64,000 bases of DNA, taken from an uncultured Nitrosomonas sp. Lineage in GTDB: Bacteria > Pseudomonadota > Gammaproteobacteria > Burkholderiales > Nitrosomonadaceae. Below, in pieces: positions 1 through 64,000 of this stretch. The notes below the pieces were generated by a model. It was given only the letters and a program-made list of their open reading frames with translations. It searched no databases and was not told the origin of the DNA. Position 1 is the stretch's first letter. The number at the start of each line of letters is the position of its first letter. Made by a program: the position numbers and the translations under genes. The DNA lies in the NCBI GenBank assembly GCA_902826115.1, contig CADEDO010000009.1, positions 1 through 64,000 of the forward strand. The letters are read 5' to 3'.

Positions 1-34
1 AAATTTTGCTTGCAAAACGGGAGGAGTCCATATA

Positions 35-164
35 CGTTGAAAAACGTTTTCGAGGTAGCCGATACAAGGCAGAAACAGGCGAAAAAGCGCAGTTTATGTG
101 TAACAAATGAGCATTTTGAGCCTGTTTTTAACACCGTAGCGGCAACGCAGATAGTTTTTCAACG
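35..164. repeat. 130-bp element with 11-bp terminal inverted repeats (MITE-like)
   Basis: The segment begins with CGTTGAAAAAC (35-45) and ends with its exact reverse complement GTTTTTCAACG (154-164). The interior has no reading frame of useful length, so the segment resembles a small non-autonomous element or dispersed intergenic repeat. It lies about 20 bp downstream of the stop of the minus-strand diguanylate cyclase gene. I found no second copy in this window, so repetitiveness is an inference. Confidence 0.5.
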
Positions 165-185
165 GCCTGCTAGTCAATAAGACGC

Positions 186-1850
186 TCAGTCTCCCGCATT
201 CACAACCACTTTGTTACGCCCTCTTTGCTTAGCCTGATACAGTGCTTTTTCAGCAGCTTCGCTTAAGCTGGTAGCATCCGAGAAATGAGCCAGATCGGCT
301 ATCCCGCAACTAAAACTGACGGAAAACTCATCATCCTGACTCAGATGCAATAGACGCGAAAAAACATTACGTATTTCATCAATCACTTTGGCGGCAGATA
401 TGGCATCAGTGTCATTCAAAATGACAGCGAATTCTTCCCCGCCATAACGCCCAACAATATCTGTTTCCCGCAGACGTTGCTTTAGCAATCGCGACAGTCC
501 TTTAATCACACGATCGCCCGCCGCTTGTCCGTAGGTATCATTAATCTTTTTAAAGAAATCAATATCCACCATGGCAAACGATAACGGGGAATTCAAGCGT
601 GTAGAACGCACCACTTCTCGAACAAACTCATCCTTGATAGCGGAATGATTCAACAAACCGGTTAATCCGTCATGCACCATCATAGAACGCAATGAGCGGG
701 TTTGCGTTACGTGCGATGTAACGGATGCAACTAATTGTTCGGGTTCAATCGGCTTGACCAAAAAATCATCGCCGCGCAAACGCATGGCTTCAGGTTGGGT
801 ATTGAAGTCATTCTCAGAAGCCAGATAAACAATCGGCGTACTCGAGAAACCATCCATCTGACGGATGACTTGTGTCAGTTCAATCCCATTGCATGCGGGC
901 ATGTACAAATCCATCAAAATGAGATCAGGATTAAACTCGAGCAAGGTATCCATTATCTTCATCGGATCTGATATCGCCTTCACTGTCATGTCAGCCCTTT
1001 CTAAGATGGCTGCATGATAAAAAAGAACGGTTGGATTATCGTCCACGATCAAAACGCGGAATGATTCTTGAACCTGCGATGCCGTGATTAAATCAAGCTG
1101 ATCAATCAACTCAGTAGAATTGATCGGTTTTGTGATATAGGCGACACTACCGGCGCGGACTGCTTCCAATCTGCACATTAACTCATCGTGGGATGCAATG
1201 AATATGACCCGAACAGGTTGCGCCATTTCTTGCTGAACTTCCTTCATAACATGAATGCCCCCCATCTTGTCTTCTGGAAACTCAATATCCATCAAAACAA
1301 TCGCATTGGGCGTATTCTTAATTTCAGTGCAGAATTTATCCAAATGATTAAACACTTCCACTTCATAGCCATAGTAGCGTAGCTGCAATGCAAGCTCCTG
1401 CCCTGCTTCCACATCATCATTCACAACAAAAATCAGACTAGAAGAGCTTTCACTGGATAAAAATATATCCTCATCAATAACCGCTGGGACACTATCGTTT
1501 GTCAGCTTGGCCCCCTGCTCAGCCCAAGTCTGCTTCAACTCCTGAATCCGTTGTTGAATTTCTTTCGATTGCACGACATCTGCTGACTTTTCTTGCTGCA
1601 TAAAGCTCTTCAGAATCTGCTCCAATCCACGCGCTTCCATACCGAGTTTTGCAAAACCGAAAACCTTACCAGAATCCGCCAAATTATAAACAGCACGATG
1701 AAGCTCCTGGATAGTTTGCACATTCCATTCGCCTTGTAGTTTATTCCACTGGCCTTCAATCTCATCCATCCTGTTTGGTAATTCTTTTACAAACGTAGCG
1801 AACAACAAACGTATTTTTTCCTGAAACTCATGGTGTGTCTTGTTGCTCAT
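186..1850 (-). CDS. Hpt-like / REC / REC / GGDEF diguanylate cyclase response regulator
   Basis: This 554-residue cytoplasmic protein probably makes cyclic di-GMP from two GTP under phosphorelay control. An Hpt-like helical domain (about residues 10-85) is followed by two receiver domains (about 138-258 and 266-385) and a GGDEF domain (about 400-550). Receiver motifs are visible: LMDIEFP and TKP in the first, VDDN, LMDLYMP and VKP in the second. The active loop reads GGEEF, and an RETD inhibitory site lies five residues before it. In the Hpt-like segment the phospho-accepting His is replaced by Tyr55 (VYNLADSG). The start ATG follows AGGAG at good spacing. Nothing suggests an operon. The family call is firm; the signal is unknown. 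Confidence 0.9.
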   Translation of the reverse strand: MSNKTHHEFQEKIRLLFATFVKELPNRMDEIEGQWNKLQGEWNVQTIQELHRAVYNLADSGKVFGFAKLGMEARGLEQILKSFMQQEKSADVVQSKEIQQRIQELKQTWAEQGAKLTNDSVPAVIDEDIFLSSESSSSLIFVVNDDVEAGQELALQLRYYGYEVEVFNHLDKFCTEIKNTPNAIVLMDIEFPEDKMGGIHVMKEVQQEMAQPVRVIFIASHDELMCRLEAVRAGSVAYITKPINSTELIDQLDLITASQVQESFRVLIVDDNPTVLFYHAAILERADMTVKAISDPMKIMDTLLEFNPDLILMDLYMPACNGIELTQVIRQMDGFSSTPIVYLASENDFNTQPEAMRLRGDDFLVKPIEPEQLVASVTSHVTQTRSLRSMMVHDGLTGLLNHSAIKDEFVREVVRSTRLNSPLSFAMVDIDFFKKINDTYGQAAGDRVIKGLSRLLKQRLRETDIVGRYGGEEFAVILNDTDAISAAKVIDEIRNVFSRLLHLSQDDEFSVSFSCGIADLAHFSDATSLSEAAEKALYQAKQRGRNKVVVNAGD

Positions 1851-2547
1851 GGTAATGTGCTCCTATTCTGTTCAATCTTGCCGACCAGTTTCACGGGATC
1901 GAATGCTTTTGCGAAAATACTTGCGTTACTCAACTTCACATCATGTAAATACTCGTAAGATTCTTAATCGTTATTGCATTGCTGCAAAAACAATCATTCC
2001 AATATCAGACATTCAATGTCGTGTTCAAACACGATCTGGAAAGTATGCACTAGTTCACTCAAAATTCTGAAATCCATCCGCAATTTCTAAAATTCATCTC
2101 AAGTTTCCTAACATATTACTCCCAGGCAATCCATTATATTAATCTAATTAACAATTACTTAGAATAATCATATGCTCTCCTCACCACATTACAGCCTGTT
2201 ACCCAATCATACCTAATTTCAACCGCATACTTACGCATTGTATGCAGAAAACAAACCATCAATCTGACAAACTAACCCCAAAAAACCGATCATTTAATCA
2301 ATTTGCTTTTCACATTTTCAATTATCTTATTGAACCTCAAAAAAAGCCCAATTGGAAATTCTACCAATCCCACCAGCTAATACATGGTGCATGTAATTTC
2401 ACGATTAGTTCCTTTCACTCAATTCTTATTGGATATCCTGATATTAGCTATTTGTCCAACTGACGAATGGACCGCTATTTCCAAAAAAACCGACACTGCC
2501 ATTGAATTATTTGTTTACTATTTCGCCTTTCATATTCACTAACCATC
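1851..2547. other. AT-rich non-coding gap
   Basis: About 700 bp separate the divergent diguanylate cyclase and alpha/beta hydrolase genes. The short frames in it have no ribosome binding site and no protein-like composition. The gap must carry both promoters, but I could not single out convincing -35/-10 pairs. Confidence 0.5.
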
Positions 2548-3447
2548 ATGTTGCAAAAAATCGCTATTCAGATTCTGGCTTTAATTATCGCCATCACGCT
2601 TGCCATCTTTGCTATTGGCGCCTTACTGACCGGGCCTGCACCCAGTGCGGTTGGCACACTCTCGGTCGACTTTCCTGTTGAGTCAGTGCAGATTCCTGCT
2701 GCCGATGGACCCACCGTGCATGGTTGGCTGGCTTACGGCCAACCCGGTGGAGGCGTTGTATTGTTAGTACATTCAATACGCAGCAACCGCCTCGAAATGC
2801 TGAGCCGAGCGCGTTTCTTGAAGGAGCAAGGTTATAGCGTTCTGACCATTGATCTACAGGCGCACGGCGAAACAAGCGGAGAAAGGATCACTTTTGGCCT
2901 GCGAGAATCTGAGAATGTCGAAGCGTCAGTCACTTATCTTCGCAATACTTTTCCTACCGAACGGATAGGCGCAATCGGCACTTCTCTGGGCGCCGCCGCG
3001 ATTGTACTGGCAAATCAGGATTTAAAACTGCATGCCGTCATTCTCGAATCATTGCATCCAACCATCGAAGAGGCTGTTGAGAATCGCCTGAAACTTCACT
3101 TTGGCAGCTATGGATCAGCACTCTTGCCACTCATGCTCTCTCAACTGTCTTTTTATCTTGATACTTCGATGCAGGCACTAAGCCCTATCACTCGCATCAA
3201 CAACTTTAGCTCACCCGTTTTATTTATCTCCGGAACACAGGATGCTCACACGACTCAATCCGAAACCGAACGCCTCTATGCTGCTGCCCGAATGCCCAAG
3301 GAGTTATGGATCGTTCCCGGTGCCGGACATTTCAACATGCACACCTACGCCGGAAAAGAATATGAACAGCGAGTCAGCGCATTTCTGGCGCAATATCTCC
3401 AGCCAGACAGGGGTTCAGATTTTTTTCAGAGTAAATATGGGCAATAA
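2548..3447 (+). CDS. membrane-anchored alpha/beta hydrolase
   Basis: This 299-residue serine hydrolase is of the dienelactone hydrolase / acyl-peptidase-like type. A hydrophobic N-terminal segment (residues 5-28) is either a signal anchor or a signal peptide, so the catalytic domain should face the periplasm. The triad is readable: Ser146 in GTSLG, Asp232 in GTQDAH and His261 in GAGHF. An HSxRSNR stretch near residue 75 sits where the oxyanion-hole loop is expected. The substrate cannot be told from sequence. The gene is followed 140 bp later by a universal stress protein on the same strand. No clear Shine-Dalgarno precedes the ATG. Confidence 0.82.
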   Translation: MLQKIAIQILALIIAITLAIFAIGALLTGPAPSAVGTLSVDFPVESVQIPAADGPTVHGWLAYGQPGGGVVLLVHSIRSNRLEMLSRARFLKEQGYSVLTIDLQAHGETSGERITFGLRESENVEASVTYLRNTFPTERIGAIGTSLGAAAIVLANQDLKLHAVILESLHPTIEEAVENRLKLHFGSYGSALLPLMLSQLSFYLDTSMQALSPITRINNFSSPVLFISGTQDAHTTQSETERLYAAARMPKELWIVPGAGHFNMHTYAGKEYEQRVSAFLAQYLQPDRGSDFFQSKYGQ

Positions 3448-3587
3448 GCAGCCATTGATAGCAAAAATACCATGCGATCACTGCGTGCAAGGGTAGCGAA
3501 ATATCCATCCTACGCTTAAAATCCGAGATATTCCTGACAATTCCAATAACCAACGCTCTCCGTCGACTCAATCTAAAGGAATCAATC

Positions 3588-4028
3588 ATGCAAAACTATC
3601 AAAATATTCTGCTCGCTATCGACTTTTCCGATTATGGTCAATACGTTGCACAGAGAGCAAAGAACTTATCCGATTTATTACACGCACAGTTGCACATCAT
3701 CCACGTGCTGGACAACATCCCAATGCCTGACACGCCTTATGGTACGGTCATTTCTCTCAATGAAGATTCAACGGATCAATTACTGCAAGCCGAGAAAAAT
3801 AAATTAATACACATCAGCAATCAATTAGAGATTGCACCATCACGCCGCTGGATGGTTTGGGGCGAACCTCAACATGAAATTACCCAATTCGCTGTTCAAC
3901 AACAAATTGATCTGATTGTAGTTGGTTCGCATGAACGCCACGGACTTGCCTTGTTAATGGGTTCAACCGCAAAAGAAGTTTTGTATCATGCAGCGTGCGA
4001 TGTACTGTCTGTCCACTTAAAGAATTAA
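3588..4028 (+). CDS. universal stress protein, UspA family
   Basis: This 146-residue single-domain Usp has the usual length for the family. It starts with the typical beta strand NILLAIDFSDYG. It ends with the nucleotide-loop region GSHERHGLALLMGST followed by CDVLSV, which matches UspA-like proteins of Proteobacteria. AAGGA precedes the ATG at normal spacing. Such proteins are induced by growth arrest and stress; binding of ATP is plausible but not certain. The gene converges with bamD, with 32 bp between the stops. Confidence 0.93.
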   Translation: MQNYQNILLAIDFSDYGQYVAQRAKNLSDLLHAQLHIIHVLDNIPMPDTPYGTVISLNEDSTDQLLQAEKNKLIHISNQLEIAPSRRWMVWGEPQHEITQFAVQQQIDLIVVGSHERHGLALLMGSTAKEVLYHAACDVLSVHLKN

Positions 4029-4060
4029 AAAGGAATATTCCATGTTGGTCAGAGTACAAG

Positions 4061-4867
4061 CTATTTCCAAATTTCCCACCATTTCTTGCCGCCCACTTCC
4101 GGTAGATCTATCAGAAAGTGGCTATCTGGAAAATTGATCCTCATCACGCGCTCAGCATCATCGCGCAAATCATACATCTCAAGCGCCTCATAAGCCTTAA
4201 TCATAATATATAAAGCTTCTTCCGTTGCTGGCGTACGAGGATATTCCCTGACTGCATTTTGGGCTCGATTTGCAGCAGCAATATATGCTTTTCGTTTCAT
4301 ATAATAACGTGCAATATGGACGTCGCTCATCGCAACCACATTCAGCAAATGCGCCATGCGCTGCCTGGAATCCACTGCATATTTACTCTCTGGGAAACGC
4401 GTCACCAATTCCTTAAAATTCTCAAATGACTCGCGCGATGCTTTTGAGTCGCGCTCGCTCATATCCTGCTTAAGAGGACCTTTCATCAAGAAGCTCATCA
4501 TCCCCCAATTGTCATTAAAGCTGGATAACCCTTTAATATAGTAGGCGTAATCAACATTGGGATGATTAGGGTGCAATTTGATGAACCGATCCATTGCTGC
4601 AATTGCCGAAGCCGGCTCTTCATTCTTATAATGCGCATAAGCTGTCTCCAGTTGCGCCTGCTGCGCTATGCGTCCATATGGATAGCGAGCTTCCAGTGAT
4701 TCGTATAATTTAATCGCTGCTGCATAATTGCCTTCATTCAATTTGTCTTTTGCTTCCGAGTAAAACTTATTTGCCGACCAATCCTGCTGATCTTCAGCAG
4801 AACGATCTGGCAACAGGTTACATGCGGATAGCCATAACACCAAAATTAAAGTTAAACTACGTAACAT
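4061..4867 (-). CDS. bamD: outer membrane assembly lipoprotein BamD
   Basis: BamD is the essential lipoprotein of the BAM complex, which inserts beta-barrel proteins into the outer membrane. This 268-residue protein has a short lipoprotein signal with lipobox LSAC and then TPR-like helical repeats, including YYIKGLSSF and RMAHLLNVVAM. Length and repeat layout match the family (also called ComL/YfiO). The gene diverges from rluD as in many Proteobacteria, and the two start codons share the CATG at 4865-4868, so each promoter must lie inside the other gene. No strong ribosome binding site is visible. Confidence 0.96.
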   Translation of the reverse strand: MLRSLTLILVLWLSACNLLPDRSAEDQQDWSANKFYSEAKDKLNEGNYAAAIKLYESLEARYPYGRIAQQAQLETAYAHYKNEEPASAIAAMDRFIKLHPNHPNVDYAYYIKGLSSFNDNWGMMSFLMKGPLKQDMSERDSKASRESFENFKELVTRFPESKYAVDSRQRMAHLLNVVAMSDVHIARYYMKRKAYIAAANRAQNAVREYPRTPATEEALYIMIKAYEALEMYDLRDDAERVMRINFPDSHFLIDLPEVGGKKWWEIWK

Positions 4868-5891
4868 GAAAAATTCCGTGAAAAACGAAGAAGTATCGAA
4901 TGATTATAGCGTAAAGCCGCTACCATCAGGACTCAACGAATCAACTCACAGCATAATTGACCTAACGATTCCTGCGGATTATGTAGGTCTTCGCCTTGAC
5001 CAAGCATTGGCGAAGTTATTGCCCCACTGGTCACGTAGTCGCCTGCAGACCTGGATCGCTGAGAATCGAGTCACTCTGGATGGTCAGACTACCTCAATAA
5101 AACAAAAAGTGTGGGGCAATGAACATATCCAGATATCACCGCAGGATATCATTCTTGAATCTAGCCATGCGGCGGAAGATATTCATTTGAATGTTATTCA
5201 TGAAGACGAAACACTGATCATTATCAACAAACCCGTAGGACTCGTTACCCATCCCGGCAATGGCAACTGGGCAGGCACGTTGTTAAATGCCTTGTTGCAC
5301 CATGCGCCCCAATTGGAAAATATACCCCGTGCGGGCATTGTCCATCGCCTTGACAAAAACACCAGCGGATTATTGGTAGTTGCAAAAACAATAGAAGCAC
5401 AAACAAGCCTTGTCCGCCAATTGCAACAACACACGGTGAAACGCGATTATCTTGCATTGGTGCTAGGAGAAATTGATCAAAATGGACTGATCGATGCACC
5501 GATCGGCAGACACCCGACCCATCGGACGAAAATGGCTATTACCACCAGCGGCAAATCAGCACGCACTCATTATCAAGTAATCGAAGTCCTTGAAGGTTGT
5601 ACGTTGTTGCAGTGCAGTCTTGAAACAGGACGCACGCACCAGATACGCGTTCATATGCATTCCATTGGACACCCATTAGTAGGAGATCCTGTATATGGTG
5701 GCAAACCCAGAAAAACCAGGGAAATCATTGGTCAGATATTACTCAATTTTCCCAGACAAGCATTACATGCGCAAAAACTATCGCTGACCCATCCACAAAC
5801 TGAACAAGTCATCCAGTGGGAAGCCGATGTGCCAGATGATATGGATAATTTATTGCAGATGATCAGACAACATAGCGAAGAAGAGATATAA
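4866..5891 (+). CDS. rluD: 23S rRNA pseudouridine synthase RluD
   Basis: RluD isomerises uridines 1911, 1915 and 1917 in helix 69 of 23S rRNA in E. coli. The 341-residue protein has an S4 RNA-binding domain (about 40-100; GLRLDQALAKLLP) and a catalytic domain with the family motif HRLDKNTSG, in which Asp is catalytic. RTHQIRVHM and LVGDPVYGG motifs follow. An N-terminal extension of about 35 residues precedes the S4 domain. The only in-frame starts ahead of that domain are ATG 4866 and GTG 4878, so overlap with the bamD start region is hard to avoid. The gene is followed by a strong hairpin terminator. Confidence 0.95.
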   Translation: MKNSVKNEEVSNDYSVKPLPSGLNESTHSIIDLTIPADYVGLRLDQALAKLLPHWSRSRLQTWIAENRVTLDGQTTSIKQKVWGNEHIQISPQDIILESSHAAEDIHLNVIHEDETLIIINKPVGLVTHPGNGNWAGTLLNALLHHAPQLENIPRAGIVHRLDKNTSGLLVVAKTIEAQTSLVRQLQQHTVKRDYLALVLGEIDQNGLIDAPIGRHPTHRTKMAITTSGKSARTHYQVIEVLEGCTLLQCSLETGRTHQIRVHMHSIGHPLVGDPVYGGKPRKTREIIGQILLNFPRQALHAQKLSLTHPQTEQVIQWEADVPDDMDNLLQMIRQHSEEEI

Positions 5892-5975
5892 GGCGTTATC
5901 TCTTCGATCATTAGATTGGATTGACGCAATCAATTTATTCGAATGCAAGATACACCGTAATAGCGTTTATAAAAT

Positions 5976-6003
5976 AAAAAATGCGCCCGTAGGCGCATTT
6001 TTT
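5976..6003. terminator. bidirectional rho-independent terminator
   Basis: A perfect 12-bp stem (5976-5987 with 5992-6003) encloses a four-base CGTA loop. It is A-rich on the left and T-rich on the right, so it can stop transcription from both rluD and the convergent porin gene. Confidence 0.9.
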
Positions 6004-6028
6004 CGTTCATAGCTCATAAATCGTTGCC

Positions 6029-7405
6029 TCAGAAAGGCAGAACGGCATCCAGTGAGAACAAGATTTGATCTTTGTTCCCGCCAAATGGCCGATAAGCAGC
6101 CACATCAATCGCATCTGCCCTATCCCAACGAATATTCGGACGAATATTCAACTGCCTTAATCCTTCCCAACCAAGATTAAGGGTCCTTGCCGCTTTCCAG
6201 TTTGCACCGATGGTTACTGCATAATAATCTGCGGGAGTACTGGTCGCGGTCAGACCGACACCACTGGCATAGCTTGATCCCAAATGATTGGTTGCTGCAG
6301 AAATCCGCCCGGGCGAGAATACACGAAACCCATCACGGTCGCGAAACCACTCAGCGCGTACACCAATCGATAAATCAGGCGTCAAATCGTAATACGTATG
6401 GGTATTAATACCGTACCAATTAGCATTGGTTAGTCCTCGCGCGGTTAACACGCCGTCCGCAAAACCATGATCATGTTGCAAGATAAAGTGTGTTTTGTCA
6501 GTAATCATGTGTTTTAGGACAATACTGTACATGCCCCAGAAATTATTACTGCGTGTAGAAGTCGTACTGCCAGTACCCGCGATGTTAAGCGAGCTTTTTT
6601 TATTGTCACTGGTCCAGGTAACACCACCAATTCCACCCCAGTTGCCTAATTGCTTGTCAAAGTTGCCATCCCAGCCACCGGTTCCACTCCCCGTTATAGT
6701 ACCTGCCATCACTGACCAATTCTTATCCACGTTATAGTTGGCTAATAAACCAGTATGGGTGAAAGGCTCACCATACTGCATAGTATAGGCATGGGTATAG
6801 AAGAAATTATTCGGTGCAGGGACTGTTTCATACCCAATTGGCGTATAAAAATGACCTGCCTTAATATTCAATCCGTTCGCAATTGGTGCATAAACCTCGA
6901 CAAAAGCTTGTGGAAAGGCTATGCCGTACGTGCGGCTGGAATTACAACATACTTCAAGATCCCAGTTACCTCGGTCACTCAAAGGTCGTCCATTATTCAC
7001 ATCAAATGCGGGATTACCGTAGGCTTGAGTAAAAATAGCATCGGTACCAAACATGAAATCAGCGCGAAACCCGACATCCCAGCCTTTGCCTTCAGTCCTT
7101 ACCGCACGTTCCATAAAAATATTCAATTGATTCAGTTGAAATCGATTCGACTGATCAGCAAAAGTAACCGGACCATTAAAACCGTCGTTCTGACTAGGAT
7201 TAAATGTGGCCCCGCCATGAATCCATCCTCCTACCTTAATGCCACTTTCCTTAAGCGCAGTCATTACGCTATTAACACCACTACTCGCCCCATTCTTACT
7301 CGTAACGCTATTTGCATACACACTTGATGAATGCATACCGATTAGCAGTAATCCGCCCGCTACGGCATAAATCATCGGGTTCTTATAGTTTGTTTTATAT
7401 TCCAT
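6029..7405 (-). CDS. BBP2-type outer-membrane beta-barrel porin
   Basis: This 458-residue exported protein has a signal peptide (hydrophobic core AVAGGLLLIGM) and a long mature part rich in alternating aromatic and polar strands. It ends in LDAVLPF, with the C-terminal Phe used for barrel insertion. Patterns such as FQLNQLNIFMER and GLNIKAGHFYTPIGYE fit the putative beta-barrel porin-2 (OmpL-like) family. The solute is unknown. GGGGAGGGGAG lies just upstream of the ATG. The gene lies downstream of the dihaem cytochrome gene on the same strand, but the 414-bp gap suggests its own promoter. Confidence 0.8.
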   Translation of the reverse strand: MEYKTNYKNPMIYAVAGGLLLIGMHSSSVYANSVTSKNGASSGVNSVMTALKESGIKVGGWIHGGATFNPSQNDGFNGPVTFADQSNRFQLNQLNIFMERAVRTEGKGWDVGFRADFMFGTDAIFTQAYGNPAFDVNNGRPLSDRGNWDLEVCCNSSRTYGIAFPQAFVEVYAPIANGLNIKAGHFYTPIGYETVPAPNNFFYTHAYTMQYGEPFTHTGLLANYNVDKNWSVMAGTITGSGTGGWDGNFDKQLGNWGGIGGVTWTSDNKKSSLNIAGTGSTTSTRSNNFWGMYSIVLKHMITDKTHFILQHDHGFADGVLTARGLTNANWYGINTHTYYDLTPDLSIGVRAEWFRDRDGFRVFSPGRISAATNHLGSSYASGVGLTATSTPADYYAVTIGANWKAARTLNLGWEGLRQLNIRPNIRWDRADAIDVAAYRPFGGNKDQILFSLDAVLPF

Positions 7406-7819
7406 TACTCCCCTCCCCCAAAAAGATTATGAAACAGCTTGTTATATTAAGATAAAAGTCAACAAAAACCCTGATCTTCATATGGACACAACTTTAACAC
7501 TGAATAGAATCAAGGGTCAACGCGGACAATCCATTAAATTTTATCAATATAAAAAAACACGACTACGATTTAGCAGCCTATGCGTGTTTCGCCCAATTCG
7601 CTATTGAGAATTATTCTTTTTCTGTTCAGATGCTTAAGAAAAAATCAACTACAGACTATAAACGTTGTAAAAGATCAGAACAAAAATTTGCAAGCAATAA
7701 AAATAAAGTACACTTTCCCCTAAAATTCGGTCTTATCTTCCTCTGAAATGAATGATATATCAAAGCGAAAATCCGAATCCCCCCACTCCAGCTTGCCGAT
7801 GACGTTAACGCCGATCCAT
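7406..7819. other. intergenic region upstream of the porin gene
   Basis: This AT-rich gap of 414 bp should contain the porin promoter. On the minus strand a frame without a start stays open from about 7866 to a TAG at 7720 and has a protein-like composition. It is probably chance or a decayed gene tail. Nothing else stands out. Confidence 0.4.
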
Positions 7820-9895
7820 TCATAAAGATTTAAGGTACTCCAGCAGATCCAAGCGTTGCTCCCTAGTCAAGGCCGGTAAAAAAGTCCCATCCGGTTGTGG
7901 AGTTCGACCCGCCGCATACTCATGACCGCCGTTGTGGTTACCCCAAAGGTTAGTACGAAACACAAAACCATCATAATCAGTCGACCTAAATCCAACTTTC
8001 TGCGGATCAAATTCACGCGAACCCACGATGAATTCATCCGGTCGATATTCGCCGTCTATCGGGTCATGCGCTTGTCTTTTAGGTAGAAGTAAATCATATA
8101 GCGTTGGTACTGAACCATTATGTAAATAAGGAGCCGTGGCCCAAATGCCGTTCAGTGGACGAGCTTTATAGGCCATGATCGAGGCAAAAGGTTGTGCGGT
8201 CGTATCGGGAGTGTAATTTCCATTTTTCAGCGAAGGTTGAACTTCATTATCAAAAAATGTATAGGAAAAATCGATCGAACGTTCCAGCCACCGCTGCAAA
8301 AACCATTGATCGCTATCGGGAGTCGTCACAACGTTTCGCGTTGCGGATGTCAACAAGGCAACAGCCGGTGCTTGATGCTGCAACAAAATGTTTCCGGTAC
8401 TGACATTCACGTATTGATTCTGCAGGATACCGCTATAACCCATAAAACCGATGCTGTTCGCAGCCATTTTGGAATCGGTGCCTACCGAGGAAACGGTAAT
8501 CATCTTGGCCACGATACGGCGCTCAGGATCTGTGCGATCAATTTGACCATGGCATGACGCGCAATATTGTGCAAATAGCTCTGCACCATTGGCCAGCCGT
8601 GTTTGATCAAGCTTAGGCAAAATATGTTCGGGCCACAGCGGTGATGTCAGCTTACGTAAATGATTCTCCACCCGGCGCAAGTTTCGAATGTCGATCGAAG
8701 ATTGAAAGTCGATATGTTTAGCACCAAAACCTTGCCCGCCAAGCACTGAGGATAGCGTAAAACCCTTTTTTTCTTGCCAGTCCAGCGTGCCGAAAACACC
8801 AATCACTTGCCCGGCATTACGTGCCATTGGACCCAATCCGCTATTATTTACCCGCCCATTCCACTGAACATAATCATGATGCGGAATGTCCCATAGAAAT
8901 GGATAACTTACTGGAGCATCAGCCGGGTTATAGAGCTTATTACGCAACCTGATGATCTGTTTATCAGTCAGAAACGCCTGCGTTCGCTCAATCACATGAT
9001 CACGATCCTGGCTGCTCAGAATAGCATTTACTCCTACCATCACATCCGATAATTCATCGGCAGAAAGTATTTCGGCCAGTAACTCGCGCAATTGCTGTGC
9101 GCTCATGATATGTTCAAGCACACGATTATAAATACGCCCAAATGCATCTAAACGCGCATATCCATAATGCGTAAGCGGACGCTTAGTATCCCGAGGGGTA
9201 TTGATAATGGTATAGGTTTTAATACGTTGGGAGAATTTCTTCAGATCATCAATGATATGATTGGCATTTTGATAATCGCCCTGTTTCAATACCTGGATCA
9301 TAAATCGATCCAACTTATCCGGATTCTCCAAAGTCGCATACAAGGCATTCGCCAGATCGATCATAAAAGATTCCATATCCGAATTTGCGGGACCACCATC
9401 AATCCGCATACCAGTACCAGCGTAATTGATCTGAGTCGTATGGCAAGCAGCACAGGTAAAACCCATATAATTTTTACCCTGATATCGATCACGCACCATG
9501 CCAACTGGCAAACCATCCGGATTACTGATCGTCGGGCGCTGCGGTAGATAGCCATAGCGATCGATGTTTTCATCACTACGAAACAGCGCAGAAGAATCAG
9601 ATTGCTCCAGCACCAAAAAAAAGCTATATGGCAACAAATTGGAACCTTGCGATGTATTGTAGAACCACAGACTGTCTGAAGCTGACCAGCCTTGCGCCAG
9701 ATAAGTTACTTGGGAGAATCGGTCGCCAAACTTATCAGTGCCATTCATAATGGCGCCCCGATCCGGATCACTGTCACGGAACTCATACAACTGCAGAGAT
9801 ATTCCTGAAACAAGCCAAATAACGACCAATGCGCTGACAATCAGCAGCAGATGTTTTATCCAGTATAAATAGTATTTAGCAGATTTGGCATACAT
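7820..9895 (-). CDS. RoxA-like dihaem c-type cytochrome (cytochrome c peroxidase / MauG superfamily)
   Basis: This 691-residue protein has an N-terminal hydrophobic segment (about 13-35) that anchors or exports it. Two haem c motifs are present: CAACH (Cys148, Cys151, His152) and CASCH (Cys445, Cys448, His449). The C-terminal signature YKARPLNGIWATAPYLHNGS is characteristic of RoxA-type dihaem proteins. Its length is about twice that of classical bacterial dihaem peroxidases, as in RoxA. Known relatives include a rubber dioxygenase, but many are uncharacterised, so either peroxide reduction or an oxygenase role is possible. It would act in the periplasm. Confidence 0.82.
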   Translation of the reverse strand: MYAKSAKYYLYWIKHLLLIVSALVVIWLVSGISLQLYEFRDSDPDRGAIMNGTDKFGDRFSQVTYLAQGWSASDSLWFYNTSQGSNLLPYSFFLVLEQSDSSALFRSDENIDRYGYLPQRPTISNPDGLPVGMVRDRYQGKNYMGFTCAACHTTQINYAGTGMRIDGGPANSDMESFMIDLANALYATLENPDKLDRFMIQVLKQGDYQNANHIIDDLKKFSQRIKTYTIINTPRDTKRPLTHYGYARLDAFGRIYNRVLEHIMSAQQLRELLAEILSADELSDVMVGVNAILSSQDRDHVIERTQAFLTDKQIIRLRNKLYNPADAPVSYPFLWDIPHHDYVQWNGRVNNSGLGPMARNAGQVIGVFGTLDWQEKKGFTLSSVLGGQGFGAKHIDFQSSIDIRNLRRVENHLRKLTSPLWPEHILPKLDQTRLANGAELFAQYCASCHGQIDRTDPERRIVAKMITVSSVGTDSKMAANSIGFMGYSGILQNQYVNVSTGNILLQHQAPAVALLTSATRNVVTTPDSDQWFLQRWLERSIDFSYTFFDNEVQPSLKNGNYTPDTTAQPFASIMAYKARPLNGIWATAPYLHNGSVPTLYDLLLPKRQAHDPIDGEYRPDEFIVGSREFDPQKVGFRSTDYDGFVFRTNLWGNHNGGHEYAAGRTPQPDGTFLPALTREQRLDLLEYLKSL

Positions 9896-10108
9896 GAGAT
9901 CGATGTCCCCGTTCAGTTTTCGTTCAGGATTGTTCTGGTTAAATCCTGAAGCGCGAATAACTCAATTTATTCTGACACCCCATCAAAGCAATGATTAAGG
10001 GCATTATTATGACAAATATTAATACTACCGAAACTCGAATTTCGTATATGATTCACGGTTAATTGTATGCAAAAAATTCAACATTTCTGTAAAAATTTAA
10101 AAGGTTCT

Positions 10109-11392
10109 ATGCGAAAAGGCTCTATGCAAACTTCCCCATTCTGGTATTTATTGCTTAGTCTCACCCTTGCATTTTCATCACCATCCGTATTAGCTCAGCA
10201 AACCAACAAACTCACGATTGAAGAACTACAAAGGCTTGGATTGCAGGCAAATGGTCTTGTCCTTGCTGCTCGTTCTCAAATCGACATGGCTAAAGCGGGG
10301 GTAGTCGCTGCATCAGCGTTTCTTAATCCCGAAGTCACTGTGATGGCTGGACCCGATAGCAATCGCCATCCATTAAGCGTGACCGGCCCTACATCCATGC
10401 AACGCTCGGTAACAGTGAACCAACCGATTGAAAATCCTTTTATGCGCAGTGCACGTATCAATGCGTCTGAAGCGATTGTTGATGCCAATCGGGCTAATTT
10501 TGATCAAGTGCGAGCCGATTTAGCCGCACAACTTCGCGTTCGCGCCTACGAATTATTGCTGCGCCAAGAACAGGCAAAAATGGAAGAAGGCATCTACGAC
10601 TTACTCGAGGATGTGCGTCGACGCATTGCCATTAACGTTGAGCGAGGCGAAGCGGCTCGTTTTGAGCTCATTCGAGCAGATACTGAAGTACAAAGCGCGG
10701 CCAATCGTAAAGAAGCCGCCCAACTCAGTGCATTGCGTGCACGCGTAGCACTCATGCAACTGACGGCTGGTGCCATACCCACTAATTTTGAAATCACTGC
10801 TTCATTGAGCGATCCGGTTCAGTTACCTTCCTTGGAAGTGCTTCGTCAGGAAGTTCCCACTGTCAACCCCGATGTATTACGTTTACAAGCAGAACAGGAA
10901 CGTGCCAATCAACGGATTAGTCAGGAAAAAGCTTCGATACTGCCTTCGCTCAACGTGCTCTACACCAATTATCAGGATGCCCAATTCACCTCGAATACCG
11001 CCGGCATGAGCGTCAGAATTCCTCTCTTTTATCGTCGTCGCGGTGAAATCGACACGGCCATTTATGATTCTGCACGTATCCGTGACACACTTGAATTTCG
11101 TCGTTATGAAATCAGCCAGTTATTTGAATCGGCCTGGCAAGGATTGCAAATTGCGCAGCGAAGAGTGGAAATGTTCGAGGGCGGATTGATCAAGGAAGCA
11201 GAAAATGCAGTACAAGTTGCTCAATCAGCTTACCGATTTGGTGAACGCGGTTTGATCGAGGTACTGGATACACAGCGTATACTCCGGGGAATTCTCGGTG
11301 ATTCCTTGCAAGCACGTTTTGATTTGCAATCGGCCGCTGCCGAAATTGACCGACTGCGCGCACACTATCCCAAGGAGCTACTTGTAGAATGA
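10109..11392 (+). CDS. CzcC-like outer-membrane efflux channel (TolC family)
   Basis: This is the outer-membrane component of a tripartite RND metal-efflux pump. The frame is open from ATG 10067. ATG 10109 is preferred because AAAAGG sits just upstream and a good signal peptide (hydrophobic run ending in VLAQQ) follows within about 30 residues; ATG 10124 has a similar upstream AAAAGG. The mature protein has two long coiled-coil repeats of the outer-membrane efflux protein family, with RYEISQLFESAW and AYRFGERGLIEVLDTQR motifs. Its stop overlaps the start of the adaptor gene (ATGA), showing translational coupling. Confidence 0.88.
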   Translation: MRKGSMQTSPFWYLLLSLTLAFSSPSVLAQQTNKLTIEELQRLGLQANGLVLAARSQIDMAKAGVVAASAFLNPEVTVMAGPDSNRHPLSVTGPTSMQRSVTVNQPIENPFMRSARINASEAIVDANRANFDQVRADLAAQLRVRAYELLLRQEQAKMEEGIYDLLEDVRRRIAINVERGEAARFELIRADTEVQSAANRKEAAQLSALRARVALMQLTAGAIPTNFEITASLSDPVQLPSLEVLRQEVPTVNPDVLRLQAEQERANQRISQEKASILPSLNVLYTNYQDAQFTSNTAGMSVRIPLFYRRRGEIDTAIYDSARIRDTLEFRRYEISQLFESAWQGLQIAQRRVEMFEGGLIKEAENAVQVAQSAYRFGERGLIEVLDTQRILRGILGDSLQARFDLQSAAAEIDRLRAHYPKELLVE

Positions 11393-12561
11393 AATTCAGA
11401 CTAATCTTTATCAGTTCCATCGTTATTCTTGCACTCATGTTGATTGGATGTGGTAACAAAGCAGAATCAACAGAGTCTGCTCAGAAAGCCGCTAAACAAG
11501 CAGCCGAAGGTGAAAAGGATGTCAACGTCATCACCGTTCGACCAGAGCTGGCAGGTCGTATAAAAATCGGACAGCCCAGCATGGTTGACCTTGCTGACAA
11601 AATACAAGTACCCAGCCGAGTAGAAGTCGATGAAGAAAGGCTTGTACATATCGGTTCGTATGTAACAGGCCGTATCGTGGATATGTTCGTCATTTTAGGA
11701 GACTATGTCAAAGTGGGTGATCGGCTGGCGCGCATCACCAGTCCTGAATTAACCCAAGCGCAACTGGCTTTTTTGCGTGCTTCTTCACGTGTAGTAGTTA
11801 CACAAAAAGCCACCGATCGCGCTCGCCATCTTTTAGCTGCCGATGTCATACCGCTTGCCGAAGTCGAGCGGCGGATTTCCGAATTGGAAATCGCCCAAGC
11901 TGAATTGGGGGCGGCAAAAGATCAATTAAGTCTACTCGGTGTAGATGATTCGATATTGAAACAACTGGCCAGCAAGGGACAAATCTTGCCCCATATTGAT
12001 ATCAAATCCACGCGCAATGGATATATCATCAATCGTAATGTCATCGTTGGCCAGGTTGTGCAACCCGCCGATCCACTATTCCAAGTGGCGGATCTGTCTT
12101 CAGTTTGGGTGGTGGGCGATATACCTGAGCAAATTGCACGTGACGTACAAGTCGGCCAGCATGTTGAGATTCATATTCCAGCGATGGGTGATACTCATTT
12201 TGATGGCGTCATCATCTTCGTTGCCGATACCGTGAATCCTCTGACTCGCACAGTCATGGTGCGCACCATGGTAGAAAACCCCCAGCGCAAGCTTAAGCCG
12301 GACATGTTAGCCAATATGCATATTACAGACAATCAGCACAAAAGCTTGGTCGTTCCAGAAACAGCCGTAGTGCGTGAATCTAATCTTGATTATGTATTTA
12401 TAGCGAAAGGTAACAACAAATTCCGTCGGACTCCTGTCGAACTTGGATCGGAAGTTGCTGGTTATCGTCCAGTAGTCAATGGAATCACAATCGATCAAAA
12501 AATTGTAATGGATGGTGCTTTCCATTTGGATAGTGAGCGCAAGCTTGCAGAATTGGAATAA
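11389..12561 (+). CDS. CzcB/CusB-type RND periplasmic adaptor (lipoprotein)
   Basis: This 390-residue membrane-fusion protein links the inner-membrane pump to the outer-membrane channel. It begins with a lipoprotein signal (lipobox LIGC), followed by a barrel-sandwich segment (SYVTGRIVDMFVILGDYVKVGD), an alpha hairpin, and the second half of the sandwich (TRNGYIINRNVIVGQVV). The C-terminal beta-barrel portions include PETAVVRESN. It starts inside the channel gene and lies 9 bp before the pump gene. No His-rich metal-binding tail is visible. Confidence 0.9.
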   Translation: MKFRLIFISSIVILALMLIGCGNKAESTESAQKAAKQAAEGEKDVNVITVRPELAGRIKIGQPSMVDLADKIQVPSRVEVDEERLVHIGSYVTGRIVDMFVILGDYVKVGDRLARITSPELTQAQLAFLRASSRVVVTQKATDRARHLLAADVIPLAEVERRISELEIAQAELGAAKDQLSLLGVDDSILKQLASKGQILPHIDIKSTRNGYIINRNVIVGQVVQPADPLFQVADLSSVWVVGDIPEQIARDVQVGQHVEIHIPAMGDTHFDGVIIFVADTVNPLTRTVMVRTMVENPQRKLKPDMLANMHITDNQHKSLVVPETAVVRESNLDYVFIAKGNNKFRRTPVELGSEVAGYRPVVNGITIDQKIVMDGAFHLDSERKLAELE

Positions 12562-12570
12562 TAATAAACT

Positions 12571-15500
12571 ATGATTACTGCGATAGTACGTGCCATGATC
12601 AACCAGCGTTTGCTGGTCGTCGTTATTGCGTTGGCCTTATGCGTTGCTGGAGGTTTTGCTGTAAAAAGCCTTTCCGTGGACGCGTTTCCAGATGTCACTA
12701 ATATTCAAGTGCAAGTAGCGACAGTGGCCATCGGCCGCAGCCCAGAAGAAATTGAGCGCCTAGTTACGGTGCCCGTCGAAATCGCCATGACTGGCTTGCC
12801 GGGATTGGTAGAAATGCGCTCAATGAATAAGAGCGGATTGTCACTCATCACATTGGTATTTACCGACCAAACTGACGTATTTTTTGCACGCCAATTGGTC
12901 ATGGAACGACTGATTGATGTATCTCCGCGCTTGATTCCAGGCATTACACCTGTACTTGGACCGGTTTCGACAGGTCTGGGAGAAGTTTATCAGTACACCA
13001 TCGAGCATCCGGATGACGGTCAACGGGCATTAACTGTTGAAGAGCTGACCGAGCGGCGCACGATTCAAGACTGGGTCGTACGTCCCTTGTTACGCTCAAT
13101 CCGGGGTGTTGCCGAAATCAATTCCATTGGCGGTCATGTCAAGGAATACCATGTGCTATTTGATCCCAACAAGCTGCGTCACTATGATCTGACACTCGCT
13201 ACGGTAGATCGAGCCATCGCAAGCAATAATGCCAATGCCAGCGGCAATCTTTTAGAATTACATTCCGAGCAATATCTGATCCGTGGTGTGGGTTTGATTC
13301 AGACTTTGGAAGACATCAGAAATATTGTCCTCAAAGAGTTAGATGGTGTTCCTATCTATGTGCGTGATGTCGCTGAAGTAAAATTTGGAGGAGAGGTTCG
13401 TCAGGGTGCCAGCATTAAGAATGGCTATACTGAAGCTGTCACTGGCATTGTGATGATGCTGCGAGGTGGCAATGCCAAGGAAGTTGTTGGGCGCGTTAAG
13501 GAAAAAGTGGCTGAAATCAATGAACGCCAATTGCTGCCAGACGGTCTCCAGATCGTTCCCTTTTACGATCGAACCGATCTGGTTGATGCTGCGCTAACTA
13601 CAGTGCAAACTACACTGATTGAAGCACTAATACTCGTCATCATTGTGCTATCGGTCTTTCTTGGCAACGTCAGAACCAGTTTGGTCGTGTGTTTTACCCT
13701 GATCATCACACCGTTAGTGACTTTTATTGTCATGAATCACTATGGCATGCCTGCAAATTTGATGTCACTGGGTGGGTTAACGATTGCATTGGGTATGATG
13801 GTAGACCCAACGGTCGTGGTTGTAGAAAACATCTACCAGCGCCTGGGTGAAGCACGCGGTACTAACCAGTCGAAATTCGACATTATTGTCAAAGCAACAT
13901 CCGAAGTAGGGACTCCCGTTATTTTTGGCGTGATTGTCACGGTTCTTGTTTTCTTGCCATTAATGACTTTACAGGGCATGGAAGGAAAAACATTCAGTCC
14001 GCTGGCTGTTACCATAGCAATCTCACTGTTTGTCGCACTGTTTGTATCAATCATGCTATCGCCAGTGCTCAGCGCCTACCTGCTCAAAGGCGGTAGCGAA
14101 CAAGATACAAAAGTCATTGCCATTATGAAATCCGGCTATCTGTATCTGCTCAATCTATCGCTAGGGAATCAGAAGAAAACGATGATTATCTCATTGAGCT
14201 CGCTGGCGATTGCATTTGTTCTGTTTCCACTCCTGGGTAAATCGTTTATTCCAATTATGAAAGAAGGCTCTGTCACGCCTGTCATCATTCGCGCTCCCTC
14301 CATCTCTGTGGAACAGTCGATTAAATTGGAAGCTGAAGCCATGAAACTGATCGCTGCCATACCGGGCGTCAAGTCAGTGGTCTCAAAGCTGGGACGGGGT
14401 GAATCACCGGCTGATCCTGCCTCACAAAACGAATCGGATCCGATTGTGGATCTTGATTTGGAAGGATCAGGCCGTACCCAGCAAGCTATCGAAGAGGATA
14501 TTCGCAAAGCGCTGACTGTAATACCCGGCGTCAATATCGTCATATCACAGCCGATTGCGCAACGGGTGGATGAGATGGTAACGGGCGTGCGCTCACAGGT
14601 TGCCGTCAAGATCTTTGGCGATGACCTTGAGGAATTACGCAAGCTGTCGGAGCAAGTAGCACGCATTATTAAATCAACACCCGGTGCAAGGGATATCCGT
14701 ATCGAACGACTTTCTGGACAGCAGGAATTGACGATCAATATTGACCGTCGCGCCATTGCCCGTCACGGTCTCAATGTTTCTGATGTAAATGAGTTAATTG
14801 CCACAGCGATTGGCGGCAAAGCAGTTACTCAAGTATTTGAAGGTGAGCGGCGCTTTACGCTCCTCTTACGTCTTCCTGCAGAATTTCGTGGCAATGTAGA
14901 AGATATCCGCGAGCTTCTACTACGCCCTCCTGTGAATGCACCTGGACCAGGCGGAGTGGTCGCACGAGGCGGTGTTCTTGTTCCACTGAGTGCAGTCGCT
15001 GATATCAAGGTCATTGACGGTCCCGCTATCATTTCACGTGAATTCGCCAGACGTCGCGTGGTAATTGGAGCCAACGTGCATGAGCGCGACTTGGGTGGTT
15101 TTGTGGCAGAGCTGCAGGAGCGCACTGCAAAAGAAATAAAATTACCGCCGGGTTATTACTTTTCATGGGGTGGACAGTTTGAAAATATGGAACGGGCTAT
15201 GGCAACTCTTTCCGTGATTGTTCCTATTACCTTGGCGGCCATTTTCTTTCTGTTGTTCATGCTGTTTAATTCAGTCAAGATGGCCGGACTCATTTATCTG
15301 GCCCTGCCTTTTGCATCAGTTGGCGGTATTGTCGGGCTTTTTATCACCGGCGAATATTTATCCGTACCCGCATCAGTAGGTTTTATTGCCGTATGGGGTA
15401 CTTCGATATTAAATGGTGTGGTGCTTATTTCTTTCGTGCGGGAATTGCGCGAGAAGGGATTGAGTATCGATCAATCTGTCAGGAAAGCTTGTGAACAGCG

Positions 15501-15765
15501 CTTCCGGCCTGTCATGATGACTGCAGCTACTACAGTGTTAGGACTGGCACCTTTTCTGACGGCCACGGGACTTGGCTCCGAAGTACAAAAACCCCTTGCC
15601 ATCGTAGTTATTTGCGGATTAATCACAGCAACCATGATGACCATGGTCGTCATGCCCATGCTATATCGCTGGTTTGACGATATGCCTGATAAAGAAACAC
15701 CAACACAACCAGCAGCACCTTCTTTACCAGCTATTGATCAGCAGGATCCTGTCAAGAACGTCTGA
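12571..15765 (+). CDS. heavy-metal efflux RND transporter, CzcA/CusA family
   Basis: This 1064-residue inner-membrane proton-driven pump has the usual HME-RND length and layout: two large periplasmic loops and 12 membrane helices. PDVTNIQVQV near the N-terminus and MTAATTVLGLAPF near the C-terminus are family signatures. In TM4 the motif reads ALGMMVDPTVVVVEN, keeping Asp412 and Glu419 but having Ala406 where Zn/Co/Cd pumps of the CzcA type carry the first Asp of DFG. The methionines that bind Cu/Ag in CusA also appear to be missing at the aligned cleft positions. The metal is therefore undecided. It is the last gene of a three-gene operon. Confidence 0.92.
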   Translation: MITAIVRAMINQRLLVVVIALALCVAGGFAVKSLSVDAFPDVTNIQVQVATVAIGRSPEEIERLVTVPVEIAMTGLPGLVEMRSMNKSGLSLITLVFTDQTDVFFARQLVMERLIDVSPRLIPGITPVLGPVSTGLGEVYQYTIEHPDDGQRALTVEELTERRTIQDWVVRPLLRSIRGVAEINSIGGHVKEYHVLFDPNKLRHYDLTLATVDRAIASNNANASGNLLELHSEQYLIRGVGLIQTLEDIRNIVLKELDGVPIYVRDVAEVKFGGEVRQGASIKNGYTEAVTGIVMMLRGGNAKEVVGRVKEKVAEINERQLLPDGLQIVPFYDRTDLVDAALTTVQTTLIEALILVIIVLSVFLGNVRTSLVVCFTLIITPLVTFIVMNHYGMPANLMSLGGLTIALGMMVDPTVVVVENIYQRLGEARGTNQSKFDIIVKATSEVGTPVIFGVIVTVLVFLPLMTLQGMEGKTFSPLAVTIAISLFVALFVSIMLSPVLSAYLLKGGSEQDTKVIAIMKSGYLYLLNLSLGNQKKTMIISLSSLAIAFVLFPLLGKSFIPIMKEGSVTPVIIRAPSISVEQSIKLEAEAMKLIAAIPGVKSVVSKLGRGESPADPASQNESDPIVDLDLEGSGRTQQAIEEDIRKALTVIPGVNIVISQPIAQRVDEMVTGVRSQVAVKIFGDDLEELRKLSEQVARIIKSTPGARDIRIERLSGQQELTINIDRRAIARHGLNVSDVNELIATAIGGKAVTQVFEGERRFTLLLRLPAEFRGNVEDIRELLLRPPVNAPGPGGVVARGGVLVPLSAVADIKVIDGPAIISREFARRRVVIGANVHERDLGGFVAELQERTAKEIKLPPGYYFSWGGQFENMERAMATLSVIVPITLAAIFFLLFMLFNSVKMAGLIYLALPFASVGGIVGLFITGEYLSVPASVGFIAVWGTSILNGVVLISFVRELREKGLSIDQSVRKACEQRFRPVMMTAATTVLGLAPFLTATGLGSEVQKPLAIVVICGLITATMMTMVVMPMLYRWFDDMPDKETPTQPAAPSLPAIDQQDPVKNV

Positions 15766-15805
15766 TTTCTCATCTGAAGATCGATTCAAAGCAGAGCCAC
15801 AAAGA

Positions 15806-15846
15806 AAGAAAAAGCAGGATTGGCAATTAAAAAACACCAATCCTGC
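15806..15846 (-). terminator. terminator for the minus-strand antiporter gene
   Basis: A perfect 10-bp inverted repeat, GCAGGATTGG (15814-15823) with CCAATCCTGC (15837-15846), is followed on the minus strand by TTTTTCTTTCTTT. It lies about 90 bp past the antiporter stop and may also stop read-through from the efflux operon. Confidence 0.75.
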
Positions 15847-15935
15847 CGATCATCTCGAATAAAAAGGCAACCTAATTTAATTTCAGAGCAAGTTATTGCT
15901 CTTTGCCAATCAATATCTTACGCGACCACTCAACT

Positions 15936-17195
15936 TCATAGCACACGGAATGCAATGATGGCCACCAGCGTCGGGGGTAATGCTGCAATCAATAATCCCA
16001 ATGGATGAATAGACTGTTCATCAAACTTACTCCTCAAAATAGCAAATCCGGCAGGATTAGGCGCATTGGCTATCACAGTCAATCCGCCACCGGCCACCGC
16101 GCCAGCGACCAGCGCCACTTTGAATTCCTGACTCAACCCTTCCACCAGCGAACCCAGATAGGTTAACGCTGCATTATCCGTCACTGCCGTCAACAAGGCG
16201 GCACCGAAAAATACAGCCGTATCATCCATATCCATCAATATCGGCTGAAGCCACCATTGCTGCTGCCCACCCAGCACAACCAAACCGGCCAGGAAAAATG
16301 CGACCAATAAAGCTTCGCGCAAGATCAGTGGACTTTGGTACTGTTGATAGGCAGTAGTAAATCCAAGAAAGAACAAAAACAACCCCATAAAGGCTGCGGG
16401 ATGATGCGCAAACAGAACTACCAAGATCAGAAACACCAAATGGACCAATACCACTAATAATGGGGTTTTAGGCGCAGCTGCATTTTCCGTTTGGCTAACA
16501 TGTCCTAATTCATGGCGAAATAACCACGTCACCACGCACGCATTAACGGCAACGGCCAATGCAGCTTTCCAGCCAAAAGTCGTCATCATGAACACAATGT
16601 CCCAATTCCATTTTGCGGCCACCATGAGCACTGGCGGTGCAGCAAAAGGTGTCAGCGTGCCACCGATGGAAATATTGACAAACAGCACACCGACGGTGGC
16701 ATATTTCAATCGAGTCGATATCTCTTTGCTGAACAACGTATCCCGTAGCATCAGCGCTGCGAGCGTCATGGCAGCCGGTTCTGTAATAAATGATCCCAAC
16801 AAGGGAACAAAAGCCAGCAATAAGAAATACATTGCCACACCTGAATTCAGTGGCAATAGCAATGCAATGCGCTGCACGGTAGCCGCCGCAAAATCCAGAA
16901 TCGGACGCGTCCCAGCGATCACCATAATCACAAAAACAAACATAGGTTCAGTAAAATCGCGCGATTCGAGATAGGTAATCGCTTCATGCTGACCGCTCAA
17001 GGCAAATATAAACAGTATCAAAACCATCGCCCAAAAGCCAAATACTACTTCCACTTCGCCCAATAAATGCCAGATCCCTGCATGCTGAGGCTGAATATGC
17101 GCTAAGTGCTCAAAATACTTAGTAGAAAATGTATGGACCACAGCCAGCGCAAATAGCACTGCTGCAATCAATTGAATGGATGTTGGATTAATCAT
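15936..17195 (-). CDS. putative Na+/H+ antiporter family membrane protein
   Basis: This 419-residue polytopic protein has about 11 hydrophobic helices. It matches the putative Na+/H+ antiporter family (PF07399 type), with the conserved stretches GSFITEPAAMTLAALML, GTLTPFAAPPVLMVA and LTAVTDNAALTYLGSL. The polar residues inside membrane segments (TEPAA and TDNAA) resemble ion-binding sites of arsenite/NhaD-like permeases, so a cation or anion antiport role is reasonable. The exact substrate is an inference. The gene stands alone and converges with the efflux operon. Confidence 0.8.
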   Translation of the reverse strand: MINPTSIQLIAAVLFALAVVHTFSTKYFEHLAHIQPQHAGIWHLLGEVEVVFGFWAMVLILFIFALSGQHEAITYLESRDFTEPMFVFVIMVIAGTRPILDFAAATVQRIALLLPLNSGVAMYFLLLAFVPLLGSFITEPAAMTLAALMLRDTLFSKEISTRLKYATVGVLFVNISIGGTLTPFAAPPVLMVAAKWNWDIVFMMTTFGWKAALAVAVNACVVTWLFRHELGHVSQTENAAAPKTPLLVVLVHLVFLILVVLFAHHPAAFMGLFLFFLGFTTAYQQYQSPLILREALLVAFFLAGLVVLGGQQQWWLQPILMDMDDTAVFFGAALLTAVTDNAALTYLGSLVEGLSQEFKVALVAGAVAGGGLTVIANAPNPAGFAILRSKFDEQSIHPLGLLIAALPPTLVAIIAFRVL

Positions 17196-17331
17196 GATTA
17201 AATCAATTATATGCCGTAAATGATGATGAATTTGGCAATGATAACATTAGGCACTCTATTGCACTGTGCCTTTGATTTTGAGTAATCCGCCCAATTGCCC
17301 AATAAATGAGCGGTAGCAAAATTTGAACGCA

Positions 17332-18081
17332 TCATTCACGACTATCTTTCAACTCAGCAAGAAAAAGCCGGATACGCTTGGCATTCACGCCCAGATCACT
17401 CTTCCCAACGCGCGAAACTGAGCGCACATCAATCCGTGTACGGCTGCCCACCCCCTGCACTCGAATGACAACATCATCCTTAAAACCCATGATGAGTGTA
17501 GTATCGGTTGCTTCAATTCTGCCTTCTTGAGGAGAAACCGCAATCACCTCCCAACCGCGTTCTTTTACCAAGGCAACCACTTGCTCAAATGCCTGATCGA
17601 ACGGATGATCAATCAATACCGGTGCCAGATCAGGATAGCCGATTTGCTGCAACTCAGCTAAATTCCCTGGCTCAAGGCGATCCAAAGGATTATGTGACGA
17701 TGTTCTCAGCTGCTTAATCGCCACAAATTCAGGTGGCTGAGCGAGATCAGTTGTAATGTCATGAATTCGCGGCACCCCGGCACCGGCCAGCATCGTGATG
17801 ACAACCGGCATCACCACCAGTAGCCCTAATATTGAACCTCTCAGTGTAGTAGCAATTTTTGACTCGTTAGTCTTGATTGCTTTCAATGTTCCTATCAAAC
17901 CCATCGCGATGGCCAATAAGCCGGCCAAGGTACTCGCCAACAATGCAAGTAAAGCGGGCTGAAAATCAATCATATTCAATCGATGACCCAATACCGCCAT
18001 CACTGCCACCATTACAGCACCTAGTGCAAGTTTGAAACTCCAGCGGGAGTAACCCAATGGTTTATTCATAGTGGATACCAT
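17332..18081 (-). CDS. DUF1499 family membrane protein
   Basis: This 249-residue protein has three hydrophobic helices in its first 110 residues. A soluble DUF1499 domain (about 140-245) follows, with EGRIEATDTTLIMGFKDDVV, in which the lipid-like beta sheet ends in SRTRIDVRSVSRVGKSDLG. The function of this widespread domain is unknown. A second in-frame ATG lies 12 bp downstream of the chosen start; neither has a clear ribosome binding site. The gene follows no obvious operon partner. Confidence 0.75.
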   Translation of the reverse strand: MVSTMNKPLGYSRWSFKLALGAVMVAVMAVLGHRLNMIDFQPALLALLASTLAGLLAIAMGLIGTLKAIKTNESKIATTLRGSILGLLVVMPVVITMLAGAGVPRIHDITTDLAQPPEFVAIKQLRTSSHNPLDRLEPGNLAELQQIGYPDLAPVLIDHPFDQAFEQVVALVKERGWEVIAVSPQEGRIEATDTTLIMGFKDDVVIRVQGVGSRTRIDVRSVSRVGKSDLGVNAKRIRLFLAELKDSRE

Positions 18082-18351
18082 TTAATTAACATCAAAAAAA
18101 TTAATCGAACGAGATGATCGTCTTTGTTAAATCTGCTTAAGCAGCGCTCAATATAGCCGATGCTCATGACAACCTGAAGATAAATTCATTATTGACTATT
18201 TTTTATTTTCACCGAAAAGAAACTGAATATTATTGGATTATCATGTAAGATATTTCTCACACACAATGCATTCGAAAAACTATTCAAGTTATCCAGTGAT
18301 CACCCGCGGCCTATTTTTTACCAATACTCGAACATTATCAGCAAGTATTCC

Positions 18352-20058
18352 ATGAAGCAGTTCTGTATTTTTATTTTTTTAATTTACATATTTATCTTCA
18401 ATAGCTTGCCTGCAAGCGCTGACACGATAGATGTCGCCAGAGAATATAAAAAAACCATCGGCCAGCACATGCAGGTTTATCGAAGTAAAGATGTGCAGTC
18501 GAGCATGAACGATGCCTTAAAAGCCCTCAGAAATGGCGATTTCTCAACCACTAATCCTTCAGTCATTAACTTTGGCATAGGCTCAAAACCGGTATGGCTT
18601 GCCCTACAGGTCAAGAATTCTGACAATAGCGCAATCCATCGGAATCTCCTGTTTGCAACTGCGTGGTTGGACAAAATTGATGTTTATTTTCTGCACAACA
18701 ACCGGTTAGCCAATAGTTATCATGTCGGTGACAGCTTAGTTTTTTCCGAACGCCCTCAAAACCACCGATTCTTCGTGACTGGTCATGACTTTGAATACGG
18801 CGAAACTACAGTATTGATTCGAGTGGAATCGGCAGATCCAATGGTTCTGCCGATTTATTTCATGAGCACAGAAAATATTGCTGCCAGAAACACATTACAA
18901 GGATATAGCTATGGATTTCTCTATGGCGTTATTCTAGCTCTCATTGCCTACAATCTGATGCTCTATATTGGCTTATGGCAAAGCCCTTATCTGCTTTACT
19001 CCATTTACTTGCTTTGTTTCTTAAGCATGAATATGGCTTACACTGGGCATGGATATCAATGGTTGTGGCCTGAATCGCCACAGTGGCAGCTATGGTCGAA
19101 TCCGATCCTAATCATGGCCTACTCGGTGAGCGGACTAGCATTCGCCTTGCAATTCTTGAGTATCAAAATATGTCTGCCGCGCATTTATCGCATTGTCATC
19201 ACAAGCTGCCTGTCATTTGTTGCATTACTACTACTTTGCATAATGACTAACAGTTCTGCAACTGCGCTATTTACCTCCTTCACATTTGTTTTCTTTTTCT
19301 CCAGCCTGATGATCATACTGGGAATTATTTCATTGCGTGCAGGCAACAAATTCGCGAAATATTTTCTTTTGGCATCCATTTCTGCCGTTTGTGGCGCAGC
19401 CATTACTACGGCTTCTGTATGGGGACTGATTCCCTTTAACGTATTCACTTACCGCGCTGTTGATATTGGCATGATGGCTGATGCCATCTTGCTTGCACTG
19501 GCAATCGCTGAGCGCTTCAAGATCAGCCAAAGCGAAAAACTGATAGCCGAAAAAATGGCTGGCATCGACTCTCTGACCAATCTTAATAACCGACGATCAT
19601 TTTATAAATTTGTTAAACCGATATGGGCATTGGGGTTACGTAGCAAGAGCCATACCTCAGCCATCATGATGGATATCGATAATTTTAAGTTGCTGAATGA
19701 CAACTATGGCCATGCGCTCGGTGATCGAGTACTGGTATGCCTGGCCGAAACTTTACAGAAAGAAGCACGAACCGGAGATATACTGGCACGTTGGGGAGGC
19801 GAAGAATTTCTTATTTTCTTACCAGAAACAAAATTAACCGATGCAGCCGCTATTGCAGACCGGTTACGCAAAAGAATTTCGACAATTCAGGTAATGACTG
19901 AGAATGACGAAAAACTTTCATTAACAGCAAGTTTTGGTGTTGCACATACTCACAATCCCAACGTATCACTGGATGAGTTAATTTGCTTGGCTGATCAACA
20001 ACTCTATATCGCAAAAAAACAAGGCAGGAATTGTGTTTGCTTCGATCAGAGCAATTGA
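18352..20058 (+). CDS. 7TMR-DISM membrane diguanylate cyclase
   Basis: This 568-residue protein has a signal peptide (cleavage near SASA/DTID) and a periplasmic 7TMR-DISM extracellular type 2 domain (about 30-165). Seven membrane helices (about 180-385) and a cytoplasmic GGDEF domain follow. The catalytic loop is GGEEF, with an RTGD inhibitory site five residues ahead. It should couple an extracellular ligand, perhaps a carbohydrate, to cyclic di-GMP synthesis. DSLTNLNNRRSF marks the start of the GGDEF domain. It is one of two GGDEF proteins in this window, and no EAL domain is present. Confidence 0.9.
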   Translation: MKQFCIFIFLIYIFIFNSLPASADTIDVAREYKKTIGQHMQVYRSKDVQSSMNDALKALRNGDFSTTNPSVINFGIGSKPVWLALQVKNSDNSAIHRNLLFATAWLDKIDVYFLHNNRLANSYHVGDSLVFSERPQNHRFFVTGHDFEYGETTVLIRVESADPMVLPIYFMSTENIAARNTLQGYSYGFLYGVILALIAYNLMLYIGLWQSPYLLYSIYLLCFLSMNMAYTGHGYQWLWPESPQWQLWSNPILIMAYSVSGLAFALQFLSIKICLPRIYRIVITSCLSFVALLLLCIMTNSSATALFTSFTFVFFFSSLMIILGIISLRAGNKFAKYFLLASISAVCGAAITTASVWGLIPFNVFTYRAVDIGMMADAILLALAIAERFKISQSEKLIAEKMAGIDSLTNLNNRRSFYKFVKPIWALGLRSKSHTSAIMMDIDNFKLLNDNYGHALGDRVLVCLAETLQKEARTGDILARWGGEEFLIFLPETKLTDAAAIADRLRKRISTIQVMTENDEKLSLTASFGVAHTHNPNVSLDELICLADQQLYIAKKQGRNCVCFDQSN

Positions 20059-20089
20059 TTTCTCTCAACCAATCCCTCGGTACATCCGA

Positions 20090-20115
20090 GAGAGAAAAAA
20101 CATATTTTTTCTCTC
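20090..20115. terminator. perfect hairpin between convergent genes
   Basis: An 11-bp perfect inverted repeat (20090-20100 with 20105-20115) has a CATA loop. One arm is GAGAGAAAAAA and the other TTTTTTCTCTC. It sits between the convergent ends of the membrane diguanylate cyclase and the 67-residue protein, so it can serve both as a terminator. A second small stem, CTCGG/CCGAG, lies immediately to its left. Confidence 0.65.
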
Positions 20116-20150
20116 CATTGAAGTGATCGTTTATGCAAATTCACTGGATA

Positions 20151-20354
20151 TTAGCGCAATCCCAGAAATTCCAGCGTGTTCTCAAAATCTCCATCATTGT
20201 CAAAATCATCGCTGGCAAACTCCAGTTCATCAATCAGCTTGACAATCCGGCTATCTGGAATCATGCCATCCGCCAATACGCCCTCATCATCAATATCAAC
20301 ATCAATAGGATTGATAACATCCGCATTATCAACAGAAAGTTCCTTCATTATCAT
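20151..20354 (-). CDS. small acidic protein of unknown function with a DxDxDG loop
   Basis: I do not recognise this 67-residue protein. It has 20 Asp/Glu against four Lys/Arg and no signal or membrane segment. The C-terminal DDFDNDGDFENTLEF (49-63) resembles the first part of an EF-hand or dockerin loop, with acidic residues at loop positions 1, 3 and 5 and Gly at 6, but position 12 is Leu, so calcium binding is only a possibility. A strong GGAGG lies six bases before the ATG, which is the main argument that the gene is real. It is monocistronic and converges with the membrane diguanylate cyclase gene. Confidence 0.7.
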   Translation of the reverse strand: MIMKELSVDNADVINPIDVDIDDEGVLADGMIPDSRIVKLIDELEFASDDFDNDGDFENTLEFLGLR

Positions 20355-20777
20355 GGTAAACCTCCTCGCGACTTTTGATGAATACGGTACTAGTAAAACA
20401 CATCACCTAGCAACATAAATCAACGATTACCATCATTTTTCCCTAGCAATTCAAAGATTCCTAGCAGCCTTAACTATATTGAACCAGAAAACCCACTATT
20501 TCCCTACACTGAGTGTTTCTCGATCTCTTCGAGAATAAACGCGAGAACAGATTGCTAGTTATTGAATAAAAATGTAGAATATTAAGTTAAGTTATTTTGA
20601 CTTTACGTTGATTTGACTTTTCTGGTTTCATCGTTCCTGGCCTCTCTTCAATTTTTCATGCTTTTCCGGAAAATGTGCAGCAATCTTGGTTAGCGGCGAT
20701 GCTTTATTTAATGCGCTAGCAGGATTAGGCAATTTTTGCCTGTGTGCGCCTCATTTTCATTTTTTAGGAAAAACACC
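20355..20777. other. long leader/promoter region of the DEAD-box helicase gene
   Basis: About 420 bp separate the divergent small gene and the helicase start. The region is AT-rich and holds short hairpins: TTCTCGA/TCGAGAA (20517-20535) and AGGCAA/TTGCCT (20727-20741). A repeated TTGACTTT lies near 20600-20625. A long structured leader would fit a cold-regulated helicase, but no box can be identified with certainty. Confidence 0.35.
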
Positions 20778-22145
20778 GTGTCTTTTGAAGATCTCAAATT
20801 AAATCCCGCCATTATTAAAGCCATTCTGGATGCAGGGTATACAACCCCTACCCCAATTCAGAAACAGGCCATACCTGAATTGTTATCAGGTCACGATATC
20901 ATGGCATCAGCGCAAACTGGAACAGGGAAAACGGCAGCATTCATGTTGCCGGCACTCCATCTCTTGGCTTCCCCCTCCAAAACACAGGGCCGTGGGCCAC
21001 GTGTTTTAGTGTTGACGCCCACACGCGAACTTGCTCTGCAAGTATCCGAAGCTGCCAAAAAATATGGAAAATACCTTCCTCGCACAAAAGTAATCAGCAT
21101 TCTAGGCGGCATGCCTTATCCATTACAGAATAAACTGCTGTCACAGCCAGTGGATATCCTAGTGGCTACCCCAGGGCGGTTAATTGATCACATCCAACGT
21201 GGCCGGATTGATTTCAAACGATTGGAAATGCTTGTGCTGGATGAAGCCGATCGCATGTTGGATATGGGTTTTATCGATGATGTGGAAATGATCGCTGCCG
21301 CCACACCAGCCACTCGTCAAACGCTATTGTTCTCTGCTACGCTGGATGGGGCTATCGATAAAGTTGCCGCTAAACTTTTAAAATCCCCCAAACGCATTCA
21401 GGTGGCCTCGCAAAAAGCCAGGCTCGATAATATTGAGCAGCGACTACATTATGTCGACGATATGTCACATAAGAACCGATTACTCAACCACGTATTACGT
21501 GACGAGGCTCTCAAACAAGCCATCGTTTTCACTGCCACCAAGCGCGATGCTGATACTTTAGCCGATAATTTGTACTCACAAGGTTACGCAGCGGCTGCAT
21601 TACATGGCGACATGAATCAACGCGAACGCACCCGCACACTTACCAAATTGCGTAGCGGTGGTTTGCGTGTCCTGGTAGCAACTGATGTTGCTGCCAGAGG
21701 CATTGATATTGCGGACATAACACACGTAATTAATTTTGATTTACCCAAGTTTGCCGAAGATTATGTGCATCGCATTGGCCGCACAGGCCGGGCAGGCGCA
21801 ACAGGTGTGGCCGTTTCTTTTGCATCTAACAGAGATAGCGCTCATCTCATGAAAATTGAACGTTATACAGGACAGCGAATTGCGTCGCATATTATTCCAG
21901 GCTTAGAACCACGCATCAAACCACGCGTTCAGGATGGCGGCTTTAGAGGTACACCTAGTGTCACTCAAAAACGTAAACGCTCTCCGTTAGCTAATGGCAG
22001 TCGTCACGATTTCAGCACGGCCAGTGATACTGCCGGCAATAAAAATGGCCATCGTGGCCGTTCATTTAGTCACGACAATCGCACCAGTTCTTTCAGAAAT
22101 GGCAATAGTTCCAGTCCAGGCAATCATTTTGCCAGAACAAAGTAA
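20778..22145 (+). CDS. RhlE-like DEAD-box ATP-dependent RNA helicase
   Basis: This 455-residue cytoplasmic helicase remodels RNA, typically in ribosome assembly, decay or cold adaptation. The motif series is complete: Q motif (PTPIQKQAIP), AQTGTGKT, PTRELA, DEAD (DEADRMLDMGF), SAT, and the C-terminal HRIGRTGRAG. A basic, Gly/Asn/Arg-rich tail of about 75 residues follows and probably binds RNA. The frame extends upstream to a TTG, but GTG 20778 is preferred because AGGA precedes it and the protein then starts with the usual SFEDLKL. Confidence 0.94.
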   Translation: MSFEDLKLNPAIIKAILDAGYTTPTPIQKQAIPELLSGHDIMASAQTGTGKTAAFMLPALHLLASPSKTQGRGPRVLVLTPTRELALQVSEAAKKYGKYLPRTKVISILGGMPYPLQNKLLSQPVDILVATPGRLIDHIQRGRIDFKRLEMLVLDEADRMLDMGFIDDVEMIAAATPATRQTLLFSATLDGAIDKVAAKLLKSPKRIQVASQKARLDNIEQRLHYVDDMSHKNRLLNHVLRDEALKQAIVFTATKRDADTLADNLYSQGYAAAALHGDMNQRERTRTLTKLRSGGLRVLVATDVAARGIDIADITHVINFDLPKFAEDYVHRIGRTGRAGATGVAVSFASNRDSAHLMKIERYTGQRIASHIIPGLEPRIKPRVQDGGFRGTPSVTQKRKRSPLANGSRHDFSTASDTAGNKNGHRGRSFSHDNRTSSFRNGNSSSPGNHFARTK

Positions 22146-22160
22146 TTTTTGTTAGCATCG

Positions 22161-22189
22161 TGCCCTGTTCCGAGTCTCGGAGCTGGGCA
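22161..22189 (+). terminator. hairpin downstream of the helicase gene
   Basis: The outer stem TGCCC/GGGCA and inner stem TCCGA/TCGGA form a compact hairpin just after the helicase stop. It lacks a clear U-run, so terminator function is uncertain. Confidence 0.35.
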
Positions 22190-22234
22190 TATCAGTTCCC
22201 ACAAAAACCCTTATTTTCTTCTTTAGTCATAGAA

Positions 22235-23023
22235 TTAAATACTTTCTGGCAGAAATGCTCTTATTTGCAACATGCGGACAATCCGGTAAACCGCGAAGGC
22301 AGCCAGCAAGTGCTTAATGGTATGTCCACTGATCAACTGGCTTGTGAAGTGATAAATTTGCATATCTAGCATCTCTGCCAGCTTAGCCACCGCATACAAC
22401 CCAATTACCTGATAAATATAGTTCGCATGCGTATAGCGTGATTGACAAAATCCGCTCAGTAACACGATCAGCAGAATCGAATAAAATTGTGTCACAATAT
22501 AAAAATTAAGATTCCCTGCACCGGCTTGCTCAGTCCAATACCAATGCAGCACACTCCATATGCCTAATGCGGTAAGCATAGGCAGCAACCACAACCCTAA
22601 TACAGCGCCGACACGTTCAGCCAGGGTCGCCGCAAGCAAAGCAGTCACGCCGATGGCGATAGGCAGTCGATCCCACAACAGATAATCATTATCCGGCACC
22701 CAATGATAAAAAATTGAACCGAATGCTGACGCAATCACGCTGAAAAATAAAACCCAGTATGGTGAGAACTCAGCCTTGCTGCGAAATGCTGTTTGCGCAG
22801 GTGAATGATAAGCGCGCAAAAGAAACAGCCATCCAGCAGCACCGCTCAATAGAAATGCCAGATTTGAAACGACATTATAAAAATTAGGAATATTGAGAAA
22901 ATTTCTCTGATCGGCAAACTGATGATATTCAATGGGCTGAGCAATGGGCGGAAGCATCGCAGCCGCTCCCACGACAATTATCGATAATCCACTTAGCATC
23001 CAAAGAATTCGATGCATTTTCAA
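22235..23023 (-). CDS. CREST-superfamily membrane hydrolase (ceramidase-like)
   Basis: This 262-residue protein has about seven membrane helices and matches the CREST superfamily (alkaline ceramidase, PAQR and related metal-dependent hydrolases). The scattered signature is visible: FYNVVSNLAF after the first helix, the GSIFYHW Ser/His pair with a nearby Asp in LLWDRLP, and the C-terminal HTIKH, where two His spaced by three residues would bind zinc. A lipid amide is the likely class of substrate, but that is inference. It lies 42 bp behind radA on the same strand and may be the last gene of that run. Confidence 0.78.
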   Translation of the reverse strand: MKMHRILWMLSGLSIIVVGAAAMLPPIAQPIEYHQFADQRNFLNIPNFYNVVSNLAFLLSGAAGWLFLLRAYHSPAQTAFRSKAEFSPYWVLFFSVIASAFGSIFYHWVPDNDYLLWDRLPIAIGVTALLAATLAERVGAVLGLWLLPMLTALGIWSVLHWYWTEQAGAGNLNFYIVTQFYSILLIVLLSGFCQSRYTHANYIYQVIGLYAVAKLAEMLDMQIYHFTSQLISGHTIKHLLAAFAVYRIVRMLQIRAFLPESI

Positions 23024-23064
23024 TCCTATGAGTCATGCAAAAATTTTCAGGGCTGTAGCAATGA

Positions 23065-24414
23065 TCAATACATTTGAGCAACCGCATCTCGGATTCTTCC
23101 AACTGCAATAATCTGAAACCCAGGAATCGATTGCTTGGGTTTATTAGCTAACGGAATGATTGCTTGTTTAAAACCAAGCTTCGCAGCTTCCTTCAATCTC
23201 TCTTGCCCGCGCTGCACTGGACGCACTTCGCCCGCCAATCCGATTTCACCAATGACAATCATTTTCTCGGCCAATGGTTTGTTTTTGAGTGAGGAAACAA
23301 TCGCCAGCATGACGGCAAGATCTGCACCCGGCTCAGTAATTTTCACACCGCCAACCGCATTGACAAAAACATCTTGGTCATAACAGGGAATACCCGCATG
23401 GCGGTGCAATACGGCCAGTAACATAGCGAGTCTATTTTGTTCCAGTCCCACGCATAATCGCCGCGGATTCGGCGAGCGAGCCTCGTCAACCAAGGCCTGT
23501 ATTTCCACCAGTAACGGGCGTGTCCCCTCTTGCGTAACCATGACGCAAGTTCCCGGAACTTGTTCATCATGGTGGGAAAGAAATAATGCGGATGGATTTC
23601 TCACCTCGCGCAGCCCCTTCTCGCTCATGGCAAATACACCCAGTTCATTCACCGCGCCAAAACGATTCTTGAATGCGCGGATCATACGAAAGCTGGAATG
23701 CATATCACCTTCGAAATACAACACCGTATCCACCATATGCTCCAAAACCCGCGGACCGGCCAGCGCACCTTCCTTGGTCACATGCCCCACCAGAATAATA
23801 CAAATACCGCTGGCCTTCGCTAACCGCGTGAGCTGTGCTGCGCACTCTCGCACTTGAGCTACCGAACCCGGCGCTGATTGCAAAACTTCGGAATAGATCG
23901 TCTGAATGGAATCAATCACCGCTACCGTTGGTTTATGCTCAGCCAGGACAGATTGAATTTTCTCCAACTGAATTTCGGCCAATAAATGAACAGCCTGCAC
24001 ATCCAAAGCCAAACGCCTGGCACGTAATGCAACTTGCTGCGCCGATTCTTCACCACTCACATAGAGTACTGAATGTTGCATCGACATATGAGAAAGTGCT
24101 TGCAGTAATAAAGTCGATTTGCCAATACCCGGGTCACCGCCCAGCAACACAACACCACCGTGCACCAAACCGCCCCCCAGAACTCGGTCAAGCTCTTCCA
24201 ACCCAGTTGGGTAGCGCGGTTCTTCACGCGCCTCAATGTCACTTAAGTTTTGTACCTGGTCGATTTCTGATACCGGACTAAAGCGCGAGACAGATTTCTC
24301 TGCGATGGTTTCTATCAATGAATTCCACGCCTGGCAATGCGGGCACTGCCCTTGCCACTTCAAGATCTGCCCGCCACATTCGGTGCAGGCATAAATTGTT
24401 TTTTGTTTAGCCAT
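23065..24414 (-). CDS. radA: DNA repair protein RadA (Sms)
   Basis: RadA is a RecA-like ATPase that promotes branch migration during recombinational repair. The protein shows the N-terminal C4 zinc finger (CTECGG and CPHC), the Walker A motif GGDPGIGKST, the RadA-specific KNRFG motif, and a Lon-protease-like C-terminal domain lacking protease function. The frame opens at GTG 24420, but ATG 24414 gives the usual MAKQKTIYACTECG start. It lies only 8 bp after the rmlC stop, so it is probably co-transcribed with the sugar genes. Confidence 0.97.
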   Translation of the reverse strand: MAKQKTIYACTECGGQILKWQGQCPHCQAWNSLIETIAEKSVSRFSPVSEIDQVQNLSDIEAREEPRYPTGLEELDRVLGGGLVHGGVVLLGGDPGIGKSTLLLQALSHMSMQHSVLYVSGEESAQQVALRARRLALDVQAVHLLAEIQLEKIQSVLAEHKPTVAVIDSIQTIYSEVLQSAPGSVAQVRECAAQLTRLAKASGICIILVGHVTKEGALAGPRVLEHMVDTVLYFEGDMHSSFRMIRAFKNRFGAVNELGVFAMSEKGLREVRNPSALFLSHHDEQVPGTCVMVTQEGTRPLLVEIQALVDEARSPNPRRLCVGLEQNRLAMLLAVLHRHAGIPCYDQDVFVNAVGGVKITEPGADLAVMLAIVSSLKNKPLAEKMIVIGEIGLAGEVRPVQRGQERLKEAAKLGFKQAIIPLANKPKQSIPGFQIIAVGRIRDAVAQMY

Positions 24415-24422
24415 CAACACTG

Positions 24423-24971
24423 CTAATCATAAACTTCGGCGCTAGCAAATGTTGCTCCACGCGCATCCTTGTCGGATAAAATCGGATTGCCGCCGGCCAG
24501 CAACCAGTCAATCTTCAAAGTGTCATCGTTCCAGACAATGCAGCGCTCATGCTCGGGCGCCCAGTAATCAGTCGTATTGTATAAAAACTCGGCATGTTCG
24601 GAGAGCACCAAGAATCCATGCGCAAAACCTGCTGGAATCCATAACTGTTTCTTATTCTCCGCACTGAGTCTCTCTCCCACCCACTGCCCGAAAGTGGGCG
24701 ATGAGCGGCGAATATCCACTGCCACATCCAATACCTCCCCCACTATCACACGCACCAATTTTCCTTGTGGTTGCTTGATTTGATAATGCAAACCACGCAA
24801 AACATGCTGCATAGAGCGCGAATGATTACTTTGTACAAAATTTACGGATTTACCAATGGTAGACTCGAATACCCGCTGATTAAAGCTTTCGAAGAAAAAA
24901 CCACGCGCATCAGCAAATATACGTGGTTCAAATAGAACAACTTCTGGAATAGCCAGTGGAGTGGAATTCAT
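24423..24971 (-). CDS. rmlC: dTDP-4-dehydrorhamnose 3,5-epimerase
   Basis: RmlC is the third enzyme of dTDP-L-rhamnose synthesis and epimerises the 4-keto sugar at C3 and C5. This protein of about 182 residues is a cupin with the standard signatures: ARGFFFESFNQ, HVLRGLHYQ (catalytic His), LWIPAGFAHGF and DRRSS-like VDIRRSSPTFG. A TTG start three codons upstream is possible; ATG 24971 is chosen, with AGAGG upstream. It follows rmlA by 34 bp. rmlB and rmlD are not in the window. Confidence 0.95.
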   Translation of the reverse strand: MNSTPLAIPEVVLFEPRIFADARGFFFESFNQRVFESTIGKSVNFVQSNHSRSMQHVLRGLHYQIKQPQGKLVRVIVGEVLDVAVDIRRSSPTFGQWVGERLSAENKKQLWIPAGFAHGFLVLSEHAEFLYNTTDYWAPEHERCIVWNDDTLKIDWLLAGGNPILSDKDARGATFASAEVYD

Positions 24972-25004
24972 CGCAGACAAAACCTCTTTTAGTTGGAGTT
25001 TCGA

Positions 25005-25937
25005 TCAAAACTCACGCTTTAAAACTTGCAATAAGTACTGTCCGTAACCATTGTTCGCTAACGGCGCAGCAAGTCTCTCCAATTGCAATGCATCGATCCA
25101 TCCTAACCTGTAGGCGATTTCTTCCGGGCAAGCGATCTTCAATCCTTGTCGATGCTCAATCGTAGCCACAAACTGACTGGCGTCCAATAAAGATTCATGA
25201 GTTCCGGTATCCAACCATGCATAGCCGCGCCCCATGATTTCGACATTCAACGTTGATTGTTCCAAATAGAGCCGATTCAGGTCGGTAATTTCCAATTCAT
25301 TTCGTACTGATGGCTTAAGGCTTTTTGCATAATCAACCACATGCTGATCATAAAAATATAAACCGGTCACAGCATAGTGGGATTTCGGTTGTTTGGGCTT
25401 TTCTTCCAGATTAATCACGTAGCCTTGAGCATCAAATTCAACCACACCGTAACGCTCCGGATCATGCACATGGTAGGCAAAAACACTGGCCCCTTGCTTA
25501 CGCTGCATCGCGTTGCTCAGCAAATGATGAAAATCATGCCCATGAAAAATGTTATCGCCTAAAACCAGTGCTGAACAATCGCCACCGATAAATGATTCAC
25601 CAATGATAAAGGCTTGCGCAAGGCCATCAGGAGAGGGTTGCTCGGCATACGATATGTTCAATCCCCATTGTTGGCCATTGCCTAACAGCTCTTGATAGCT
25701 TCCGACATCGCGAGGTGTCGAGATGATCAGAATTTCCTGAATACCCGCCAACATCAACGTACTAAGCGGGTAATAAATCATAGGTTTATCGAACACCGGC
25801 AATAGTTGTTTGGAAACCGCTTTTGTCACCGGGTACAACCGTGTACCCGCCCCACCCGCCAGAACAATGCCTTTTCTGCGCGGGATAGTAGATGTTGAAG
25901 CGTCACTTGCGTTATAAAAAGTTTTTGATGTCGTCAT
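25005..25937 (-). CDS. rmlA: glucose-1-phosphate thymidylyltransferase
   Basis: RmlA joins dTTP and glucose-1-phosphate to give dTDP-glucose, the first step to dTDP-rhamnose. The nucleotide-binding signature [16 protein letters not shown] and the [17 protein letters not shown] motif are complete, and LGDNIFHG and [20 protein letters not shown] follow as usual. The frame extends upstream to a TTG, but ATG 25937 is the better start and leaves a 20-residue Ser/Thr-rich leader before the domain. It heads an apparent rmlA-rmlC-radA-CREST run on the minus strand. Confidence 0.95.
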
Positions 25938-26091
25938 AAATAAAATCCAGATGCTCAAAAGATCATTAAACTAACGAACTTTCACCTGGATCAATGCTAA
26001 AAGAAGATGAGTAATTGTACTATAGATGTCTCACATTCCAGATAATTGCACGATGCAATAACTACCGAATGTTCATGTAAAATGGCTGATT

Positions 26092-27777
26092 ATGATTCAT
26101 TCACAACTTTACTCGCGCTTGCTGGAAAAACTTGCCGCTCACTGGAAATTACTGCTACTCGCATTGTTCTCCATGCTGATCGTTGCGTTAAGCATGGCGT
26201 CGCTTCCGCTACTCATTCAGCAAATTCTTGATCATACATTCATCCAGAAAGATCAATCTCTGATACAAATGACATCATTGGCAATTATTACGACATTCAT
26301 TGTGCGTGGTTTTGCCAGTTATCTCAGCATTTATGCCGTTGGTAAAGCAAGTAGCAAGATAGGCATCGATTTACGCACTGATACTTTTAACAAGCTGCTA
26401 ACACTGCCCATAAGTTATTACGACTATCTCAACAACAATGAATTGGATACGCTGATATCGCGCATCAACCGGATAACACAAGTCACGATTCACCATATCG
26501 CGATTTTGGTACAAGATACCTTGACCGTCATTGGATTAATCATTTGTATCCTTTATCTCAATCGAGAATTTACATTGTTACTACTGTTAGTATCGCCTCT
26601 GATCGTATTGATCATTCAAATGACACACGATCATTTGCACAAACTCAGCCAAAAAAGCCAGTTGGCATCTCAGCAGCTAGTTCGTCAGTTATTACAATCC
26701 ATCAAACATAGTAGGGAAATCAGATTAGGCGGCGGCCAAATGCATGAGAGTCAGCGCCTGGATAAGATTGCCGAGCCTATTTATCAAGCAGAGAGACAAC
26801 AAACCAGGATCAAGGCCACGGTCATTCCGCTAGGCCAGTTAATCACCGCATTGATACTGATCGCAATTCTTTACTTTATTACGCAGCAAACGCTTAATAA
26901 TGTGCTGAGTTTAGATACCGTGGGCGCGCTCATTTCCGCCGCATTACTGCTCATTATGCCGGTACAGCGCATCACTGGCACCCCTGCCCGGTTGCGACTC
27001 GACCAAACAAACCTGGCAGCCATATTTTCTTTTCTTGATCAAGTCACCGAACAGGAATCAGACACTCAAAGCATTCAGCCAATCAAAGGAAAATTGGCAT
27101 TTGAAACAGTGTTTTTTTGCAATGATACGCAACATAACCCCATTCTGAATTCGATTACACTCACCATACAACCAGGCGAAGTGATCGCTTTTACAGGCTA
27201 CACCCTCACTGAAAAAAACATACTCATTGATCTGATCCTACGCTTGCGGCAACCCACCCATGGCAGCATCCTGTTGGATGATTGCCAGCTTAGTGATATT
27301 CAACTGGACAATCTCTACGCCAATATAGCGCTTGTTTCAGCGGATAACGCTGCTCTGGATGACAAGATTGCCGGTAATATTGCCTATGGCACCCTGAGAT
27401 GCGCCAATGAAGCAAGCATTACAGCCGCAGCGCAAGCTTCCCATGCGATCGAATTTATTCGCGAGATGCCTGACGGTCTACAAACCTCCATTGGTGGTCA
27501 AGGAGACGCTGAGATCAGTAGGAAACAGTGGCAACACATCGCCATTGCACGTGCACTACTAAAGAACTCACCGATACTTATTCTGGATGAAATACCTGCT
27601 ACGCATGAATTGGACTCTGACCACCGGTTGTCATCAGCCCTGGGATTGCTGATGCAAAACCGCACAGTGTTGATTTTTTGTCAGAAAATTCCACATTTGA
27701 GAAAAATAGATCGACTAGCTGTTTTCAAGCATGGCCGCGTCACAGAAAATGCAAACGGCTCGCAGCTGATTCAGTGA
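26092..27777 (+). CDS. MsbA-like ABC exporter half-transporter with degenerate nucleotide-binding domain
   Basis: This 561-residue protein has a six-helix transmembrane domain (about 15-295) and a C-terminal ABC domain, as in MsbA-type exporters. Nearly all ATP-handling motifs are altered. The A-loop aromatic is lost, Walker A reads GYTLTEKN (369-376; only Gly369 and Lys375 kept), and the Q-loop Gln is Ala417. The signature is ISRKQ (475-479) instead of LSGGQ, and the switch His is Gln531. Walker B Asp499 and Glu500 remain. The frame is intact. It may be a non-hydrolysing partner, a regulator or an early pseudogene. It diverges from rmlA, next to surface-sugar genes, and has no clear ribosome binding site. 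Confidence 0.82.
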   Translation: MIHSQLYSRLLEKLAAHWKLLLLALFSMLIVALSMASLPLLIQQILDHTFIQKDQSLIQMTSLAIITTFIVRGFASYLSIYAVGKASSKIGIDLRTDTFNKLLTLPISYYDYLNNNELDTLISRINRITQVTIHHIAILVQDTLTVIGLIICILYLNREFTLLLLLVSPLIVLIIQMTHDHLHKLSQKSQLASQQLVRQLLQSIKHSREIRLGGGQMHESQRLDKIAEPIYQAERQQTRIKATVIPLGQLITALILIAILYFITQQTLNNVLSLDTVGALISAALLLIMPVQRITGTPARLRLDQTNLAAIFSFLDQVTEQESDTQSIQPIKGKLAFETVFFCNDTQHNPILNSITLTIQPGEVIAFTGYTLTEKNILIDLILRLRQPTHGSILLDDCQLSDIQLDNLYANIALVSADNAALDDKIAGNIAYGTLRCANEASITAAAQASHAIEFIREMPDGLQTSIGGQGDAEISRKQWQHIAIARALLKNSPILILDEIPATHELDSDHRLSSALGLLMQNRTVLIFCQKIPHLRKIDRLAVFKHGRVTENANGSQLIQ

Positions 27778-27840
27778 GACAAATCAGTAACAATCTTTTG
27801 TTTTGGATCTGCTCGGATACTAGAACGCATTGCTTATTTT

Positions 27841-29727
27841 TTACTCTATTTCCTTATTGGTATATTCGGGCACCCACTTTGCCAATTGGCTACGAACTTC
27901 GTGATCACTTGAGACAGTCACTTTACTTAACCAACTAATCAAATCCGACAACCACTGCTCATCAACCTCACGAGCTTGAGCAATGCGTAATTTCTGGTGC
28001 GGCGTCGGCAAGGTATTCTCACTAGCTGCCCACAACTCTTCATGCAGCTTTTCTCCTGGCCGCAATCCAGTAAAAACAATCCGAATATCTTCCTCACCTA
28101 GTCCAGATAAATGAATCAGGTCATTGGCAAGATCAACAATCTTGACTGGATCCCCCATATCCAACACAAATATTTCCCCACCACCTTTTGTCCCTCCCAT
28201 CAATCCCGCTTGTAAAACCAATTGCGCCGCTTCTGGAATGGACATGAAATAGCGCGTCATTTCTGGATGAGTAACTGTTATCGGCCCGCCTTTTGCAATC
28301 TGTTCTCGGAATTTTGGAATTACACTGCCCGTACTTCCCAGCACATTGCCAAAACGTACCATCACAAAACAAGTTCGGTGGTTTGGACGATTCGAGTCAG
28401 TTTGTTCACTCTTCAACTGCGATTGTTGCAAAGCCTGACATACCATTTCAGCCAGGCGCTTGCTCGCCCCCATAATGCTGACAGGATTGACTGCCTTATC
28501 CGTTGAAATCAGAACAAATTTTTCCACCCCAAAGTCAACCGCAACCTGAGCCAATAAATAAGTACCCAAGACATTATTGAGTAAAGCCTGGCAACCATTC
28601 TCCTGTTCCATGAGTGGCACATGCTTATAAGCAGCGGCATGAAAAACGACTGAGGGTCGAAACTGAGTAAATAATTGCACCATGCGCGCATGGTCTTTGA
28701 TATCGCCTATCACAAACGACATACTGATTTTTGGAAAGCGAGGCAGAAATTCCTCTTGAATGGTATATAGTGCGAATTCATTCAATTCTAGAAAAACAAT
28801 ACGATCCGGTTCAAAGGCTATCAACTGTCGGCACAACTCTGAACCAATCGAACCACCGGCGCCGGTCACCAGAACCACTTTCCCTGTTAACAAGCCATGC
28901 AAACCATCATCATCCAAAACAACGGGGTCTCTGCCCAACAGATCATCCAGTTGAATCTCTCGAATCTGTGACACCGTCATTTTGCCGCTGATCAGATCCA
29001 CATAAGAAGGCACGGTCATTGCCTTTACACCAATCTCCGAGCACATTTCCAAGGCCTGGCGGTGTATTCGATGTGAATCGGAAGGCACAGCAATAATGAC
29101 ATGTTCCACATTCAACTTGTGTATCCATTGCGGCAATTCATTGATTGTTCCCAGTACGCGCACCCCCTGCAAGCGCGTTCCCAATTTTCTAGGATCATCG
29201 TCCAACATCCCGACAACATGCCAATCACGGCTGCCCGCCAAGACTTTAACCAGATTCACCGCCGTACTACCCGCACCAAGAACCAAAACCAGCTTAGCTT
29301 CGTAACTTTCCAGACTATACAGTCGACGTTCTTTCCAGGCGCGATAAATTAAGCGACTGCCTCCCATGATCAATAGCAGCAACAATGGTGCCAGCAGGAT
29401 GACTGCTCCGGGAATATTGGCTAATCGATCCATGAACCACAATAACTGCAACACTGCCGAAGTTCCTATCAGCACTGCCACAAAGATTCTTTTTAAATCC
29501 GGCAGGCTAGCGTAGCGCCACAACCCTCTGTAAAGCCCCATCCATAAGAATATACCCGCCTGGACAAACACAATCCAAGGAAGTATCTCCTGCGCAATCG
29601 CCAACGAAGCAGAAGGAACTTCAAAATTAAAACAAAATAGATAAGCCAACCACCAAGCAACAGCAACGGCAACAAAATCATGAGTAACTGCAATGAATGT
29701 GCGAATTCCAAATTTGCTTGCAAACAT
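27841..29727 (-). CDS. CapD/WbpM/FlaA1-type nucleotide-sugar 4,6-dehydratase, membrane-bound
   Basis: This 628-residue enzyme has four N-terminal membrane helices and a CoA-binding-like domain (about 130-250). A short-chain dehydrogenase domain follows (about 285-580; Rossmann motif VTGAGGSIGSELCRQL). Relatives convert UDP-GlcNAc to 4-keto-6-deoxy sugars for O-antigen or capsule. STDKAVNPVSIMGASKR is the family signature. The classical SDR Tyr is replaced by Met in the SIMGASK region, as known in WbpM-type enzymes. It lies 1 bp after the glycosyltransferase stop, so the two are co-transcribed. Confidence 0.9.
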   Translation of the reverse strand: MFASKFGIRTFIAVTHDFVAVAVAWWLAYLFCFNFEVPSASLAIAQEILPWIVFVQAGIFLWMGLYRGLWRYASLPDLKRIFVAVLIGTSAVLQLLWFMDRLANIPGAVILLAPLLLLLIMGGSRLIYRAWKERRLYSLESYEAKLVLVLGAGSTAVNLVKVLAGSRDWHVVGMLDDDPRKLGTRLQGVRVLGTINELPQWIHKLNVEHVIIAVPSDSHRIHRQALEMCSEIGVKAMTVPSYVDLISGKMTVSQIREIQLDDLLGRDPVVLDDDGLHGLLTGKVVLVTGAGGSIGSELCRQLIAFEPDRIVFLELNEFALYTIQEEFLPRFPKISMSFVIGDIKDHARMVQLFTQFRPSVVFHAAAYKHVPLMEQENGCQALLNNVLGTYLLAQVAVDFGVEKFVLISTDKAVNPVSIMGASKRLAEMVCQALQQSQLKSEQTDSNRPNHRTCFVMVRFGNVLGSTGSVIPKFREQIAKGGPITVTHPEMTRYFMSIPEAAQLVLQAGLMGGTKGGGEIFVLDMGDPVKIVDLANDLIHLSGLGEEDIRIVFTGLRPGEKLHEELWAASENTLPTPHQKLRIAQAREVDEQWLSDLISWLSKVTVSSDHEVRSQLAKWVPEYTNKEIE

Positions 29728-29728
29728 G

Positions 29729-30718
29729 TCATCCTCGATCAGAATAATATTTCTGCTTCCAATCAGAAATAATCATTAATATCAGATAAATACCCGCCCA
29801 AATCATTAGCACCCGGTGCTGCATGGTGATATCTTGCTGACCTGACCAGACAGCGCTTCCACCCACCAGAAGCATCAAACCATAACTCGCCAATGCAGTA
29901 TTCCGATGACCAAAACCATTTTGCACGATACGTTGATAATAATGCTCGCGGTGTGCCTGCCAAATGACTTCCCTGCGCAGCAGGCGTTTAGTGAGAGTCG
30001 CCGTCGCATCCACGATGAAAGGCGAAAACACCAAGAGCGGCAACCATATCGACCATACATTATTTATCCATCCCAACATCCCCAATGCAGCTGCGAGAAA
30101 CCCTAGCGGAATAGCGCCGACATCGCCCATAAAAATGCGCGCCGGATAAAAATTATGTAACAAGAAGCCCATCGCTGCGGCAGCGATCGAGAGATTGATG
30201 CTGGCAAAATCAAAATCACCTACCAACAAAGCGGACAAGCCATAATATCCGAATCCAATTACCGCCATTCCACCGGCCAGACCATCCGCACCATCCATGA
30301 AGTTGTAAAGATTAGACATCCAGATCATAGCAATCGTCGCGCATAACACGATCATCCAACCATAATCCAGCAACAGGAATGTCGCAAACCCTACTGCAAC
30401 GATACTTTGTATCAGTAAGCGGCACCAAATCGGCACACGCCCAACATCATCCATAAGCGATACGACCGCTAACAAACCCGCTCCGGCCCATACCGAAATA
30501 GGCATAGTCACCGAAAAACATAACCATGCGATCATCACGCCAAAGAATAAACCCAAGCCACCAACGCGAGGCACTGGCACTGAATGCAGCGAACGTGTGT
30601 TAGGGTGATCCAAAGCCCAATCGGCTTTTCTCTTTATCAACCATGCAATTGAGAAAAACGAAATAACAAACGATAGGAGCGATGCTGCTATCGTTGATAG
30701 GGGAGAATCCAAAACCAT
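29729..30718 (-). CDS. WecA/WbpL-type undecaprenyl-phosphate sugar-1-phosphate transferase
   Basis: This 329-residue integral membrane enzyme of the MraY/WecA (glycosyltransferase 4) family moves a sugar-1-phosphate onto undecaprenyl phosphate to start surface polysaccharide assembly. It has about 10 helices. The motifs HSVPVPRVGGLG, NLYNFMDGADGLAGG (Asp-rich catalytic loop) and FMGDVGAIPLGF (second catalytic Asp) are present. A basic loop with HREHYYQR near the C-terminus fits the carbohydrate-recognition loop. Its tight link to the CapD-type gene mirrors the wbpL-wbpM pair of O-antigen clusters. Confidence 0.92.
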   Translation of the reverse strand: MVLDSPLSTIAASLLSFVISFFSIAWLIKRKADWALDHPNTRSLHSVPVPRVGGLGLFFGVMIAWLCFSVTMPISVWAGAGLLAVVSLMDDVGRVPIWCRLLIQSIVAVGFATFLLLDYGWMIVLCATIAMIWMSNLYNFMDGADGLAGGMAVIGFGYYGLSALLVGDFDFASINLSIAAAAMGFLLHNFYPARIFMGDVGAIPLGFLAAALGMLGWINNVWSIWLPLLVFSPFIVDATATLTKRLLRREVIWQAHREHYYQRIVQNGFGHRNTALASYGLMLLVGGSAVWSGQQDITMQHRVLMIWAGIYLILMIISDWKQKYYSDRG

Positions 30719-30744
30719 AGCGACCGGATTATCCGTTATAAGTC

Positions 30745-30792
30745 ATTAAAAAAGCACGTGCCACTTCCTCATCTATTCGATAAGAAAGTGGC
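30745..30792 (-). terminator. likely terminator of the aminotransferase gene
   Basis: The inverted repeat GCCACTT (30760-30766) with AAGTGGC (30786-30792) is followed on the minus strand by the palindrome GCACGTGC and six T. It lies about 40 bp past the aminotransferase stop. Confidence 0.45.
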
Positions 30793-30832
30793 AAGGAGTG
30801 GTTAAATGGCTACTAGCCCTAGAAGTATAATC

Positions 30833-32050
30833 TCAAAACATAGGATTAGCGGCATAACTCCGATGAGCGGCGGCGGCTGCACCACCACTTTCTACTTTCA
30901 TTCCCATATCAGACAAAATTTTCTCCAGTGCGTTGAGGCAGAAAATTACATTCTCAACCCGGCTGGATGTACCCATCAAACCAAAACGCCAAACTTTACC
31001 GGCAAAATCCCCCAAACCGGCGCCAATTTCAAGATTGTATTCATCCAACAAGCGGCGACGCACTTCTTTTTCATCCACGCCAGCAGGTACGAAAACGGAG
31101 TTTAGTTGTGGTAAGCGATGCTGCTCTGCAACCACATAATTCATACCCAGCGTAGCAAAACCGGCCTTTAACGCTTCATAATTGTGATGATGGCGCACCC
31201 AGGAATGTTCCAGACCTTCTTCAGACAACATCAACAGTGATTCATGCAATGCATAGAGCGCATTGGTCGGTGCAGTATGGTGATAAGTGCGTGTTGACGA
31301 TCCCCAGTAATTCAACAACAGACTGATATCCATGAACCAACTATGTACTTTCGTCTTACGATTCTTAACTAATTCAGTCACGCGCTCGGAAAAACTGACC
31401 GGTGACAAACCAGGTGGGCAAGATAAACATTTCTGGCTACCGGAATAGATCGCATCAATACCCCATTCATCCACTTTGATCGGCGTACCACCCAAAGAAG
31501 TGACGGTATCAACAATCGTTAGGCAATTATATTTGCGAGCGATTTCACATAGTGTTTTGGCATCGGACTGCGCGCCTGTTGAAGTTTCGGCATGAACAAA
31601 GGCAACAATTTTGGCATCTGGATTTTTCTTGAGCGCATCCTCAACCTTCTGTGGATCGACCGGCTCACCCCATTTATCATCCACAACGACCGCAACACCG
31701 CCATGACGTTCGACATTTTCGATCATACGGCCACCGAACACACCATTGCGACAAACAATCACTTTGTCGCCAGGCTCAATCATATTGACAAAGCACATTT
31801 CCATACCCACCGATCCAGGTCCGGAAACCGGGAAAGTCATCAAATTCTTGGTTTGAAATGCATAACGCATCAATCCCTTGATTTCTTCCATCATTTCGGT
31901 GAAAACAGGATCAAGGTGACCTAATGTCGGACGCGCCATCGCATTGAGTACGCGCGGATGTGTATCGGAGGGTCCGGGACCCATCAGAACACGTTGTGGT
32001 GGATAAAATACTGCGGCTTTTTTGGAGGGACGAAAATCTTCGGTATTCAT
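30833..32050 (-). CDS. serine/alanine--glyoxylate aminotransferase (class V PLP)
   Basis: This PLP enzyme of about 405 residues moves an amino group from serine or alanine to glyoxylate, giving glycine and hydroxypyruvate or pyruvate. The class V fold is clear: LMGPGPSDTHPRVLNAM near the N-terminus, the PLP Asp/Ser segment VDTVTSLGG, and the Schiff-base Lys in SGSQKCLSCPPG. In an autotroph it could help recycle glycolate made by Rubisco oxygenation. ATG 32050 is preferred over TTG 32056 because AGGA lies seven bases upstream. The gene diverges from the guanidine operon. Choice between serine and alanine as donor is open. Confidence 0.9.
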   Translation of the reverse strand: MNTEDFRPSKKAAVFYPPQRVLMGPGPSDTHPRVLNAMARPTLGHLDPVFTEMMEEIKGLMRYAFQTKNLMTFPVSGPGSVGMEMCFVNMIEPGDKVIVCRNGVFGGRMIENVERHGGVAVVVDDKWGEPVDPQKVEDALKKNPDAKIVAFVHAETSTGAQSDAKTLCEIARKYNCLTIVDTVTSLGGTPIKVDEWGIDAIYSGSQKCLSCPPGLSPVSFSERVTELVKNRKTKVHSWFMDISLLLNYWGSSTRTYHHTAPTNALYALHESLLMLSEEGLEHSWVRHHHNYEALKAGFATLGMNYVVAEQHRLPQLNSVFVPAGVDEKEVRRRLLDEYNLEIGAGLGDFAGKVWRFGLMGTSSRVENVIFCLNALEKILSDMGMKVESGGAAAAAHRSYAANPMF

Positions 32051-32056
32051 GAACAA

Positions 32057-32401
32057 TCCTAAGTAAAAAATATAGTCTGATTTATGTTGAAAAAAGTTGA
32101 TTTTATCAAGCGAAAGCAGAGTTTACTATAAACAAAGGTAAGCTCAATAAATTATCCTTATGCATACGCTAAGAGAATCTCATAAGCATTTGAGATTATG
32201 AGTGATTGATATAGATAAAACACAGAATCTTTTTGTTGATCCGCCACTCATATTATGACTGCTATTTACATAGCTAAACAGCAATAGAGCAATTTACAAA
32301 ACCATTGCTTTTTTCAATTCACACCTTTAGAATCTTGCTCGTTACTTGCTATCTAAATATTTCAATAAAATGATTAAATTAGATAAGCCAGTACATCAAA
32401 T
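32057..32401. other. intergenic region ahead of the guanidine riboswitch
   Basis: This AT-rich stretch must hold the promoters of the divergent aminotransferase gene and the riboswitch-controlled operon. Candidate elements such as TTGCTA (32346) do not form a convincing pair at standard spacing. No gene is visible. Confidence 0.4.
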
Positions 32402-32502
32402 GGAAACTAGGGTTCCGGTCAGTGCAATACGGCGTCAGGTCCAAGAGTTTCCGGTCTCGTAAATAACGAGACTCCACGGAGGGAAAAAAGCCCGGGAGGT
32501 TA
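32402..32502 (+). promoter_or_regulatory. guanidine-I riboswitch aptamer (ykkC class)
   Basis: The conserved core blocks of the guanidine-I class appear in order: ACTAGGGTTCCG (from about 32405), GGTCCAAGAG (32438-32447), a variable hairpin with CTCGT/ACGAG arms, then ACGGAGGGAAAAAAGCCCGGGAGG (32476-32499, given here only as a location). The spacing to the downstream permease gene is about 60 bp. This class binds guanidinium and switches genes on. The match rests on recalled consensus, and agreement over all blocks makes the call strong. Confidence 0.93.
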
Positions 32503-32548
32503 AGGTGTAATGTATTCAGGTACATTACAATCTCGGTAAAACCTTTTT
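32497..32548 (+). terminator. riboswitch expression platform (intrinsic terminator)
   Basis: A 9-bp perfect stem, TGTAATGTA (32506-32514) with TACATTACA (32521-32529), is extended by AGGTT (32497-32501) pairing with AACCT (32540-32544) and followed by a run of five T. The left outer arm overlaps the conserved 3-prime end of the aptamer. Guanidine binding would therefore compete with the terminator and permit transcription. Confidence 0.75.
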
Positions 32549-32563
32549 GTATGGAGACTTGTT

Positions 32564-34000
32564 ATGTCGGATTCAACAAAACCAACCGCTTCTTCTCATG
32601 ATGCCCATGTAACTGGCGATATGCTCAATCGCAGCATGAGCGTGTGGCATAGTTTTACGCTCGGGTTTGCGGTGGTCTCACCGGTGGCCGGACTTTATGC
32701 CATCATTGGTGTGCAAACTGTAGTCGCCGGTGGCGGTTGGTTTGCTGCACTGGCGGTTTGTTTGCTCATGCAGTTACTGGTCGCGACTGTTTACGCCGAA
32801 TTGTCTTCACAGTTCCCGATTGCCGGTGGCGCCTATAAATGGGCGCGGCAACTCGGTGGCGTCATCGCCGGACAGTATGCAGGCGTGATTTATATCTGCT
32901 CCACCATCGCCATGGTCACGACAACCGCTTATACCGGCGGCTTCTGGCTGGCCACTTTTTTAGGGCTGCCTGATGCCGGCGGCGGGATGATGGTGCTGTG
33001 GGGCGCTCTGTTTCTGTTTCTCTGCACGCTCCTCAATTTGGCGCCCGTCAGTATTTTCAATCTGGTGATCAAACTGGGGGTTTACGCAGAAGTCGTCGGC
33101 TCGCTCGGTGTAGCGCTACTGTTATTTATTTTCTTTCGCCAGCATCCTGTGTTGGAATTGTTTCAGCACATGGGCACCGGAACAGCACCTAGTGAAATGT
33201 CCGCTTTTTTGGCGGCACTGGCTATTTCCGGTTGGGCTTTCATCGGTTTTGATGCCTGCTCCACCACGGCAGAAGAAACCCATCAACCTAAACGCATGGT
33301 ACCACGTGCAATTTTCATGTCGCTACTGGTAGTCGGCACAGTCGTCTTATTTAATTCAGCTTCGCTGATTTTAGCCTTTGATCATGACACCTTGAGAAAT
33401 TCCAGCCACACTTCCGATCCAGTCACGCCCTTGATTGCCAATAGTATTGGAGACTGGTTCGAAAAACCTTTTCTGGCCATTGTGATGACTGCATTCCTAG
33501 CTTGCGGCGCATCCATGGTCAAGTACACCTCGCGCATTGTGTATTCCATGGCACGGGAAGGCAATATGCCAGCCCTGCTGAGCCAGGTAACCACCAGCAA
33601 AACGCCACGAAACGCGATTTTGTTTACGGTTTTGCTAGCAGGTTGTGGATTGATATTTGGACTCAATGATGATGCCGTGGCCACCATCATTGCATTCGGT
33701 ACCGGCGGTTTATACGCCATGTTTACGTTCACAACAGGATTTGGATTGTTTGCCCGTCTTACCGGCCGGTGGAATCCGGAACTGGGTGAACTGAAGCTCG
33801 GAATCTATGGACTAATAATCAATGTACTGGCATTTATCTGGTCATTGTTTGAACTCATCAACATTGCTTGGCCACGCCCATATGCCATTTCTGCCGATGC
33901 GCCCTGGTGGCAATTATGGGCAACTCCCTTGGTATTGGGAACCATTCTAACGATTACCACGCTGTATATCCTGGGCAAGAAATGGACAGCCGCGAAGTAA
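32564..34000 (+). CDS. APC-family permease, probable guanidine importer
   Basis: This 478-residue permease has about 12 helices and belongs to the amino acid-polyamine-organocation superfamily. The family signature around AVVSPVAGLYAIIG (helix 1) and QFPIAGGAYKWARQLGG (helix 2) is clear. Its position directly behind a guanidine-I riboswitch and ahead of guanidine-degrading genes suggests it imports guanidinium. Related permeases next to urea-carboxylase-like genes were formerly called urea or amino acid permeases. GGAG lies seven bases before the ATG. G+C is visibly higher than in flanking genes. Confidence 0.85.
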   Translation: MSDSTKPTASSHDAHVTGDMLNRSMSVWHSFTLGFAVVSPVAGLYAIIGVQTVVAGGGWFAALAVCLLMQLLVATVYAELSSQFPIAGGAYKWARQLGGVIAGQYAGVIYICSTIAMVTTTAYTGGFWLATFLGLPDAGGGMMVLWGALFLFLCTLLNLAPVSIFNLVIKLGVYAEVVGSLGVALLLFIFFRQHPVLELFQHMGTGTAPSEMSAFLAALAISGWAFIGFDACSTTAEETHQPKRMVPRAIFMSLLVVGTVVLFNSASLILAFDHDTLRNSSHTSDPVTPLIANSIGDWFEKPFLAIVMTAFLACGASMVKYTSRIVYSMAREGNMPALLSQVTTSKTPRNAILFTVLLAGCGLIFGLNDDAVATIIAFGTGGLYAMFTFTTGFGLFARLTGRWNPELGELKLGIYGLIINVLAFIWSLFELINIAWPRPYAISADAPWWQLWATPLVLGTILTITTLYILGKKWTAAK

Positions 34001-34028
34001 AATCATCTTAAAAAGGAATCTATCTATC

Positions 34029-34763
34029 ATGAACCAACCCAACACGCTGATTTGGAAACAAACTATTCCAGGAGGATGCCACTGGTCTGGCATCATACGC
34101 CGCGGCACGACGCTGCGCATGACCGATGTTGATGGCGGTGCCAATGCAGCCGTTTTGCTGTTTAATCAGGAAGAAAAGCTCGAGCGTTACAACATGGCGG
34201 ATACCTTGAAATCACAGCATACTTTTCGCCTGACCAAAGGCCACGCCTGCCATTCCGATATGGGGCGAATCTTTTGCTGCATCACAGCAGATACCGCCGG
34301 GTGGAATGATACCGTGTGCGGATTGAGCGATGCTGATTTGACTCAACAAAAATATGGTACGGCGCGCTACCAGGAACATCGCAATCAGATGTTTCGCAGC
34401 GGTTTGGATGGTATGTTGATCGAACTGGGCAAATGGGGTTTAGACATGCGCGACATCACTTCGAACATCAACTTTTTTAGCAAAGTGACTACGGATGCTT
34501 CCGGTGAATTGACCTTCCAAGCGGGAAACAGCAAAGCCGGCGATTATGTTGATCTGAGTTTCGTGATGAACACATTGGTGGTGCTATCGACAGCCCCCCA
34601 TCCACTGGATCCCAAAACATCGTATCAACCTGGCGCGGTTAATCTGGAAGTATTCGACACACCGCCGGAAGCGATCACGGAATGTTTGCACATCTCAGAA
34701 AATACCCGTGCATTAAAAAATACACAGCATTTTTATTGTGGAGGCAAAAATGAATCAGCCTAA
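34029..34763 (+). CDS. DUF1989 protein, carboxyguanidine deiminase-type subunit (UAAP1)
   Basis: This 244-residue protein is the first of two related DUF1989 proteins formerly named urea amidolyase-associated proteins. In characterised systems the pair (CgdA/CgdB) removes ammonia from carboxyguanidine to give allophanate. Conserved points include HACHSDMGRIFCCI, TAGWNDTVCG and the DITSNINFF segment. AAGGA precedes the start. Its last codons overlap the start of the second subunit, which implies coupled translation of a complex. Which subunit corresponds to CgdA or CgdB I do not assign. Confidence 0.88.
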   Translation: MNQPNTLIWKQTIPGGCHWSGIIRRGTTLRMTDVDGGANAAVLLFNQEEKLERYNMADTLKSQHTFRLTKGHACHSDMGRIFCCITADTAGWNDTVCGLSDADLTQQKYGTARYQEHRNQMFRSGLDGMLIELGKWGLDMRDITSNINFFSKVTTDASGELTFQAGNSKAGDYVDLSFVMNTLVVLSTAPHPLDPKTSYQPGAVNLEVFDTPPEAITECLHISENTRALKNTQHFYCGGKNESA

Positions 34764-35421
34764 ACTTATTGAAAGCCAGCTTGATCCCCGTCACGCAATC
34801 ATCGATGAAATCTGTGCAGCCGGAGAACCTTGGGTTAAGGTCGTCAAACAGGGTCAAACTTTCCGTATCGTCGATTTAGAAGGCAATCAAGCCGTTGATA
34901 CGTTATTTTTTAACGCTCATAACGCTCTGGAACGCTATAGTGTTACCGATACGATACGCGCACAAAATAAACTGTATCTCACTACCGACAGCAAACTGTG
35001 CTCAAATTTTGGCAAGGTGATGCTGACGATCGTAGCCGATACCTGTGGGCGTCATGACACTTTGGGAGGCGCCTGTGCTGCAGAAAGCAATACGGTACGC
35101 TATGCACTGGAAAAATATCCGATGCATAGCTGCCGGGATAATTTCCTGCATGCTTTGGCGCATGACAGTACTTGTCACCAGTTGCATATGAGCAAACGCG
35201 ACTTGCCGAATAACATTAATTTTTTCATGAATGTTCCGGTCACTGAAGAAGGCCGATTGGAATTTGACGATGGCATTTCTGCACCTGGCAAATATGTCGA
35301 AATGCGCGCTGAGATGGATGTTTTGGTATTGATCTCGAATTGCCCGCAGTTAAATAATCCGTGCAACGCCTACAATCCGACGCCGATTCAATTGCTGGTT
35401 TGGGATCAGCGATCCAATTAA
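34750..35421 (+). CDS. DUF1989 protein, carboxyguanidine deiminase-type subunit (UAAP2)
   Basis: This 223-residue protein is the second DUF1989 subunit, paralogous to the preceding gene over its whole length. Shared motifs are VDTLFFNA, LERYSVTDT, a Cys-containing ADTCGRHDTLGGAC and KRDLPNNINFFMNV. The frame is open from GTG 34738. ATG 34750 is chosen because GGAGG (34740-34744) lies five bases ahead and the protein then starts MNQPKLIES. It overlaps the end of the first subunit gene by 14 bp and is followed 27 bp later by the carboxylase. Confidence 0.88.
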   Translation: MNQPKLIESQLDPRHAIIDEICAAGEPWVKVVKQGQTFRIVDLEGNQAVDTLFFNAHNALERYSVTDTIRAQNKLYLTTDSKLCSNFGKVMLTIVADTCGRHDTLGGACAAESNTVRYALEKYPMHSCRDNFLHALAHDSTCHQLHMSKRDLPNNINFFMNVPVTEEGRLEFDDGISAPGKYVEMRAEMDVLVLISNCPQLNNPCNAYNPTPIQLLVWDQRSN

Positions 35422-35448
35422 TGGTCGGTCATTCAGGAGGATTCAGTC

Positions 35449-38400
35449 ATGTTTAAAAAAGTGCTCATTGCCAATCGCGGCGCCATTGCCTGTCGCATTA
35501 TCCGCACGCTGCGCCGCATGCAGGTGAAAAGCGTGGCGGTTTACACCGAAGCCGATGCCTTATCGCGACATGTCACCGATGCGGATGAAGCGTATTGCAT
35601 TGGCAGTGGCATTGCCGCTGACAGCTATCTACGCGCAGACAAAATATTGGCAATCGCCCAGCAAGCGGGCGCGCAGGCCATACACCCCGGTTATGGCTTC
35701 CTCAGTGAGAAAGCCGATTTTGCTGAACAATGCATCGCGCACGGCATTCGCTTTATCGGCCCCACCCCGCAACAAATGCGCGCCTTTGGCCTGAAACATA
35801 CAGCGCGCGCTTTGGCCTCGGAAAATCAGGTGCCGCTCCTGCCAGGCACTGATTTGCTGGAAAATCTTGAAGCGGCGTGTCATCAGGCCAAGCATATCGG
35901 TTATCCCGTCATGCTTAAAAGCACCGCTGGCGGCGGCGGCATCGGCATGCGCCTGTGCTGGAATCAGGATGAATTGGCCGGAGCTTACGAATCGGTCAAG
36001 AATCTGGCACAAAACAATTTCAAGGATGCAGGGCTTTTTCTGGAAAAATATGTCGACCAGGCACGTCATATTGAAGTGCAGATTTTTGGCGATGGCAAAG
36101 GCCAAGTGGTCGCGCTGGGTGAGCGGGATTGCTCCATGCAACGACGCAACCAGAAAGTCATCGAGGAAACGCCTGCCCCTCATCTTTCTCCTGCGCTGCG
36201 CCAAGCGTTGCTAGACACTGCGGTGCGCCTGGGCAAAGCCGTCAACTACCAATCGGCAGGAACCGTCGAATATATTTTCAATGCTGCCACCGGGCAATTT
36301 TATTTTCTTGAAGTCAACACTCGTTTGCAGGTCGAACATGGCGTGACTGAGGAAGTGACCGGTATCGACTTGGTGGAATGGATGGTACGGCAAGCAGCCG
36401 ATGATCTGCCTGCATTGGATTCCTTCAATATCCAGCCCAGCGGCGCTTCCATTCAGGTACGGGTTTATGCCGAAAATCCGGCCAAAGACTTTCAGCCTTC
36501 TAGCGGCACGCTGACTGAAGTAGCATTCCCTAACACTGCTCGCGTTGAAACCTGGGTCGAGCGCGGCATTGAAGTATCTGCCTTTTATGATCCAATGTTG
36601 GCAAAAATCATTGTGCACGCGCCCGAACGGGACACTGCCATTGCAAACCTGCTGAGCGTTTTAGAAGGCACAGCGCTACACGGAATTGAAACCAATCTCG
36701 CGTATCTAAAACAAATTCTGCACAGTACCGTGTTTCGCAACGGACAATCCAGCACGCAGTTCCTGAATGGATTTCACTATCAGGCACATAGCATCGATGT
36801 TCTGACTGCGGGTGTACAGACCACGATACAGGATTTTCCGGGGAGAATTGGTTACTGGAATGTGGGTGTTCCTCCTTCCGGACCGATGGATAGCTTGGCC
36901 TTTCGCCTTGCCAATCGACTAGTCGGCAATAGCGAAGACAAGGCCGGATTGGAAATGACTCTGGCAGGTCCCACGCTGCGGTTTAATTGCGACAGCATGA
37001 TTGCCATCTGTGGCGCGCCTATGGATGTGTTTCTGGACAGTGAGCCATTGGCTCAATGGCAGGCGCATCACGTCAAGCCCGGTGCATTATTGCAATTTGG
37101 CAAAGTCAAACAGTCCGGCAGCCGAACTTATCTGGCTGTACAAAACGGCTTCCTGGTACCCGATTACCTGGGCAGCAAATCCACTTTCACATTAGGTCAG
37201 TTCGGTGGGCATGCCGGGCGTGTATTGCGTGTCGGCGATGTTTTGCATATTCAACCAGCACAAGCTTCTCAGCGTTTGCCTGCACAGCATTTGGCGCACG
37301 CATTGATCCCTCATTATACGAATCAATGGGAAATCGCTGTATTGATTGGACCGCACGGCGCGCCCGATTTCTTTACCGAAGCCGATATCGAACATTTTTT
37401 TGCCGCAGAATGGAAAGTGCATCACAACTCCAGTCGCACAGGAATACGCTTGATCGGCCCTAAACCGCAATGGGCTCGAACAGATGGCGGCGAAGCCGGC
37501 TTGCATCCATCCAATATTCACGATAATGCCTATGCGATTGGCGCGGTCGATTTTACCGGGGATATGCCGATCATCCTGGGTCCTGATGGCCCCAGTCTGG
37601 GCGGCTTCGTGTGCCCGGTCACCATCGCCCATGCTGAGCTATGGAAAATCGGACAGCTCAGGCCAGGCGACAGCATCCGCTTTTATCCGATATCGATTGA
37701 GCACGCTAGCAAGCTGGAAAAATACCAGAATTCATTGATCCGGCAGCTTGATATCAGTGAGAATCCACCCGTTGACCATCACCAGCAACCCGGAAACCCA
37801 GTTCTGCATTGCATTCCAGAACATGCGCAACAGGTACGGGTCACTTACCGCCAATCCGGGGATAAATATCTTTTGGTTGAGTATGGCCCCCCTGTACTCG
37901 ATCTGAATTTGCGCTTCCGCGCACATGCCTTGATGACTTGGTTGCAGCAGCGCATCGAAGCCGGCGAGTTAGTTGGCATTGTGGATCTGACACCAGGTAT
38001 TCGCTCGCTTCAAATCCATTTCGATTCCAACCAACTGACACGCGATACTTTGTTGGCTTTATTGATGGCAGGTGAAAGCCTGCTGCCCGCCATTGATGAC
38101 ATGGAAGTACCCACGCGCATTATTCATCTGCCGTTATCCTGGGATGATGTCGCCACGCGGCTGGCCATTGAAAAATACATGCAATCAGTGCGCAGCGATG
38201 CTCCCTGGTGCCCAAGCAATATTGAATTTATTCGCCGCATTAATGGGTTGGACAGTATTGAGGAAGTTCAACATATCCTCTTTTCAGCTAGCTACTTGGT
38301 CATGGGATTGGGGGATGTGTATTTGGGCGCCCCTGTAGCCACCCCTCTCGACCCCCGCCATCGACTCGTTACCACCAAATACAATCCAGCACGCACCTGG

Positions 38401-39069
38401 ACGCCTGAGAATGCCGTCGGTATTGGAGGCGCTTATTTGTGCGTGTATGGCATGGAAGGCCCCGGGGGTTATCAGTTTGTCGGTCGTACCATACCAATGT
38501 GGAATCGTTATCGCCAAACGACTGACTTCAAGGAAGGAAAACCCTGGTTGTTGCGATTCTTTGATCAAATCCGTTTTTATCCGGTTAGCGAAAGCGAATT
38601 ACTAACACTGCGCAAGGATTTCATCAGTGGGCAATTTAAGTTGCGCGTGGAAAAGACTACTTTCAGTTTGAAACAATACCATCAATTCCTGCAGCAAAAC
38701 AGATCATCCATAAATGACTTCAAAACCAGGCAACAAGCAGCTTTTGAAGCTGAACGCGAACATTGGAGAGTGAGCAATCAGGCCATTTTTGTCAATGAAT
38801 CCAATCTGGATGAAGCCGATGCACAAAGTGAGCTGGATTTACCCGAAGGCAGCTATGCCATTGCTTCACCGGTAACGGGCACTGTGTGGAAGATATTGGT
38901 TGAGGTAGGGCAATCCGTAAAGCTTGGAGACCCTATCATCATCGTCGAGTCCATGAAAATGGAAATTGCTGTGGATGCTACCGCCAGCGGACCCGTCCAT
39001 AGCATCCTGTGCCAGAAAAACGAATCGATTTCGGCCGGACAATTACTTGTAGTTATTCAGGAAAATTAG
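35449..39069 (+). CDS. biotin-dependent guanidine (urea-type) carboxylase
   Basis: This 1206-residue enzyme carboxylates guanidine or urea using ATP and bicarbonate. Domains in order are biotin carboxylase (1-445; ATP-grasp GGGGIGM, lid and KVIEETPAP), an AHS2/KipA-like domain (about 450-760), an AHS1/KipI-like domain (about 795-1010), and a biotin carrier with ESMKME, where Lys1170 is biotinylated. No amidase domain is fused. AGGAGG lies ahead of the ATG. Annotation pipelines usually call such proteins urea carboxylase. The guanidine riboswitch and the two DUF1989 partners favour guanidine. The product would be carboxyguanidine. Confidence 0.92.
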   Translation: MFKKVLIANRGAIACRIIRTLRRMQVKSVAVYTEADALSRHVTDADEAYCIGSGIAADSYLRADKILAIAQQAGAQAIHPGYGFLSEKADFAEQCIAHGIRFIGPTPQQMRAFGLKHTARALASENQVPLLPGTDLLENLEAACHQAKHIGYPVMLKSTAGGGGIGMRLCWNQDELAGAYESVKNLAQNNFKDAGLFLEKYVDQARHIEVQIFGDGKGQVVALGERDCSMQRRNQKVIEETPAPHLSPALRQALLDTAVRLGKAVNYQSAGTVEYIFNAATGQFYFLEVNTRLQVEHGVTEEVTGIDLVEWMVRQAADDLPALDSFNIQPSGASIQVRVYAENPAKDFQPSSGTLTEVAFPNTARVETWVERGIEVSAFYDPMLAKIIVHAPERDTAIANLLSVLEGTALHGIETNLAYLKQILHSTVFRNGQSSTQFLNGFHYQAHSIDVLTAGVQTTIQDFPGRIGYWNVGVPPSGPMDSLAFRLANRLVGNSEDKAGLEMTLAGPTLRFNCDSMIAICGAPMDVFLDSEPLAQWQAHHVKPGALLQFGKVKQSGSRTYLAVQNGFLVPDYLGSKSTFTLGQFGGHAGRVLRVGDVLHIQPAQASQRLPAQHLAHALIPHYTNQWEIAVLIGPHGAPDFFTEADIEHFFAAEWKVHHNSSRTGIRLIGPKPQWARTDGGEAGLHPSNIHDNAYAIGAVDFTGDMPIILGPDGPSLGGFVCPVTIAHAELWKIGQLRPGDSIRFYPISIEHASKLEKYQNSLIRQLDISENPPVDHHQQPGNPVLHCIPEHAQQVRVTYRQSGDKYLLVEYGPPVLDLNLRFRAHALMTWLQQRIEAGELVGIVDLTPGIRSLQIHFDSNQLTRDTLLALLMAGESLLPAIDDMEVPTRIIHLPLSWDDVATRLAIEKYMQSVRSDAPWCPSNIEFIRRINGLDSIEEVQHILFSASYLVMGLGDVYLGAPVATPLDPRHRLVTTKYNPARTWTPENAVGIGGAYLCVYGMEGPGGYQFVGRTIPMWNRYRQTTDFKEGKPWLLRFFDQIRFYPVSESELLTLRKDFISGQFKLRVEKTTFSLKQYHQFLQQNRSSINDFKTRQQAAFEAEREHWRVSNQAIFVNESNLDEADAQSELDLPEGSYAIASPVTGTVWKILVEVGQSVKLGDPIIIVESMKMEIAVDATASGPVHSILCQKNESISAGQLLVVIQEN

Positions 39070-39204
39070 AATTTGCCTCTATGTGAAAAATATCACATAC
39101 GCGATAAAGCAACTATACGATACTGCAATGGTCTTATTGAAATATACGGACTCCTCTCCTTCTGACTTTCTCAATTTTTGCTGATGAACCAGAAGGATTT
39201 TTCG

Positions 39205-39240
39205 GCCAAATGGGTATTGAAATCCATTTGGCTTCTTTTA
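39205..39240 (+). terminator. rho-independent terminator of the guanidine operon
   Basis: A perfect 9-bp stem, GCCAAATGG (39205-39213) with CCATTTGGC (39224-39232), is followed by TTCTTTTA. It lies about 135 bp after the carboxylase stop, with no gene in between, so the operon ends without an allophanate hydrolase gene. Confidence 0.85.
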
Positions 39241-39271
39241 TATCTCCACCATAAACTTGTTGGGAAGAAGC

Positions 39272-39527
39272 TCATCCCAGAATCTCTCTGTCCTCGAACA
39301 CTTGTTTGCTATATATCGCACAAAAATCCAGTGTGAGTTCGATACTACAATGAATAATCACGCCCAACCAAATGTTCCGGCTCTTTAAACTGAAGAATCC
39401 CGACACAAATACCTGCGACCATGACAACAATTGCTTCGGCAATAAGCTTACCAAAGTGAACATGCAATAAGGAATGATGAGTGAAGCCAGCAGAACAAAG
39501 ATATGTCAGTTCGTTAGAATAAAAGCA
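39272..39527 (-). pseudogene. frameshifted C-terminal fragment of a CPBP (CAAX-type) intramembrane protease
   Basis: Two minus-strand frames join into one protein-like sequence. The upstream frame gives a stretch ending HFGKLIAEAIVVMVAGICVG, and a one-base shift near 39390 continues as SRNIWLGVIIHCSIELTLDF. The second part resembles the third conserved His motif of CPBP proteases. The N-terminal half, including the EExxxR motif, is absent, and a stop lies just before the first part, next to the dnaB end. I judge it a decayed remnant; the family assignment is tentative. Confidence 0.5.
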
Positions 39528-39535
39528 TCATCCGG

Positions 39536-40924
39536 CTAATAATATTCAGATCTGGCATAGTTTTCAAAGCGTGTATATTCACCCAGGAAAGCCAAATCAA
39601 CTTTACCGATGGGTCCATTCCTCTGTTTACCAATGATAATTTCTGCAACTCCCTTATCCTGAGAATCTGGGTTATACACTTCGTCCCTGTAGATAAACAA
39701 AATCACATCCGCATCCTGCTCAATGGCACCCGATTCTCGCAAATCTGACATCACCGGGCGCTTATTGGGACGTTGTTCAAGACTACGGTTCAGCTGAGAG
39801 AGTGCGATCAGTGGCACTTTAAGTTCCTTTGCCAGCCCTTTTAATGCACGGGATATTTCTGATATCTCAGTAGCGCGATTTTCACCCTGGCTACTGGAAG
39901 ACATTAATTGCAAATAATCCACAACAATCAAACCTAACTCACCATGCTGACGATATAACCGTCTAGCACGCGCTCTGACTTCCAAAGCATTCAGCGCTGC
40001 ACTCTCATCAATAAAAATCGGCGCTTCATTGAGTTTACCTAACGCATGAGTCAATTTTGGCCAGTCCTCATCGTCCAAACGTCCGGTGCGCACTTTATGC
40101 TGATCTAATTTCCCTACGGAGCCTAACATCCGCATTGCCAGTTGCGCGCCGCCCATCTCCATACTGAATACCGCAACCGGCTTATTCAATTCCAGGGCAA
40201 CATGCTCCGCAATATTGAGTGAGAAAGCAGTTTTACCCATGGATGGTCGTCCTGCCACTATGATTAAATCGCCAGGTTGGAATCCGGATGTTTTTTGATC
40301 GAGATCGTGAAAACCCGAAGCGATACCGGTTACGTTACTTGGATTATCTTGGCTATACAGTAATTCAATTCTTTCCACTACTTGCTTTAAAAGTGGCTGG
40401 ATATCCATGAATCCTTCTTTGCCTCGTGCGCCATCTTCGGCAATTTCAAAAACTTTTGCCTCAGCTTCATCCAGCAAATTGGCTGCAGACCGCCCTGCAG
40501 GGTTATAGGCAGAATCCGTTATCTGCACGCCAATTTGCGCCAGATTACGCATAATTGAACGTTCTCGAACAATTTCTGCATAGCGTTTTATGTTAGCTGC
40601 TGATGGGGTATTTTGAACAATTGTGCCAATATAAGCGAGTCCGCCAACGCTTTGCAGTTCTGCTGAAATTTCCAGTGACTCTGCCACCGTAACGACATCT
40701 GCGGGTTTGTTGTGTTCTATCAGTTTACAGATATGATGATAAATCAAGCGGTGATCATGCCGATAAAAGTCACTATCCGTGACGATATCAGCCACTTTCT
40801 CCCAAGCATGATTATCCAGCATCAATCCACCTAAGACCGATTGCTCGCTTTCAATGGAATGGGGAGGAGTTTTATAAGAATCTATCAGTTGATCTTGATT
40901 GATGCTAATAGGTGATTGTGCCAT
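39536..40924 (-). CDS. dnaB: replicative DNA helicase DnaB
   Basis: DnaB is the hexameric helicase of the replication fork. The 462-residue protein has the N-terminal primase-interaction domain (PPHSIESEQSVLGGLMLDN) and a RecA-like C-terminal domain. Visible motifs are Walker A GRPSMGKTAF, Walker B LIVVDYLQLM and the arginine-finger region RSLEQRPNKRP, with DLRESGAIEQDADVI. No intein is present. It follows rplI on the same strand, as in many Proteobacteria, but a hairpin separates the two. Confidence 0.98.
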   Translation of the reverse strand: MAQSPISINQDQLIDSYKTPPHSIESEQSVLGGLMLDNHAWEKVADIVTDSDFYRHDHRLIYHHICKLIEHNKPADVVTVAESLEISAELQSVGGLAYIGTIVQNTPSAANIKRYAEIVRERSIMRNLAQIGVQITDSAYNPAGRSAANLLDEAEAKVFEIAEDGARGKEGFMDIQPLLKQVVERIELLYSQDNPSNVTGIASGFHDLDQKTSGFQPGDLIIVAGRPSMGKTAFSLNIAEHVALELNKPVAVFSMEMGGAQLAMRMLGSVGKLDQHKVRTGRLDDEDWPKLTHALGKLNEAPIFIDESAALNALEVRARARRLYRQHGELGLIVVDYLQLMSSSSQGENRATEISEISRALKGLAKELKVPLIALSQLNRSLEQRPNKRPVMSDLRESGAIEQDADVILFIYRDEVYNPDSQDKGVAEIIIGKQRNGPIGKVDLAFLGEYTRFENYARSEYY

Positions 40925-40985
40925 GGATACCTATTGAGAAAAACGTGTCATTAATGTCGATTCTATCACTTGCTGAATTTCAAAC

Positions 40986-41014
40986 AAAAAAGGACTATTG
41001 ATATAGCCCTTTTT
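40986..41014 (-). terminator. terminator/attenuator between rplI and dnaB
   Basis: On the minus strand AAAAAGGGCTAT and ATAGTCCTTTTTT form a stem of about 11 bp with one G-T pair and a short loop, ending in a T-run. It ends the ribosomal operon about 30 bp after rplI. Confidence 0.75.
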
Positions 41015-41042
41015 AAAAATATCACCGCTTGATAATACTTGA

Positions 41043-41498
41043 TTAGATCATAGCTTCACCCAATACAGACACAGTGATATGCGCTGAAACATCGCTATGG
41101 AGCGCAATGGTCAGTGGGTAATCACCAACTTGTTTCAACTGACCATTAGGCATGCGAATCATCGATCTTTCGACCGCAAAACCTTGAGCAACAAGTGCTT
41201 CGGCTATATTTGCATTGGTTACCGATCCAAACAGCTTGCCATCATTCCCAGTTTTCTGTGTAATCTGTACCAATAAACCATCTAATTTATCAGCAATCGC
41301 TTGAGCAGAAACCAGTGATGCAGCTTGCATTTTTTCAAGTTCGGCTCGCTTAGATTTAAATTCTGCGATGGATTGCTCGGTTGCTCGCTTTGCTTTTCCT
41401 TGCGGGATTAGATAATTTCTTGCAAAGCCACTTTTAACATTAACGATGTCACCCAATTGACCCAAGTTAGTAATTTTTTCCATCAATATGATTTGCAT
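41043..41498 (-). CDS. rplI: 50S ribosomal protein bL9
   Basis: This 151-residue ribosomal protein has the standard N-terminal domain ([32 protein letters not shown] in two parts), the long connecting helix and a C-terminal 23S-binding domain. GAGGAG lies eight bases before the ATG. It is the last gene of the rpsF-priB-rpsR-rplI operon, 11 bp after rpsR. Confidence 0.98.
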
Positions 41499-41509
41499 AT
41501 CATTACTCC

Positions 41510-41791
41510 TCAGTGCTGATCAGTATAAGGTAACAATGCTAGAAAACGTGCATGTTCTATAGCGGTACCAAGTTGGCGCTGATAAAAAGCTGTTGTGCCA
41601 GTAATACGCGCCGGAATTATTTTTCCATTTTCACTAATAAAGTCTTTCAAGATTTCGATGTCTTTATAGTCAACATGCTTTATACCTTCCGCAGTAAAGC
41701 GACAAAACTTTTTGCGCTTAAATAATGGACGGTTCGCTTTTTTTTCTCTTTCTTTATCTTTACTATCTTTACGTCTTGTAAAACGTGCCAT
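41510..41791 (-). CDS. rpsR: 30S ribosomal protein bS18
   Basis: This 93-residue basic protein binds bS6 in the platform of the small subunit. The conserved core [22 protein letters not shown] and the [11 protein letters not shown] motif are present. An unusually Lys-rich N-terminal extension of about 25 residues precedes it, as in other betaproteobacteria. AGGAAA precedes the ATG. It sits between priB and rplI. Confidence 0.98.
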
Positions 41792-41810
41792 GATATTTCC
41801 TATTTACTGA

Positions 41811-42107
41811 TTAAATTAGTACGATATGACTTGCGTGCAGTACTAACTGCGAACTCATACGACTTTTTCTATTGATAAATCCTGTTAGCTTAACCGCACT
41901 ATTGATCTGAAATTCAGCGATAGTAAGCGCCAGTTTTCCCATTGCTACTGCAAGAACCTCACATATTATTTGCCGAGCAACACCCGCTTCCATTTGTCTA
42001 GACACATGATGAATTGTAAATTCAATAATGGCAACGCCAGCAGGCGTGTAACGCAAAACACCTAGTTTAATGATTTTTCCACAAACAATTGTTTGGTTAC
42101 AATCCAA
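41811..42107 (-). CDS. priB: primosomal replication protein N (PriB)
   Basis: PriB is a single-strand DNA-binding OB-fold protein that works with PriA at stalled forks. The 98-residue sequence is divergent, but the conserved RYTPAGVAIIEFTIHH and its place between rpsF and rpsR identify it. The start is TTG, 12 bp after the rpsF stop, without a visible ribosome binding site, so translation is probably coupled to rpsF. No ATG lies in the first part of the frame. Confidence 0.9.
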   Translation of the reverse strand: MDCNQTIVCGKIIKLGVLRYTPAGVAIIEFTIHHVSRQMEAGVARQIICEVLAVAMGKLALTIAEFQINSAVKLTGFINRKSRMSSQLVLHASHIVLI

Positions 42108-42119
42108 TTATTATAGATT

Positions 42120-42527
42120 CTAGACAGAGGCGGTTGATTCTTCTGATACGTCATCAGGTTCATCAGCAGCGATATCCGGAGAATTTACGGTTGCAGAACT
42201 GGATCTATCATCTTGGCGCATCATCGGAGATGGTTCTACTACAGGGCCATCAGTTCTAATAGTCAAATGTCGAAGGATCGCATCGCTAAATTTGAAAGCA
42301 TGATCCAGGTCATCTAAGGTTTCTTGATCACATTCAATATTCATTAACACATAATGAGCTTTATGAACTTTCTGGATTAGATAAGCAAGCTGGCGGCGGC
42401 CCCAATCTTCAACTCGATGAATTTTGCCATTCTTTGCAGTTACAATACCACGATAACGCTCGATCATCGCAGGCACTTGTTCACTCTGATCAGGATGAAC
42501 AATGAATACTATTTCGTAATGTCGCAT
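42120..42527 (-). CDS. rpsF: 30S ribosomal protein bS6
   Basis: This 135-residue protein is the bS18 partner on the ribosomal platform. [19 protein letters not shown] is the standard N-terminus, and [13 protein letters not shown] is also typical. An upstream frame extends to 42569, but AAGGAAT directly precedes ATG 42527, which is chosen. The last 40 residues are acidic and Ser-rich, as in bacteria where glutamates are added to S6. It is the first gene of the ribosomal operon, with its promoter in the gap before trpG. Confidence 0.97.
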
Positions 42528-42778
42528 ATATTCCTTATGGATAAAATCTCCCTTTAACAGGTGAGACAAGGTTTTTAGAACTCTCTATTTTACTGAATTA
42601 ATGATGCAATATCAAATAATGTTCAAATAACAGCAATAGCGATTGAGGCAACACTCCTGTCTATCGAACTGGTAAAATTTGCATATCTCATTCAAATACT
42701 CATCATCTAATATAATTTTCTTCATCAAAATATTGTAATGGGTAATAATAAAAATTAACAAACCAAGAGCTAACAAAA

Positions 42779-43360
42779 ATGTTGCTAATGATTGATAACT
42801 ACGACTCTTTTACATATAACTTAGTACAATATTTTTCCGAGTTAGGTGAAAAAGTCGTCGTATTCCGAAATGATGAAATATCTCTGGAAAAGATTTCGCA
42901 GCTCAATCCTCAACGAATAGTGATTTCTCCAGGGCCATGCACACCCAATGAAGCCGGTGTATCTCTCTCAGTGATTAGTCAATTCAGTCAAAATATTCCA
43001 GTTCTGGGTGTATGTTTGGGTCATCAGAGCATAGGCCAAGCATTCGGAGGTCGAATTGTGCATGCAAAACAACTGATGCACGGCAAAACATCTCCTATCT
43101 TCCATCGTAACGAAGGTGTTTTTCGCAACTTACCCAATCCATTTATTGCCACTCGCTATCATTCACTAGTAGTCGAACGTTCAACTTTACCAGACTGCCT
43201 TGAAGTTACCGCATGGACTGAAGATGATGAGATTATGGGATTGCGTCATAAAACACTTGCCATCGAAGGTATTCAGTTCCATCCTGAGTCTATCTTAAGC
43301 GAGCATGGACACCAAATGCTCGAAAACTTTCTAAATGCCAAAAATAAGCGACTGGAATGA
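42779..43360 (+). CDS. trpG: anthranilate synthase glutamine amidotransferase subunit
   Basis: TrpG releases ammonia from glutamine for the TrpE subunit, which forms anthranilate. The 193-residue class I amidotransferase has the catalytic Cys in GVCLGHQ and His/Glu in QFHPES. It may also serve para-aminobenzoate synthesis (PabA). Its stop overlaps the trpD start by 4 bp. trpE is not next to it; the divergent ribosomal operon lies upstream. Confidence 0.96.
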
Positions 43361-44400
43361 ACAAAGATAATTTGATGACTCCACCAGAAGCTCTCCATCG
43401 CATTATTACCCATCAAGAGATACTGCACGATGACATGGTTTCTTTGATGCGGCAAATAATGCAAGGAGAAGTTTCACCTGTTCTAATCGCTGCGATTATT
43501 ACCGGCCTTCGAGTAAAAAAAGAGACTATTGGAGAAATAGCTGCAGCGGCACAAGTCATGCGCGAATTCGCAACCAAGGTTGATGTTCCCGATAGTACTC
43601 ATTTGGTAGATACCTGCGGTACAGGAGGCGATTCTGCACATACTTTTAATATTTCTACTGCATCCGCATTTGTTGCCGCCGCAGCTGGTTCGCGCGTCGC
43701 CAAACATGGCGGGAGATCCGTCTCAAGCAAATCGGGAAGCGCTGATGTACTAGAGGCATTCGGTGTTAACTTAAATCAAACACCTCAGCAAGTTGCGCAA
43801 AGCATTAGCGAAATTGGCGTGGGTTTTATGTTTGCCCCGAACTACCACGCAGCCATGAAGCATGCGGCCCCAGTTCGACGCGAACTGGGCGTCAAAACCT
43901 TATTTAACATCCTGGGACCGCTCACTAATCCAGCAAATGCCAAGCAACAAGTTTTGGGCGTATTCAATAATGATCTGGTTGAAACTCTGGCACTTGTTTT
44001 ACAACGTTTAGGCAGTCAGCATGTTTTAATTGTCAATGGTAAAGATGGGTTAGATGAAATTACGATCACTGGCGACACCAATGTGGGCGAACTAAAGAAT
44101 GGCCGGGTGGAAACTTATACCATCAGGCCGGAAGATTTTAATCTCAAAACATCTCCAATCGAGGCTATTCAAGTCAACGATAAAGAGCATGCAAAATCCA
44201 TGCTGCTGTCAGTCCTGGAAAATGCAGCCGGACCAGCACGCGATATTGTATTGCTCAATGCAGGAGCCGCCATTTATGTGTCAGGTATCGCTGATTCTCT
44301 CGAACATGGTATAAAAACCGCACGCCAAGCGATAGAAAGTGGTGCTGCACTTAAGAAACTCCATGAGTTAGTAGCTTTCACTCACAGAAATTCCAATTAA
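43357..44400 (+). CDS. trpD: anthranilate phosphoribosyltransferase
   Basis: TrpD transfers phosphoribosyl from PRPP to anthranilate in tryptophan synthesis. The 347-residue protein has the PRPP loop [36 protein letters not shown] and the second metal site DGLDEITI. It starts within the trpG stop (ATGA) and ends 8 bp before trpC, so trpG-trpD-trpC form a tight operon. Confidence 0.98.
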
Positions 44401-44408
44401 AAAAAACA

Positions 44409-45281
44409 ATGTCCGATATACTAAAAAAAATTCTTGCCGTTAAAAAACAAGAAATCAATGCGGCCAAAGCGACAAAGCCTTATTCCTCATTACTGCAAGA
44501 AGCAAAATCAACTCCTCCCTCACGAGATTTTGTTGCAGCTATCCATAATAAAATAAATGCAGGACAATCTGCAGTGATTGCAGAAATCAAACAGGCGAGC
44601 CCTAGTAAAGGGATATTACGCGGAAAATCATCCGATCCAGAAACACCATCATTCGAATTTTTGCCTGCTGAGATCGCTAAAACTTATGCATTGCATGGCG
44701 CAGCTTGTCTATCGGTATTGACTGATAAACAGTTTTTTTTGGGTAGCCCTGAATATTTACAGGCAGCACGTACTGCATGCTCACTGCCTGTATTGCGAAA
44801 AGATTTTATTCTGGAAGACTACCAAATTGCAGAAGCACGCGTCATGCAGGCTGATTGCATTTTATTGATCGTGAGCGCTTTCTTACCAGAAAATGAAACA
44901 CATTCTGCAAAGCCTGATAGCGGACCTCTGATGCGCATGCTAAAGCTTGAAGAGCTTGCCCATTCACTGGGAATGTCGGTTCTAGTTGAAGTACATGATG
45001 CCGCTGAACTGGAAATGGCACTGCAACTAACTACACCATTGATCGGCATCAATAATCGTAATTTACGGACGTTTGAAACCTCTTTAAATACAACTTTGGA
45101 GCTTCTGAATCGAATCCCATCGCAAAGAATTGTAGTTACGGAAAGTGGCATCCATCACCCCACAGATGTTGCGTTGATGCGTGATCATCAGGTAAATGCA
45201 TTTCTTGTGGGAGAAGCTTTTATGCGGGCTGAAGATCCTGGCATTGAACTAGAACGACTCTTCTTTCAACCTGCTGCTTGA
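44409..45281 (+). CDS. trpC: indole-3-glycerol phosphate synthase
   Basis: TrpC closes the indole ring from carboxyphenylamino-deoxyribulose phosphate. The 290-residue TIM barrel shows [13 protein letters not shown] (catalytic Lys), [22 protein letters not shown] and [11 protein letters not shown]. It is slightly longer than usual because of an insertion near residue 160 ([12 protein letters not shown]). It is the last gene of the trp operon; trpF, trpB and trpA are not in the window. Confidence 0.97.
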
Positions 45282-45420
45282 TACATTGCTGATAAATAAT
45301 TCTTTCAGGTTAAATAACTATTACAAAATAGTTAAGTATAGACAGTTTATTGTTTTCTAAATATCTATCTAGAAATGTCGTAGAAAATTTACATACGATA
45401 TTTTAGATCGGGGGTTCAAT

Positions 45421-46257
45421 ATGCTATCGCAACAACCAAAGAAACTATCTGAATGGGTAAATTTTCTTACCAGATCAGAAATTCCTGTTCTAAAGCAAAC
45501 CGACCGAAATCTTGAAATCCTGAAACAGGATGATCAGCACTTGAGTGCGCGTAGCGTTGCTCATGTAGTGAAATATGATCCTTTGATGACGGTAAAGTTA
45601 TTACGCTATCTGCTAGAACATAAACATCGCTGCCAAGAACATGATGTCGTAGAAGTGGAACAAATCATCCTGATGATTGGACTTGAAACCACTTTGAATA
45701 AAGTGCCTTCCAAACCGCTTGCTGAAGATATTTTACACGATGACATGAACGCACTTGTATGTCTATTAAAAGCAGCTCACCGCGCGAATATCGCTGCTGC
45801 ATATGCTTTTGACTGGGCAGTTCGTTTACATGATTTACATTATGAAGAAATACGTATCGCCACATTACTGCACGATATTTCCGAAATGCTAATGTGGTGT
45901 TTTGCACCTAATGAAATGCTGCAAGTCAACAACCTTAAGAAACAGAATAAAGCCATGCGTAGCGCCGCAGCACAAGAGCGAGTTTTCGGTTTCTCATTGA
46001 ATCAATTACAATTAGAGTTGGCTATCAAATGGAAATTACCCAAATTACTCATCACGCTGATGGATGATAGCTGCTCAAGCTTGCAACGTGTGCGCAATGT
46101 CACTCTGGCTGTGAATCTGGCCAGACACTCTGCAAATGGCTGGGACGATGCAGCTTTACCGGATGATTATGAAGATATCGCTAGACTCCTGCACATGCAG
46201 GCATCTGAAATCATGATTATAGTTGGCGCTAACAAACAGCACGATAACCATTGCTAA
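45421..46257 (+). CDS. HDOD-domain protein
   Basis: This 278-residue cytoplasmic protein consists of an HDOD domain, a relative of the HD phosphohydrolases that usually lacks the metal site. The segments VKYDPLMTVKLLRYL and LLHDISEMLMWCF and the Gly-poor helix pattern are typical. HDOD proteins take part in signalling networks, often with cyclic di-GMP or sensor kinases, but no partner is encoded here. It is monocistronic, 140 bp after trpC. Function is unknown beyond the domain. Confidence 0.85.
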   Translation: MLSQQPKKLSEWVNFLTRSEIPVLKQTDRNLEILKQDDQHLSARSVAHVVKYDPLMTVKLLRYLLEHKHRCQEHDVVEVEQIILMIGLETTLNKVPSKPLAEDILHDDMNALVCLLKAAHRANIAAAYAFDWAVRLHDLHYEEIRIATLLHDISEMLMWCFAPNEMLQVNNLKKQNKAMRSAAAQERVFGFSLNQLQLELAIKWKLPKLLITLMDDSCSSLQRVRNVTLAVNLARHSANGWDDAALPDDYEDIARLLHMQASEIMIIVGANKQHDNHC

Positions 46258-46662
46258 ACCAACTTCAAACTATTTGGATGCGCATTTCCGAAAATTGTTT
46301 ATTCATCTGCATGAGCTATAACTGAGATCTGTGCTGTCGCGACAATTTTTAATCCTTAAATGTGCTTAGCGCGGATCCAAAAAACTCTCGCATCCATCGG
46401 TATAAAAAACCTCATCGCATATTTCACCGGCAACGGTTCTGCATGTCGCAATAAAACGCTATCGCCAGAAAAACTCATATTCACTGATAAAGAATTTCAC
46501 ATGCTATTCAGCATCTATTCAGATTCCATTCCATATAATGTTTACATATAAAAATATTGCTAGCGGCTTTCATTGATTATTGCAGCAATGGATGATTGAT
46601 ATGATCATCAGATAAAGCACAATTATGTTGCGACGCCACATTCGATATTAGTAGAGGATTAT
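46258..46662. other. intergenic region before the Gly/His-rich protein gene
   Basis: This AT-rich gap of about 400 bp has one 63-codon frame (46360-46551) that lacks a ribosome binding site and protein-like composition. It should hold the promoter of the downstream gene. Confidence 0.4.
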
Positions 46663-47823
46663 ATGAAAAATTTCAAATTAACTTGCGTGGCTATCCTCCT
46701 ATGTGGATTGTTCTCTACAAACCCAGCTGGAGCTGAAGGAGATGGGGATGGAGGAGGGTTTGATGGGGGTGGGTTTGATGGGGGTGGGTTCGAGGGAGGT
46801 GGGTTCGAGGGAGGTGGTTTTGATGGAGGCGAGTTCGATGGAAGCAATGGCTTCGAAGATGCCTTTGACTCAGGCAATTATGATGATCAAAGTGGCAGTT
46901 TTGAGAATGATTTTAATCAGGTTGATATCGAACAAAACGATGATTTTAGTCAACAAGAAAACTTTGATTCGTTTGATCAGCCTGATCAGTCAAGCGAATT
47001 AAATCAAACCGATGAGTTTGATCAACAGAGCGATTCCGCTATCAACAATGATTCTGATCAAATGCCTGAAGCAGCACAAAAGAAAGAACTCGTATCAGAT
47101 GAACCTTCCACTCAAAATGCCAACAGTAAGGACAACATCGATTCCGGTCCAAATACCGAAGAGAATACCAACACTGAATCCGAGCAAAATACACAGGATA
47201 ATTTAGCAAATGAGAAAAGTGAATCTACTGGAACAACTCCCTCTACTCAAGAAAATGCAACGACTCAAAACGGCTCTTCCATTCAGAATGTTAACAACCA
47301 AAACAATGTTCAGATAGATCAAAATATTACCAATCCTCAGAATCCCGATCATGGCCACCATAACTGGGATCACCATCACGGGCATCACCATCACGATGGG
47401 TTTGGTTTAGGATTTGGGCTTGGCCTAGGAATGGGATTAGGATTTGGACCATGGGGTCCTTTTAGTCCTTTTGCTCCCTTCGGAGGTTTTGGCTATTACG
47501 GCTTTGGCGTTCCCTTCACGAGCTATAGCGGTATCGGCTTCTATAACAGCTACACGGCCTTTGGTCCCTATCGCCGTTTTGGCGGTTACTACCCGCTAGG
47601 TGGCTTTTCCACAGCAATTACTGCCCCAGTGCTGGCATCGCCATTGGTTGTGGCCCCTGTCAGTAGGCCAACTTATGTGCAGCAAAATAATTCTTCACGA
47701 CCAGCGGCGGCACCGATACAAAAAAATAATTACTGGTATTATTGTCGAAATCCAGAAGGATATTATCCCTATGTTAAAGAATGCTCAGGAGAATGGATAA
47801 AAGTTCCGCAACAACCTTCTTAA
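46663..47823 (+). CDS. secreted low-complexity Gly/Asp-, Asn/Gln- and His-rich protein
   Basis: This 386-residue protein starts with a clear signal peptide (cleavage after GAEG or nearby). Parts follow in order: a six-unit GGGFD-type pentapeptide repeat, a long Asn/Gln/Asp/Ser-rich disordered stretch, and a His cluster (HHNWDHHHGHHHHDG, about 228-242). After it come a Gly/Phe/Leu/Tyr-rich stretch and a compact C-terminus with WYYCRNPEGYYPYVKECSG and GEWIKVP. That C-terminal motif, with two Cys and many aromatics, recurs in secreted proteins of Proteobacteria. The His cluster suggests metal binding. AGAGGA precedes the ATG. Function is unknown. Confidence 0.8.
   Translation: MKNFKLTCVAILLCGLFSTNPAGAEGDGDGGGFDGGGFDGGGFEGGGFEGGGFDGGEFDGSNGFEDAFDSGNYDDQSGSFENDFNQVDIEQNDDFSQQENFDSFDQPDQSSELNQTDEFDQQSDSAINNDSDQMPEAAQKKELVSDEPSTQNANSKDNIDSGPNTEENTNTESEQNTQDNLANEKSESTGTTPSTQENATTQNGSSIQNVNNQNNVQIDQNITNPQNPDHGHHNWDHHHGHHHHDGFGLGFGLGLGMGLGFGPWGPFSPFAPFGGFGYYGFGVPFTSYSGIGFYNSYTAFGPYRRFGGYYPLGGFSTAITAPVLASPLVVAPVSRPTYVQQNNSSRPAAAPIQKNNYWYYCRNPEGYYPYVKECSGEWIKVPQQPS
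46750..46839 (+). repeat. six tandem 15-bp units encoding GGGFD/E
   Basis: The units run back to back with variation between GGGTTTGAT and GGGTTCGAG cores, and the last one is degenerate (GGCGAGTTCGAT). They keep the reading frame, so slippage would change length by five residues at a time. Confidence 0.9.
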
Positions 47824-47909
47824 TGCTTCACAGATCAATATTCGATCAATGATCATACATTCTATAGGTATTGGCACCGTTCAATTATCTGATCGAGTGC
47901 CTTTCACAC

Positions 47910-48245
47910 TCATCGGACAAATTGCCTTCCGTACATAATAACAACTACACCGATTAAGCAGATCACAATTCCAATCCAATCGGTAGCCGTTGGTCGAATG
48001 GCTTCGACTCCCCATAACCACATTAAAGCAACGCTGATATAAACTCCCCCATAAGCAGCATAAACACGACCTGCCGCTTGAGGATGGAGCGTCAACAACC
48101 AGACAAACACTACCAAACTAATTGCCGCCGGCAAGAGCAACCAAAAAGATTTCCCCTCTCTCAGCCATAGATAAGGTAAATAACATCCTATTATCTCAGC
48201 AAGTGCTGTCACTACGAACAAGCTCAAGGTTTTTGCAATTTCCAT
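47910..48245 (-). CDS. ynfA: YnfA family (UPF0060) inner-membrane protein
   Basis: This 111-residue protein has four membrane helices and matches YnfA end to end ([44 protein letters not shown]). YnfA-type proteins resemble small multidrug resistance pumps. Transport of cations or drugs is proposed, but the physiological role is poorly known. GGAA precedes the ATG. It converges with the Gly/His-rich protein gene and diverges from rof. Confidence 0.95.
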
Positions 48246-48415
48246 TGTTTAGTTCCAAATTGAGATTGAAAAAAAGTTAACCACACATAAACAAACGAAC
48301 CGGACTGCGAATCAACAAAACGGAGCAATTCAGCCGTTTAGTACTGTCTTGTTATCTTGCTTCTGGTATCGTATATGGCATGTTTATCTAACACCACTGA
48401 AAGGAACCACTCACC

Positions 48416-48670
48416 ATGACTCAAGATACTATTTCGTGTGAACTCCATGATTTTGTCGAGGTTGCCTGTATGTATGGCTATCGGCTCAGGCTCATTTTGA
48501 AGAATGATCAAGTTATTGAAGGCAAAGCGATAGATATTGTTAATTCTCCTAAAAAACGCGAATGCCTGGTGATTGAAGGAGACTCGATGCAGCATATTGA
48601 ACTAACCCAATTAATCAGAATGCAGGTTCTAACGCCCAATGCTAAATTTAGTGAAGTTGATTTCCAGTAG
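48416..48670 (+). CDS. rof: Rho-binding antiterminator, Rof/YaeO family
   Basis: This 84-residue protein aligns with E. coli Rof (YaeO), which binds transcription termination factor Rho and blocks its RNA-binding site. The SM-like fold pattern is clear: CELHDFVEVACMYGYRLRL, then KGKAIDIV-like GKAIDIVNSPKKRECLVIEG. AAGGAACC precedes the start. It may tune Rho-dependent termination under stress. It is followed by mutY at 88 bp. Confidence 0.85.
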   Translation: MTQDTISCELHDFVEVACMYGYRLRLILKNDQVIEGKAIDIVNSPKKRECLVIEGDSMQHIELTQLIRMQVLTPNAKFSEVDFQ

Positions 48671-48758
48671 AAGCCTATGAACAACCACTGTAGCTTAAGC
48701 GTATATTTCACCTTCGCTGCCCCAGATTCAAACTATCGATACGTCATTCGCTAGCAAC

Positions 48759-49829
48759 ATGTCTTTCATCGCAACCCGGTTAATTCATTGGCATCAGGTT
48801 TATGGCCGCCATCATCTTCCGTGGCAAGGCAATCGGGATCCCTATGCCATTTGGTTATCTGAAATTATGTTACAACAGACTCAGGTGAATACGGTCATTC
48901 CCTATTATGTGCGATTCATGCAAACATTTCCCACCGTCAATAGCCTGGCACAAGCTCCACTTGATGCCGTACTGACACTTTGGAGCGGCCTTGGTTATTA
49001 TTCTCGCGCTCGCAACTTGCACCAAGCAGCTCGCTTGATCATGCAGGATCATCAGGGTCAGTTCCCGCGCAACCGGATACTCATCGAACAGCTACCCGGA
49101 ATTGGTCGCTCCACCGCAGCCGCCATCGCAGTTTTTGCTTACAGCAAGCGCGAAGCCATTCTGGATGGTAATGTAAAGAGAATCTTTACACGCTATTTTG
49201 GAATTGAAGGATATCCGGGAGAAAGCAAAATACAAAATTTGCTGTGGGAAAAAGCGGAAGAATTACTACCTGTCGATCATGGCGCTGGCCGGATTGAAAC
49301 CTACACACAAGCCTTGATGGATTTAGGCGCCACTGTTTGTAAACGTCACACGCCTTTGTGTGAAATCTGTCCGCTACAACAACACTGCGTTGCTTTTCAG
49401 GAAAACCGCGTGAATCAATTGCCAACTGCCAAACAGCGCAAGCCTCTGCCGCAAAAAGAAACCGTATTCTTGCTACTCATGCATCAGCAAAAGTTACTGC
49501 TGGAAAAAAGGCCTTCCTCAGGTATCTGGGGAGAACTCTGGTGTCCACCGGAAACCGAAACGGGAGTCGATATTGCCAGTTATTGCCACGATCATCTAGG
49601 CATACAAATCCAGTCTGCTATTCAACTACCCGCTCTGGATCATCAATTCACCCATTATAAATTACGCATTCATCCGCAACTGCTATCCGTAACATCCGGT
49701 TCCTTCATAGAAAAAAATGAATTCATTTGGATCAAACCCTGTGATGCGCTAGAACGGGCTATTCCAACACCTGTCAGAAAACTGCTAAAACATAACTTTC
49801 TTTCCAATCACCACACTCTCACTATCTGA
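48759..49829 (+). CDS. mutY: A/G-specific adenine DNA glycosylase MutY
   Basis: MutY removes adenine opposite 8-oxoguanine. The 356-residue protein has the catalytic Glu in WLSEIMLQQTQV and the helix-hairpin-helix LPGIGRSTAAAI. The catalytic Asp is in DGNVKR, and a 4Fe-4S cluster motif C-x6-C-x2-C-x5-C is in CKRHTPLCEICPLQQHC. A NUDIX-like C-terminal domain (about 235-350) for 8-oxoG recognition follows. It lies 14 bp before the cyclo-ligase gene, so the two are likely co-transcribed. Confidence 0.97.
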   Translation: MSFIATRLIHWHQVYGRHHLPWQGNRDPYAIWLSEIMLQQTQVNTVIPYYVRFMQTFPTVNSLAQAPLDAVLTLWSGLGYYSRARNLHQAARLIMQDHQGQFPRNRILIEQLPGIGRSTAAAIAVFAYSKREAILDGNVKRIFTRYFGIEGYPGESKIQNLLWEKAEELLPVDHGAGRIETYTQALMDLGATVCKRHTPLCEICPLQQHCVAFQENRVNQLPTAKQRKPLPQKETVFLLLMHQQKLLLEKRPSSGIWGELWCPPETETGVDIASYCHDHLGIQIQSAIQLPALDHQFTHYKLRIHPQLLSVTSGSFIEKNEFIWIKPCDALERAIPTPVRKLLKHNFLSNHHTLTI

Positions 49830-49843
49830 ATTCACACTTAACC

Positions 49844-50458
49844 ATGGATAATTTATTGGAATGGCGTAAAAACAAACGGAAACAATTAATTACATCTAGG
49901 GAGGCTATACCTGATGCCGTTCATCAGCAATGGAGCCGCGCAATCTCTGATTCGCTCATGCAAGGTTTTACTCAGCTTCAAAAAATGACTATCGGTATTT
50001 ATTGGCCATTCCGCGGCGAATATGATCCGCGATCCATTGCGCAACACTTTATGCACCTAGGAGCAACACTGGCGTTACCGGAAGTCATCGGCAAAGATGA
50101 GCCACTTTGTTTTCGTTTATGGACTCCGGATATGCCCATGAGAAATGGCGCGTACGGCATTCCTGTTCCCATTGAAACAAACACTGTCCGGATAGATGCA
50201 GTAATCATTCCCATGGTGGGCTTCGATCAACATGGCTACCGCTTGGGCTATGGCAGTGGCTATTTTGATCGCACTCTGGCCACTTATGAGACACGACCGC
50301 TAACCATCGGAATCGCTTTTGAGATGCAGCGATTAGACGATATTTATCCGCAATCGCATGATATTGCGATGCATTACGTCGTAACAGAGACAGGTATTTT
50401 TCAAACGATAAACAATGAACTCAGTTTTGTTCACTCATTTCAATGTACTGATAGATAA
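49844..50458 (+). CDS. 5-formyltetrahydrofolate cyclo-ligase
   Basis: This 204-residue enzyme (MTHFS, YgfA/Fau family) converts 5-formyl-THF to 5,10-methenyl-THF with ATP. Typical motifs are YWPFRGEYDPR, the substrate segment VIIPMVGFDQHGYRLGYGSGYFDRTL and IGIAFEMQ. It follows mutY and converges with ubiX. In E. coli the gene lies behind the 6S RNA gene; no 6S RNA is visible here. Confidence 0.94.
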   Translation: MDNLLEWRKNKRKQLITSREAIPDAVHQQWSRAISDSLMQGFTQLQKMTIGIYWPFRGEYDPRSIAQHFMHLGATLALPEVIGKDEPLCFRLWTPDMPMRNGAYGIPVPIETNTVRIDAVIIPMVGFDQHGYRLGYGSGYFDRTLATYETRPLTIGIAFEMQRLDDIYPQSHDIAMHYVVTETGIFQTINNELSFVHSFQCTDR

Positions 50459-50473
50459 ACACCAACATTGATG

Positions 50474-51088
50474 TTAATTTTCTGATCCCCAACGAGCAAT
50501 CAGAGTATGTGAAATACCCAAGTGGTCGAGAATACGTGCAACCACGAAATCGATCATGTCCTGAACCGTCTGCGGGTGATGATAAAACCCTGGATTAGCC
50601 GGCAAAATCACAGCCCCGCTCCGCACCAGCTTAAGCATATTCTCCAGATGTATCGCTGAGAAAGGCATTTCACGTGGCACCAGGATCAGTTGTCGATTTT
50701 CTTTCAACATGACATCAGCCGCTCGCTCTATCAGTTTCTGATTCAGGCCTGCCGCAATTGCCGCCAAGGTGCCCATAGTGCACGGACAAACCACCATCGC
50801 ATCGGCCGGATTGGAACCCGAGGCCACCGGTGCAAACCATTCCTCACGGCCAAATACGCGTAACTGCCCATCAGGAATATTATATAAACGATTAAAGAAT
50901 GCTTCAGTTTCTTTGGCACGGGAAGGCAACGCCAGATTCATTTCTTGCTGCGCGACAACTTGCGCTACTTGTGAATACAGCAGATAAACCTGCTTACCCT
51001 CCACCAACAGTCTTTCTAGCAAACGGATGCCATAAGGCATCCCGGATGCACCAGTTAATGCCAACGTAATGGTTTGAGGGTTTTTCAT
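50474..51088 (-). CDS. ubiX: flavin prenyltransferase UbiX
   Basis: UbiX makes prenylated FMN, the cofactor of the decarboxylase UbiD in ubiquinone synthesis. The 204-residue protein has TLALTGASGMPYGIRLLERL, the SGSNPADAMVVCPCTMGTLAAIA segment in two parts, and NRQLILVPREMPFSAIHLENM. The C-terminal half contains PANPGFYHHPQT. It lies on the same strand as hprK, 66 bp downstream. Confidence 0.96.
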   Translation of the reverse strand: MKNPQTITLALTGASGMPYGIRLLERLLVEGKQVYLLYSQVAQVVAQQEMNLALPSRAKETEAFFNRLYNIPDGQLRVFGREEWFAPVASGSNPADAMVVCPCTMGTLAAIAAGLNQKLIERAADVMLKENRQLILVPREMPFSAIHLENMLKLVRSGAVILPANPGFYHHPQTVQDMIDFVVARILDHLGISHTLIARWGSEN

Positions 51089-51154
51089 TAATCCAGAGTG
51101 AAATTACGAAACCGTTCGTTGAGGAAGCTATACAAGAAAGCCCTCATTGATGCT

Positions 51155-52114
51155 CTAGCTATTATGTTGATTGATTGACTCATCGCCCATGGCTTGTTCA
51201 TGCCGCTCAATAAAATCCTTGGTACTATCTATACCACGTAATTGCAAAACATAATTGCGGACGGCAGCTTCTACCAAGACCGCCAGATTCCGACCGGCTG
51301 CCACAGGAATAATCACCTTGCGAATATCAACATTCATAATATTCTCGTTGAGATTACTGAGTGGCAAACGCTCCAACAAACTGGGATCAGTTCCTCCACT
51401 ATTTTGCAAGTGAACGATCAGTTTCATATTTTTATGACGGCGCACGGCCGTTTCACCAAAAATAGTCCGGATATTCAGCATACCTAGCCCCCGAACCTCA
51501 AGATAATCCCTAAGCATCGGCGGACACCTGCCTTCCAAAGTTTCGGGTGCAATACGACGTAATTCCACCACATCATCCGCAACCAAACCATGACCGCGGC
51601 TGATTAACTCCAGGGCCAATTCACTTTTACCCACGCCACTTTCGCCTGTAATCATGACACCCATCCCCAACACATCGAGCAATACGCCATGCAAACTACA
51701 GGAAGGAGCCAAAACGCTCCCCAAATAAGTGCGTATTAACCATATAATTTCCAAGCTGGGATAGGGTGAGCGCAGCAGAGGAATATTGGAACTGCAAGCC
51801 ATGTTATAAATCGGCACCGGCGCTTCCGCATTATCTGCCACAATCAGACAAGCTAGGTTGCTTTGTGTGAGCTGATTTATTTTCTTCTCCAGCGAAGCGG
51901 CTTCCAGTTTATTTAAGTAATGAATCTCATCGCTACTCAACACCTGAATCCAGTCTGGATGAATAAAATTCAAATGACCGATCAAACCCTGTCCGGAATG
52001 AGCAATCGCTTCATCGCTAAGCTCAATACCACCACCGCCCTGGCCAGCTATCCAGGTTAGTTCGAGTTTCTCTTTTTTATCTTCAAATAGTTGAGCAATA
52101 CTAATTCGTGACAT
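51155..52114 (-). CDS. hprK: HPr kinase/phosphorylase
   Basis: HprK phosphorylates and dephosphorylates Ser46 of HPr. The protein of about 319 residues has an N-terminal domain and a P-loop kinase domain with GESGVGKSELALELISRGH and VADD. The C-terminal signature EVRGLGMLNI is present. In betaproteobacteria it belongs to the incomplete, regulatory phosphotransferase system. ATG 52114 is chosen, with GGGAA upstream; the gene then overlaps the ptsN end by 14 bp. rapZ and ptsH are not in the window. Confidence 0.96.
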   Translation of the reverse strand: MSRISIAQLFEDKKEKLELTWIAGQGGGGIELSDEAIAHSGQGLIGHLNFIHPDWIQVLSSDEIHYLNKLEAASLEKKINQLTQSNLACLIVADNAEAPVPIYNMACSSNIPLLRSPYPSLEIIWLIRTYLGSVLAPSCSLHGVLLDVLGMGVMITGESGVGKSELALELISRGHGLVADDVVELRRIAPETLEGRCPPMLRDYLEVRGLGMLNIRTIFGETAVRRHKNMKLIVHLQNSGGTDPSLLERLPLSNLNENIMNVDIRKVIIPVAAGRNLAVLVEAAVRNYVLQLRGIDSTKDFIERHEQAMGDESINQHNS

Positions 52115-52568
52115 TCGGTTCCCAATCAACGATCAGTTTATGGATTTCAGCAGCATCTTTACTGTGCAGGAGACTCTCACGAAACTGTTTATCGCTAAAC
52201 ATTTGCGCCAGCTCACTTAAAATCTGCAAGTGTTTGTCAGTGGCTTTCTCCGGTACCAATAAAATACAAGCAATATTCACTGGTTGACCATCGGGTGCAT
52301 CAAAAGGAATTGCTTCTTTCATGGTAACCAAAGCAGCAACCGCTTCGCGCAACCCCTTGATCCGGCCATGGGGAATAGCCACGCCTTGCCCCAAGCCTGT
52401 CGAGCCCAGTTTCTCGCGCGCAAACAAACTATCAAAAACTTGACTACGCGCGATCTGACTCGTGTTTTCGAATAACAATCCTGCCTGCTCAAACACACGC
52501 TTCTTGCTGGCAACATCCAGATCAACAATGACATTGGACAGAGGTAATAATTGTGAAATTAAATTCAT
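52101..52568 (-). CDS. ptsN: nitrogen-regulatory phosphotransferase protein EIIA-Ntr
   Basis: PtsN is the terminal phospho-acceptor of the nitrogen PTS, which regulates potassium transport and other processes in relatives. The 155-residue protein carries the phosphorylated His in GVAIPHGR and the LLVPEKATDKHLQILSELA helix in part. The frame extends upstream to a TTG; ATG 52568 matches the usual N-terminus. It lies between hpf and hprK. Confidence 0.95.
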   Translation of the reverse strand: MNLISQLLPLSNVIVDLDVASKKRVFEQAGLLFENTSQIARSQVFDSLFAREKLGSTGLGQGVAIPHGRIKGLREAVAALVTMKEAIPFDAPDGQPVNIACILLVPEKATDKHLQILSELAQMFSDKQFRESLLHSKDAAEIHKLIVDWEPNVTN

Positions 52569-52665
52569 GAAAAAAAGATGTTCAATCAAATATTAATCAG
52601 GCATTCCAAACAGCGTCATTGCTGCTAGCGTATGGCTTGGTAATAAAAACACACCTAGAAATGTA

Positions 52666-52992
52666 TTATTCCTCAAAATCTTGATCTTTTAATGAGCCGT
52701 GATTACGACGCTCAAGATTTTTCTCTTTGTGTTTCAGAATCTGCCGATCCAACTTGTCGACCAGACTATCAATTGATGCATACATATCTTCGCTGTCGGT
52801 TTCAACAAAAATGTCTTTGCCACGCACATGAACATTTGCTTCTGCCTTTTGTTTAAGCTTCTCTACCGATAGGATGACGCTGACATCAATGACATGGTCA
52901 AAATGACGCGTAATTTTACTGATTTTTGAAATGACATACTCACGCATCGCATCAGTAATTTCCACATGGTTACCGGTAAGTTTAAGATTCAT
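52666..52992 (-). CDS. hpf: ribosome hibernation promoting factor (short HPF)
   Basis: This 108-residue protein of the HPF/RaiA family binds the 30S decoding site and promotes inactive 100S ribosomes in stationary phase. MNLKLTGNHVEITDAMREYV and the DMYASIDSLVDKLDRQ helix are typical. It lacks the long C-terminal domain of Gram-positive HPF. AAGGAAGG gives a strong ribosome binding site. It is 19 bp after rpoN. Confidence 0.97.
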   Translation of the reverse strand: MNLKLTGNHVEITDAMREYVISKISKITRHFDHVIDVSVILSVEKLKQKAEANVHVRGKDIFVETDSEDMYASIDSLVDKLDRQILKHKEKNLERRNHGSLKDQDFEE

Positions 52993-53011
52993 TATCCTTC
53001 CTTTTTTCTAA

Positions 53012-54463
53012 TTAAAATGATTTGCGAAGACTTGCTGCAGGAATCTGTAATGATTCCCGATACTTCGCAATGGTTCGACGAGCAACAACAATACCTTGCT
53101 GCTCAAGAATATGTGCAATCTTATTATCACTGAGCGGTTTTCTCGGATTTTCTTCTTGAGTCAGTTGCTTGATCAATGCACGAATCGCAGTGGCTGAACA
53201 AGCCCCCCCCGAATCCGTAGAAACATGACTGCCGAAAAAATATTTAAGCTCAAAAATTCCTCGCGGAGTATGCATGAATTTCTGCGTAGTTACCCTCGAT
53301 ACCGTCGATTCATGCAAATTCAAAATTTCTGCGATCTCGCGTAATACCATTGGGCGCATCGCAATATCTCCATGCTCAAAAAATTGCTGTTGACGCGCAA
53401 CAATCGCATTAGCCACGTTTAGAATGGTACCGGAGCGCTGTTGAATATTCTTAATCAACCACTTAGCTTCATTCAATTGACTAGTTAATTCACGAGCAGA
53501 ATTATGATTCGCTTGTTTCAATATGTTAGCATAGAGATGGTTAATGCTGAGACGTGGCAGCGCATCCAGATTAAGATTTGCAATCCAGGCTCCATTATTT
53601 TTGGTCACAATAACATCAGGAACAATATAGCGTTCACTTGAAGGAGTGAATTCAGCACCTGGTTTAGGATTCAAGCCAGTAATCAACTTCTGAATGCCAC
53701 GAAGACTTTGATCATCACAGCTCAGCAGCTTCTTAATTTGACCAAAATCATGCGATGCCAACAGCTTCAAATATTGCTGCACAACCCTGATTGCCTGCTC
53801 ACGATAGGCAAGAGTGACGGGGAATGCCTGTAATTGCAGCACCAGACATTCTTGCAAATTACGCGCCCCGACACCTGGTGGATCAAGATGCTGCAAGTAT
53901 TCAAGCGCGCTCTGCAGATCCACTCGACTGATACTTAATTCTGATGGCAGCATTTCCACCAGTTCATCCAGATCTTGAAGTAGATAACCGTCATCATCCA
54001 AGCTATCAATCAATAAACCAATAATGCATCGCTCGCGTTCAGAAACTTGACTCAAACAAGTTTGTAAATTCAAGTGCTCACGCAAGCTGATGGGTCGAGC
54101 AGGAATTTGCGGCGCTTCGTGTTCATCATCGTCATAAGCACTCTGAGCAAACAAATATTCCTGAGGCCATTCAAATTCATGCTCATGACTTTCTTCAATG
54201 GTTGTTTTAACTTCCGACACTGCTGCTTCGGCAGGCAAATTGTCCAAATCCGGCAAATCAGAGGATTCTGAGCCTGTAAATGAGTAATCCGATTCTGGCG
54301 CACTCCAATCTTCACGCAGCTCCAGTAGTGGATTTTCCTGCACCATACGCTCAATTTCTTGATTTAATTCAAGCGTTGATAACTGTAACAATCGAATAGA
54401 CTGTTGCAACTGAGGTGTCAACCTCAGTTGCAGTGATTGTTTTAGTTGAAGCGTAGGTTTCAT
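53012..54463 (-). CDS. rpoN: RNA polymerase sigma-54 factor
   Basis: Sigma-54 directs transcription from -24/-12 promoters with enhancer-binding ATPases, often for nitrogen use. The 483-residue protein has the Gln/Leu-rich region I (LQLRLTPQLQQSIRLLQL), an acidic linker (about 55-120), the core-binding domain, a helix-turn-helix (LHESTVSRVTTQKFM), and the RpoN box ARRTIAKYRE. It lies in the canonical lptB-rpoN-hpf-ptsN order. Confidence 0.98.
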   Translation of the reverse strand: MKPTLQLKQSLQLRLTPQLQQSIRLLQLSTLELNQEIERMVQENPLLELREDWSAPESDYSFTGSESSDLPDLDNLPAEAAVSEVKTTIEESHEHEFEWPQEYLFAQSAYDDDEHEAPQIPARPISLREHLNLQTCLSQVSERERCIIGLLIDSLDDDGYLLQDLDELVEMLPSELSISRVDLQSALEYLQHLDPPGVGARNLQECLVLQLQAFPVTLAYREQAIRVVQQYLKLLASHDFGQIKKLLSCDDQSLRGIQKLITGLNPKPGAEFTPSSERYIVPDVIVTKNNGAWIANLNLDALPRLSINHLYANILKQANHNSARELTSQLNEAKWLIKNIQQRSGTILNVANAIVARQQQFFEHGDIAMRPMVLREIAEILNLHESTVSRVTTQKFMHTPRGIFELKYFFGSHVSTDSGGACSATAIRALIKQLTQEENPRKPLSDNKIAHILEQQGIVVARRTIAKYRESLQIPAASLRKSF

Positions 54464-54510
54464 AATCTTGAAAAAACAATAATGGCTAAATAATTCGATT
54501 CATCATTTTG

Positions 54511-55233
54511 TTACAATCGGAAGTGTTCTCCCAAATAAACCTCCCTAACCTGCTCATTATCAATAATCTCTTCAGGTTTTCCTTGAGCCAGTACATGTCC
54601 TTCACTGATGATATAGGCTCGATCACAAATCCCTAATGTTTCCCGAACATTATGATCAGTAATCAACACACCGATTTCTCGCTCTCTAAGAAAAGATATG
54701 ACTTTCTGTATATCTACAACAGCAATCGGATCTACTCCGGCAAAAGGCTCATCCAACAAGATAAAACGTGGCTGCGATGCCAGTGCGCGAGCTATCTCGA
54801 CACGCCGACGCTCACCGCCAGATAAGCTGATGGCAGGATTATTACGCAAATGACTGATATGCAAATCGTGTAACAAACCATCTAAATACCGCTGTTTTGT
54901 ATCATCATCCAAATTCTGCAACTCTAATACGGCAAGAATGTTTTCTTCGACCGTTAAACGCCGGAAAATGGATGCTTCCTGGGGCAAATAACTTAATCCC
55001 AACTTAGCTCGGTGATGGATTGGCAGCTGACTCAAATCACGATCATCCAGATATATTCCGCCACCATCCAGAGGTACTAACCCCACAACCATATAGAAAC
55101 AAGTGGTTTTTCCTGCACCATTGGGGCCCAGTAAGCCCACTACCTCACCGCTGCCAAGAGAAAATGAAACATCCTGAACAACAGTGCGTGATTTATAGTG
55201 CTTTTTTAAATTATTGGCCTTAAGCTCACTCAT
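54511..55233 (-). CDS. lptB: LPS export ABC ATPase LptB
   Basis: LptB powers extraction of lipopolysaccharide by LptFG. The 240-residue ATPase has Walker [11 protein letters not shown]-loop [16 protein letters not shown], signature LSGGERRR, and Walker [13 protein letters not shown] with the switch His in ITDHNV. The frame extends upstream to 55359, overlapping lptA in another frame. ATG 55233 (MSELKANNL) is the standard start. Confidence 0.97.
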
Positions 55234-55276
55234 TCTCGGGGTCTTATATTCATCATTAAACAAGCACTGCCACCAG

Positions 55277-55807
55277 CTATTCAGATGTGTTTTTGGGTTG
55301 AATAGTGATGCGTACGCGTTTATCAGGACCCGTTTCAATTCCACGTTCCTTACTGCCAATCACTTTAAAAAATTCGCTATTCATATCATAGGAAATATAG
55401 TCCCCTTGCACTTCATCCGAACCGCGTTTCAATCTCGCTTGTCGAAAGAGTTCAATTTTGTTCACTTTACTATCGTACTCAACGCGCTGACTCCATCCTT
55501 CTACATACTCATCCATACCATCGCGCTTTTGGCGGAAACTGACAAGATCACCGGTAGCAGTGGCATATCGAAAGCCATTCAAATCTTCTTTCATAATCAC
55601 TTTATCTGCACTGATCCGCATAGTTCCTTGCGTCAAGATAACATTTCCGGTAAAAACGCTGATTCGATTTGATTCTTTTCGCTTAACATCTTCAACTGTC
55701 GCGCGATCAGCTTCCAGATAAACAGGTTTGTTCCTATCCGCTTTCTCAGCCATCACAGATTGAGCGCAGAACAGACCAATCAAACACACGATGAGCATTA
55801 ATTTCAT
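55277..55807 (-). CDS. lptA: LPS transport periplasmic protein LptA
   Basis: LptA forms the periplasmic bridge for lipopolysaccharide. The 176-residue protein has a signal peptide ([16 protein letters not shown]) and an OstA-like beta-jellyroll domain with [18 protein letters not shown] and [17 protein letters not shown]. It lies 11 bp after lptC and 43 bp ahead of lptB. Confidence 0.94.
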
Positions 55808-55818
55808 TATTTCTTCGA

Positions 55819-56385
55819 TTATTTATTGTTGACAGCTCTTACTTGCGTCATGAGCTGTATCATTCCAGTCTGATTATTTAACTCCAAACCAATCGCATTA
55901 ATCTTGGTATTCAATCGAGAAATAGTGACCGGTTGATCTGATTTCACCAAGTCTTCATCTGGAATGAGGTGCAGAAAGTTGGTTTTCAAAGTGATCTTAT
56001 CCTTCTGATCATCCGATCCTCTTAAAGCAATGACATCTCCCGTCAAGAAAACATTCTCGCCTTTGCCTTTTACTTGAGCATGATCTGCTCGTAAACGGAT
56101 CAAAGGCTTCTCAGGTTCAGTACTAATGAAATTTATGTGCTCCATCTGAGTAACGTCATCATTTAGGTAATGAAAAAGCTTTTTTGCAGCAAATTTCCTT
56201 TGAATACCACGCTCATAATCCATACGAATGCCTGAAAAATCTTCTACGATATAGTCTGGATTGCGGTACAGATCATCATCCCTGGTCTGCTCGGGCGGTC
56301 GCGTGACTCGATCCAACCACAATGTGACAAAAACCAGAATAGTGATAAGAACAAAAGGAAAACTGATGTGTAGGCGACTGATCAT
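55819..56385 (-). CDS. lptC: LPS export inner-membrane protein LptC
   Basis: LptC receives lipopolysaccharide from LptBFG and hands it to LptA. The 188-residue protein has one N-terminal membrane helix (about 8-26) and a periplasmic jellyroll with DYIVEDFSGIRMDYERG and VFLTGDVIALRG. It starts the lptC-lptA-lptB-rpoN-hpf-ptsN-hprK run. kdsC and kdsD, often upstream, are absent; nadA diverges instead. Confidence 0.92.
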   Translation of the reverse strand: MISRLHISFPFVLITILVFVTLWLDRVTRPPEQTRDDDLYRNPDYIVEDFSGIRMDYERGIQRKFAAKKLFHYLNDDVTQMEHINFISTEPEKPLIRLRADHAQVKGKGENVFLTGDVIALRGSDDQKDKITLKTNFLHLIPDEDLVKSDQPVTISRLNTKINAIGLELNNQTGMIQLMTQVRAVNNK

Positions 56386-56604
56386 TTTAAAATATTGCTT
56401 ATCTCTTCATTCCAGAATATTTAATATCAATCTGACCTTGCTAATTAAAATCTGTACGGAACAAATTATACCAGAACTCAATTCTCCATTTACTGAATAG
56501 ATTTCTGTATTATTTTTCCTAAGTCTTTAAATTTCAAACTTGAATCTATATCTTAATATGGTAATGTGTATCTATTAACAACCCATTCATTGAAAAGAAT
56601 CACA

Positions 56605-57702
56605 ATGCATGCAAAAGCTCTTGAATTTGAACAATACGATCAATTGCAGGATGAAGCCTGTGCTCAGCGTATCATTGCTGCCAAGCATATTCTTGGAAAA
56701 CACGCCGTCATCCTCGCTCATCATTATCAGCGCGCAGATGTATACCGGCACGCAGATCTGACAGGGGATTCTCTCAAACTTTCGCACCTTGCCGCTCAAA
56801 CTGATGCCGATTATCTGGTTTTTTGTGGCGTACATTTTATGGCTGAAGTCGCTGATATTCTCTCCAGTCCCAACCAAATTGCCATTCTACCCGATATGGC
56901 AGCCGGCTGTTCAATGGCGGATATGGCCAATCTGTCGAATGTCGAGCGAGCCTGGCGCGAACTCTCGGAAATATTAAATCCCGATGAGACCATCACGCCA
57001 GTAACCTACATTAACTCTGCTGCCGATTTAAAAGCTTTCTGTGGCGAGCATGAGGGAATTGTCTGCACTTCCAGTAATGCCAAAAAAATCCTTCAATGGT
57101 CATTTAAACGACGAGAAAAAGTTTTGTTTTTCCCCGATCAACATCTTGGTCGCTGGAGCGGCCATCAACTCGGCATCCCACTTGATGAGATGGTGGTATG
57201 GAATTTTGACGAACCGATGGGCGGATTAACCCCCGAGCAAATAAAAAAAGCCAAAATTCTATTATGGAAAGGACATTGCTCCGTTCATCAAATGTTTCAG
57301 CCGCAACATATTATTCGTTTTCGCAATCAGTATCCGGATGGCATCGTGATCTCTCATCCCGAATGCAGCTATGAAGTTTGCAAAGCATCTGACTACGTGG
57401 GTTCCACGGAATACATCATCAAAACAATTGCTGAAGCCAAAAGTGGCACGCGCTGGCTAGTCGGCACGGAATTAAATCTAGTCAGCCGTATCACTGAAGA
57501 ATTCAAATCAGAAGGGAAAATTGTTCAGTTCATGTCACCCATGGTGTGCATGTGTTCAACCATGGCCCGGATCGACCCGCAACATTTGGCTTGGACTCTA
57601 GAGAATCTAGTCAATGGTAATGTGGTCAATCAGATTCAAGTTCCTCAAAGCGAGGCTATACTTGCAAAGCTAGCGTTGGATCGAATGCTGCAGATCTCAT
57701 AA
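56605..57702 (+). CDS. nadA: quinolinate synthase NadA
   Basis: NadA condenses iminoaspartate and dihydroxyacetone phosphate to quinolinate for NAD synthesis. The 365-residue enzyme holds one 4Fe-4S cluster. Cysteines in FCGVHFMAEVA, SHPECSYEVC and MCMCSTMAR include the three ligands, and VILAHHYQRADVY is the N-terminal signature. The frame reaches upstream to 56566, but ATG 56605 gives the usual start. It diverges from lptC. Confidence 0.97.
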   Translation: MHAKALEFEQYDQLQDEACAQRIIAAKHILGKHAVILAHHYQRADVYRHADLTGDSLKLSHLAAQTDADYLVFCGVHFMAEVADILSSPNQIAILPDMAAGCSMADMANLSNVERAWRELSEILNPDETITPVTYINSAADLKAFCGEHEGIVCTSSNAKKILQWSFKRREKVLFFPDQHLGRWSGHQLGIPLDEMVVWNFDEPMGGLTPEQIKKAKILLWKGHCSVHQMFQPQHIIRFRNQYPDGIVISHPECSYEVCKASDYVGSTEYIIKTIAEAKSGTRWLVGTELNLVSRITEEFKSEGKIVQFMSPMVCMCSTMARIDPQHLAWTLENLVNGNVVNQIQVPQSEAILAKLALDRMLQIS

Positions 57703-57742
57703 TTACTGCATAGTGCAGGAAGGTGTTTAACTGGTCGGAGAT

Positions 57743-58915
57743 ATGAAAAATTCCCATTATGTCGAGCATAATCACATCACCTTACTGCACAATGGACATG
57801 CTTATTTCCCCAAACTAGAAGCCGCGATAGAAACGGCGCAATTTGAAATTTATATTGAGACCTATATTTTTGAGTATGATGCAATTGGCATCAGAATTGC
57901 AGAAGCACTCAAACGAGCCGCACGACGCGGTGTATCCGTTCATCTGTTGCTGGACGGTTTCGGCTCTCAGAATCTCTCACACGCAACAATACAAGATATG
58001 CTCGGAACCGGCATGCAAGTACTCATATTCAGGCCGGAATTCATTTTTTCCATGCCGCACCGCTATCGCTTGCGTCGAATGCACCGAAAACTAGTGACCA
58101 TTGATGCACAAATAGCCTTTGTTGGCGGAATTAATATTATTGATGACCAGCATAATCCGGAAAATCTGACACCCCGCTTTGACTACGCCGTCCTAATCAA
58201 AGGCCCCCTGCTCATTCAAATACACGCTGCGGTGAGACATCTATGGATGCTAGTTGCCTGGGTGCACTTAAAGAAACGCTGGATTAATCCTATCGTCATC
58301 AAACCAACCATTATGCCGTGTGGAGATCAAAAGGCCATGTTTCTAATACGCGATAACTTACGTCATCGCCATGATATTGAACACGCTTACCTGGAAGCAA
58401 TTCATCAAGCGCACACCGAAATTATTATCGCCAATGCGTATTTCCTGCCGGGAAGAAAATTTAGCAATGCGCTGAAAAATGCTGCGCAGCGAGGAGTTCG
58501 TGTCGAACTTTTATTGCAAGGTAAAATCGAATACCGTTTACAGCACCACGCGACTCAAGCAATGTATGAAAATTTGCTGAATGCCGGCATAAAAATTCAT
58601 GAGTACAATCGAAGCTACCTGCATGCCAAAGTAGCCGTTATCGATCAACATTGGGCAACCGTGGGTTCTTCCAATATCGATCCTTTTAGTCTGCTATTAG
58701 CGCGCGAAGCCAATATCTTCGTGGAGGATCAACATTTTGCTGACGAATTGAGATCTAGCTTAAAAACCGCTATTGCGGAGGAATCCACACCTGTCATGCA
58801 AATAAATAAAGGGTTTTTCTCATGGCACTATCATGCTATCAACTGGCTCAGTTTCCACATCGTCCGCATGATGCAAGGAGTACTTGGTTATGATTGGCAC
58901 GACAGCAAACCCTAG
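57743..58915 (+). CDS. clsB: ClsB-type cardiolipin synthase (phospholipase D family)
   Basis: This 390-residue enzyme should form cardiolipin from two phosphatidylglycerols, or transfer a phosphatidyl group as ClsB does. Both HKD motifs are present: HRKLVTID followed by FVGG, and HAKVAVID followed by TVGSSNID. It lacks the N-terminal membrane helices of ClsA. GGAG precedes the ATG. It follows nadA at 40 bp. Confidence 0.9.
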   Translation: MKNSHYVEHNHITLLHNGHAYFPKLEAAIETAQFEIYIETYIFEYDAIGIRIAEALKRAARRGVSVHLLLDGFGSQNLSHATIQDMLGTGMQVLIFRPEFIFSMPHRYRLRRMHRKLVTIDAQIAFVGGINIIDDQHNPENLTPRFDYAVLIKGPLLIQIHAAVRHLWMLVAWVHLKKRWINPIVIKPTIMPCGDQKAMFLIRDNLRHRHDIEHAYLEAIHQAHTEIIIANAYFLPGRKFSNALKNAAQRGVRVELLLQGKIEYRLQHHATQAMYENLLNAGIKIHEYNRSYLHAKVAVIDQHWATVGSSNIDPFSLLLAREANIFVEDQHFADELRSSLKTAIAEESTPVMQINKGFFSWHYHAINWLSFHIVRMMQGVLGYDWHDSKP

Positions 58916-58984
58916 CAGCATTGTAAAATTCAAATTATTGCCCGGTCATTTCCTCTGCTCTAAACGCAACCAATAACCCCATCA

Positions 58985-60052
58985 ATGCAACCGACTCAGC
59001 ACATATCGTCCCCACTAAATCTGTCATCAGAACAGAATGAACAGATCGCCATGGCTGTGAGAATCCTGCACAAAGGCGGCACTGTAGCCTTTCCTACCGA
59101 GACGGTGTATGGTCTTGGTGCCGACGTCACCAGCTTGGTTGCCATCAACAAAATATATAATATAAAACAGAGACCTATCGATCATCCACTCATCGTGCAT
59201 ATCGGCAACATTTCCCATTTGCAATTCTGGGCACAAAACATTCCAGAATCCGCCTGGAAGTTGGCCCGTCACTTCTGGCCAGGTCCACTCACATTGATTC
59301 TACCGCGCAGCCGTCACATCCCCGATAGCGTAACCGGTGGTCAAGATACCGTTGGTTTGCGCATACCCGCCCATCCCGTTGCCCAAGCCTTACTGAATGC
59401 GCTAGGACCGGAAAAAGCACTGGCCGCACCATCAGCCAATCGTTTTGGTCGTATCAGCCCAACCACCGCCGCGCATGTCTACGAAGAACTGGGAACTGAA
59501 GTAGATATGATTCTAGACGGTGGCGCTTGTGAAGTAGGACTTGAAAGCACCATCATCAGTTTTTGTGATCAATCCCCGAAAATACTGCGGCCAGGTGGCA
59601 TTGCTTTGTCAGCACTGGAATCTATATTGAATGCCCCTGTTATTTTGGCTCACAATCAGAACCAGACAGTACGGACACCGGGATCACTGCCTGCGCATTA
59701 CGCACCGACAACACCCCTTAAATTATGTCCTGCGAATCAAATAGGACAGAGCGCACTCGCATTCGCTGCTCAAGGCTTGAAAATATTGGTTATTACATGG
59801 TCAGATATCGGCAAAACAGAAATTCCACATGATTCCATACGACATTTCTCCATGCCCGGCGATCCGATTCTATACGGTCAGCAACTATATGCGAAGCTGC
59901 GCCAGTTTGACCATGAGGCATTTGATTATATGCTGATTGAAACCCCACCGGATCATCCTTCTTGGATGGCAATTACAGATCGCTTGCAACGCGCCAGCTA
60001 TCATCCAACTTATAATAATAGAAATGAATACAATGATAATGAGCACAAATAG
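58985..60052 (+). CDS. threonylcarbamoyl-AMP synthase, Sua5 type
   Basis: This enzyme makes the activated intermediate for the t6A37 modification of ANN-decoding tRNAs. The 355-residue protein has the YrdC domain (about 15-215; GGTVAFPTETVYGLGAD, KQRPIDHPLIVHI, WPGPLTLIL, APSANRFGRISPT) and a C-terminal Sua5 domain (about 230-345). That makes it the long form rather than the short TsaC. Its end overlaps the start of the CbbY-type gene, which implies coupling. Confidence 0.94.
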   Translation: MQPTQHISSPLNLSSEQNEQIAMAVRILHKGGTVAFPTETVYGLGADVTSLVAINKIYNIKQRPIDHPLIVHIGNISHLQFWAQNIPESAWKLARHFWPGPLTLILPRSRHIPDSVTGGQDTVGLRIPAHPVAQALLNALGPEKALAAPSANRFGRISPTTAAHVYEELGTEVDMILDGGACEVGLESTIISFCDQSPKILRPGGIALSALESILNAPVILAHNQNQTVRTPGSLPAHYAPTTPLKLCPANQIGQSALAFAAQGLKILVITWSDIGKTEIPHDSIRHFSMPGDPILYGQQLYAKLRQFDHEAFDYMLIETPPDHPSWMAITDRLQRASYHPTYNNRNEYNDNEHK

Positions 60053-60809
60053 CAAACTACAAGCCGTACTTTTTGATGTTGATGGCACGCTCGCCGATAC
60101 CGAGCAAGATGGACATCGCCTTGCATTCAATGCTGCATTTAAACAATTTCACCTCGATTGGGATTGGGATATCGATCTCTATGGCGAGCTCCTGCAGATT
60201 ACCGGTGGTAAAGAGCGCATTCGTTATTACATGGAAAGATATGTTCCAACCGCTCTCGAAAAGAATGATCTGAATGACTGGATCATTAGCTTACACAAAA
60301 CCAAAACAAAATATTTTGAGTCTCTAATGGAGCAAGGCAGCATTCCATTACGCCCTGGTGTTGCGCGACTGATTCATGAACTGCGGCAAGAGAAAATAAA
60401 ACTCGCTATTGCTACGACGACAACCATGGAGAATGTCACTGCTCTGCTTAAATCAACACTAGGAGAAGAATCGATTAGCTGGTTCGACGTTATCGGCGCA
60501 GGTGATATTGTCCCCAAGAAAAAACCCGCACCGGATATTTATCACTGGGTGCTCGATCAACTTGAGCTAACTGCACAGCAATGCATCGCAATAGAAGATT
60601 CGGAAAATGGCTTGAAATCTGCATTGGCCGCCAATCTTCCGACCCTTATCACCATGAGTGGTTATACGCGTTTACAAGATTTTAGTGGCGCAATCACCGT
60701 TCTGTCAGACTTGGGTGAACCATCTCATCCCTTCACTAAAATCCAAGGAAAGGTTTTTGATAACCAATGGGTAAACTATCAAATGCTCAATAGCCTGATT
60801 GATAACTAA
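60033..60809 (+). CDS. cbbY: CbbY-type HAD phosphatase
   Basis: CbbY dephosphorylates xylulose-1,5-bisphosphate, an inhibitor of Rubisco, in autotrophs. The protein of about 258 residues has the HAD nucleophile motif LFDVDGTLADTEQ, the CbbY-typical LYGELLQITGGKERI, TTTTMENV, and the KPAPDIY and EDSENGLKSA loops. The frame extends far upstream within the preceding gene, so the start is uncertain: 60024, 60033 or 60039. None has a strong ribosome binding site. Its presence supports a Calvin-cycle host, though Rubisco genes are not in the window. Confidence 0.88.
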   Translation: MIMSTNSKLQAVLFDVDGTLADTEQDGHRLAFNAAFKQFHLDWDWDIDLYGELLQITGGKERIRYYMERYVPTALEKNDLNDWIISLHKTKTKYFESLMEQGSIPLRPGVARLIHELRQEKIKLAIATTTTMENVTALLKSTLGEESISWFDVIGAGDIVPKKKPAPDIYHWVLDQLELTAQQCIAIEDSENGLKSALAANLPTLITMSGYTRLQDFSGAITVLSDLGEPSHPFTKIQGKVFDNQWVNYQMLNSLIDN

Positions 60810-60864
60810 GTTTCAATATTGGATTTAAAGCCAATAATCGTTTTGTGGCACGTGGAATATTGGT

Positions 60865-60902
60865 AATGAAACAGACGCCGGTTGATTGTTGTCTGTTTCA
60901 TT
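60865..60902. terminator. 12-bp perfect hairpin between convergent cbbY and nlpD
   Basis: AATGAAACAGAC (60865-60876) pairs with GTCTGTTTCATT (60891-60902) around a 14-base loop. It lacks a following T-run on either strand, so it may be a weak bidirectional terminator or an mRNA 3-prime end stabiliser. Confidence 0.5.
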
Positions 60903-60919
60903 GCGATATGAATTAACTA

Positions 60920-61993
60920 TTACGATTGATTAGGTAAATATTCCAATGGATCAACGGGCTTACCATGTTTACGGATTTCAAAGTGCAATTGAGTCGTATC
61001 AGTATCCGTATTGCCCATTTCTGCAATTTTCTGACCTCTCACGACTGATTCACCTTCTTTGACGAGAATCTTACTATTATGTGCATAGGCACTCAGGAAT
61101 GTGCTGTTATGTTTAATAATAATCAAGTTTCCATAACCACGTAAACCATGACCGCTATAGACTACTTCGCCTGCAGCTGAAGCCAGAATGGCTTGCCCGG
61201 TCTGACCGGATATCTTCACACCTTTGGAATTTTTAGAAAATGACGATAGCAATTTACCTGTAGTAGGCCATATCCATTCAGCATCTGATTGATTAGCTAT
61301 TTTTTCTGATTTTTGAGATTCTGGCTGGGGGGCCGCTTCAATTCTTGTATTCTTTTCTATTCCCGGAGAAGGGAATGATGGTGGTGGTACTGATATGGGT
61401 TTTTGTGTTGCCGATGTAGAATTTTCAGGATATTGTAATCGTGCTACATTCTGCTCTGAAAATGGTAATTTAATTGCTTTAGGGCTTGTCTTTAATTTAC
61501 TGACATCGCTTTTTTCCGATGGAATCGTAACAGCCGGTGGAGTAGCAGTTGGCTCAACCACTGCAGAGACCGGTTGCTGTGGCACGGCAAACAATGCGGG
61601 TTGTGAATCTCTGGCGGGGGCAGACAAGTTGATTTTCTGGCCTGGTCTAATCGTTTTAGGATCAGTAATATCGTTCCATTCAGCTAATTTCTTAAAATCA
61701 ATACCGTGACTCAAAGCGATACTATAAAGGGTATCTCCCCTCTGTACAGTATAAAACTGGTTACTGACTTCTGCTGGCTTGCTCGTCGAAACAGAAGAGG
61801 GATCAGATCTTGCATGTTCAACCACGGGCACAGGAGGTTGCGTTGTACTGCATCCCGTCAAAAAAGAATAAACAATCAGTAGTAAACGATAATCCAGAAA
61901 TAATGTCTTTGATTGCTTGACTAAAGGGAAAAGCGCTTTTAAAGCACTTTGATGCCTACCAATATCCACGAATTTAATCGGATTATTCGTCAT
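60920..61993 (-). CDS. nlpD: NlpD-like lipoprotein, LysM plus degenerate M23 domain
   Basis: NlpD activates the amidase AmiC during cell separation. The 357-residue protein has a lipobox ending in Cys48 (LTGC), a LysM domain (about 80-124; YTVQRGDTLYSIA), a Pro/Ser-rich linker and a C-terminal M23 domain (about 240-352). The metal-site Asp is replaced in GVKISG, while HFEIR is kept, as expected of a non-catalytic activator. GGAAGG supports ATG 61993, leaving an unusually long 30-residue stretch before the hydrophobic segment. rpoS, normally next, is absent. Confidence 0.93.
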   Translation of the reverse strand: MTNNPIKFVDIGRHQSALKALFPLVKQSKTLFLDYRLLLIVYSFLTGCSTTQPPVPVVEHARSDPSSVSTSKPAEVSNQFYTVQRGDTLYSIALSHGIDFKKLAEWNDITDPKTIRPGQKINLSAPARDSQPALFAVPQQPVSAVVEPTATPPAVTIPSEKSDVSKLKTSPKAIKLPFSEQNVARLQYPENSTSATQKPISVPPPSFPSPGIEKNTRIEAAPQPESQKSEKIANQSDAEWIWPTTGKLLSSFSKNSKGVKISGQTGQAILASAAGEVVYSGHGLRGYGNLIIIKHNSTFLSAYAHNSKILVKEGESVVRGQKIAEMGNTDTDTTQLHFEIRKHGKPVDPLEYLPNQS

Positions 61994-62011
61994 TTTACCT
62001 TCCCCGCATCT

Positions 62012-62677
62012 TTATTTTTTAATGACACCAGATAATAAGGGTACAAAATTCACTTCTTCCAATATGGCTTCAGTATAACCTTGAGAATTACGCTCGATAA
62101 TACACAAATTTTGTTTTTGGGTTCCTTTAGGAAAAACCATTCTCCCCCCCACAATCAACTGCTCCAACAACGAATGAGGAACATGAGTTGTTACCGCGGT
62201 CATGATAATCCCATCAAACGGCCCTGCTTCTGGCAATCCAAGCAAACCATCCGCATGCTTCAAATAAATATTCCTAATTTGCAATTCTTGCAATCGAATG
62301 CGAGTACGTGTTAATAGTGGACCGATACGCTCTATCGAAAAAACTTTTTGCGCAATTTGCGCCAATACAGCAGTCTGATAGCCACACCCCGTTCCTATTT
62401 CCAATACTTTCCCTAAACTTGTATTAGCGCGCAATAACTCACTCATACGCGCAACAATCCACGGACTGGATATAGTTTGCCCATAGTTGATGGGCAAAGA
62501 AACGTCTTCATAGGCTCGACTTGCCAGTGCTTCCTCAATAAAAATATGTCGAGGAATAGCTCCCATCACTGACAAGATCACTTCATCAGCAATGCCTTGT
62601 GCACGTAAACGCTCAATCATACGCATACGCGTACGTTGCGAAGTCATACCAATCCCAGAATGACGAACACTTACCAA
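62012..62677 (-). CDS. pcm: protein-L-isoaspartate O-methyltransferase
   Basis: Pcm repairs isoaspartyl residues in aged proteins with SAM as methyl donor. The 221-residue protein has LPINYGQTISSPWIVARM, the SAM loop VLEIGTGCGYQTAVLA and GPFDGIIMTAV. The start is TTG 62677 with AGGGAT upstream; ATG 62647 is an alternative. It sits between surE and nlpD, as in many Proteobacteria. Confidence 0.96.
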   Translation of the reverse strand: MVSVRHSGIGMTSQRTRMRMIERLRAQGIADEVILSVMGAIPRHIFIEEALASRAYEDVSLPINYGQTISSPWIVARMSELLRANTSLGKVLEIGTGCGYQTAVLAQIAQKVFSIERIGPLLTRTRIRLQELQIRNIYLKHADGLLGLPEAGPFDGIIMTAVTTHVPHSLLEQLIVGGRMVFPKGTQKQNLCIIERNSQGYTEAILEEVNFVPLLSGVIKK

Positions 62678-62720
62678 TTAGTATCCCTAATAATTTAAAT
62701 TACTTCTGCATAACAAGTAC

Positions 62721-63464
62721 CTAGATATCAAGCCACTTTGTTATAAGATCCAATTGATCGTATCGAGTTAAATCAATCTGCAACGGAGTAACTGAAACTC
62801 GATTATGCTGAATTGCATAAAAATCCGTACCTTTACCGGCATCTTGTGCAGCACCTGCCGCACCAACCCAATAGACAGTTTCTCCACGAGGACTCTGCGA
62901 TTTAATGACGGGCTCTGCTTTATGACGTCGACCTAGTCGAGTAACTTCAATTCCTTCCAGTTGCTGATATTCAACATTTGGCACATTGATATTTAACAAA
63001 ACTGGACATTGAAGCGCACTGTTTTTGCAACGCATTACCATATCCGCTGCCACACGAGCTGCTGTCAAGTAGTTCCCACTTGATGCATCAACCAATGAAA
63101 CAGCCAATGAAGGTATCCCGAGTAAAAAACCTTCTGTCGCCGCAGCCACTGTTCCGGAATAGATAGTGTCATCGCCCATATTAGCACCGCTATTCACACC
63201 GGAAATTATCATATCTGGCATCACATCAAGCATACCAGTAACAGCCAAGTGAACACAGTCAGTCGGCGTTCCATTGACATAATAAAAACCATTATGGGAT
63301 TTATGCAGGCTCAACGGACGATCCAATGTCAATGAATTACTCGAACCACTACGATCCCTTTCAGGCGCAACCACAATAATTTCTGCAATTTCAGAGAGTA
63401 CTTCAGCAAGACATGCAAGACCAGGTGCAAAATATCCATCATCATTGCTAAGTAATATGCGCAT
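62721..63464 (-). CDS. surE: 5'/3'-nucleotidase SurE
   Basis: SurE is a metal-dependent survival-protein phosphatase acting on nucleoside monophosphates. The 247-residue protein has the metal site [10 protein letters not shown], the SGSSNSLT loop, [11 protein letters not shown] and [20 protein letters not shown]. It is first of the surE-pcm-nlpD run. Confidence 0.98.
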
Positions 63465-63562
63465 TTTATAAACTTATGATAATCATCGGATAGTAAATCA
63501 AAGAATCTGGCGTATTAAGAACTCAACATTCATTGCGCATTATGAGCACAATCCATACACAA

Positions 63563-63639
<77 letters not shown>

Positions 63640-63699
63640 AACAGGAAATTATATCAAACAACACTTTAACTTAGAAATTATTACTGAGAAATGTATTAT

Positions 63700-64000
63700 T
63701 CAGGAACGCAGAAGTGACATAATACTTTTAATCTCACTCCGAATAAAACCAATATCAACTACTGCGGGAGGTGTATGAATAGCCGTTGATAGAGATGCGA
63801 TACCATCTTCACCATGATCTAATCGATTACGTGCTCCACTGATCGTAAAGCCTTGATCATATAATAACTCTCTAATCCGTCTTATCAATAGGACTTCTTG
63901 ATGTTGATAATAACGGCGATTACCGCGACGCTTAACGGGTTTTAACTGTGCAAACTCTTGTTCCCAATAGCGTAACACATGCGGCTTAACACCACAGAGC
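63700..64000 (-). CDS. MerR-family transcriptional regulator, 5-prime end cut by the window
   Basis: The frame stays open through the right window edge, so the N-terminus is missing. The visible part has the MerR recognition pattern [23 protein letters not shown] and [21 protein letters not shown]. In betaproteobacteria a gene of this type commonly lies between ihfA and a tRNA-Pro gene, which agrees with the tRNA seen here. Its ligand is unknown, and no metal-binding Cys pair is visible in the C-terminal part. Confidence 0.9.

Follow-up and report, generated by a model that had tools for sequence, protein, structure and literature searches.

Guanidine-degradation genes have been described in 135 of 145 beta-proteobacterial ammonia oxidizers (AOB), where they belong exclusively to the carboxylase pathway and are mostly accompanied by an APC permease predicted to import guanidine (Palatinszky et al., Nature 2024, PMC11410670). 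In that study, guanidine carboxylases are recognized by aspartates at K. lactis positions 1330 and 1584, residues that go back to Schneider et al. 2020. None of five AOB strains with a complete gene set used guanidine as the sole substrate, and three of the five converted a fraction of it to nitrite, only when ammonium was present (PMC11410670). The operon described here resembles those of the beta-AOB in its guanidine-I riboswitch, APC permease, CgdA, CgdB, and carboxylase with aspartates at positions 1330 and 1584; however, the strains tested in PMC11410670 have an allophanate hydrolase (AtzF), which we did not find in this genome. The pathway of Vreelandella, Raoultella, and Klebsiella likewise shares the carboxylase, the deiminase subunits, and the riboswitch class with our locus, but it has ABC importers, AtzF, and an additional guanidine-II riboswitch (PMC12508155, PMC12186494). 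In Nitrospira inopinata and Synechocystis, guanidine is converted under guanidine-I control to ammonia and urea, with urease acting next, as we propose below; their enzyme, however, is a nickel guanidinase that works without ATP, whereas a biotin carboxylase and a deiminase would do this work here. The general interpretation of such operons is already published, and it is the AtzF-less form that departs from it.

Operon architecture and carboxylase specificity

We analyzed a 64,000-nucleotide stretch of DNA (the window) from an uncultured Nitrosomonas. As the first-pass annotation had proposed, a full guanidine-I aptamer precedes an operon of a permease, two DUF1989 subunits, and a biotin carboxylase (Table 1). 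A cmscan search over the whole window gave a significant match to all 107 positions of the RF00442 model, above its gathering score of 63; the aptamer had been located correctly, except that it begins about 6 bases before position 32402, its first proposed start. By this match, the element is a member of the guanidine-I riboswitch class, predicted to bind guanidine and to control the genes behind it. No second guanidine-I match turned up in the 3.09 Mb draft genome, and the riboswitch is present in 54 of 61 genomes of the genus, a panel that includes the window's own genome. The sole further above-threshold Rfam match in the window is a tRNA gene (63566–63639, minus strand).

Table 1 Features of the operon and its leader, in window coordinates
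Feature	Position	Strand	Evidence
Guanidine-I (ykkC) riboswitch aptamer	32396–32500	+	Rfam RF00442, 89.7 bits, E 8.4e-15, full length
Probable expression platform	32501–32563	+	Conserved leader layout, 23 aligned leaders
APC-superfamily permease, probable guanidine importer	32564–34000	+	PF13520, 121 bits
CgdA (UAAP1), carboxyguanidine deiminase subunit	34029–34763	+	TIGR03425, 330.8 bits (cut-off 206); PF09347
CgdB (UAAP2), carboxyguanidine deiminase subunit	34750–35421	+	TIGR03424, 346.8 bits (cut-off 285); PF09347
Guanidine carboxylase (annotated urea carboxylase), 1206 aa	35449–39069	+	TIGR02712, full length, 1961.5 bits (cut-off 1304)

The permease scored 155 bits against TIGR03428, the "urea carboxylase system permease" family, under its cut-off of 740. 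CgdA and CgdB are, by family scores above both cut-offs, the paired DUF1989 subunits UAAP1 and UAAP2; cgdB starts with an ATG preceded by GGAGG and shares its first 14 bases with the end of cgdA. The large enzyme comprises biotin carboxylase, carboxyltransferase, and biotin carrier domains (Pfam). We placed the end of the operon behind it because the next gene, dnaB (39536–40924), lies on the opposite strand.

NCBIfam names the large enzyme urea carboxylase. When aligned with the K. lactis enzyme (PDB 5i8i, native numbering), its Asp701 falls on K. lactis position 1330, which is an asparagine there, and its Asp956 on K. lactis Asp1584; the first of these positions is an aspartate in all 50 related sequences examined. 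The TIGR02712 architecture and the two aspartates together support its identification as a guanidine rather than a urea carboxylase, and likewise the suspicion that the usual name would hide the role in guanidine metabolism.

Leader and probable control of expression

The probable platform consists, in order, of an A/T-rich hairpin (about 32507–32530), the segment UCUCGG, a Shine-Dalgarno sequence GGAG, and the permease ATG. UCUCGG can pair with CCGGGA, the 3′ strand of aptamer stem P3. Across the 23 aligned leaders, the hairpin and the UCUCGG-type helix keep their position, with 96.2% of alignment cells paired, and the ribosome site and ATG come after them with near-constant spacing; when the pairing partners were slid by 1 to 3 columns, 33 to 48% of cells stayed paired. 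Two-sided changes were seen in 9 cells, compared to a mean of 2.1 after shuffling, and the covariation score was 0.195 versus 0.133, with none of 500 shuffles reaching either observed value. All nine two-sided changes fall in the hairpin, and the UCUCGG helix shows G-U variation alone. Folding one leader on its own told us little (z −1.15 and −0.50), and in single leaders the anti-P3 duplex energy beat shuffles at 0.05 or below in only 7 of 43 cases, so that the platform model draws solely on the constant anti-P3 position and the covarying hairpin. An intrinsic terminator was looked for in the riboswitch leader and none was found. With moderate confidence, we suggest that control may be exerted at the level of translation; the guanidine-I class has been described as transcription-acting (PMC11410670).

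In ten of the related leaders (L005, L006, L012, L029–L031, L035, L041, L056, and L057), what the conserved ribosome site and ATG behind the aptamer serve appears to be a short upstream reading frame rather than the permease (in L035, the carboxylase), whose own start is 140 to 350 bases downstream of the aptamer.

Host genome

The host genome is a Nitrosomonas draft of 123 contigs, and the closest of its named relatives, with 97% identity over the carboxylase, is a metagenome-assembled Nitrosomonas genome. It holds two full-length amoC genes, one apparently a lone copy. An AmoA family search of the genome gave no match, and the control of that search matched nowhere either. HAO and nitrosocyanin were not found in the draft; HAO was likewise missed in 25 of the genus panel of 61, well-covered drafts among them, probably through assembly collapse of near-identical copies, and nitrosocyanin is absent from Nitrosomonas sp. 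Is79 (PMC3764937). Based on amoC and kinship, the host is likely an ammonia oxidizer, as had been supposed.

AtzF and urease in the genus

Directly 3′ of the carboxylase gene, 29 related loci carry atzF; this is not so in the window, whose contig continues into dnaB instead. A search of the whole genome found no full-length AtzF and nothing beyond GatA and an isolated AtzF C-terminal domain of 144 aa, while the identical search scored 780 to 820 bits in 19 congeners. Of the known pathway invoked at the outset, the carboxylase and CgdAB are present, but its continuation past allophanate, which in the complete form relies on AtzF encoded in the operon or elsewhere in the genome, was not found. 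The genome does contain, away from the operon, a complete ureDABCEFG cluster beside a gene resembling a urea transporter; UreC was named by family search and the accessory genes by eye from their translations. Allophanate is unstable and gives urea and CO2 (PMC6219798), and AtzF has been described as avoiding this spontaneous decarboxylation (PMC3944691).

The operon is real, well supported, and of known kind, and its AtzF-less form recurs across the genus. The carboxylase is present in 57 of the 61 genomes and AtzF scores above its cut-off in 20; AtzF is missing from 39 of the 57 carboxylase bearers, and from 31 of the 48 that are at least 90% complete. On the carboxylase tree, the presence and absence of atzF imply six changes, at least four of them forced by well-supported branches. 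In G053, atzF (C1:1990097–1992256) lies away from the carboxylase behind a guanidine-I riboswitch of its own, which supports its belonging to the guanidine regulon (G053 and the genome of L036 give coinciding matches); the window's genome, by comparison, has a single guanidine-I riboswitch. In G011, the atzF copy adjoining the carboxylase is broken.

Within the set of 48, urease occurs in 18 of 31 AtzF-less and 12 of 17 AtzF-bearing genomes (Fisher p 0.54). Since 13 well-covered carboxylase-bearing genomes have neither AtzF nor urease, urease cannot be a general substitute for AtzF, and we rejected that idea at the level of the genus. In such genomes, the yield may be limited to one nitrogen, or the operon may serve chiefly to counter toxicity.

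Proposed route and its alternatives

From the aptamer, gene order, enzyme families, specificity residues, urease cluster, and failure to find a full-length AtzF, all read from the sequence, we infer the steps of a mechanism. Guanidine binding to the aptamer would switch expression on, probably through release of the permease gene's ribosome site, and the permease would import guanidine. The carboxylase would convert guanidine, with ATP and bicarbonate, to carboxyguanidine, and CgdAB would hydrolyze this to allophanate and one ammonia. Without AtzF, allophanate would decarboxylate to urea and CO2, and urease would release a further two ammonia; carboxylase and deiminase would jointly amount to an ATP-driven guanidinase. 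The most likely route in this genome would thus run from guanidine through carboxyguanidine, allophanate, and urea to ammonia. We give a probability of roughly 0.6 to the reading as a whole, namely a guanidine-induced guanidine-breakdown operon of AtzF-less form that finishes through urea and urease. The ammonia would enter assimilation and, via AMO, make a modest addition to energy metabolism. Because AOB strains failed on guanidine alone, guanidine cannot be assumed to be an energy source through this operon; the suggested link to nitrification has been put to the test in those strains, three of which formed nitrite from guanidine only alongside ammonium.

The operon might instead serve mainly to detoxify guanidine, with one ammonia taken, urea or allophanate lost, and no use for growth. 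The 13 congeners that keep the carboxylase without AtzF and urease would fit this, as would the inability of AOB strains to use guanidine alone and the reported inhibition of N. europaea by 1 mM guanidine (PMC11410670). We nevertheless consider it unlikely here, as the permease is of importer type and not a known exporter, carboxylation costs ATP, and a full urease has been kept in this genome.

That this is the ordinary, complete pathway, with atzF merely missing from the draft assembly, appears improbable. The failure to find AtzF is not proof of absence, because the same 123 contigs also yielded no AmoA, HAO, or nitrosocyanin. However, the repeat collapse that probably accounts for the HAO misses in 25 congeners should spare atzF, which no genome of the panel carries more than once. 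Moreover, the assembly extends across the usual atzF site as far as dnaB. L001, a relative with 97% identity, is without AtzF as well, both beside its carboxylase and genome-wide, and so are the 31 of 48 genomes counted above.

We are highly doubtful of the broader proposal that many Nitrosomonas dropped AtzF and run the carboxylase and deiminase as an ATP-driven guanidinase handing urea to urease, with a stand-alone AtzF C-terminal domain (AH_C) perhaps speeding the decarboxylation of allophanate to urea. A true urea carboxylase, as the NCBIfam name implies, is exceedingly improbable and was rejected on residue 1330, an aspartate instead of asparagine, and on gene context, given the guanidine riboswitch and CgdAB in the operon, the failure to find AtzF, and a urease already in the genome; strain Is79, too, forms no nitrite from urea with a pair annotated as urea carboxylase and allophanate hydrolase and without urease (PMC3764937).

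The first-pass annotation is supported on the specificity, the misannotation, and the host; all of this was already known for most beta-AOB, and experiments weaken its idea of guanidine as an energy source (PMC11410670). In the literature searched, we found no description of the AtzF-less form, although the supplementary tables of PMC11410670 may list it. Most of the Nitrosomonas examined carry the carboxylase, yet about two thirds of the carriers lack AtzF, and so the carboxylase alone would overstate the case if taken as a sign of full guanidine mineralization. Genomes with AtzF, with urease only, and with neither predict different nitrogen yields from guanidine, testable in isolates such as N. 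oligotropha, N. eutropha, and N. communis.

Variant loci

A stand-alone AtzF C-terminal domain protein (AH_C, PF21986) is encoded at L080:4435–4866 (G000 contig C96). Such proteins occur in 17 of 39 AtzF-less and 0 of 18 AtzF-bearing carboxylase genomes, a pattern that may reflect kinship only.

At L035:3661–6018 (minus strand), N. eutropha Nm24 has, beside cgdB, a 786-aa carboxylase paralogue without the biotin carboxylase domain. It retains the carboxyltransferase and biotin carrier domains and an aspartate at the guanidine position, and the full carboxylase gene of that locus is oriented divergently. Similar paralogues matched in G001, G012, G017, G021, G036, G038, and G056, several of them genomes with two guanidine-I riboswitches.

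Four Nitrosospira-like genomes of 1.6 to 2.1 Mb (L030, L031, L041, and L044) keep the riboswitch, permease, and carboxylase, but genome-wide no CgdAB and no AtzF turned up. As carboxyguanidine is reported to revert to guanidine (PMC8390497), these loci would run a futile cycle unless another enzyme acts.

Outside the Nitrosomonadaceae, carboxylases 61 to 77% identical to that of the window were found in L025 and L027 (labeled Nitrospira), L049 (Gallionella), and L050 (a cyanobacterium). L025 is placed inside the Nitrosospira-like group on the tree and is therefore transferred or mis-binned.
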